From: Candidatus Nomurabacteria bacterium RIFCSPHIGHO2_02_40_30
Lineage (GTDB): Bacteria > Patescibacteriota > Minisyncoccia > Phycocordibacterales > UBA9973
Assembly: GCA_001785445.1 (NCBI GenBank)
Contig: MFTV01000015.1
Span: 1-32,867 of the forward strand
Direction of reading: 5' to 3'
Length of the DNA stretch: 32,867 nt
The first letter of the stretch is position 1, and each line of letters opens with the position of its first letter. This document shows positions 1 through 32,867 of this stretch, in pieces. The position numbers and the translations under genes are program-made. The notes beneath the pieces were generated by a model. It was given only the letters and a program-made list of their open reading frames with translations, was not told the DNA's origin and ran no database searches.

Positions 1-2
1 GT

Positions 3-638
3 GGCGGGGCGCATCATTTCAGATTTCGCTTTTTGGATTTGTGTATCATATTTGGTAAAATAATTTCAAAAGTTTGCGAAGGGTTTAATTCGGGAGAAGG
101 AAAATACATTAATCTTCCGGAAAACCAAATGTCTGAAATTAAACTTCAAGGCACTGACATAGGGACATTTACGTATGAGTCAGAAAAAGTTCTGCCGGAT
201 GGAACGTCAACTGTTTCGTCCTTTGTAGATATTCCCGTAACTACCCAAACACAAGCAGAAGTAACATTGAACACAACTACCCAAATACCAGAACTCAAGC
301 TAGATGTTACGGGAGATGGGATTATGGATTTCACTCTTGCCCCAAACGCAACTTTTGACCCTGTTACATATTTGCAGATTATGAAAGCAACTATAAACTC
401 TCTAGACATACCTCAAGCTAAAATAAAAGCCTTTAATAATCGTGTCGATAACATCATAAAGTCAATACAAAAAGGGAAAATAAGTAAGGCAGAACTAAAA
501 GCAGAAAAGTTCAAAAAGGTTCTTGAGAAGAAACTTGCCAAGCCTGACCCCAAGAAACCAAAACCAAAAAAGCTTTCAAAAACTGATGCCCAACTTCTGC
601 TTGATATGTTGAATAAATTATTAGATAATATTAGTTAA
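3..638 (+). CDS. C-terminal part of a secreted or surface protein (5' end outside window)
   Basis: The frame is open to the left edge, so this is the 3' part of a longer gene; a TTG at 33 is the first possible start inside the window but need not be used. The visible protein has a Thr/Val-rich beta-type stretch, then an acidic motif DVTGDGIMD (encoded near 304-330) resembling the calcium-binding DxTxDGxxD loops of secreted proteins. It ends in a highly basic Lys/Pro-rich helix-forming tail (about residues 115-190 counted from the TTG). No catalytic motif is visible. It could be the tail of an extracellular hydrolase or adhesin; the family is not recognised. The next gene starts two bases after its stop, so the two are probably co-transcribed. 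Confidence 0.6.
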   Translation, partial: GGAHHFRFRFLDLCIIFGKIISKVCEGFNSGEGKYINLPENQMSEIKLQGTDIGTFTYESEKVLPDGTSTVSSFVDIPVTTQTQAEVTLNTTTQIPELKLDVTGDGIMDFTLAPNATFDPVTYLQIMKATINSLDIPQAKIKAFNNRVDNIIKSIQKGKISKAELKAEKFKKVLEKKLAKPDPKKPKPKKLSKTDAQLLLDMLNKLLDNIS

Positions 639-639
639 T

Positions 640-930
640 ATGAATAAATTAAAATTATCGCGCGTTGTATTTGTGCTAGTGACAGCATTGTTAGTACTAA
701 GTTTTTTAATTTTTTTCTTTAATCCTGGGTTTATTGTCCAATTAATTGGGGTTTACTCCTTATATTATGTAATTCCAGCTTCCGTATTTTTATTATTAGT
801 TGACTGGCTTTTTAATTCACAATACGAGAAAAAATATCTACTTCGTGCGGTTGTTTCAGTAGTGGTTTTGTTGATACTCTCTCTCACTCTAAGATATTTA
901 ATTAGTAATTCTTTTCATTTATTTCCGTAA
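640..930 (+). CDS. Small three-helix membrane protein, unknown function
   Basis: A 96-residue protein dominated by three hydrophobic segments (about residues 7-29, 36-57 and 67-89) separated by short charged loops such as NSQYEKKY. The ATG lies two bases after the stop of the preceding gene, suggesting translational coupling and a shared transcript. No conserved catalytic or binding motif is seen and the family is not recognised. It may be an accessory membrane partner of the upstream product, but that rests on gene order only. Confidence 0.6.
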   Translation: MNKLKLSRVVFVLVTALLVLSFLIFFFNPGFIVQLIGVYSLYYVIPASVFLLLVDWLFNSQYEKKYLLRAVVSVVVLLILSLTLRYLISNSFHLFP

Positions 931-1017
931 GTGTAGCTATATTAACTCTTATTGTTGAAATTTCGTTACTTTAGTTGAGTAAAGTAATTGGGCGAGGGTA
1001 GAAAAGTTTGTAACTTG

Positions 1018-1026
1018 TGGTAGAAT
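1018..1026 (+). promoter_or_regulatory. Extended -10 promoter of the AbrB-like gene
   Basis: TGGTAGAAT fits the extended -10 form TGnTAnnnT. Transcription would begin around 1033, inside the palindrome at 1028-1061. No convincing -35 box was found. Confidence 0.5.
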
Positions 1027-1027
1027 A

Positions 1028-1061
1028 GTTACGTAATGTATTACGTAATACATTACGTAAC
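1028..1061. promoter_or_regulatory. 34-bp perfect palindrome with three TTACGTAA sites, probable operator
   Basis: The 34 bases are their own reverse complement. They contain TTACGTAA three times (1029-1036, 1041-1048, 1053-1060), exactly 12 bp apart. The site sits between the -10 box and the ATG (1068) of an AbrB-type DNA-binding protein, as expected for an autoregulatory operator. That role is inferred; the palindrome is directly visible. Confidence 0.7.
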
Positions 1062-1067
1062 GAAAAT

Positions 1068-1244
1068 ATGCCTACACAAAAAATGAAAAATAAAAATGTG
1101 CGGAAAATAACCAAATTGGGCGGGAAGTCTTTGGCGGTAACTTTGCCGAGGGAATTGGTTGCCGGTTTAGGCTGGAAAGAGAAGCAGAAAGTTGTCGTGA
1201 AAAGAGCTCATGGGGGACTATTAATCAAGGATTGGAAGAGATAA
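1068..1244 (+). CDS. AbrB/SpoVT-type DNA-binding protein (antitoxin-like regulator)
   Basis: A 58-residue protein with the swapped-hairpin AbrB pattern: a basic N-terminus, then KITKLGGKSLAVTLPRELV, then GWKEKQKVVVK and a C-terminal GGLLIKDWK strand. Proteins of this size bind DNA as dimers and are often antitoxins (MazE/PemI-like) or stand-alone regulators. No toxin gene directly follows: the next gene starts about 125 bases downstream and is not toxin-like. The gene is preceded by a perfect palindrome and an extended -10 box, so it most likely represses itself. Confidence 0.75.
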   Translation: MPTQKMKNKNVRKITKLGGKSLAVTLPRELVAGLGWKEKQKVVVKRAHGGLLIKDWKR

Positions 1245-1369
1245 GATTGTTAACTTAGAACCATACTTTTGCCGATTACTTCAATTTTTATTGCACAGTT
1301 GAGGGTTGCGAAGAGATTTTGTTCCATGTTATTATTTGTAGTGACGTTATTAACTGTTTTTAAAAAATC

Positions 1370-1588
1370 ATGGCAATCACTAAAAAAGAAGATGGGTCAA
1401 TAAATATTACCAATGGTGACCTTGATGCTCTAAAAAGGATCACAGAACAATATGGATTAAAAGACGAGTTAGATGTCGTGGCTTTTGCTATTGGTGTTCT
1501 TGACAAATCAAGAGGACAAGGAGTAACTATTCGTAAAGAAGATGGGGTTCCCGTGCGTTTGATGCCTTCTGATGATATTCGCAAATAA
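1370..1588 (+). CDS. Hypothetical 72-residue protein
   Basis: A small soluble protein starting MAITKKEDGSINI and containing a helical middle (LDALKRITEQYGL, DELDVVAFAIGVLDK) and a short C-terminal strand region. It has no signal peptide or membrane segment. The middle resembles short helical dimerisation or DNA-binding modules, but no family is recognised. It precedes a small tail-anchored protein with which it may form an operon. A weak extended -10 (TGTTATTAT at 1327-1335) lies 34 bases upstream of the ATG. Confidence 0.5.
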   Translation: MAITKKEDGSINITNGDLDALKRITEQYGLKDELDVVAFAIGVLDKSRGQGVTIRKEDGVPVRLMPSDDIRK

Positions 1589-1604
1589 TATATTCCCCAA
1601 ATAT

Positions 1605-1973
1605 ATGCCTCCAACTAACGGAACAAACCATAATAACGATGATGAATATAAAAAAGCTACAAAGGAAGTAGTAGATGATATGTTTCGTGACGATGTTTTA
1701 GGACCTCGTATTTGCAGTGTATTAGAGAATCATACACCCGCCTCTTCAAAAGTGAAAAATATAATCGCAGATGCTATTGAAAATCACCCAGAGTGTAAAA
1801 AGGCAATTGAAATTGTTATGGCAGGTTTAGATACAAAACGGAAAGGTAAGTGGGTAGATCGTGGGTTAGGAGCTTTTGGGGCGATAGTAATAGGTCTTCT
1901 TATATGGGGTATTCCATATTTAATAACTAACTTCTCCCAAAAGGAAACATCTCAGCAAGTACTAGAGAAATAA
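1605..1973 (+). CDS. Hypothetical small protein with one C-terminal membrane helix
   Basis: From the ATG at 1605 the protein has 122 residues: a hydrophilic acidic N-terminus, helical segments including DVLGPRICSVLENH and KVKNIIADAIENHPECKKAIE, then one hydrophobic segment (about residues 83-103) and a short polar tail. An upstream ATG at 1572 would overlap the previous gene by 17 bases; 1605 is preferred because it avoids the overlap and the extra residues look unremarkable. The topology suggests a cytoplasmic helical domain anchored near the C-terminus. No family is recognised. Confidence 0.5.
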   Translation: MPPTNGTNHNNDDEYKKATKEVVDDMFRDDVLGPRICSVLENHTPASSKVKNIIADAIENHPECKKAIEIVMAGLDTKRKGKWVDRGLGAFGAIVIGLLIWGIPYLITNFSQKETSQQVLEK

Positions 1974-2001
1974 ATTTTTCGTTGTAAAATAATTCTACTT
2001 A

Positions 2002-2032
2002 GGATTTCGCAAGAACCGTTCTTGCGAAATCC
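2002..2032. repeat. Palindromic repeat, family R1 copy 1
   Basis: Perfect 15-bp arms (2002-2016 and 2018-2032) around a single base, with core TTTCGCAAGAAC. It shares the TTTCGCAAG...CTTGCGAAA plan with two more copies around the minus-strand gene at 2113-2439. Confidence 0.7.
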
Positions 2033-2070
2033 AGGATATCAAGAGGGCAGTTTCTCACTAGTTTCGCAAG

Positions 2071-2100
2071 AGTTTCGCAAGGACGGTCCTTGCGAAAACT
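2071..2100. repeat. Palindromic repeat, family R1 copy 2
   Basis: Arms TTTCGCAAGGAC (2073-2084) and GTCCTTGCGAAA (2086-2097) surround one base. A further half-copy GTTTCGCAAG is at 2061-2070. It lies 13 bases beyond the stop of the minus-strand gene at 2113 and could also act as its terminator hairpin. Confidence 0.7.
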
Positions 2101-2112
2101 TGCGGAAATTCG

Positions 2113-2439
2113 TTACCCAGCTTTTTGCCAGGTGACGCCGGGTAGTTCGAATAGATCGGGTCGCTGGTCGTGCTGTTCTTGTGTGGCAATTATTTTCACC
2201 TCAATCAAGCGGTCGTTGAAAGCTATGAGCCACTGCTTGATGTCCATGGTATTAGGAACTGACCTAAGTGGTATTTTTATAGACACTCGTTCATTTTTGT
2301 TCAAGCGTGCCAAATAGTCTGAGAACTCAAATGTGCTCATCTTGTCGAAATCTCCGGTGACGTCTCGAGGCGGCTTGGGGCCGGAAATATCTTCTGGCAT
2401 TGGTGGTGGGAGTTTTCTATCCGGTGTATTCATACTCAC
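2113..2439 (-). CDS. Hypothetical 108-residue protein flanked by palindromic repeats
   Basis: The protein has a Pro-rich N-terminus (KLPPPMPEDISGPKPPRDV), then an alpha/beta-looking domain with DKMSTFEFSDYLARLNK, SIKIPLRS and IKQWLIAFNDRLIEVKIIA. No signal peptide or membrane helix is present. The first start is GTG at 2439, with GGGAG seven bases upstream; an ATG two codons later (2433) is the alternative. It is the only minus-strand gene in this part of the window and lies between copies of the same short palindrome, so it may have been moved or duplicated as a unit. Function unknown. Confidence 0.5.
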   Translation of the reverse strand: MSMNTPDRKLPPPMPEDISGPKPPRDVTGDFDKMSTFEFSDYLARLNKNERVSIKIPLRSVPNTMDIKQWLIAFNDRLIEVKIIATQEQHDQRPDLFELPGVTWQKAG

Positions 2440-2489
2440 AAGTATACTCCCAGCAAGAAAAAATGTATATAACTATTTTTACCCATAAC

Positions 2490-2510
2490 TCGCAAGGACC
2501 GTCCTTGCGA
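2490..2510. repeat. Palindromic repeat, family R1 copy 3
   Basis: Arms TCGCAAGGAC and GTCCTTGCGA around one base, followed by a half-copy CTTGCGAAAT (2515-2524). It lies just upstream of the minus-strand gene that copies 1 and 2 follow. Confidence 0.65.
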
Positions 2511-2703
2511 AATGCTTGCGAAATGAGACAGTAAAGAAAGTGAACAGGAAAGAGCCGTAAGACTTCTTGTTTTTTGAGCTTTTGTATGATTAAATTCTGT
2601 TGAAGAGTTCGCTTTAACGGGGCTTGGCGGGGTCCGTTGCCATCAAAGGACACATAGTAGAACTCTTTGTTCTAAAACCTGAATATTGTGTGTCCAACCG
2701 CTT

Positions 2704-2739
2704 TCCCCCACGCTCTACCTAAACCGTAGACGTGGGGGA
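2704..2739. repeat. Long hairpin resembling an IS200/IS605 subterminal end
   Basis: TCCCCCACG (2704-2712) pairs with CGTGGGGGA (2731-2739). TCTAC (2714-2718) pairs with GTAGA (2726-2730), leaving one bulged C and a seven-base loop. CCCCACG/CGTGGGG hairpins are typical of IS200/IS605-type ends, but no transposase is nearby, so this may be a remnant or a terminator. Confidence 0.4.
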
Positions 2740-2748
2740 TTCTAATTA

Positions 2749-2757
2749 TGCTATAGT
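2749..2757 (+). promoter_or_regulatory. Extended -10 promoter, leaderless start
   Basis: TGCTATAGT ends eight bases before the ATG at 2766, so transcription should begin at or next to the start codon. Confidence 0.55.
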
Positions 2758-2765
2758 GTTGGCAT

Positions 2766-3464
2766 ATGCATAGCCGAGAAGAATTTCAAAAAATTGCGCG
2801 CAGTAGAGTGAAAGAAGACAAGCCGTCACGTCGGAATTTTTTGAAGATGGGTGCCGCCGCTACTGTTGCTGCTGGGGCACTCGTGGCATTTCCTCTATTA
2901 AAACGCTTTAGCGATAACAAATTAGTCGAACGCAGTAAAGAAACTAGTTCTGGGATAGAAAAATTTGAGACATCAATATTGGAAGAAATCATAAAAGAAG
3001 CGAATGAGTCTCTAGGGGAGTTTGAAAATAAAGTACAAGAATCTCAAAAAGATATGCAAGATCTTATAAAAGAAATGGATGACTTTGAAGCTGGACTTCC
3101 GGAGTATCCGCGCAATCCCAGAGAAGTTGATTCTTATGAGCAAACGCGACGGAATGTAATTTTCGAAAAAACGATTCAAAAAGAGATTTTTCTACAATTT
3201 CAAAATAAGCTTACCGAGTTGATGGATAGTATAGTCATACTGCTCTCTGATAAAGAGTTAGACACTCAAGGACTGCTCCAAAAATGGGAAAGTGGAGAAT
3301 ATTTGGAAAAGAAAACGCGGATTGAAAAGATTATGAAATCATTCAGCGAACAATATCAAGAAACAGATAAAAGGTTCGATGCTTTGATTAATAAAGTTGA
3401 AGAAGGGATAAAAAAGGGCAGGGAAAAGCTGGAAAATAAAAAAAGGCCTGTAAATATAGCTTAG
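2766..3464 (+). CDS. Tat-signal coiled-coil protein
   Basis: A 232-residue protein. Residues 21-27 are SRRNFLK, matching the twin-arginine export consensus SRRxFLK, followed by an Ala/Val/Gly-rich hydrophobic stretch (28-45). No clear signal-peptidase site follows, so it may stay anchored in the membrane with the rest outside. From about residue 60 it is almost entirely charged and helical with heptad-like spacing (long Glu/Lys-rich coiled coil). Tat substrates are normally exported folded, often with cofactors, but no cofactor motif is visible. It is probably leaderless from the extended -10 box just upstream. The function of the coiled coil is unknown. Confidence 0.65.
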   Translation: MHSREEFQKIARSRVKEDKPSRRNFLKMGAAATVAAGALVAFPLLKRFSDNKLVERSKETSSGIEKFETSILEEIIKEANESLGEFENKVQESQKDMQDLIKEMDDFEAGLPEYPRNPREVDSYEQTRRNVIFEKTIQKEIFLQFQNKLTELMDSIVILLSDKELDTQGLLQKWESGEYLEKKTRIEKIMKSFSEQYQETDKRFDALINKVEEGIKKGREKLENKKRPVNIA

Positions 3465-3498
3465 ATCCCGTTGGGCAGATGTAAAAATATAGATTTTG

Positions 3499-3507
3499 TG
3501 TTAAAAT
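3499..3507 (+). promoter_or_regulatory. Extended -10 promoter of ileS, leaderless start
   Basis: TGTTAAAAT ends eight bases before ATG 3516. This spacing decides the start: an upstream TTG at 3471 would place the promoter inside the coding region. Confidence 0.6.
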
Positions 3508-3515
3508 CAGCCACA

Positions 3516-6500
3516 ATGGCTGAAAAAGGAGAAACAAATAATAGCAAGTCTGAAGCAGCGTTGCGAGAAGAAAAGGTTCTGGAATTTTGGCGCGAGAATA
3601 AAATTTTTGAGAAATCTTTAAGCAAAGATTCGTCGAAGGGAGAATTTATTTTCTACGAAGGCCCGCCTACGGCCAATGGCTCTCCGGGGATTCACCATTT
3701 AGAGGCGCGGGCATTTAAAGACGCTATACCCAGATATAAGACTATGCGCGGTTATCATGTGCGCCGAAAAGGCGGCTGGGATACGCATGGGTTGGCAGTG
3801 GAGATTCAGACCGAAAAGAAATTGGGACTCAATTCCAAAAAAGCGATTGAAGAATACGGCATCGCCAAGTTTAATCAAGAATGCAAAGAGTCCGTCTGGG
3901 AATATTTGGAAGTGTGGAATAAATTTACCAAACGCATCGGCTTCTGGGTGGACCAAGAGCGTCCGTATGTTACATATCATAACGACTACATCGAATCTGT
4001 CTGGAATATCGTAAAAAAAATAAATGAGAAAAAGTTGCTTTATAAAGATTATAAAGTAGTGCCATGGTGCCCGCGCTGTGGCACGGCTCTTTCCTCCCAC
4101 GAGCTTGCGCAGGGGTACGAGTATGTGAAAGATTTATCAGTGTACGTGAAATTCCCCATTAGAACTAACGATTCACTTAGTGAATCTACTTCTAACGGGG
4201 CAAGTAAAATTAAAACTTATATTCTGGCTTGGACGACGACGCCGTGGACTTTGCCCGGCAATGTCGCTCTGGCGGTGGGCGAAAATATAGATTATGTGAA
4301 AGTAAAAGTCGGAGATGAAATATATATCTTGGCAAAAGAAAGAATTTCAATATTTCCCGAAACTTATGAAATTCTGGAGGAAGTAAAAGGTAAAGATTTA
4401 CTTGGATTAGAATACGAGCCACTGTATCCCTACTTTGCAGACACTATATCAGGAAATGAAAAAACAAAGTTAGAAAAAGCGTACAAAGTTTACGGAGCAA
4501 ATTTTGTGACTACCATTGACGGCACGGGGGTGGTACATACAGCTGTGATGTATGGGCAGGACGACTTTGTATTGGGGACGGAGATTGGACTCCCGAAGCA
4601 CCACCTCGTGGGGCTTGACGGGAAATTCTTGAGCGGCACAGGAATATTTGAAGGCAGATTTGTTAAGGATGAAGAAGTAGCCATAGATATTATAAAAGAT
4701 TTAGCTGGCAGAGAGCTCTTACTAAAAAAAGAGAAATATGAGCACAGCTATCCGCATTGCTGGCGCTGTCATACTCCGCTTATTTATTATGCCCGCGATT
4801 CTTGGTATATCAAAATGTCTGACCCGAAAATAAAAGGGGAGATGATTGCTCAAAACAAAAAAATAAATTGGGAGCCTTCCCACATCCGTGAAGGGCGTTT
4901 TGGCGAGTGGCTCAAAGATATCAAAGACTGGGCGATCTCTCGCGAGCGATATTGGGGGACGCCGCTACCGGTATGGGTATGCGATTCTTGTAAAAAAGTG
5001 GAAGTCATTGGCAGTATTGCAGATTTAAAAACAAAAATAAAAAAGTCCGGCAATAAATATTCTCTAATGCGCCATGGGCAGTCGGAAGGCAATGTGAAGT
5101 ATGGCATGCATGGCGTTGTGTCTTCTCGCGAAGAGAATGTGGACCACTTGACTAAAACAGGAGAAGAACAAGTAAAGGCAATAGCTAAAAAATTAAAAGA
5201 CCTGTCGATGCAGGCAGGTAAAAAGTTTGACCTGATTTTTGTCTCACCTTTTATGCGCACTCGGGAGACGGTGGCTATTTTGAAAGATAATTTATACATC
5301 AAAGATGAGCAAATAACTTTCGACAAAAGGTTGGGAGAAGTATATGCGGGGGACTTCGACGGCAAACCTTGGGACGAATACAGCAAGCTGTTTAAAGATG
5401 AGAAGCAAAGATTCCTGGAGCCGATTCATCATGGAGAGTCGGTATTGGACGTAAAAAAAAGAATGGGTGAATTTATTTACGAGCTTGAAAAAAAATATCA
5501 AGGCAAAAATATTCTTATCATATCCCACGGGACGCCACTCTGGATGCTTTTTGCCATAGCCCAAGGTTATAACGTGGACGAATCTATCGAGATGGTCGGT
5601 GGAGTTTTCAGACACGCCGAAGCCATAGAAAAAGGGATAGCCGGAAGTTTCAATCATTTTGCCAATGCGGAACTGCGAACTTTGGATTTCAGTCCGACTC
5701 CACACAATGCTGATTATGAGCTTGACTTACACAAGCCCTACGTTGACGAAGTTACGCTCAACTGTGAATGCGGTGGAAACTTGGCTCGAACTCGCGAGGT
5801 AATGGATGTCTGGTTCGACTCTGGGGCTATGCCTTTCGCGCAAGATCATTACCCATTTGAAAATAGAGAATGGGTGGAGGGCGCCGGTTATCCAGCAGAC
5901 TATATTTGTGAAGCTATAGACCAGACACGGGGCTGGTTCTATACACTGCACGCCGTGGGAGTGCTGATGGGACGGGGCAAAGCATATAAAAATGTAATAT
6001 GTCTCGGGCACTTGCTTGATGCCACTGGCAAAAAGATGTCCAAGTCTCTGGGGAATGTGGTGGACCCATTTTTTGCTATGGATAAATACGGAGTAGACAC
6101 ACTCCGTCTCTGGATGTATTCCGTCAACCAGCCCGGAGAGTCTAAAAATTTCGACGAGAAGACAGTTACCTTGCTTCACAATCAAGTTTTTGGCTTGCTT
6201 TATAATGTACTGGCATTTTACGAACTATATCGTGATAAAAATTTAGAAAGCTGTGAAAAGGCCTTGCCTTTAGAGAACCCAAGGCAAGGCCTTGAAGAGG
6301 CAAATATCTTGGATGTCTGGATTTTAGCTAGACTGGAAGAGTTGGTAAAACTCTCAACAGAGAACCTTGATAGTTATAGGTTGCTTGAGCCAGTGCGTGC
6401 TATGCGGGACTTCATTGGTGACCTCTCTACTTGGTATCTGCGTCGTTCTCGCGAACGAATTAAAAATGGCGACGAAGAAGCGAAGCAAACTTTGTATTTT

Positions 6501-7163
6501 GTCTTGAAAACTCTGGCGAAGTTGCTGGCTCCGTTTGCTCCGTTTGCAGCCGAAGATATTTGGCTGAAGTTAAGTAATGAAGATGATGAAAAAAGTGTGC
6601 ATCTGGTAGAATGGCCGAAAGTCCGGAAAAGATTAAACCTTTTTGGATTCTTAAGGTTTAATCTTGAAGGCAATTACGGCACCCTTCCGAATATGAGAAT
6701 AGTTCGGGAAGTAGTTTCTCTGGGATTGAAAGAAAGACAAGTTCACAATATTCCTGTTCGCCAACCGCTCGCTGTACTTAAGTTGAAAGAAAAAAGAAAA
6801 TTATCAAGTGAGTATACTGAATTGATAAAAGATGAATTGAATGTGAAAGAAGTATGTTTTGATAACTCTGTCCAGAATGAGGTAGAGCTTGACGTTAATA
6901 TTACCGAAGAATTGAAACAAGAGGGGAATTATCGCGAGCTCCTGCGTGCTCTGCAGGATATGAGGAAAAAAATGGGGTTGACACCGAACGACGTTATTTC
7001 AATTAATTTTGAGACAGACCACATAGGTAAAAAATTAATCCAAAAGTTTGAAACTGACATGAAAAAAACTGTGCTTGTGTCTGAAATTCACTTCAAAAAA
7101 AATGACGGCGAAGAAGTAAAAATTGACGATTTGGTTTTTAAGGTGAAAATTGTTAAAATATAA
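3516..7163 (+). CDS. ileS: Isoleucyl-tRNA synthetase with an embedded histidine-phosphatase domain
   Basis: This 1215-residue enzyme charges tRNA-Ile. The class I signature is GIHH (58-61), the variant of HIGH found in the Bacteroidetes-like IleRS branch; the KMSKS loop is intact at 840-844. A CPRCG zinc knuckle and AWTTTPWTLPGN mark the entrance to the editing domain; the C-terminal part is the anticodon-binding region. Between the second CxxC segment and the DLHKPYVDEVTL segment (about residues 505-735), which are normally close together, lies a phosphoglycerate-mutase/histidine-phosphatase domain. It has RHG (519-521), R581, the GES glutamate E641 and SHG (H671), the residues the family needs for catalysis. 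Three palindromes are translated inside the gene. The frame is continuous, so this is an insertion rather than two genes. Confidence 0.95.
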   Translation: MAEKGETNNSKSEAALREEKVLEFWRENKIFEKSLSKDSSKGEFIFYEGPPTANGSPGIHHLEARAFKDAIPRYKTMRGYHVRRKGGWDTHGLAVEIQTEKKLGLNSKKAIEEYGIAKFNQECKESVWEYLEVWNKFTKRIGFWVDQERPYVTYHNDYIESVWNIVKKINEKKLLYKDYKVVPWCPRCGTALSSHELAQGYEYVKDLSVYVKFPIRTNDSLSESTSNGASKIKTYILAWTTTPWTLPGNVALAVGENIDYVKVKVGDEIYILAKERISIFPETYEILEEVKGKDLLGLEYEPLYPYFADTISGNEKTKLEKAYKVYGANFVTTIDGTGVVHTAVMYGQDDFVLGTEIGLPKHHLVGLDGKFLSGTGIFEGRFVKDEEVAIDIIKDLAGRELLLKKEKYEHSYPHCWRCHTPLIYYARDSWYIKMSDPKIKGEMIAQNKKINWEPSHIREGRFGEWLKDIKDWAISRERYWGTPLPVWVCDSCKKVEVIGSIADLKTKIKKSGNKYSLMRHGQSEGNVKYGMHGVVSSREENVDHLTKTGEEQVKAIAKKLKDLSMQAGKKFDLIFVSPFMRTRETVAILKDNLYIKDEQITFDKRLGEVYAGDFDGKPWDEYSKLFKDEKQRFLEPIHHGESVLDVKKRMGEFIYELEKKYQGKNILIISHGTPLWMLFAIAQGYNVDESIEMVGGVFRHAEAIEKGIAGSFNHFANAELRTLDFSPTPHNADYELDLHKPYVDEVTLNCECGGNLARTREVMDVWFDSGAMPFAQDHYPFENREWVEGAGYPADYICEAIDQTRGWFYTLHAVGVLMGRGKAYKNVICLGHLLDATGKKMSKSLGNVVDPFFAMDKYGVDTLRLWMYSVNQPGESKNFDEKTVTLLHNQVFGLLYNVLAFYELYRDKNLESCEKALPLENPRQGLEEANILDVWILARLEELVKLSTENLDSYRLLEPVRAMRDFIGDLSTWYLRRSRERIKNGDEEAKQTLYFVLKTLAKLLAPFAPFAAEDIWLKLSNEDDEKSVHLVEWPKVRKRLNLFGFLRFNLEGNYGTLPNMRIVREVVSLGLKERQVHNIPVRQPLAVLKLKEKRKLSSEYTELIKDELNVKEVCFDNSVQNEVELDVNITEELKQEGNYRELLRALQDMRKKMGLTPNDVISINFETDHIGKKLIQKFETDMKKTVLVSEIHFKKNDGEEVKIDDLVFKVKIVKI
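4154..4200. repeat. Palindromic insertion inside ileS, family R2
   Basis: The outer arms CCCCATTAGAA and TTCTAACGGGG pair with one mismatch; the inner arms GATTCACT and AGTGAATC are perfect. It is translated as about residues 213-229, in the linker before the editing domain. The outer arms match the inverted repeat at 14500-14579. Confidence 0.65.
5058..5590 (+). other. Histidine-phosphatase domain coding segment within ileS
   Basis: The segment codes for YSLMRHGQSEGN through SHGTPLWMLFAIAQGY. Spacing and order (RHG, SPFMRTRET, GES, SHG) match the branch-2 phosphohistidine superfamily. All four core catalytic residues are present, so activity is plausible. Substrate unknown. Confidence 0.85.
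6258..6293. repeat. Palindromic insertion inside ileS, family R3
   Basis: Perfect 13-bp arms AAGGCCTTGCCTT (6258-6270) and AAGGCAAGGCCTT (6281-6293) with a 10-base spacer. It is translated in the anticodon-binding region as part of KALPLENPRQGLEE. The same design recurs outside genes at 27452-27487. Confidence 0.75.
6631..6663. repeat. Third palindrome inside ileS
   Basis: Perfect 11-bp arms GATTAAACCTT (6631-6641) and AAGGTTTAATC (6653-6663) with an 11-base spacer, read as part of RLNLFGFLRFNLEG, a segment that fits no IleRS motif known to me. Confidence 0.65.
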
Positions 7164-7166
7164 GGT

Positions 7167-7805
7167 ATGAAGATAAAGAAGCTCGGGCATAGTTGTTTCG
7201 TGGCTGAACCTAAAGAGGGCGTATACGTGATGACTGACCCTGGAGCCTTTTCTCCGACGGCAAAAGATGTAAGAAATATTTCAGCAATCTTAATTACTCA
7301 CGAGCATCAGGATCATATGCATATTGAAACATTAAAGAAAGTTCTAGAGAATAACCCTGACGCTGTAGTCATAACAAATACAGCTGTCGGAAAATTTCTA
7401 GATGAAGCCGGAATAAAATATGTAAAAATAGAAGAAGGACAAAAGTATAATTTAAACGGAGTTAATATTGCGGGTTTTGGCAATGTTCACGCAGAAATAT
7501 ATCTTACATACGGTTCGTTTCAGAATACCGGATACATGATAGATAATCTGTGTTATCCGGGAGACTCACTGAATTATCCGGACGCAAATGTAGACATTCT
7601 TGCCCTTCCGATTACCGCTCCTTGGATGAAAATTAAAGATGCTGTTGACTATGCAAAAAATATTAATCCTCGAATTATATTTCCGGTTCACGATGCACAT
7701 ATTCACGAGTGGGCTAACTTTATTTGGCGTGTCCCTGAAAATATTCTGAAAGATTTTGGCATTGAATTTAAAAAACTAGAGTTAGGCAAAGAAGAAAATT
7801 TGTAA
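7167..7805 (+). CDS. Metallo-beta-lactamase-fold hydrolase (UPF0173/UlaG-like)
   Basis: A 212-residue protein starting three bases after ileS. Metal ligands are in the expected order: HEHQDH (45-50), H108 in GNVHAE, D133 in PGDS and H175 in FPVHDAH. These support a di-metal hydrolase with the simple MBL fold and no extra domain. Related small proteins (YtkL, UlaG-like) act on phosphoesters, lactones or nucleic acids, but the substrate cannot be read from sequence. Its stop overlaps the recO start by one base, so the pair is translationally coupled. A cytoplasmic location is expected because no signal peptide is present. Confidence 0.85.
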   Translation: MKIKKLGHSCFVAEPKEGVYVMTDPGAFSPTAKDVRNISAILITHEHQDHMHIETLKKVLENNPDAVVITNTAVGKFLDEAGIKYVKIEEGQKYNLNGVNIAGFGNVHAEIYLTYGSFQNTGYMIDNLCYPGDSLNYPDANVDILALPITAPWMKIKDAVDYAKNINPRIIFPVHDAHIHEWANFIWRVPENILKDFGIEFKKLELGKEENL

Positions 7806-8386
7806 TGCACCACATTTATCATACCGAAGGAGTAATATTAGGGAGCAGGAATTCCGGCGAGGCGGGGAAGTATTATTATATTTTCACTCGTGATTTAGGG
7901 ATGATTTACGCCACAGCCCAAGGAGTGCGCAAGATGTCCTCAAAACTTCGTTTTGTCTTGCAGGATTTTGCGTATTTGAAAATTGACCTTGTGCAAGGCA
8001 GAGATTTCTGGCGAGTGACGAATGCCTCAAAGACAAATATGCTGGAAGAAATTACTAAAAAACCCGAAAATCTGAAAGTTTTTGTAAATATTGCACGCTT
8101 GCTGAAACGCTTACTAGCCGGAGTGGAGCCAAATGAAGCTTTGTTTGGTGATTTAGTTAATGGTTTGTCCATTTTAGAAAAAGCCGAAATGACAGAGGAC
8201 TTGCGTAACATTGAGGCAATAATAGTCTTGCGGATAATAAACAACTTGGGCTACATAGGCGACAGCGCCATGCTGGGGGCACTTATCAAGTCGCCGTTTG
8301 AAGAAAATATACTATATGAAGTTGCTAAAAATAGAGGCAAAATCCTCTCCGAAATCAACAAGGCACTCAAGGAAACCCATTTGTAA
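7805..8386 (+). CDS. recO: DNA repair protein RecO (short form)
   Basis: A 193-residue protein whose N-terminal OB-fold carries the typical EGVILGSRNSGEAGKYYYIFT and later GVRKMSSKLR. RecO loads RecA onto SSB-coated DNA with RecR and anneals complementary strands. It is shorter than the common 230-260-residue form, and the four-cysteine zinc finger in the C-terminal half is absent (the protein has no cysteines there). It overlaps the MBL gene by one base. recA and ssb are also in this window, so the RecA-loading set is largely present. Probable co-transcription with ileS. Confidence 0.85.
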   Translation: MHHIYHTEGVILGSRNSGEAGKYYYIFTRDLGMIYATAQGVRKMSSKLRFVLQDFAYLKIDLVQGRDFWRVTNASKTNMLEEITKKPENLKVFVNIARLLKRLLAGVEPNEALFGDLVNGLSILEKAEMTEDLRNIEAIIVLRIINNLGYIGDSAMLGALIKSPFEENILYEVAKNRGKILSEINKALKETHL

Positions 8387-8433
8387 AATACCTGCTCAAA
8401 GCCCACAGAGAATTTTTCAAATTCCTTTTTAAG

Positions 8434-8442
8434 TGGTATAAT
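8434..8442 (+). promoter_or_regulatory. Extended -10 promoter, leaderless start
   Basis: TGGTATAAT (consensus TATAAT at 8437-8442) ends six bases before the ATG at 8449; the start codon itself is the likely first transcribed base. Confidence 0.65.
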
Positions 8443-8448
8443 TCTCTA

Positions 8449-10377
8449 ATGCCACCAGGTGATGGGGAAAAACTAAACAGGATAGAAGAGCTCAAAAATA
8501 AACTATTCAGTAAAAATTATCCGACAAAGATAGAACATCGGGATACTTTTTCAAGCCTGGAGAGGAGAAATATAAAAGATTCTTGGGGAGACGAAGGAAA
8601 ATTCGACTCTTTTGGTGAGAAATTCTTTATGAAAACATCCATATTTAAGAAATTTTTTATTTTTACGGCAACTTTTTTTATTTTAACGTTAGGATACGCT
8701 GCCTACATGTTTTTTGTCGGAGGCAATACTGTTTCCAACGACAACATTGATATTTCAATACTTGGTAATACTTTTACTGCCGGAGGAGAGGAACTTCCAT
8801 TGGTTATCGGTATTTCGAATAAAAATACCTCCTCGCTTGACCTTGTTGACCTAGTTGTGGAGTACCCTAAAGGCGGCATTTCTGACGCCTCCGCCGAAAA
8901 AGAGCGACTTCGCCAGTCGCTTGGCACGATTCCCTCCGGAGCAGTGCGCAACGAAAATATTAAGGTAGTGCTTTTCGGACAACAGGGAAGCATTATCCCC
9001 GTAAAAATTTCCATAGAGTATAGAGTAGAAGGCTCCAATGCTATTTTCGTCAAAGAAAAAAATTACGAAGTTTCTATAAATTCCACACCGATCAACCTTT
9101 CCGTTGAAGCGCCGAGGACTATAAGCCCTAACCAAGAAATTGTCCTGAATGTAAAAGCTACGCTCAATGCCACTCGTGAAACCTCAAAAGTGCTTCTGAA
9201 ACTCGACTATCCGGTCGGATTTCAATTTATCAAAGCCGTATCCATGCCAGCCTTAGGCAATAATGTCTGGGATCTGGGAAGCCTTGCCCCCGGAGTGGAG
9301 CGTGGGATTTCCATAACCGGAAAAATGCTAGATGTTTTTGACGGAGAAGAAAAAACTTTCAAAATTTCAAGTGGTTCACAATCCAGCACTGATAAATCAG
9401 TTATCAATGTTGTCTTTAATTCTATAGTGCACACAGTCACTATTAAAAAACCTTTTATTGAAGCTAAAATTTTTATCAATGGTATTTCAGACAGGCAATA
9501 CGCAACGGACAGCAAAACTGTAGTTCATGCCCAGATACACTGGACTAATAATTTAGATACCAAGGTTAATGATTTAGTTATTAAGGCTAAAATTTCTGGG
9601 AATGCAGTTAATCGCAAGACCGTAAATGCGGGGCAGGGTTTCTATGATTCCTCACAGGACGTAGTGACTTGGGATAAAAATTCTGTAAAGAGTCTGAAAG
9701 ATGTGAACCCAGGCGACTCCGGTTCGGTAGATTTTTCTTTTTCCCCGTTATCTTTGTTCTCTGGCTCCGGCGGCATATTAAATGAACCTTCTATTAATAT
9801 AGAAGTAAGCATTAAGGGCAAGCAGGCACTCGAAGGCTATGCCACGGAAGATTTGAGTAACTCTGATTCCACAGTTATAAAAATTATTTCTGATGTTGGT
9901 TTTGCCGCTAAGGCATTTTATTATTCAGGAGCTTTCACTAATACTGGTCCCATTCCTCCACAGGTAGAAAAAGCGACTTCTTATACGATAGTTTGGTCTC
10001 TTTCTAATACTTCAAATAATGTTTCAAAAGCTAGCATCCGCTCGAATATACCTCCTTGGGTTCGTTTCGTCGGTTCCTTCGCTCCTGCTGGCGAAGATTT
10101 GACTTACAACTCTTCCACTAAAGAAATAATTTGGAATGTAGATAAAATCCCTAAGGGAACCAGCATCACAGAAGTGAGTCGCGAAGTGGCTTTTCAGATT
10201 GCATTGACACCTTCGCTTTCCCAAGTCGGCAATACCCCTGTGATTATAAATGAAGCGGTTTTGACTGGGCACGATGATTTTGCTAATGTGGACGTTAGAG
10301 TAAATAAAGCATCGCTTAATACTATACTTAATAACGACCCAACATTTCCACCTTCGGGGGCGATAGTCGTTGAATAA
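8449..10377 (+). CDS. Membrane-anchored surface protein with DUF11-like beta domains
   Basis: A 642-residue protein with a charged cytoplasmic N-terminus of about 65 residues, one membrane helix (about 68-90) and a large outside part rich in beta-strand patterns. Segments such as NTFTAGGEELPLVIGISNKN, SLDLVDLVVEYP, VLLKLDYPVGFQFI, WDLGSLAPG and later YTIVWSLSNTSNNVSKASIR resemble repeated DUF11/Ig-like domains that stack into stalks. There are no catalytic motifs. A type II anchored surface stalk or envelope scaffold is the likely role. glyS begins three bases after its stop, so both probably share the leaderless promoter at 8434. A short 6-bp palindrome at 8904-8920 is within the coding region. 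Confidence 0.7.
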   Translation: MPPGDGEKLNRIEELKNKLFSKNYPTKIEHRDTFSSLERRNIKDSWGDEGKFDSFGEKFFMKTSIFKKFFIFTATFFILTLGYAAYMFFVGGNTVSNDNIDISILGNTFTAGGEELPLVIGISNKNTSSLDLVDLVVEYPKGGISDASAEKERLRQSLGTIPSGAVRNENIKVVLFGQQGSIIPVKISIEYRVEGSNAIFVKEKNYEVSINSTPINLSVEAPRTISPNQEIVLNVKATLNATRETSKVLLKLDYPVGFQFIKAVSMPALGNNVWDLGSLAPGVERGISITGKMLDVFDGEEKTFKISSGSQSSTDKSVINVVFNSIVHTVTIKKPFIEAKIFINGISDRQYATDSKTVVHAQIHWTNNLDTKVNDLVIKAKISGNAVNRKTVNAGQGFYDSSQDVVTWDKNSVKSLKDVNPGDSGSVDFSFSPLSLFSGSGGILNEPSINIEVSIKGKQALEGYATEDLSNSDSTVIKIISDVGFAAKAFYYSGAFTNTGPIPPQVEKATSYTIVWSLSNTSNNVSKASIRSNIPPWVRFVGSFAPAGEDLTYNSSTKEIIWNVDKIPKGTSITEVSREVAFQIALTPSLSQVGNTPVIINEAVLTGHDDFANVDVRVNKASLNTILNNDPTFPPSGAIVVE

Positions 10378-10380
10378 AAA

Positions 10381-11610
10381 ATGTCAGAAAAAAATACAAA
10401 ACAAGACAAAAATAATTTAATGGAAAAAATAGTTTCGCTTTGCAAAAGACGCGGCTTTGTTTTTCAAGGGTCGGAAATCTATGGAGGACTTGCGGGTTTT
10501 TATGATTATGGACACTACGGCCTGGCATTTGCGAACAACATAAAAAATTCTTGGTGGAAAAAATTTGTGGATTCGAGACGTGATATGTATGGCATCAATT
10601 CTTCTATTATTTTTAATCCGAAAGTTTGGGAAGCGTCCGGACACGTGACGGGGTTTTTGGGCACAACCACTGACGGGAAAAAATTTAATGAAATGTTCAA
10701 AACACAAGTGGGTGTGGGCGAAGATGCTCTTGTGGCCTATCTGCGTCCGGAAACAGCGCAGGGAATGTTTGTGAATTTCAAGAATACCGTGGATGCTTTT
10801 CATCCAAAGCTACCTTTCGGCATGGCGCAGATAGGCAAGGCTTTTAGAAATGAAATAGCGCCGCGAGATTTTATTTTTCGGGAGAGGGAGTTTGAACAAA
10901 TGGAGATAGAGTATTTTGTCAGAGCCGAGGACTGGGAGAAATATTTTGAATACTGGAGAAGTGAAATGCTTTCTTGGATGGAAGATATAGGTCTTGATAT
11001 GACCAAGGTGCATGAACTTGAGGTAGGGGACGGAGACAGAGCTCATTATTCTAAAAGAACAATTGATTTCGAGTTTGATTTTCCGTTTGGGAGAAAAGAA
11101 CTCTACGGGCTGGCATACAGAACAGATTTTGATTTAAAAAACCATAAACTTGATCATATAGACGAAGAAAAAAGTGAAAAAATAATTCCACATGTTATTG
11201 AACCATCCATGGGTGTCGATAGGTCTGTTTTGGCACTTTTGCTTTCTGCTTATACTGAAGAGGTTAAAGATGGAGAGACAAGACCATATCTAAAACTAAA
11301 ACCGAACATTGCCCCAGTTATTTGCGCTGTTTCACCGCTACTCAAAAATAAGCCCGAGCTTGTAGAGTACGCCAATACCAAAGTCTATGCACCGCTCAAG
11401 GCGGAGTTCGGCCGTGTGGCTTGGGATGACAATGGCAATATCGGCAAGCGCTACCGTCGCCAAGATGAAATCGGCACACCATTTTGCATCGTAGTAGACT
11501 TTGATACCCTCTCTGACGATACTGTTACTGTCCGTGACCGCGACACTGGAGAGCAAGAAAGGATAAAGGTGAAAGATTTGAAAAATTATATAAAAGAGAG
11601 AATCAATTAA
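10381..11610 (+). CDS. glyS: Glycyl-tRNA synthetase, dimeric type
   Basis: A 409-residue class II synthetase that attaches glycine to tRNA-Gly. Opening GFVFQGSEIYGGLAGFYDYG is the family hallmark. Motif 2 is RNEIAPRDFIFRERE (from residue 156) and motif 3 is EPSMGVDRSVLALL (from 274). The C-terminal anticodon-binding domain begins near LKPNIAPVICAV and keeps the usual YRRQDEIGTPFCIVVD. At about 50 residues shorter than typical bacterial alpha2 enzymes, it lacks much of the insertion between motifs 1 and 2. The start three bases after the previous gene is taken because an overlap or internal start is not needed. Confidence 0.95.
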   Translation: MSEKNTKQDKNNLMEKIVSLCKRRGFVFQGSEIYGGLAGFYDYGHYGLAFANNIKNSWWKKFVDSRRDMYGINSSIIFNPKVWEASGHVTGFLGTTTDGKKFNEMFKTQVGVGEDALVAYLRPETAQGMFVNFKNTVDAFHPKLPFGMAQIGKAFRNEIAPRDFIFREREFEQMEIEYFVRAEDWEKYFEYWRSEMLSWMEDIGLDMTKVHELEVGDGDRAHYSKRTIDFEFDFPFGRKELYGLAYRTDFDLKNHKLDHIDEEKSEKIIPHVIEPSMGVDRSVLALLLSAYTEEVKDGETRPYLKLKPNIAPVICAVSPLLKNKPELVEYANTKVYAPLKAEFGRVAWDDNGNIGKRYRRQDEIGTPFCIVVDFDTLSDDTVTVRDRDTGEQERIKVKDLKNYIKERIN

Positions 11611-11648
11611 AATGTTACAAACTCTGCTATCGCAGAAAATCTAACAAA

Positions 11649-12086
11649 ATGATTATGCAAAAAGGAGTTGACTATGTCGGTATTTCTGTTGGCTATATTT
11701 GCCATGATGGTAAGGGTAATTATTTGATGAATAAGAGGGGTGTGAATTGTCGTGACGAACATGGTGCTTGGGATTTCGGCGGAGGTAGTCTGGAAGTTAG
11801 CGAGACAGTTGAAGCTTGTTTGAAAAAAGAGTTAAAAGAGGAATACGGAGTTGAGCCGATAGCATACAACCTTTTGGGCTATATGGATGTCTTTCGAAAT
11901 TTAAATGGTAAAAATACACATTGGATAAATATGACTTTTTTAGTTTTAGTTGACCGATCAAAAGTTATTAATGGCGAACCACATAAATTTGATGAGATAG
12001 GGTGGTTTGCTCTTGATAAACTTCCAATACCAAGGCACTCAGTTGTTCCTATCGTTTTAGAAAAATTTAAAAATCAATTACCTTAA
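11649..12086 (+). CDS. Nudix hydrolase
   Basis: A 145-residue protein with a Nudix box at residues 46-68: G46, E52, then KELKEEYGV. Lys replaces the usual Arg of REUxEE; the metal-binding glutamates E61, E64 and E65 are kept. The family hydrolyses nucleoside diphosphates linked to another group, often damaged nucleotides; the substrate is not deducible here. It ends two bases before the M16 peptidase gene, suggesting coupling. Start is ATG 11649 or the second ATG at 11655. Confidence 0.85.
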   Translation: MIMQKGVDYVGISVGYICHDGKGNYLMNKRGVNCRDEHGAWDFGGGSLEVSETVEACLKKELKEEYGVEPIAYNLLGYMDVFRNLNGKNTHWINMTFLVLVDRSKVINGEPHKFDEIGWFALDKLPIPRHSVVPIVLEKFKNQLP

Positions 12087-12088
12087 AC

Positions 12089-13357
12089 ATGAAATTCTTA
12101 AAAAAAATTTTAAAAAATGGATTAAGAGTCATTACTGTGCCGATGAAAGACAACCCGACAGTGACAGTATTGGTGCTTGTGGAAGCGGGCTCAAAATACG
12201 AAAATAAAAATGTAAATGGAATTTCGCATTTTTTAGAACACATGTGCTTCAAGGGTACGGTCAAAAGACCGAAAGCCACTGACATTTCCAAAGAGTTGGA
12301 CGCCCTCGGTAGCCAATACAATGCCTTCACCGCGCAGGAATATACAGGATACTATGCCAAGACGAGCGCGCGCCATTTCAGGCAAATTTTCGATATTGTT
12401 TCCGACGTGTATTTGAATTCCACTTTTCCTGAAGTTGAAATGCAAAAAGAGAAAGGAGTTATCATAGAAGAAATAAATATGTACGAAGACCAGCCCCAGA
12501 GGCATGTGCAGGACTTGTTTATGAAGTTGCTTTATGGCGACCAGCCGGCGGGCTGGAACGTGGCGGGTGAGAAAAAAAATATTTTAAAAATGAAAGTTGA
12601 AGATTTCATAGAATACAAAAAGAAACATTATCTGCCGGAGGCGACTATACTAGTAGTGGCGGGGGCTGTTACCGAGAGGCAAGTTTTGGAGGAAGTGAAT
12701 AAAATTTTTAAAAACGTAAAGCGTGGCAATAAAGGGCATAAAATAAAAACGAAAGATATACAAAGTAAACCGAAAGTATTAGTAAAATTTAAAGAAACAG
12801 ACCAGACCCACTTTGTCTTAGGTGTGCGCAGTTATGATTTATTTAGTAAAAAAAATGCTATCCTGTCGGTGCTGGCCGGAGTGCTCGGCGCCGGCATGAG
12901 CTCTCGACTTTTTGTGAAGCTGCGTGAAGAGCTCGGTGTCGGTTACTATGTTCGGGCGTATAATGACGCATACACTGACCACGGATTTTTCCAAATTTCC
13001 GCTGGGGTGGACAATAAAAGAATAGAGGAAGTCTTGGAGGCCGTGCTAGAAGAGTGCAAAAAATTAAAAATTGAAAAAGTCAGTAAAGAAGAATTAAATA
13101 AAGTCAAAGAATGTCTTATCGGCAACATGAAACTCTCCCTAGAGCTCTCTGACGACATTGCCAACTTTTACGGCGGGCAGGAACTTTTGAAAAAAGAAAT
13201 TCTTGAAGCCGAAGAAAAAGCGAAAAAAATACGCAAGGTTACAGAGAGCCAAGTTCAAGCTCTGGCGAAAAGTATTTTTAAAAACAACAAGTTAAATCTG
13301 GCACTCATCGGGCCTTTTAAAGAAAAAGTAAAATTCTTGAAAATACTGAAATTCTAA
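12089..13357 (+). CDS. M16-family zinc peptidase (processing-peptidase/PqqL-like)
   Basis: A 422-residue protein with the inverted zinc motif HFLEH (H47, E50, H51) and the third ligand E127 in VIIEEINMYED, exactly 76 residues after H51 as in this family. The second half is the inactive-like partner domain of the single-chain duplicated fold, with GAGMSSRLFVKLREELGVGYYV, the conserved arginine-tyrosine segment. The length equals one active plus one inactive domain, like small bacterial M16B enzymes that act as dimers. No signal peptide, so cytoplasmic. Starts two bases after the Nudix gene and is followed by a hairpin at 13361-13395. Confidence 0.9.
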   Translation: MKFLKKILKNGLRVITVPMKDNPTVTVLVLVEAGSKYENKNVNGISHFLEHMCFKGTVKRPKATDISKELDALGSQYNAFTAQEYTGYYAKTSARHFRQIFDIVSDVYLNSTFPEVEMQKEKGVIIEEINMYEDQPQRHVQDLFMKLLYGDQPAGWNVAGEKKNILKMKVEDFIEYKKKHYLPEATILVVAGAVTERQVLEEVNKIFKNVKRGNKGHKIKTKDIQSKPKVLVKFKETDQTHFVLGVRSYDLFSKKNAILSVLAGVLGAGMSSRLFVKLREELGVGYYVRAYNDAYTDHGFFQISAGVDNKRIEEVLEAVLEECKKLKIEKVSKEELNKVKECLIGNMKLSLELSDDIANFYGGQELLKKEILEAEEKAKKIRKVTESQVQALAKSIFKNNKLNLALIGPFKEKVKFLKILKF

Positions 13358-13360
13358 AGA

Positions 13361-13395
13361 ACCTCTCCTTGCCAAAAAAGGGTTTGGGGAGAGGT
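13361..13395. terminator. Possible terminator hairpin after the M16 gene
   Basis: ACCTCTCC (13361-13368) pairs with GGAGAGGT (13388-13395) across a 19-base loop. There is no T-run, so it may be another dispersed palindrome rather than an intrinsic terminator. Confidence 0.4.
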
Positions 13396-13403
13396 GAATT
13401 CTG

Positions 13404-13412
13404 TGTTATCAT
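13404..13412 (+). promoter_or_regulatory. Extended -10 promoter, leaderless start
   Basis: TGTTATCAT ends six bases before the ATG at 13419. Confidence 0.5.
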
Positions 13413-13418
13413 ATTTCT

Positions 13419-14489
13419 ATGTTTGGAGACAACACTAGCACCACTATATCTGTATCTACTGGCACCATGGTCCGAGCCCTACTCGTTCTTTTAGGGGTAT
13501 TTTTATTATGGTTCTTGCGTGACCTCGTTCTGGTGGTCTTGACCTCTATTGTTATCGCTTCCTTTGTAGAGTCAGCTGTCCCTCATTTCGCTAAAATAAA
13601 AATTAATAGGATTTTAGGAATAGTTATTTTGTATGCTGTGGCGCTTTTGGTTTTGGCTGGTTTGTTTTATCTTTTTGCCCCGCTTTTGATTACTGAGCTT
13701 TATAATTTTTCTAATTTTATTTCAGATTATATTCCAGGGGTTTCGTTTTTGAATTTTTTTAAGAACGAAGCATTTTCTGGCGCGAAAGACATAGTCAACA
13801 CTCTTTCCACAAATTTCTCAGTAACGACTCTCTTGTCAGTGTCCAAAGCTTTTCTCTTGAATCTTTCCGGAGGATTCTTCCAAACTCTTTCTGTGGCATT
13901 TGGAGGTGTTTTCAACTTTATGCTTATTGTTCTTATTTCTTTTTATCTTTCGATTCAAGAGAACGGCATAGAAAATTTCCTCCGAATCATTTTCCCTATA
14001 AAATACGAGGGCTACGTGGTGGACTTGTGGGAACGTTCGCGCCGTAAAATAGCTTTGTGGATAAAAGGACAAGTGGTCTTGGGGCTTGTCATTACAGTGC
14101 TCACATATCTACTGCTCTCTCTTTTAGGCATAGAATACGCTCTTCTTTTATCTATTATTGCCGGAGTATTAGAGCTTGTGCCTTACGGCATAATAGTGGC
14201 GCTCATTCCAGCTTTTTCTTTCTCGTACCTTTCCGGAGGAATATCTACCGCCTTAATGGTTTCTGGCGCCTACCTCATTATTCACCAATTTGAAGTCTTT
14301 CTTTTTGCCCCGCTGATTATTAAAAAAATAGTAGGTCTTTCGCCTATTATCATAATATTGTCTATGCTTATTGGTTTTGAGCTCTCCGGTTTCTGGGGGT
14401 TGGTACTTGCTATCCCCGTGGCCATTATCATTATGGAATTTTTAAGTGACATTGAAAAAGATAAAATTTTAGCCAGAACCAATCGATAA
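13419..14489 (+). CDS. AI-2E family permease (YdiK/PerM-like)
   Basis: A 356-residue integral membrane protein with about eight hydrophobic segments. The N-terminal pair (residues 16-50), the long amphipathic middle (about 90-150, with YIPGVSFLNFF) and the C-terminal block with LLSIIAGVLELVPYGIIVALIPA and GLSPIIIILSMLIGFELSGFWGLVLAIPVA match this family. Members export small molecules or act as sodium/proton antiporters; substrate cannot be assigned. It has its own leaderless promoter. The short intergenic region after it holds one arm of the inverted repeat that ends at the metG start. Confidence 0.85.
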   Translation: MFGDNTSTTISVSTGTMVRALLVLLGVFLLWFLRDLVLVVLTSIVIASFVESAVPHFAKIKINRILGIVILYAVALLVLAGLFYLFAPLLITELYNFSNFISDYIPGVSFLNFFKNEAFSGAKDIVNTLSTNFSVTTLLSVSKAFLLNLSGGFFQTLSVAFGGVFNFMLIVLISFYLSIQENGIENFLRIIFPIKYEGYVVDLWERSRRKIALWIKGQVVLGLVITVLTYLLLSLLGIEYALLLSIIAGVLELVPYGIIVALIPAFSFSYLSGGISTALMVSGAYLIIHQFEVFLFAPLIIKKIVGLSPIIIILSMLIGFELSGFWGLVLAIPVAIIIMEFLSDIEKDKILARTNR

Positions 14490-14499
14490 TAAATAATGA

Positions 14500-14579
14500 A
14501 TCCCGTTAGAAATAAAATAATTTATGTTTCTTTTTTAAAAATATTACTAAAGTTTGTTGATGTTAATTTCTAACGGGAT
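14500..14579. repeat. Inverted repeat overlapping the metG start, family R2
   Basis: Perfect 14-bp arms ATCCCGTTAGAAAT (14500-14513) and ATTTCTAACGGGAT (14566-14579), 52 bases apart. The ATG of metG (14578-14580) occupies the end of the right arm, so folding would hide the start codon. The arms match the outer arms of the palindrome inside ileS at 4154-4200. Confidence 0.7.
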
Positions 14580-16005
14580 GAATGAAAAGAAACCTTTCTA
14601 CATTACGACTACTATTCCTTATGTAAATGCCGACCCTCATATTGGCTTTGCGCTTGAGTTGGTGCAGGCTGATGCTATGGCTAGGTATCACCGCCTCTTA
14701 GGGCGTGATGTTTTTTTTAGCACAGGGACAGACGAGCATGGCCAGAAAATTTTGGAAGCAAGCGAGAGAGAAGGAAAAAATGTAAAGGATTATGTCGACC
14801 ACTATGCGCAGAAGTTTCTAGAACTAAAAGATTTACTAAATCTTTCTAATGATAACTTTATTAGGACTACGAATCCAGAACATGTAAAAGCGGCTCAAGC
14901 ATTCTGGCGTCTTTGTGACCAGAAAGGCGATATTTACAAAAAAATATACCGAGGACTGTATTGTGTCGGCTGTGAGAAATTTATTACCGAGAAAGACTTG
15001 ATGGATGGATTTTGCTCATTTCATCCTAATAAAAAGCCAGAGATAGTGGAAGAAGAAAATTACTTTTTTAGATTGAGTAATTACAAAAAACAACTTTTAG
15101 AATATCTATCAAATGAGAAAACAATTATTCCCAAGTGGCGTAGAATTGAAGCGATAGATTACGTCTCAGACGGGATGGAGGACTTTTCAATTTCTCGCGA
15201 CAAAAAACGTTTTTCTTGGGGCGTACCTGTGCCCAATGACGACACACAGGTAATGTATGTTTGGTTTGATGCCTTAGTGAACTACCTCTCTACTCTCGGT
15301 TGGCCCAATAGCCATGGAATATACGAGAAATTCTGGGAAAACGGGGAGAAAGTACAAGTTGCCGGCAAAGACATGGTGAAATTTCAGTCCGTCATGTGGC
15401 AAGGCATGCTAATGTCGGCAGGATTGCCGACAACCGACTCTGTCGTCTACCACGGTTTTATAACTGGCGAAGGCGGAATTAAAATGTCTAAATCAATAGG
15501 CAATGTGATAAACCCGAACGAAATCGTAAAAGAATATGGCACAGACGCCCTGCGGTATTTTCTCTTGCGTGAAATTTCAACTTTTGAGGACAGCCCGTTT
15601 ACTATGGAAAGATTTAAAGAAGCATATAATGCCAACTTGGCGAATGGTTTGGGGAATTTAGTAAGTCGGATTTTAACTATGGTAGAAAATTATGCTATTC
15701 GTACTACTGTTGTTGGTGCGGCATTATCTGATCCAGATTTGGATGTTTTTGATATAAAAAAATATATGGATAAAATTTGGCTTAAGATTCAAGAGTTAGA
15801 TAAAATAATTCAAGAAAAAGAACCATACAAAGTTTTTAAAACTAATCCAGAAGAAGCAAAAATCATTGTCGCAGATTTGTTCATGAAACTTGCATCTATT
15901 GGTTATTCTTTAAAATCTATTATGCCAGAGACATCACAACACATTTTGTCTTGCCTAAGTGGGCACAAAAAACCGGAAACTCCTTTATTTCCGAGAAAAG
16001 ACTAA
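14578..16005 (+). CDS. metG: Methionyl-tRNA synthetase (short form)
   Basis: From ATG 14578 the enzyme has 475 residues. The signature is HIGF (21-24), with Phe for the final His of HIGH. One zinc knuckle pair is present (CVGC ... CSFH, about residues 128-147) and KMSKS is intact at 302-306. TGTDEHG is present after the first strand. The C-terminal anticodon domain is short and the Trbp111-like appended domain of longer MetRS forms is missing. Starts at TTG 14554 or ATG 14560 are possible; 14578 fits the family N-terminus ([14 protein letters not shown]). The start codon sits in an inverted repeat. tatD follows after 13 bases. Confidence 0.92.
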
Positions 16006-16018
16006 AAGAAAGACTAAT

Positions 16019-16897
16019 ATGCCTCAAAGAAAACCTAAGTTTATCGACATACACAGCCACGTTCACTTTATAGCTTTTAACGAAGATAGGGACGAAGTAA
16101 TTAAGCGTGCCCTAGACAATGATACTTGGCTCATAAATGTCGGCACGCAGATAGATACTTCTAGACATGCCGTAGAGCTGGCGAATGAATACAAAGAAGG
16201 TGTATATGCCATTGTCGGGCTTCACCCGATACATACCGGGGCATCGTTTCATGATGAAAAAGAGTTAGGCGAAGGTGGCAAAGAATTCACTTCACGCGGA
16301 GAAATTTTCGACAAAAATGCGTACAGAGAATTTTTAAAAGACCCTAAAGTTGTGGGTATAGGAGAATGTGGGCTCGACTATTATAGGTGTGACAATGAAT
16401 CAATTTCTAAACAAAAAAAGGCATTTATAGAGCAGATAGAGTTAGCCAATGAATTTAATAAACCTCTTATGCTTCACATTCGCAACAACCAAAAACAGGA
16501 ATTAATCACAGGTAAAGAAGGGGAGCCCAATGCATATCTTGATGCGCTGGATTTACTAAAAAAATACGCGAAAGTCAAAGGCGATGTGCATTTTTTCGCC
16601 GGTAGCACCGAGGAGGCCAAAGCGTTTTTGGATTTCGGTTTCACTCTTTCTTTTACTGGAGTCATTACCTTTACCCATGATTATGATGAAGTCATAAAAA
16701 GTACTCCGCTTAATATGATTATGACCGAGACAGACTGCCCATATGTGGCGCCAGTGCCTTATCGTGGCCAGAGGAATGAACCGTCGTATGTGAGTGAAAT
16801 AGTTAAAAGAATAGCTCTGATTAAAAATTTACCCGAAGGGGAAGTGGCCGAAGCCATTATTGCCAATGTTAAAAGAGTTTTTGGGATTGCTTTTTAA
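16019..16897 (+). CDS. tatD: TatD-family metal-dependent DNase
   Basis: A 292-residue protein of the amidohydrolase/TIM-barrel TatD family. Metal and family motifs are IHSH (H12, H14), VGLHP, GIGECGLDYY (the bridging Glu), LMLHIRN and the C-terminal TETDCPYVAPVPYRGQRNEPSYV. TatD enzymes are 3'-5' exonucleases or endonucleases in DNA repair and degradation. An upstream in-frame TTG at 15959 would overlap metG; ATG 16019 is chosen because it lies just after the metG stop and gives the normal N-terminus. An insert of about 25 residues (HTGASFHDEKELGEGGKEF) lies between the GLHP and GECG motifs. metG-tatD order is common in bacteria. Confidence 0.92.
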   Translation: MPQRKPKFIDIHSHVHFIAFNEDRDEVIKRALDNDTWLINVGTQIDTSRHAVELANEYKEGVYAIVGLHPIHTGASFHDEKELGEGGKEFTSRGEIFDKNAYREFLKDPKVVGIGECGLDYYRCDNESISKQKKAFIEQIELANEFNKPLMLHIRNNQKQELITGKEGEPNAYLDALDLLKKYAKVKGDVHFFAGSTEEAKAFLDFGFTLSFTGVITFTHDYDEVIKSTPLNMIMTETDCPYVAPVPYRGQRNEPSYVSEIVKRIALIKNLPEGEVAEAIIANVKRVFGIAF

Positions 16898-16906
16898 AAA
16901 GATTTT

Positions 16907-16915
16907 TGCTAGTAT
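16907..16915 (+). promoter_or_regulatory. Possible extended -10 of the rpsF operon
   Basis: TGCTAGTAT ends 14 bases before the ATG at 16930, which would leave a leader of only about eight bases. Confidence 0.4.
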
Positions 16916-16929
16916 CAGACTCATACCAC

Positions 16930-17424
16930 ATGGAAATTAAAGATAAAAAAGAAGTGAAAGAGGACACAGATTCGAGAGTTTACGAGCTCGGCTACCTTTT
17001 GGTGCCTAGCATATCTCCCGAGGACGTGCCGGTTAATTACGGCAACATTAAAGAACTTGTTTCATCGCTTGGCGGTGAAATTATTTCAGACGAAATACCT
17101 AGGAGTATTACGCTAGCTTACTCAATGATTAAAGTTATATCGAATATACGCAACAAATTTACTACTGCTTATTTTGGCTGGGTTAAATTTATAGTGGATA
17201 CGCAAAAAGTTTTAGAATTAAAAAAGAAGCTTGATCTTGACCCGAGTATCATTCGATTTTTAATCTTAAAAACCGTCAAAGAAAACACTATTGCCTCAAA
17301 AAGATTTATCCGCGGAGATATGCTGCATCGTAGGCCGCTTGTTAAGAAAACTGAAATTGAAGTATCTGTTCCTATAAATAAGGAAGAACTGGATAAAGAA
17401 ATCGACGCCTTAATAGAAGCTTAA
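16930..17424 (+). CDS. rpsF: 30S ribosomal protein S6
   Basis: A 164-residue bS6, which binds the central domain of 16S rRNA together with S18. The core YELGYLLVPSISPEDV, LVSSLGGEIISDEIPRSITLAY and FGWVKFIVDTQKVLELKKKLDLDPSIIRFLILK matches the ferredoxin-like S6 fold. It has an acidic N-terminal extension and a longer C-terminal tail than E. coli S6. Start ATG 16930 rather than the upstream TTG 16906 is chosen because the promoter-like TGCTAGTAT lies between them. ssb follows after 19 bases, then rpsR: the conserved rpsF-ssb-rpsR operon. Confidence 0.92.
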   Translation: MEIKDKKEVKEDTDSRVYELGYLLVPSISPEDVPVNYGNIKELVSSLGGEIISDEIPRSITLAYSMIKVISNIRNKFTTAYFGWVKFIVDTQKVLELKKKLDLDPSIIRFLILKTVKENTIASKRFIRGDMLHRRPLVKKTEIEVSVPINKEELDKEIDALIEA

Positions 17425-17443
17425 TATTTAATTTTTAAATAAT

Positions 17444-17893
17444 ATGTATTTAAACAAAGTAATCTTAATAGGAAATTTAACTCGAGACCCAGAATTAAGG
17501 TCTTTGCCAACAGGCGCCAAAGTGTGTTCATTCTCCATAGCTACCAACCGTGTTTGGAAAGATAAAAATGGCGCTCGCCAAGAAGCAGCGGATTATCACA
17601 ATGTGGTAGTTTTCGGACGTCAAGCGGAAACAGTTGCCCAGTATATGAAAAAGGGCAGCTCGATACTTGTCGAAGGCAGAATGCAAACTAGGAGCTGGGA
17701 AGATAAAACAAGCGGAGAGAAAAAATATCGCACGGAAGTCATAGCTGACCGCACGCAGTTTGGTCCCAAAGGAGGCGAGCGGGGGAATGCTGGAGCTAGT
17801 GCCGGAAGTGCGGGAAAAACATCAAGTTCTGAAGAAGTTGATACTATAGAATACCCAGAAGAAGATATTAATCCTGAAGATATACCTTTCTAA
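17444..17893 (+). CDS. ssb: Single-stranded DNA-binding protein
   Basis: A 149-residue SSB. The N-terminal OB-fold (about 1-110) shows MYLNKVILIGNLTRDPELR, FSIATNR, DYHNVVVFGRQAE and GSSILVEGRMQTRSWED. A Gly/Ala/Ser-rich linker follows, and the acidic tail ends DIPF, the docking peptide for RecO, PriA and other partners. SSB coats single-stranded DNA in replication and repair. It lies between rpsF and rpsR as in most bacteria. Confidence 0.95.
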   Translation: MYLNKVILIGNLTRDPELRSLPTGAKVCSFSIATNRVWKDKNGARQEAADYHNVVVFGRQAETVAQYMKKGSSILVEGRMQTRSWEDKTSGEKKYRTEVIADRTQFGPKGGERGNAGASAGSAGKTSSSEEVDTIEYPEEDINPEDIPF

Positions 17894-17926
17894 ATTTTCA
17901 ATTTTTAATTATCAATTTTCAAAAAT

Positions 17927-18127
17927 ATGAAACAAGATTACTTTTCAGCCAATAATATAAAGTATATAGACTATAAGGACGTGGAAATCCTAAAAAAGTT
18001 TATCAATCCTAGTGGTAAAATTATGAACCATAAGCGCACTGGCGTTACCGCCAAGAACCAACGGGCTCTAGCTACAGCCATCAAACACGCTCGTTTTCTC
18101 GGGTTGTTACCTTTCGTAGTCAAGTAA
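17927..18127 (+). CDS. rpsR: 30S ribosomal protein S18
   Basis: A 66-residue bS18, partner of S6 on the 30S platform. It has the family pattern [19 protein letters not shown], then [30 protein letters not shown]. It is slightly shorter than the 75-residue E. coli protein, with a reduced N-terminus. It starts 33 bases after ssb and is the last gene of the operon; the structured element at 18134 begins six bases past its stop. Confidence 0.95.
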
Positions 18128-18133
18128 ATTAGT

Positions 18134-18280
18134 AAAAACTTTGGAAACCGAAATTTTTGTCGGTACGGGTTTTTCAGTAAAAATTCAGCCTTAAAAAAGA
18201 CTGGAATGGCTCGTTCAGAAAAGTCATAACATGATTTTTCTGCTCGCCAAACCCCTTAAAAATTTGTTTCCAAAGTTTTT
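18134..18280 (+). ncRNA. Structured element copy A (candidate RNA or miniature mobile element)
   Basis: A 147-base element between convergent rpsR and efp. Perfect 15-bp ends AAAAACTTTGGAAAC (18134-18148) and GTTTCCAAAGTTTTT (18266-18280) enclose further pairing AAATTTTT/AAAAATTT. Internal hairpins include GGGTTTTT with AAAAATTC (two G-U pairs) and a 12-bp stem at 18216-18242 with an AAC loop and one G-U pair. A 33-base 5' block (18143-18175) and a 29-base 3' block (18243-18271) recur in copy B. The G-U pairs favour a plus-strand RNA. The T-rich ends could also terminate both flanking operons. Family not recognised. Confidence 0.55.
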
Positions 18281-18282
18281 TC

Positions 18283-18861
18283 TTAAACTCGCTCTACGTA
18301 TTCACCGTTTTCGGTATTCACGCGGATGACATCTCCCTCGTTTATAAACATCGGAGCGTTTATCGAGGCTCCATTTTCTAGGACTATAACCTTGATGCCT
18401 CCCTTGGAGGTATCGCCACGGACAGCTGGTGGAGCTTCTTTAACTTTGAACTCCATCTTAATAGGCAAAGTAACTTTAATTATTTTTTCCTCGTCATCAT
18501 TTTCCCACACTAGTGCCGTGACATTACTGTTTTGTTTCAAAAATTTTGCGGCATCGCCTATGAGCACTTCACTAAGCTTAAATCTATTGGCCTTGTTTTC
18601 TCTGTCACAGAACCAATACTCTCCTTTGTTACTATATAAAAAAGTAATATCTCGTTTTGTGATGTCTGCTTCGTGAGCAGACTCAGATACATGGTATGTA
18701 GCAGGGAACACTTTTCCAGAGATAAGACTGCGGAGTTTTATCTGGTTTTGTGGCTTCCTTTGCTGAGTACGGGCGACGTGACTCTCAACCACTTCACATG
18801 GTTCGTCGTCATGTATGATTATTTTCTTTTCACGGATTTCGCTGTATTCCAGTTGGGACAT
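18283..18861 (-). CDS. efp: Translation elongation factor P
   Basis: A 192-residue EF-P, which helps ribosomes past polyproline stretches. The three beta-barrel domains are present: N-terminal KOW-like (IHDDEPCEVVES), OB domain (HEADITKRDITFLYSNKGEYWFCD) and C-terminal domain ending EGDVIRVNTENGEYVERV. The loop normally reading PGKG with a modified Lys or Arg instead reads ARTQQRKPQNQ and is one residue longer. Last gene of the minus-strand ftsK-recA run; GGTGG just upstream of its ATG may serve as ribosome site. Confidence 0.92.
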   Translation of the reverse strand: MSQLEYSEIREKKIIIHDDEPCEVVESHVARTQQRKPQNQIKLRSLISGKVFPATYHVSESAHEADITKRDITFLYSNKGEYWFCDRENKANRFKLSEVLIGDAAKFLKQNSNVTALVWENDDEEKIIKVTLPIKMEFKVKEAPPAVRGDTSKGGIKVIVLENGASINAPMFINEGDVIRVNTENGEYVERV

Positions 18862-18879
18862 TCCACCATCCTAGCAAAA

Positions 18880-19920
18880 CTAGGCTTCTTCGGCAAATTT
18901 TTTCTTAATTTCTTTCAGGATGTGGTCGGAGATTTTTTTATTTTCCTTCAAGAATTTGCGGGTAGCATCGTAGCCTACGCCCAATTTTATTTTTTCTTCC
19001 TTCTCAATACCAGACACGTAGAAATACGAGTTACCGGTTTTTTCTATGATTTTGAATTTTTCTCCCAAGGCCATGATTTCGCCTTCTTTGGAAATGCCTT
19101 CATTGTAGATAATGTCGAACTCTGTCTGCTTGAACGGAGCTGAAACTTTGTTTTTTACTACCTTTACCCGAGTGCGGGAGCCCACCACTTCCTCCCCCTT
19201 TTTTATTTGGGCAATTTTACGGATGTCGAGTCGGACGGAAGTGTAGAATTTTAATGCCTTGCCTCCCGGAGTCGTTTCCGGATTGCCGAACATCACGCCA
19301 ATCTGCATGCGGATTTGATTTATGAAAATTACCACTGTTTTGGAGCGGGCGACGATGGCGGTGAGCTTGCGAAGCGCTTGGCTCATCAAGCGAGCTTGCT
19401 TACCGACATGATATGCTCCCATGTCGCCTTCGATTTCATCTTTGGGGGTAAGAGCGGCTACGGAGTCGATAACGATAACATCAATCTTACCCGTACGCAC
19501 CAAGCTCTCCACTATTTCCAGTGCTTGCTCGCCATTGTCCGGCTGGGAGATGAGCAGATTATTTATGTTGACTCCGAGCTTCTTGGTATATTCTGGGTCC
19601 ATGGCGTGTTCGGCATCTATGTAGGCGCAGACTCCGCCGAGCTTTTGCGCTTCGCCTACAATGTGGAGCGAGAGGGTAGTCTTACCTGAAGATTCCGGTC
19701 CGAATATTTCAATGATTCTGCCACGCGGTATACCACCTACTCCGAGCGCCATGTCGAGACCGATAGAACCAGTCGGGATGACATTCACATCTACCTTTGG
19801 CGAGTCGCCGAATTTCATTATTGAGCCTTCGCCAAATTTATTTTGAATAGATTTTAAAGTATCTTCCAATACCATTCCACCCATTGTTTTCTCTTCTTTT
19901 TTCTCCTTTTTCTTTAACAT
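18880..19920 (-). CDS. recA: Recombinase RecA
   Basis: A 346-residue RecA, the ATP-dependent strand-exchange protein of homologous recombination. Walker A is GPESSGKTT (74-82), Walker B is [10 protein letters not shown], and the DNA-binding loops [18 protein letters not shown] and INQIRMQ are intact. The C-terminal domain is short and lacks the long acidic tail of E. coli RecA. The N-terminus is Lys/Glu-rich before [12 protein letters not shown]; the start at 19920 overlaps the upstream stop by one base (TAATG), favouring coupled translation over the internal ATG at codon 13. efp follows after 18 bases. Confidence 0.97.
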
Positions 19921-20270
19921 TATTTTTCGTATATTATCTTATAATTTTTTTTATCAATATATCCAAACTTGTCTTTGGCTGTTATATTTATCACATTATA
20001 ACCCGAAAGCAATGCTATTGTCTCGTTGAAGTTACCATCTTCATCTATAGAAATTTCTCGGCCATTTAAAGTTAATTTTGTGGCATTTTTAGCATTCCCT
20101 TTAACCTCTAGTATGCTCTCCATGACTTTTGTCCCATCTGTGATATTTACATTTTTTATCTTTACTCCAAAAATTAAATCATGAGAACGGAAAAATGCGT
20201 ACACCACAATCAGAACAAAAAAAATACAAAGTCCAGCTATTTCTAAAATTTTTTTCGCACTTTGGTTCAT
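19920..20270 (-). CDS. Membrane-anchored Ig-like/glucodextranase-B-like domain protein
   Basis: A 116-residue protein with an N-terminal anchor (about residues 9-28) and an outside beta domain with [41 protein letters not shown] and [13 protein letters not shown]. The pattern matches small Ig-like or glucodextranase domain B modules that often bind polysaccharide or other proteins. Its start overlaps ftsK by four bases (ATGA) and its stop overlaps recA by one base, so it is a true operon member. A cell-division or envelope role next to FtsK is possible but unproven. Confidence 0.7.
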
Positions 20271-22492
20271 ATTACATTCTCTCCTGTCTCCGTGCGTTCC
20301 CCGCCTGCATCAGCTATGCCGAAAGCATTGCGGGCAGGTATTTTCTCTAACACTTCTCTCGGCTTAGCGCCGTCTCCGGGGCCGATGACTCCGCGTTCTT
20401 CTAATTTGTCCATCAGTCGCGCGGCGCGAGCGTAGCCCAATTTTAATTTTCTTTGCAGATAAGAAGTAGATGCCTTACCCGCTTCCATCACGCAAATTCT
20501 GGCCTCCTCGTACATTTCGTCGTCATCTCCGGAATCATCTTCATCTTCCAAAGTACTTTCAAAAATACTTTTATCGGCTGAAATCGAACCAGAGGTCAAA
20601 GCTATTTCTTCCGACACTTCGTCCCTATAGGCATCAGCTAAATATTTTACGACTTTCTTGACTTCGTTTTCTGAAATAAAGGCGCTCTGCAGCCTCTCCG
20701 GCTGAGCTTCACCCGAAGAGTAAAGCATGTCCCCAGCGCCGAGGAGTTTCTCCGCTCCGCCGGCGTCAAGGATGGTACGCGAGTCTACCTGCGAGGAAAC
20801 TTTCAAAGCCACACGGGCAGGGATGTTTGCTTTTATGAGCCCAGTAATGACATTTACTTCCGGCCGCTGAGTAGAGAGTATCAAGTGAATGCCCACTGCC
20901 CGAGACATTTGGGCCAAGCGTACGATGGCTGACTCAAGTTCCCTAGGGTAAGAGCTCATTATATCCGCCAACTCATCTATAATAATGATAATATAGGGCA
21001 GGCGGTCGGCATTAACTTCGTCAATGCCGTCACTATTTTTCTTGCTCTTAGCTTTGCCGAAAACATTGTTGTGGTAAGACTCTATATCTCGCACTGATTC
21101 GGCCTCCAAGATGTCATAGCGGCGGTCCATTTCTTTAGCTGCCCATTTCAGCGCCAAGATTGTTTTTTTGGCTTCGGTTATTACCGGAGTAAGTAAATGT
21201 GGGATATTGTTATACAGCGTTAATTCTACGCGTTTTGGGTCTATTAAGATAAATTTCAAATCATCTGGGCCGTTTCTGTAAAGAAGAGAAGTAATCATCG
21301 CGTGGATAGCTACTGATTTTCCTGAGCCAGTAGTGCCGGCAACAAGGCAATGTGGCATCTTGGCAAGGTTGCCGAATACTGACTTGCCGGATATGTTGCG
21401 CCCCAGAGCTATTGTCAGAGGCTTAGGAGAACTTTGGAATTTGTCGTCCGAGAGGAGAGTGGCCAGACCCACGATTGACTTGCTTCTATTTGGAATTTCA
21501 ATACCGACTAAAGATTTACCCGGAATCGGCGCTTCTATTCTAATGGGGTGGGCAGCGAGTGCCAAAGACAAGTCATTTTGTAGTCCGATAATGCGTGAGA
21601 GCTTCATTCCTTCTGCTGGTTTTAACGCATAGCGAGTGACTGTCGGACCTATTGTTATTTCATCCATTTCCACTTCAATGCCGAAGTTGAGGAGGGTGCG
21701 CTTTATTATATTTGCATTTGCTTTTATGTCGCCGGTGTTTGGCTTGCCTTGGTCTTCTTCGAGCAATGACAGTGGGGGAGGCACGTAAGTAGAAACCAGC
21801 CCACCCTTTCTCTTTTTGATCGGCATTTCTTCTTCCTCGTCTTCTTTATTTATATTCTTATGTATACCTAAGGCTTTTTTAATTTTTTCTCCAGTAGTTT
21901 CTTCTTCCTCTTCTGTTTTTTCATCTTCTGCAACTTCTGCAGTACTTTCTTTAACTTCTACCGGCTCTGTATTTTTTTCTTTTTTAATAAGATTCCAAAG
22001 TTTTTTGAACAATAATGCCATGTCTAATTTCGCGTCAAAAATTACCAGAATTGAAATTATTAAAATTGCTCCTAGGAAAATAATGCTGGCGTAGGTATCA
22101 AAAAGAGACATGAAGGGAGTTGATAAAATTTCTCCCAGAAGTCCGCCCTTATGCGAGCCTGAAACAATGTCTATGACTCCTAGTCCAGAAAGAAGAAACA
22201 TGGTGGCGCTTATCGCCCGCGTCCACCCGATCTCCGGAGTTTCGGATTTTACGAAGGAAGCTCCGAGTAAGACCAAGAGAGCAGGTAGAAGAATATAACC
22301 GAAACCTAAAAGGTAATAAAGTTTCTCGTAAATAAAATGGCCGGCCACTCCGGTAATATTAAATGCTGCCATAAGAAAAAATAGTGCCAAAACAAAAAAA
22401 ACTATTGCCAGTATTCCGTGTTTAGTTTGAGTTTTTAGTCCGCTCCCATTTTCTTTCTTTCCATTCTTATTGTCATTTTGGTTTTTCGCCAT
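20267..22492 (-). CDS. ftsK: DNA translocase FtsK/SpoIIIE
   Basis: A 741-residue membrane DNA pump that clears and resolves chromosomes at the division septum. The N-terminal quarter has four membrane segments (about residues 27-170). An acidic Glu/Asp/Lys-rich linker follows, then the motor: Walker A GTTGSGKS at 386-393, Walker B IIIIDELADIM and the arginine-rich LILSTQRPEVNVITGLIKANIPARVA. The C-terminal winged-helix gamma domain (ASTSYLQRKLKLGYARAARLMDKLEERGVIG) recognises polarity sequences. It is normally finished near KPREVL; here a tail of about 25 residues is partly encoded by a dispersed palindrome (20300-20338). Starts ATG 22492. Confidence 0.95.
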   Translation of the reverse strand: MAKNQNDNKNGKKENGSGLKTQTKHGILAIVFFVLALFFLMAAFNITGVAGHFIYEKLYYLLGFGYILLPALLVLLGASFVKSETPEIGWTRAISATMFLLSGLGVIDIVSGSHKGGLLGEILSTPFMSLFDTYASIIFLGAILIISILVIFDAKLDMALLFKKLWNLIKKEKNTEPVEVKESTAEVAEDEKTEEEEETTGEKIKKALGIHKNINKEDEEEEMPIKKRKGGLVSTYVPPPLSLLEEDQGKPNTGDIKANANIIKRTLLNFGIEVEMDEITIGPTVTRYALKPAEGMKLSRIIGLQNDLSLALAAHPIRIEAPIPGKSLVGIEIPNRSKSIVGLATLLSDDKFQSSPKPLTIALGRNISGKSVFGNLAKMPHCLVAGTTGSGKSVAIHAMITSLLYRNGPDDLKFILIDPKRVELTLYNNIPHLLTPVITEAKKTILALKWAAKEMDRRYDILEAESVRDIESYHNNVFGKAKSKKNSDGIDEVNADRLPYIIIIIDELADIMSSYPRELESAIVRLAQMSRAVGIHLILSTQRPEVNVITGLIKANIPARVALKVSSQVDSRTILDAGGAEKLLGAGDMLYSSGEAQPERLQSAFISENEVKKVVKYLADAYRDEVSEEIALTSGSISADKSIFESTLEDEDDSGDDDEMYEEARICVMEAGKASTSYLQRKLKLGYARAARLMDKLEERGVIGPGDGAKPREVLEKIPARNAFGIADAGGERTETGENVI
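20300..20338. repeat. Dispersed palindrome at the ftsK 3' end, family R4 copy 1
   Basis: CCCGCCTGCATCAGCTATG followed by AGCATTGCGGGCAGG, an imperfect hairpin. It is translated on the minus strand as PARNAFGIADAGG, beyond the normal end of FtsK. The same words recur at 31993-32029. Confidence 0.7.
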
Positions 22493-22545
22493 GGAGGTAT
22501 TTTAACATAAATTATTTTTTCTCGCAGAAACTCTTTCTTTGTATA

Positions 22546-22658
22546 GATTCCTCGGAAACCGAAATTTTTGCCGGTACGGATTTTTCGAAGCTTGAAAAAT
22601 CCTGAAATTGGCTCGTCGACACTCGCCAAACCCCTTAAAAATTTGTTTCCGAGAAATC
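22546..22658 (+). ncRNA. Structured element copy B (candidate RNA or miniature mobile element)
   Basis: A 113-base relative of copy A, here between the divergent ftsK and the gene at 22701. The same 33-base 5' block (22554-22586, two differences) and an identical 29-base 3' block (22622-22650) are present. The outer arms GATTCCTC/GAGAAATC differ completely from copy A yet pair at seven of eight positions. The inner hairpin is GGATTTTTC/GAAAAATCC (perfect) where copy A uses G-U pairs. The large third hairpin of copy A is replaced by a short loop containing GTCGAC. No T-run follows, so it is not a terminator here. Confidence 0.55.
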
Positions 22659-22688
22659 TTAGCATCTTGCTTTTTTGTGTCCTTTATA

Positions 22689-22694
22689 TATAAT
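22689..22694 (+). promoter_or_regulatory. -10 box TATAAT, leaderless start
   Basis: A consensus TATAAT ends six bases before the ATG at 22701. This fixes the start of the downstream gene, which would otherwise extend upstream to 22608 through structured element B. Confidence 0.65.
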
Positions 22695-22700
22695 GGACAA

Positions 22701-23534
22701 ATGTTAGGAGAAAATAAAAATCTCAAAGACATTCATCAGGACTCAAAGACAAATCTTGGCATCTCTGTAACGGACAATTCTTTCTCTATTTCTTATACAA
22801 AGACCCATAAACTTATTACTGCTCTATATATGGTAACGGACGTAATAGACAAGGAAGAACCAATTAGGGCTAAGTTAAGGGTTTTAGGCACAGGCATTAT
22901 ATCAGACATGCATTCTGTTCCTACTAATGCTGTTATAAAAATTGCTGAAACCGTGTCCTTTTTAAACATAGCTTCATCAATGAATTTTATTTCAGAAATG
23001 AACTGCACAATTCTAAAAAAAGAATTTATTGAGTTAAAAGCATCTATACAAGAAAATATAGATATGAAGCCTACATGGCTTGCAGACTTTTTTCTCCGCC
23101 CACATCATATTTTAGATGAAAATAAGTATCAGAAAAATTCACCTGAAAATTCTATAGGACATGGTAAGTCCACTAAAAGACAAACAAGTACCAGAATTGG
23201 TGTACAAAAAGGAAGTACTTTAATGCAAGCTCTGTCCGATAAAATTCTGTCGGGTGTTGGACACCCGACAGTAAGTACACACAGTTTCGACACTCTAAAA
23301 AAACAAAGACGAGATGACATAGTAAATGTAATAAAAATTTTAGGCGGAAGTGCTACCATAAAGGACATAAAGGACAAAGTTAAAGTAGCGCCCGAACAGT
23401 CCAATGCACTTTTTTCTTCTAGTGAAAAAACACTCCAAAGAGAGTTGATATCTATGGTTAAAGATAATGTCCTTAATAAGACAGGAGCAAAACGCTGGAG
23501 CAGGTATTTCTTAAAATTAGGTTCTAGTACCTAG
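22701..23534 (+). CDS. Unknown protein with a C-terminal winged-helix-like domain
   Basis: A 277-residue protein. The N-terminal half is helical, with SFSISYTKTHKLITALYMVTDVIDKEEPIR and repeated hydrophobic helices; a basic, Ser/Thr-rich linker (about residues 150-185) follows. The C-terminal 75 residues (RRDDIVNVIKILGGSATIKD, then SEKTLQRELISMVKDNVLNKTGAKRWSRYFL) look like a winged-helix DNA-binding domain. A regulatory or chromosome-associated role is likely but no named family is assigned. A perfect palindrome lies in the linker region. The gene is leaderless and ends inside a hairpin that contains its stop codon. Confidence 0.65.
   Translation: MLGENKNLKDIHQDSKTNLGISVTDNSFSISYTKTHKLITALYMVTDVIDKEEPIRAKLRVLGTGIISDMHSVPTNAVIKIAETVSFLNIASSMNFISEMNCTILKKEFIELKASIQENIDMKPTWLADFFLRPHHILDENKYQKNSPENSIGHGKSTKRQTSTRIGVQKGSTLMQALSDKILSGVGHPTVSTHSFDTLKKQRRDDIVNVIKILGGSATIKDIKDKVKVAPEQSNALFSSSEKTLQRELISMVKDNVLNKTGAKRWSRYFLKLGSST
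23247..23271. repeat. Palindrome within the coding linker
   Basis: Perfect 11-bp arms CTGTCGGGTGT (23247-23257) and ACACCCGACAG (23261-23271) around TGG, read as part of ILSGVGHPTVSTH in a non-conserved linker. Confidence 0.65.
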
Positions 23535-23548
23535 GTTCTAGGTGCTAG
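23524..23548 (+). terminator. Hairpin containing the stop codon, possible terminator
   Basis: CTAGTACCTAG pairs with CTAGGTGCTAG (one G-U pair) around GTT and is followed by CTATTTT. The TAG stop (23532-23534) ends the left arm. Confidence 0.5.
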
Positions 23549-24003
23549 CTATTTTAAAGACCTTGCCCCGTACCAAGCTCTGCTTTGGTTCGGGGTTGCA
23601 TTTTGGCTTAAAGTATGTAAATATAAGGCTTGTGGCTAAACCCTTATTTTGAGAGTTATCCACATAATACATTGCTCTATCTTGGAGCTATATATTATAA
23701 TGTTATACGTGTTTATAGAGCGCACGTTTTGTGTACTCTATATTCATTAATTATATTTGTCTTCGTTCATAATTTCGTCGAAAAAATTCTGAAGGAAAAC
23801 AAATTTGTATGGTCATTGAAAATTGAATAAAAGTTTTTTTGTTCAGTTTTCAATTAAGTAAACATCTGTTCGTTATTTATTTGTCCGCTACATTATCATT
23901 GTTTGTAATTATTATTTAAGCGGGTGGGAAAATAACGATAGAAAAAATACGCTTTTAGTTTTGTCGAAACTAATTAATGGCGTAGAAAAATTAGAAAAAA
24001 TTT
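23535..24003. other. Long upstream region of the S-layer-like gene
   Basis: It contains an imperfect hairpin CCCCG..ACC..AAGC / GCTT..GGT..CGGGG (23566-23595), a TATAAT at 23696-23701 with a weak TTGCTC 18 bases upstream, and a hairpin TTAGTTT/AAACTAA (23955-23973) 30 bases before the ATG. If that TATAAT is the promoter, the leader is about 295 bases, unlike the leaderless genes. A 66-codon open frame at 23630 is not convincing. Confidence 0.5.
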
Positions 24004-27000
24004 ATGAGTAATATATTAAATTTAAAAGGGGTAAAGTTTTTTGCCATCGTTGTGTTGGCAATGGCTGTCCTCGCAACATTCGGAATGGTTGCTGTGCAAA
24101 CAGCAAGCGCTGACTGTTCGATCACTATGACTCTCCGAGTAGGTTCCACAGGCGATGAAGTTAAATGTCTTCAAGCGATTGTTGGAGCTACGGCAGACGG
24201 TAAATTCGGTCCTCTAACTAAAGCTGCAGTTATGGCTTGGCAGTCAGGTCATTCTCTAGTAGCTGATGGAGTAGTAGGTCCTCTGACACGCGCTGCTTTG
24301 GTAAGTGGCGGTTCAATGAGTACCACACTTCCAGCAGGTTGTACATCAACCGCAGGATATAGTCCTACCACAGGAACATCGTGTTCTACTGTTGTAGTTA
24401 CTCCTCCAGCCGCAGGCTGTGAAGGAGGAAATCTATTCAATAGCAATACCGGTGCTTCATGTACTGGCGCTGTAGTAGTTGCTTCTGGTCCTGTATCAGT
24501 AAGCTTAGCTTCTAACAATCCAGCTTCTTCTACTATTGTCGCTACTCAAGCTACTGCTGACCTCGCCCACTTTACTTTCTCTGGCGTTGGCACAGTGACT
24601 GGCGTTGTATTGCAACGTATCGGTGTTTCGGCTGACTCCACTCCTTCCAATGTCTACCTCTTCGATGGGGCAACACGTATGACGGATGCAGCTTCAGTTT
24701 CCAACAACGGTAAAGTTACCTTTAGCGTTCCATCTGGCATCTTCACAGTTAATGGTTCAAAGACTATTGCTATAAAATCTGACATCGCCACGGGTACTTC
24801 TGGTCAGACATTAGGTTTCACTCTTGCCTCATTCACTACAGCGGCTGGTACTTCTAGTGTCAATCTTTCAGGCAACATTCATACTATCGCTTCTGCTACC
24901 CTGGCAGCTGTTTCAGCCGGTACTGTTACTCCTTCCGGAGCAACTATTACCCCTGCGGCAAATGTCACAGTTTGGCAGTCAACTCTTAACGTTTCTCAAC
25001 GAGATGTTTGGATGAAAAGAATTGCATTGCGTAACGTAGGTTCCGCTCCAGCAGCTTCTTTCCAGAATTTCAAACTCTTTGTCAATGGCATCCAAGTTGC
25101 GACAGCTCTAGGGCTTGACGTAAACGGTTATGTGACTTTTGACCTCATGGCAGCTCCAGTATTACTCACATCAGGTTCACGCGTTGTTCGCGTAGACACC
25201 GATGTTATCTCTGGCGCTTCCCGAACGGTTCAATTCTCACTTCGCAACGCAGCTGATGTCGACTTTGTTGACTCCAGTTTCAACGTAAACATTGCGCCTA
25301 CTTCTGCTCCTTGGACGCCTACTACGGCTAGCACGATTAGCGGAAGCTCCGGTGGTACGCTTACAATCGAGAAAGACACAACTTCACCTTCAACCAACGT
25401 AACTTTGGCTGGTAGCGACATTAACATTGCAACCTTTAGAGTAACTGCTTATGGTGAAGCTATCAAAATTGAGACATTATCAGGAGGCTTCACATTTACA
25501 GATGGTGGCACAGCTAACGCTGCCGCTACTCTCCGAAATGGTCGTCTGCTAATAAGTTCAGACAGCGGTACTAATTATGTACAGTATGGTTCCACAGCAA
25601 CCCTGGTTGCCGCAGGAACTTCATTCACACTTAATTACACCGTAGTTCCGGGAACTCCAGTTTTGGTTCAATTGCATGCTGATATCTTCGATAACGACGG
25701 TACAGGGACTCTGGACACTAGCGATACTCTTCTTGGTAGGATTATTGCCGGTTCTTCAAATGCCCAGCGCGTAGACTCTCTTGGTTCATTTAGTACTGCC
25801 GCAGCGAGCGCAAATACACTTACTATTGCCTCAGCTTCTATAACACTTACTAAGAATGGCACTTACGCTAACCAGACCACAAGCCTTCCTGCAACTAACT
25901 TCAGAATCGGTTCATGGAATCTTGCTGGCTCTTCTGTTGAAGACGTACTCTTGACTACTCTCTCATTTGATATTAATGATGGAGTCGCAGGTACTGAATT
26001 CGACGAAGGCGATATTAGGAATATGTATGTGGTTATGAAGAATGCATCTGGCACTATCGTTGCTCAGCCTGCTCCTATTGACACTCTTGGCACTGGCGCA
26101 GACCAAAACTTCTCTATCAACTACACCTTGCTTAAGAATCAAAATGTAACTTTTGACCTTTACGCAAATCTTACAGATGATGGACTTGATATGGTGGCTG
26201 GTGTTTCTGGCGGTTCTGATAATGTCGATGACGATGACGGATTCGCGACTGTCTTCCAAGTTTCAGGTACTTCACTAGTATCTGGTCAGACAGTTACCGG
26301 TGGTAACGGCACAGCAACTGTTGCTGGCCAGACGATTTCTGAAGCTGCAGCTACTATTACTGCAACTAAGAATTCTTCATCTCCGGTAGCAGGTATTGTT
26401 TACGACAATCAGACTATTACTTCTCTAGATGCTAAATTCGCTGCAGTTACAGCCGCTTTTGACATCACAGACATTACCCTCACACTTCCTGCCGCAGGCG
26501 CGACAGTTGTGCAGAATGTAATGCTCTACGAAGGTGGTACGCTTATCGCTACAGCTCCAGGTGGTGCTGAAACAGTAACCTTCTCTGGTCTTACTTGGAA
26601 TGTTCCAGCTACGGGTTCTGGCTACAAAGTTCTTTCTGTTAAACTACAGCTTGGCACTATCGGTGTCGGCGGTGGTACAACTGGCGCTTCTATCCTTACT
26701 ACGCTCACAGCCTTTACCGCAGTTAATAAATCAACTGGTGTATCAGCTGCTGGCACAGTAACTGCCGCTACAAGTAGCGCTTTGAACGCCTTTGCTGCTA
26801 TCCCTGTGATTACTCAAGTAACTCTCGCAAGCAACTCTCTCCTTAACACATCTGCTCGTCCACTTCTAAGATTTAAAGTGGATGCCACTGGTGGAGATAT
26901 TGCTTGGGGGTTCCTTACTTTCAAAGTAACTAAGGATGCCGCAACTACTGTCGGTACAGACGCTACGACTGGTATCACTCTTTGGGATGTAACTGCTGGT

Positions 27001-27366
27001 GGTAATACTTCTGTTGTAGGTGTATTTACTAACGCTGCTACCGTATATGGAGCTGGCGCTGGTCCTGCTGACATTGGATTTGTTCCAACAGCTGAACAGA
27101 CAATATCAGGTTCAAAGACTTATGAATTGCGTGGTAACATTGCCGCCGCGGACGCTTCAGGAGACTTCGTAACTGTAACTCTTGATAACGATAGCGCAGC
27201 AATTGTTGCCTCTGACCAGCTTACTGATATTGATGCTGATACTGATGCCCCAATCATTTGGTCTGATATATCAGCTTCTAGTCATGCGACTACAACTAAT
27301 GACTGGACAAGTGATTTCGGTGTCAAGAATCTTCCAGTTGCAGATAGCTTGAACTGGCCTGCATAA
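24004..27366 (+). CDS. Large secreted S-layer-like protein with a peptidoglycan-binding domain
   Basis: A 1120-residue exported protein. Signal peptide residues 1-36 end at TASA. Residues about 40-100 form a PG_binding_1-type domain (LRVGSTGDEVKCLQAIVG, DGKFGPLTKAAVMAWQ, DGVVGPLTRAAL). A Cys/Pro/Thr-rich spacer (about 105-160) follows, then about 950 residues of Thr/Ser/Ala-rich beta-sandwich repeats such as VSVSLASNNPASSTIVATQATADLAHFTFSG. This architecture fits the proposed surface-layer proteins of Parcubacteria: wall anchoring through the N-terminal module and a lattice built from the repeats. Base composition is richer in G+C than its neighbours. It is followed by a strong terminator, so it is probably transcribed alone. 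Confidence 0.85.
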   Translation: MSNILNLKGVKFFAIVVLAMAVLATFGMVAVQTASADCSITMTLRVGSTGDEVKCLQAIVGATADGKFGPLTKAAVMAWQSGHSLVADGVVGPLTRAALVSGGSMSTTLPAGCTSTAGYSPTTGTSCSTVVVTPPAAGCEGGNLFNSNTGASCTGAVVVASGPVSVSLASNNPASSTIVATQATADLAHFTFSGVGTVTGVVLQRIGVSADSTPSNVYLFDGATRMTDAASVSNNGKVTFSVPSGIFTVNGSKTIAIKSDIATGTSGQTLGFTLASFTTAAGTSSVNLSGNIHTIASATLAAVSAGTVTPSGATITPAANVTVWQSTLNVSQRDVWMKRIALRNVGSAPAASFQNFKLFVNGIQVATALGLDVNGYVTFDLMAAPVLLTSGSRVVRVDTDVISGASRTVQFSLRNAADVDFVDSSFNVNIAPTSAPWTPTTASTISGSSGGTLTIEKDTTSPSTNVTLAGSDINIATFRVTAYGEAIKIETLSGGFTFTDGGTANAAATLRNGRLLISSDSGTNYVQYGSTATLVAAGTSFTLNYTVVPGTPVLVQLHADIFDNDGTGTLDTSDTLLGRIIAGSSNAQRVDSLGSFSTAAASANTLTIASASITLTKNGTYANQTTSLPATNFRIGSWNLAGSSVEDVLLTTLSFDINDGVAGTEFDEGDIRNMYVVMKNASGTIVAQPAPIDTLGTGADQNFSINYTLLKNQNVTFDLYANLTDDGLDMVAGVSGGSDNVDDDDGFATVFQVSGTSLVSGQTVTGGNGTATVAGQTISEAAATITATKNSSSPVAGIVYDNQTITSLDAKFAAVTAAFDITDITLTLPAAGATVVQNVMLYEGGTLIATAPGGAETVTFSGLTWNVPATGSGYKVLSVKLQLGTIGVGGGTTGASILTTLTAFTAVNKSTGVSAAGTVTAATSSALNAFAAIPVITQVTLASNSLLNTSARPLLRFKVDATGGDIAWGFLTFKVTKDAATTVGTDATTGITLWDVTAGGNTSVVGVFTNAATVYGAGAGPADIGFVPTAEQTISGSKTYELRGNIAAADASGDFVTVTLDNDSAAIVASDQLTDIDADTDAPIIWSDISASSHATTTNDWTSDFGVKNLPVADSLNWPA

Positions 27367-27409
27367 GTAATTAGTTAAATAAGTTTATATAGTCGATTAT
27401 CTAAACTTC

Positions 27410-27438
27410 AAAAAACCACCCTTCGGGGTGGTTTTTTT
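27410..27438 (+). terminator. Strong intrinsic terminator
   Basis: AAAAAACCACCC, a TTCG tetraloop and GGGTGGTTTTTT form 12 perfect base pairs, ending in seven T. It closes the S-layer-like gene. Confidence 0.9.
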
Positions 27439-27451
27439 GTTGCTTCGGGAA

Positions 27452-27487
27452 AAGGTCTTGCCTTAAGGGAGTCCAAGGCAAGACCTT
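27452..27487. repeat. Dispersed palindrome, family R3 copy 2
   Basis: Arms AAGGTCTTGCCTT (27452-27464) and AAGGCAAGACCTT (27475-27487) with a 10-base spacer. This is the same design and spacer length as the copy translated inside ileS; the single change per arm is compensated. Confidence 0.75.
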
Positions 27488-27504
27488 GAGGAGAAAATAA
27501 TTTG

Positions 27505-27513
27505 TGATATACT
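27505..27513 (+). promoter_or_regulatory. Extended -10 promoter of hicBA, leaderless start
   Basis: TGATATACT ends seven bases before the ATG at 27521. Confidence 0.6.
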
Positions 27514-27520
27514 TCAAAGT

Positions 27521-27769
27521 ATGACTAAGTCTTATACATATCGTACAATTATAGAGCCAGACGGAAAGTTTTTTCATGGCTATGTGCCGGCTTTGTCGGG
27601 CTGTCATACCTTCGGTAAGACCATAGCCGAAACTAAGAGACATTTAAAGGATGCAATTGAGGTGTACATAGAGTCTCTCATACAAGAAAAGAAAATTATA
27701 CCAAGTGATGCGAGTTTTGAATCTTTTGAGACTGTTTCTTTTCCATATCCTCATAAAGTGTATGCCTAA
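27521..27769 (+). CDS. hicB: HicB-type antitoxin
   Basis: An 82-residue protein with the degenerate RNase H-like HicB fold: YRTIIEPDGKFFHGYVPALSGCHTFGKTIAETKRHLKDAIEVYIESL. HicB binds and blocks the HicA RNase. It stops near residue 82 and lacks the C-terminal HTH or ribbon-helix-helix domain that longer HicB proteins use to bind their own promoter, so autoregulation may be weak or done by other means. It precedes and overlaps hicA by eight bases. Order antitoxin-toxin. Own leaderless promoter. Confidence 0.85.
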   Translation: MTKSYTYRTIIEPDGKFFHGYVPALSGCHTFGKTIAETKRHLKDAIEVYIESLIQEKKIIPSDASFESFETVSFPYPHKVYA

Positions 27770-27989
27770 ATTGCCGGTTGTTCGTGCAAAAAATCTTATC
27801 AAGGCGCTTGAAAAAATTGGTTTTTATAGAGTACGTCAAAGTGGGAGTCATCTTTTTCTTACACATAAAGATGGTAGATGCACGACTATTCCAATACACA
27901 CTAATCACGATATTCCAAACGGAACATTTCGAGAAATTCTAAATGATTTAAAGATTTCAAAAGATGAAATTATAAATATTTTAAAATAG
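27762..27989 (+). CDS. hicA: HicA-type mRNA interferase toxin
   Basis: A 75-residue protein with the double-stranded-RNA-binding-like HicA fold: LPVVRAKNLIKALEKIGFYRVRQSGSHLFLTH, then TTIPIHTNHDIPNGTFREILNDL. The catalytic histidine is in GSH (H30). HicA cleaves mRNA and is neutralised by HicB. The ATG at 27762 overlaps the hicB stop; an upstream in-frame ATG at 27705 would add 19 residues inside hicB and is rejected. The pair forms a complete type II toxin-antitoxin module. Confidence 0.88.
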   Translation: MPKLPVVRAKNLIKALEKIGFYRVRQSGSHLFLTHKDGRCTTIPIHTNHDIPNGTFREILNDLKISKDEIINILK

Positions 27990-27994
27990 ATAAT

Positions 27995-28684
27995 ATGACT
28001 CAAGAACAAAAAAATCTAGCTATAATAATTATAGTTGCCGGTCTAGTGATAGGCGGTATTTTGTATTTCAAAAATAAAGAAAAAGTAAATGAAGACACCA
28101 TAGAATCCCCCGCAATACTAAGTACAGAAGAAGAGGGGCAGTCTTGGGACATGGCAGAAGAAATATCTGGGCAAAACCCGGCAGCCGTAGGATCAGCCGA
28201 TAGTTTAAATAACGACAGATTTAATGCTTCCATGAAAAACGCCCATATCGCTTTTGGAAAAAGAGAATACAAACAAGCCAAAAGTTATTACAATCTGGCT
28301 CTGAAATATAAAAACGAAGATACCGCGCACTACGGCCTCTTTATGGTTTACTCTGTGCAAGGGAACTGGGTCAGAGCGCAGGAAGCTCTTGATGCGGCTA
28401 TAAAAATCAATCCTCATTTTGCTGACTACTGGAGGTCTAAGATTAGCTTAATGGATGAGAGGACTAATGCGAGCTATGAAGACTTGAAAAAGGTTTACAG
28501 CGAAGGACTTTTAAAAGTGGACCCCGGCACCAAGATAAATCTAATTACCTTTTTTGCCGGCGTAGCCGAAAGTAATGGGAGAGGTGACCAAGCCATGATT
28601 ATCTGGGAGTATGCGCAAAAAGTCTTTCCGGACAATAAATTTATTTATCAGGACGAGATAGACCGGTTGCGGGGCAAAATATAG
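27995..28684 (+). CDS. Membrane-anchored TPR-like protein
   Basis: A 229-residue protein with an N-terminal membrane helix (about residues 8-25), an acidic linker (about 30-70) and TPR-like helical repeats: MKNAHIAFGKREYKQAKSYY, AHYGLFMVYSVQGNWVRAQEALDAAIKINPHF and AESNGRGDQAMIIWEYAQKVFPDN. TPR proteins act as protein-binding scaffolds; here the scaffold would face outward. It starts five bases after hicA but is probably unrelated in function. No partner can be assigned. Confidence 0.65.
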   Translation: MTQEQKNLAIIIIVAGLVIGGILYFKNKEKVNEDTIESPAILSTEEEGQSWDMAEEISGQNPAAVGSADSLNNDRFNASMKNAHIAFGKREYKQAKSYYNLALKYKNEDTAHYGLFMVYSVQGNWVRAQEALDAAIKINPHFADYWRSKISLMDERTNASYEDLKKVYSEGLLKVDPGTKINLITFFAGVAESNGRGDQAMIIWEYAQKVFPDNKFIYQDEIDRLRGKI

Positions 28685-28686
28685 TT

Positions 28687-28695
28687 TGATATACT
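28687..28695 (+). promoter_or_regulatory. Extended -10 promoter, leaderless start
   Basis: TGATATACT, the same word as before hicB, ends seven bases before the ATG at 28703. Confidence 0.55.
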
Positions 28696-28702
28696 ACAAA
28701 TT

Positions 28703-28924
28703 ATGCATGTTAAAAAAGGTGGCAAAAATGGAAATATGACAGTAGATAAATTAGCTATTATGATGAATAATAGCTTTGAGAGACTTGAAGAAAAAATGGC
28801 GACTAAAGATGATATCAAAGATATTCGCCACGATATACTGAATCTAGGCGATAGATTTGTGTCATATCATATGTTTGATAAACTTGCATCTCGGGTTCAT
28901 GTACTTGAGAAAAAGCAAAAATAA
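28703..28924 (+). CDS. Small hypothetical coiled-coil protein
   Basis: A 73-residue, Lys- and Met-rich protein: MTVDKLAIMMNNSFERLEEKMATKDDIKDIRHDILNL, then a second helix ending HVLEKKQK. The helical heptad pattern suggests dimerisation. No signal peptide or membrane helix. The ATG at 28703 is favoured by the promoter spacing; a later ATG at 28736 would start at the conserved-looking helix. Function unknown. Confidence 0.5.
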   Translation: MHVKKGGKNGNMTVDKLAIMMNNSFERLEEKMATKDDIKDIRHDILNLGDRFVSYHMFDKLASRVHVLEKKQK

Positions 28925-28954
28925 GTCTTATTATAAATATAATTAGTTAAAAAA

Positions 28955-29311
28955 ATGTCTAAAAATAATATTGTATTGGTAGTTGTCGTAGTTTTGGTTA
29001 TAGTCGGAGTGGCTTTTTGGGGCAACAAAATGAAAGGGGATAACGGCTATTCCGTCGTCTACCTTCAGACTGGGGAAGTATATGTCGGCAAATTAGCAAC
29101 CTTTCCTGATTTACAGCTGACAGAGGGCTATATATTGCAAATTGCCAAGGATGCTAAAGATGAAACAAAGACGACTTTTCAGCTTCAGCCTATAACTGAC
29201 GCTCTTTGGTCGCCGAAAGTTTTACATCTTGTAAAGGACAACGTTGTCTTTTATGGTCCACTCATGTCCAATAGCAAAATTGCTGAAACTCTAGCCGCGC
29301 AGAAAAAGTAA
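28955..29311 (+). CDS. Small membrane-anchored protein, unknown function
   Basis: A 118-residue protein with an N-terminal anchor (residues 5-22, VLVVVVVLVIVGVAFWG) and a beta-rich outside part: YSVVYLQTGEVYVGKLATFPDLQLTEGYILQI and KVLHLVKDNVVFYGPLM. It resembles short proteins common in CPR genomes but no named domain is recognised. It starts 30 bases after the preceding gene and ends at a strong terminator. Confidence 0.6.
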   Translation: MSKNNIVLVVVVVLVIVGVAFWGNKMKGDNGYSVVYLQTGEVYVGKLATFPDLQLTEGYILQIAKDAKDETKTTFQLQPITDALWSPKVLHLVKDNVVFYGPLMSNSKIAETLAAQKK

Positions 29312-29325
29312 AAAAATAGTTAAAA

Positions 29326-29364
29326 GAAAAAATGTGGATTAACGAAAGTTATCCACATTTTTTC
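29326..29364 (+). terminator. Strong intrinsic terminator
   Basis: GAAAAAATGTGGAT and ATCCACATTTTTTC form 14 perfect pairs. AAC/GTT pairs close a GAAA tetraloop across one bulged T. A T-rich run follows. Confidence 0.85.
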
Positions 29365-29599
29365 TTTTTTTCTACTTGCTTGTGTTGTACAATTATAGAC
29401 GCAAGAAAGTGTCGAATACTTTTTTGTTATCTTGAATTATTTTTAAATGCATTAAAAAGTAATTGAGGAAAAATATTATTAGTGTTATTTTTTCAACAAG
29501 TGAGGAGCATGTGAAAACTTGTTTTCATAATGTCCGAGCGAAGTTGAAATATGGAATTAATATTCCATCTTATTAATTAATAGGTTTATTATTAGAATT
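29365..29599. other. Leader region of the repeat-protein gene
   Basis: About 235 bases without a gene. TACAAT at 29388-29393 is a possible -10. Hairpins AACAAGT/ACTTGTT (29495-29523, with GAGGAG in the loop) and ATGGAAT/ATTCCAT (29551-29568) lie before the ATG at 29600. The leader would be about 200 bases. Confidence 0.45.
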
Positions 29600-31981
29600 A
29601 TGAAAAAATTATTTAAAGGTTTAGGTATGGGTCTTGCTAGCTCTGCTCTTATTATGGGGCTCGGAGCAGCGCAAGCGCTCGCAACGACAACTCTCGGCGT
29701 AGGTGTCATCACTGAAACTGGCGGGTTGGTCATCACTGGCGCAGTCGGTTCGGCAATGACTTTTGCTACTACTGCTACTACGGGGGACATTACTATCGGT
29801 GGCACTGGGCAGACTTCTGGTACTACTCTAATTTACGGTGGTACTGATACTGGCACTGGCACAGCCGCAGGTCTTTCTTTGACCCCAGGCACAGCCGGTA
29901 CTCTTGTACTCGGTGCAGCTGCAGGCACGGGAGCAGTTTCTCTTGGTACATCTAGTGCTGACCAGACAGTAAATGTTGCTGGTGGCGCTGCGGTTAAAAC
30001 AATTAACATTGGGACAGGTAACACTTCCGGTGTTATCACTGTCGGCGCTACTGGTCAGACAGGGAACGTAGTTATCTATGGTCCTCTGACAACTGGTTCA
30101 GGCGCAATTTTCAACAACTCAACAACAGCCAACCTCGCTATGGGTGGCGCGCTCACAACTGGTAACTTAGTTCTCGGTGGTACTGGCATGCTCGCTGGTG
30201 TTACAACTATCTACGGAGGTACTGCTACTGGCGTAGGCACAGCCGCAGGCCTATCTTTGACTCCAGGCACAGCCGGTACATTAGTACTGGGAGCTGCTGC
30301 TGGCACAGGTCAAATAAGTCTTGGTACATCTACGGGTGCACAGAGAGTTGATATCGCTGGTGGCGCTGAAGCTAAAACTGTCAACATCGCTAACGCTAAC
30401 ACTACTGGTGTTATTACTGTCGGCGCTACTGGTCAGACAGGGAACGTAGTTATCTATGGTGGCAATACGGGCGGTGCAAACCAAATATTCAACAATACTA
30501 CAACTTCAACTATCGCTCTTGGTGGAGCGCTGACAACAGGCGACCTTACCATTGGTGGTACTGGCCAGCTTGCAAGTAACACAATAATCTATGGTGGTAC
30601 TGATACAGGCGCTGGTATAGCCGCTGGTCTATCTTTGACTCCAGGCACAGCCGGTACATTAGTACTCGGCGCTGCTGCTGGAACAGGAGCTATTTCTCTT
30701 GGTACTTCATCAGCTGATCAAACGGTAAACATTGCTGGTGGCGCTGCAGTTAAGACTGTCAACATCGCTGCTGCTAACACTTCCGGTGTTATCACTATTG
30801 GTGCTACAGGTCAGACAGGGAACGTCATTATTTTTGGTGCTTTAACGACTGGCGCGAACACATTATTTAACAACACTACAACAGCTACCACGACAATTGC
30901 TTCTGCTGTTACGGAAGGAGCTATTCAAATCGGTGGTACTTCTATGACTTCTGCTGTTACTAAGATCTACGGAGGTACAGCTACTGGCGCTGGTGTGGCC
31001 GCTGGTCTTTCCCTAACTCCAGGCACAGCCGGTACATTAGTACTTGGCGCTGCTGCTGGAACAGGAGCAGTTTCTCTTGGTACATCTTCAGCTGATCAAA
31101 CAGTGAATGTTGCTCAAGGTACTGCAGTCAAAACTATTAACATTGGTACTGCTAACACTTCTGGTGTCACTATTATCGGTGGTACAGCTGGAACCGGAGC
31201 TATTACGCTTGGTTCAAGTACAGGTGGGCAGACAGTCAATGTTGGTACTGGAAACTCAGGCGGGGCAGATGTTCTTAATCTTGGTACTGGTACAGCGGTT
31301 ACTTCAAAGACAGTCAACGTTGCTACTGGTGCCATTTCGTTCGTGAATGTTGGTACTGGAGACTTTGTAAACACAATTAAAATCGGTGACCATGCAACTC
31401 CTGCTAACGTAATTACAATTGGTGGCGCTGCTTCAACGACCACTGTAAAAGGTACTCTTACTGTTGGTGTTGATGACACAGGTCACGACGTCACATTCTT
31501 CGGTGCTACAACTGGTAAATCATTCCTTTGGGATGAATCTGCTGACAAGATGATTGTTACTGGTACTTCTACACTTGCTGGCGATGTTGCAGTTACTGGT
31601 AGTGCAACTTTCACTAATGGTACAGCAGTACTAGGAGACACGGGCACAAATACTAGCAACTGTACAGGTGCCAACAACGTAACATTCCCTCTTGCTACTG
31701 GTAACTTCTTCTCAATTGACATGGAAGACGCAAGCGATTGTTCCATTACTTTCTCTGGTGGAGTAGCTGGCGCTATAGTTGTTATTCAATTGGAATACTC
31801 TGGTACAGACAACTTTACCTTTGCTGATACTACACCGCAAGTTGAACTTATTGAACAAGTATGCGCGGACTCAGCAGGAGCTGAACCAGATGCTAATGGA
31901 GATATCGTAACTCTCACTATAAGAATGTTAGATGCGACAAGTCCTCAGGTTCTTGCATGTACACAGACTAGTGTAGCTTAA
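29600..31981 (+). CDS. Secreted repeat protein with four 126-residue repeats
   Basis: A 793-residue exported protein. The signal peptide (residues 1-29) ends at QALA. Residues about 62-520 contain four copies of a 126-residue unit with the phrase GLSLTPGTAGTLVLGAAAGTG; the copies begin at 29870, 30248, 30626 and 31004, spaced exactly 378 bases apart. Each unit has short strands of the type TVNVAGGAAVKTINIGTG and GVITVGATGQTGNVVIYG, suggesting a beta-solenoid or fibre. A shorter-repeat zone follows, then a non-repeated C-terminal domain (about 680-793) with three cysteines. It is probably a surface fibre or coat protein. The unit resembles phage tail-fibre-like repeats, but no homology is claimed. 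Confidence 0.75.
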   Translation: MKKLFKGLGMGLASSALIMGLGAAQALATTTLGVGVITETGGLVITGAVGSAMTFATTATTGDITIGGTGQTSGTTLIYGGTDTGTGTAAGLSLTPGTAGTLVLGAAAGTGAVSLGTSSADQTVNVAGGAAVKTINIGTGNTSGVITVGATGQTGNVVIYGPLTTGSGAIFNNSTTANLAMGGALTTGNLVLGGTGMLAGVTTIYGGTATGVGTAAGLSLTPGTAGTLVLGAAAGTGQISLGTSTGAQRVDIAGGAEAKTVNIANANTTGVITVGATGQTGNVVIYGGNTGGANQIFNNTTTSTIALGGALTTGDLTIGGTGQLASNTIIYGGTDTGAGIAAGLSLTPGTAGTLVLGAAAGTGAISLGTSSADQTVNIAGGAAVKTVNIAAANTSGVITIGATGQTGNVIIFGALTTGANTLFNNTTTATTTIASAVTEGAIQIGGTSMTSAVTKIYGGTATGAGVAAGLSLTPGTAGTLVLGAAAGTGAVSLGTSSADQTVNVAQGTAVKTINIGTANTSGVTIIGGTAGTGAITLGSSTGGQTVNVGTGNSGGADVLNLGTGTAVTSKTVNVATGAISFVNVGTGDFVNTIKIGDHATPANVITIGGAASTTTVKGTLTVGVDDTGHDVTFFGATTGKSFLWDESADKMIVTGTSTLAGDVAVTGSATFTNGTAVLGDTGTNTSNCTGANNVTFPLATGNFFSIDMEDASDCSITFSGGVAGAIVVIQLEYSGTDNFTFADTTPQVELIEQVCADSAGAEPDANGDIVTLTIRMLDATSPQVLACTQTSVA
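29783..31160 (+). repeat. Tandem coding repeats, 378-bp period
   Basis: Units begin at 29783, 30161, 30539 and 30917 (G-D/N/A-I/L start of each unit). No length changes occur between copies; the fourth diverges after about 31150. The period is a multiple of three and translates to 126 residues. Confidence 0.85.
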
Positions 31982-31992
31982 TTATTTTGTTT

Positions 31993-32030
31993 CCCGCCTG
32001 CAACAGCTATGTGTAGCATTGCGGGCAGGC
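31993..32030. repeat. Dispersed palindrome, family R4 copy 2
   Basis: CCCGCCTGCAACAGCTATG and AGCATTGCGGGCAGG, nearly identical to the copy translated at the end of ftsK. Here it lies 12 bases after the stop of the repeat protein and might also slow or end transcription. Confidence 0.7.
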
Positions 32031-32062
32031 TTAAGTTAATTACATTATTAAAAATAAATATG

Positions 32063-32110
32063 CGGGATTTTTCTCGAAACTTTCTCTAGGTCGAATCCCG
32101 TATATATAAT
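32063..32110 (+). promoter_or_regulatory. Hairpin and -10 box before the last gene
   Basis: CGGGATT (32063-32069) pairs with AATCCCG (32094-32100), ending just before TATAAT (32105-32110). The ATG follows 12 bases later. Confidence 0.45.
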
Positions 32111-32122
32111 CTTAAAAACAAA

Positions 32123-32867
32123 ATGATTAAAAAATTAAAAATTGGTTTAGTTGCGACGGGTCTGTCTATTGCTCTCGGAGCTGTGCCTGTGATTGCCCTA
32201 GCGGCTGATGTCAACTTCGATGTTATTACGAACATCGTAATAGGCACGCGCACTTACAATATTGCGGCTGGTTCGGCAGCAACCACACTGGTACTAGCTA
32301 CAGACGGTTTATCTCTGGCTGTCGAAGTTCCGACTTCTTCCAACTTCATCCTCGTTTCTGCGGATAGAAGCACTCTCACTACCACCGGAGGCACTGTTGC
32401 CTGTACCAATTCCGAAAGCACGCTAACTATAGCTGGACTCACTGGTACCACAAGGACAATTACGCCTTCCACGACTGCTTGTGGAGCGATAACAGGTGGC
32501 GGAACTCCCGCTCCTGCCGCTAGCACTGGCGGCGGAGCTCCCGCAGCGGCCGCTATAATCACTCCCGTTGTTGTCACTCCTGTAGTTACAGTCGACACTG
32601 GTTGCGTGGCTGGAGCAAAGTTTAGCATCACCACAGGCAAAGCCTGCGCTGCGGCAACGGTCACCCCAGCCACTCCGGCGACCCCTGCGGTTCCGGGAGT
32701 AAGCCCAGCCATCCCGGCAACCCCTGCCACTGTCTACAACTTCGGCACCACTACCTTGAAAAATGGTAGCCGAGGCGAAGCCGTTAAGGAATTGCAAAGA
32801 TTCTTGAATGATAAATTGAATCTTGGTCTAGTGCTTGATGGTAAACTAGGTCCAAAGACAATTGCTG
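32123..32867 (+). CDS. Secreted protein with a peptidoglycan-binding domain (3' end outside window)
   Basis: The frame runs off the right edge after 248 codons. Signal peptide: MIKKLKIGLVATGLSIALGA, continuing to ALA near residue 31. A beta-type domain (about residues 32-110) is followed by a Gly/Ala/Pro/Thr-rich low-complexity linker (about 125-205). A PG_binding_1-like domain then begins at LKNGSRGEAVKELQRFLND, with DGKLGPKTI at the edge. The order of domains (beta domain, linker, wall-binding module) differs from the S-layer-like protein at 24004, where the module is N-terminal. It is probably another cell-wall-attached surface protein. What follows the module cannot be seen. Confidence 0.75.
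   Translation, partial: MIKKLKIGLVATGLSIALGAVPVIALAADVNFDVITNIVIGTRTYNIAAGSAATTLVLATDGLSLAVEVPTSSNFILVSADRSTLTTTGGTVACTNSESTLTIAGLTGTTRTITPSTTACGAITGGGTPAPAASTGGGAPAAAAIITPVVVTPVVTVDTGCVAGAKFSITTGKACAAATVTPATPATPAVPGVSPAIPATPATVYNFGTTTLKNGSRGEAVKELQRFLNDKLNLGLVLDGKLGPKTIA

Follow-up and report, generated by a model that had tools for sequence, protein, structure and literature searches.

A complete histidine phosphatase (HP) domain is inserted in the isoleucyl-tRNA synthetase (IleRS) of the Nomurabacteria genome studied here, and what sets this insert apart is that it behaves as a cassette. As judged from sequence comparison, the finding extends beyond the single protein in which a sequence-only reading had noticed the domain: it is class-wide, it also occurs in valyl-tRNA synthetase (ValRS), it stands free beside ileS in some families, and it has been repeatedly lost and swapped.

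An IleRS gene with an inserted domain

The window, meaning the whole 32,867-nucleotide stretch that was analysed, contains at 3471–7163 on the plus strand an uninterrupted single ORF encoding an IleRS of 1230 amino acids, counted from a TTG; ileS could plausibly start instead from an ATG at 3516. Residues are numbered here from the TTG, and our H535 is the H520 of the sequence-only reading, which counts from the ATG. The protein scores 861.7 bits against the IleRS equivalog model TIGR00392 (cut-off 621.4 bits) and carries the class I motifs, the CP1 editing domain and the anticodon domain, represented by a variant GIHH, KMSKS, WTTTPWT/GTGVVH and PF08264. Its predicted function, from these motifs and models, is the charging of tRNA-Ile with isoleucine. 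It aligns throughout with type 2 IleRS, including the GXHH-bearing IleRS2 (TIGR00392; Priestia megaterium IleRS2, PDB 8c8w; PMC10485003), over the core, KMSKS, the CP1 editing domain, the Zn-ribbon and the anticodon domain. At 3687–3698, GIHH stands in place of HxGH. The altered GXHH motif gives IleRS2 mupirocin hyper-resistance (PMC10485003); in our aligned set the GxHH form is found in 59/111 HP-bearing and 4/16 insert-less IleRS. Two other large ORFs of the window lie at 24004–27366 (1120 aa, with a peptidoglycan-binding motif as the only Pfam match) and 29600–31981 (793 aa, no Pfam match). The features of the gene are:

3471..7163, plus strand: ileS, IleRS with HP insert; single ORF; TIGR00392 (861.7 bits), PF00133, PF08264, PF19302
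3687..3698, plus strand: HIGH-type signature motif GIHH, residues 73–76; GXHH is the altered IleRS2 motif (PMC10485003)
4230..4571, plus strand: CP1 editing motifs, both intact in this HP-bearing protein: WTTTPWT starting at residue 254, GTGVVH...DD starting at residue 351
4980..4991, plus strand: C504 and C507, leading cysteine pair of the Zn-ribbon that hosts the insert; 94 of 125–127 aligned IleRS show the CCCC pattern
5028..5699, plus strand: inserted segment, residues ~520–743, without counterpart in insert-less relatives and solved IleRS
5064..5582, plus strand: HP domain, PF00300 match, residues 532–704; AlphaFold2 pLDDT 89, pTM 0.88
5070..5078, plus strand: RHG motif R534-H535-G536, H535 the predicted nucleophile; invariant in 102/102
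5256..5258, plus strand: R596, second phosphate-pocket arginine; invariant in 102/102 and 180/180
5337..5339, plus strand: E623, predicted general acid; E in 101 and D in 1 of 102
5526..5528, plus strand: H686, second active-site histidine; invariant in 102/102 and 180/180
5763..5771, plus strand: C765 and C767, closing cysteine pair of the same Zn-ribbon, from sequence
6033..6047, plus strand: KMSKS motif, residues 855–859, from sequence

The insert lies ahead of KMSKS, in agreement with the sequence-only reading, at a distance of about 110 residues, but not between normally adjacent segments of the catalytic core as that reading had it: the host is a loop of the Cys4 Zn-ribbon, running from C504xxC507 to C765xC767 in the connective region, and not the Rossmann core. 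Alignments to solved IleRS relatives split into two blocks at ~519/744; unlike the window protein, none of the solved IleRS matched has an HP at this point, and insert-free relatives have a short linker in its place. The borders of the insert carry conserved motifs, one KTKKSGNKYF-like and the other PxPHN. An assembly join at these borders, or a chimera, is ruled out by the single frame, by GC and GC3 equal to those of the flanks, and by the recurrence of the architecture in many independent contigs of relatives; in the initial set of loci, which includes duplicates, 111/111 carry IleRS and HP in one frame.

Fold and active site of the insert

That the insert is an HP with all core catalytic residues, as had been proposed, is confirmed by a PF00300 (His_Phos_1) match of 100.2 bits (E 1.6e-28) and by R534-H535-G536, N541, R596, E623 and H686, which include the branch 1 set of RHG, second arginine, acid and second histidine. 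The AlphaFold2 model of the insert with its flanks has a pLDDT of 89.4 and a pTM of 0.88, and that of IleRS residues 28–925 including the HP a mean pLDDT of 84 and a pTM of 0.82. Superposed on PspA over 183 residues, the insert model gives an rmsd of 2.3 and a Z of up to 21.0. The closest solved folds are PspA (4ij5/4ij6, Z ~21), PhoE (1h2e, Z 20) and GpgP Rv2419c (4qih, Z 20), followed by CobC (6e4b) and a riboflavin-pathway HFP (9mmh, Z 19), with Z differences below 1 to be read as ties; the solved structures nearest to the HP are thus small-molecule phosphatases. PspA, PhoE, GpgP and CobC share with the insert the fold (Z 19–21) and the RHG/R/E/H active site, but are only 22–25% identical to it in structural alignment, and the insert sits in a synthetase. 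None of the NCBIfam HP equivalog cut-offs is reached by the insert: it scores 80.6 bits against alpha-ribazole phosphatase CobC (TIGR03162, cut-off 162.9), 32.8 against phosphohistidine phosphatase SixA (TIGR00249, cut-off 74.5) and 25.5 against glycolytic dPGM (TIGR01258, cut-off 81.7), and the genome itself has no PGK or enolase match. Taken together, the profile and the model assign the insert to branch 1 of the histidine phosphatases, predicted to be catalytically competent through a phospho-histidine.

Loss of the catalytic residues in close orthologues, which the sequence-only reading had raised as a challenge to itself, was not seen; the residues are kept in 102/102 aligned close-relative IleRS (E623 in 101/102). 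R534, H535, G536, S592, R596 and H686 are invariant in this set, in which the inserts have a mean identity of 41% and the core 68%, and a wider sample of ~180 inserts retains the catalytic residues almost without exception. The most conserved parts of the insert are the active-site strands, and among the most variable are loops which, from what is known of the family, we take to be those lining the pocket in HP enzymes. Such a pattern would be expected of constant chemistry with a changing substrate or partner.

These data bear on the suggestion, also made in the sequence-only reading, that the domain is a structural passenger; in that case an exposed, permissive loop would simply accommodate a domain for which there is no selection. 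Clean losses of the domain (described below) agree with it, as does pN/pS, which is below 1 throughout and, at 0.10–0.67 in the insert, mostly above the 0.06–0.15 of the core, values that are partly inflated by exchange in the insert and have pS near saturation. The near-invariance of the catalytic residues across ~180 copies of an otherwise fast-changing domain fits poorly with a passenger and counters a degenerate one, and an insert-like free gene has been retained beside ileS. We consider the passenger explanation very improbable.

Distribution in Patescibacteria

The survey covered Patescibacteria genomes, solved IleRS and curated models. In Patescibacteria, bacteria with very small genomes, the HP-in-IleRS architecture was found in more than 170 distinct IleRS, and 80 contig loci share it among Nomurabacteria, Zambryskibacteria, Taylorbacteria, Vogelbacteria and others. 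A draw of 380 genomes of the phylum gave a list ordered by kinship, in which 37 are from the class of the window's genome, and those beyond the list were taken as outside that class. Among the 37, a long IleRS-type frame contains the insert in 28, a free insert-like HP is present in 5, and neither is seen at E <= 1e-34 in 4; outside the class, 22 genomes match, 1 of them with a free gene. An earlier sample of the class gave at least 81/143 genomes in which a frame roughly as long as IleRS contains an HP, about half of which were then fetched and typed as IleRS. The insert is the single PF00300 match of the window's own genome (714 kb, 97% complete).

Repeated loss and cassette exchange

The IleRS of G017 and G033 have short canonical linkers and branch within a group of congeneric IleRS that bear the HP; G056 IleRS likewise has a short canonical linker and no HP. 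On a core tree built with the insert columns removed, the presence of the HP changes at least 11 times, all on well-supported branches, in a sample where insert-less IleRS were deliberately sought and their share is therefore biased. Because it has been lost repeatedly, the domain is dispensable.

The history of the insert also differs from that of its host. Insert identity follows core identity weakly (Spearman 0.36 over 15,225 pairs), whereas the CP1 editing domain tracks the remaining core (0.77), and nearest neighbours by insert and by core agree in 33/175. Some IleRS pairs are 83–88% identical in the core and 32–38% in the insert; others are 43–49% identical in the core with inserts up to 76% identical. 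Sliding identity maps the breaks near residues 520 and 740. Eight IleRS of one genus, termed core type B, form one fully supported clade on the core tree, and their inserts require 7 changes on the HP tree, hardly below shuffled labels; forcing these inserts into one clade costs 514 log-likelihood units (AU p 2.4e-32). Because identity breaks at the borders and the core B inserts are scattered, the sequences indicate that HP domains have changed partners between IleRS genes at the borders KTKKSGNKYF and PLPHNENYELDLHRPYID. The route may be either movement of cassettes into cores or replacement of cores around cassettes. Genus g1 has two strongly divergent IleRS core types, 43–49% identical (L025, L027, L028, L029, L138 and L148 versus the others).

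Related arrangements in ValRS, in tandem and as free genes

Related ARRANGEMENTS comprise ValRS HPs, double-HP IleRS, an HP placed after KMSKS and free HPs beside ileS. HP domains occupy the homologous Zn-ribbon region in the ValRS of G046, G109, G198, G242, G204, G373 and G244 (loci L183 and L190–L195); the G244 protein has two in tandem, and the G242 copy has lost the second histidine. Each IleRS of family f147 (G298, G370, G351, G285) has two HPs, the second lying, where read, in another loop of the same ribbon. The IleRS of G244 (L189) has a GNAT domain in the usual insertion site and, between KMSKS and the anticodon domain, an HP.

The IleRS of G102, G076, G147, G186 and G177 lacks the insert, and the gene immediately upstream of ileS, in the same orientation, encodes a free HP. 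These free HPs score 171–193 bits on the insert HMM, and most other free HPs about 120 bits or less; the gene preceding them is argS in the three that were read (G102, G076, G177). A free insert-like HP lies 1–2 kb upstream of ileS in G121 and G098, and in G126 and G188 the two genes are on different contigs. On the HP tree, from which the G098 gene was left out, the free insert-like genes cluster within the IleRS inserts, G121 excepted. A separate acquisition of synthetase-borne HPs is suggested by the differing hosts and sites and not by the trees, since neither a single origin of all of them (AU p 0.16) nor a single clade of ValRS HPs (AU p 0.21) is rejected.

Possible functions of the inserted phosphatase

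HP enzymes transfer terminal phosphoryl groups. Because of this chemistry, and because the CP1 editing motifs are intact beside the HP, the proofreading role offered in the sequence-only reading is unlikely, and a replacement of CP1 editing by the HP is rejected.

Our tentative reading, to which we give somewhat less than an even chance, is that the HP is an accessory phosphatase acting in cis and serving the synthetase–tRNA complex. The domain would ride on IleRS as an accessory, exchangeable and putatively active cassette, leaving the CP1 editing domain in its role. A terminal phosphate would be hydrolysed through phospho-His535, with R534, R596 and H686 forming the phosphate pocket and E623 acting as the acid, and the substrate would be met at or near the synthetase–tRNA complex. 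One candidate substrate is a phosphorylated tRNA CCA end, a toxSAS-type lesion; another is a phospho-serine on the synthetase, an example that draws on HipA-type kinases. Aminoacylation would thereby be protected or restored, and the variable pocket loops and cassette exchange would mirror changing phosphorylated targets. Pyrophosphorylation of the CCA end by toxSAS toxins is a real attack on aminoacylation (PMC11559606), and that such an attack is documented speaks for the in-cis reading. So do catalytic residues kept near-invariant at 41% insert identity, conserved strands beneath variable loops, and the repeated ties to a synthetase (the IleRS insert, the free HP upstream of ileS, the ValRS HPs, the second HP of f147). 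The sharing of cassettes between two IleRS core types (AU p 2.4e-32) and the apparent lack of lower glycolysis in the genome, which argues against a mutase role, point the same way. Against it are same-genus relatives that live without the insert, nearest solved relatives that act on small metabolites, the G242 ValRS copy without its second histidine, and charge: the inserts are near neutral and by this measure show no sign of an RNA-binding surface. A more specific form, in which the IleRS/ValRS cassette repairs or reverses phosphorylation damage on the tRNA–synthetase complex and lineages exchange specificities as in an evolving protection module, is doubtful, at perhaps one chance among several.

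The HP might instead be a housekeeping phosphatase for some common small phosphometabolite, in the manner of PhoE, PspA, GpgP and CobC, with IleRS as a constitutively expressed carrier. Its closest solved structures are of this kind, the insert is the sole HP of its genome, and free insert-like versions exist, those of f75 away from ileS. A mere carrier would not be expected to show repeated ties to ileS and a ValRS HP at the same ribbon, and the insert reaches no equivalog cut-off. The best-known role, that of glycolytic phosphoglycerate mutase, is unlikely because the genome has no match to PGK (PF00162), enolase (PF00113) or iPGM (PF01676); lower glycolysis seems absent from it. We regard a metabolic role as somewhat unlikely, though well worth keeping in view.

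The location on a synthetase is also what would be expected of an enzyme that clears PPi, AMP or Ap4A formed in aminoacylation and so drives or cleans the reaction, and the genome has no match to the PF00719 pyrophosphatase. The presence of PF00719, the one pyrophosphatase family considered, is not complementary to that of the insert (G017 has neither, G009 both), which speaks against a pyrophosphatase substitute, and insert-less IleRS are viable. A by-product enzyme seems improbable.

A further alternative compares the HP with a resistance module carried by the target itself: the domain would dephosphorylate an inhibitor or toxin product aimed at IleRS or ValRS, and be swapped or lost as threats change. 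Exchange, loss, the variable pocket loops and the GNAT at the same site in G244 agree with this, but this analysis revealed no link between the HP and a toxin or antibiotic gene, and we know of no phosphorylated IleRS inhibitor. It is in our judgement distinctly unlikely.

Relation to known systems

Class I synthetases carry connective-peptide insertions, such as the CP1 editing domain and the leucine-specific domain, which are extra domains in the core, ancestral and family-wide. The NCBIfam model NF040702 (ileS_w_GNAT) likewise describes a catalytic domain built into IleRS, but a GNAT rather than an HP and, to judge by the profile coordinates, at another site; the window protein scores 309.3 bits against it (cut-off 1999) and has no GNAT match. 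Since catalytic class I insertions exist in CP1 editing and NF040702, the kind is already known. Our search, which covered open-access journal papers, found none pairing IleRS, ValRS or aminoacyl-tRNA synthetases with an HP insert. Type I restriction specificity subunits swap target-recognition domains in a conserved scaffold via conserved borders. The HP cassette resembles these in being a variable domain exchanged through conserved borders; unlike them, it is an enzyme within a housekeeping synthetase.

The domains inserted in synthetases are as a rule of ancestral origin, and they co-evolve with the core. The HP is an entire enzyme whose active site is constrained; within a very large uncultured radiation it is gained, lost, doubled, exchanged, and found in a sister synthetase or a neighbouring gene. 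Its kept catalytic residues and its exchange between lineages suggest a selected side job in an essential enzyme. Should the substrate be tied to tRNA or the synthetase, the domain would add a new level at which translation is protected or controlled; should it not be, the insert would clearly exemplify how an essential gene can play host to an enzyme with which it has no functional connection. Natural controls are at hand in the relatives without the insert and in the families with the free gene.

Other histidine phosphatase frames

Several HP frames of other kinds were seen. A conserved family of free HPs of ~180–210 aa, in which RHG reads VHG or AHG, occurs at L143, L146, L150–L152 and L253–L256. 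A 437-aa frame of G360 (L262) has a VTT membrane domain followed by His_Phos_1. In G101, a 486-aa frame (L197:1222-2679) has His_Phos_1 followed by pyruvate kinase and is perhaps a glycolytic mutase–kinase fusion; HP frames of similar length are present in G014 and G017.
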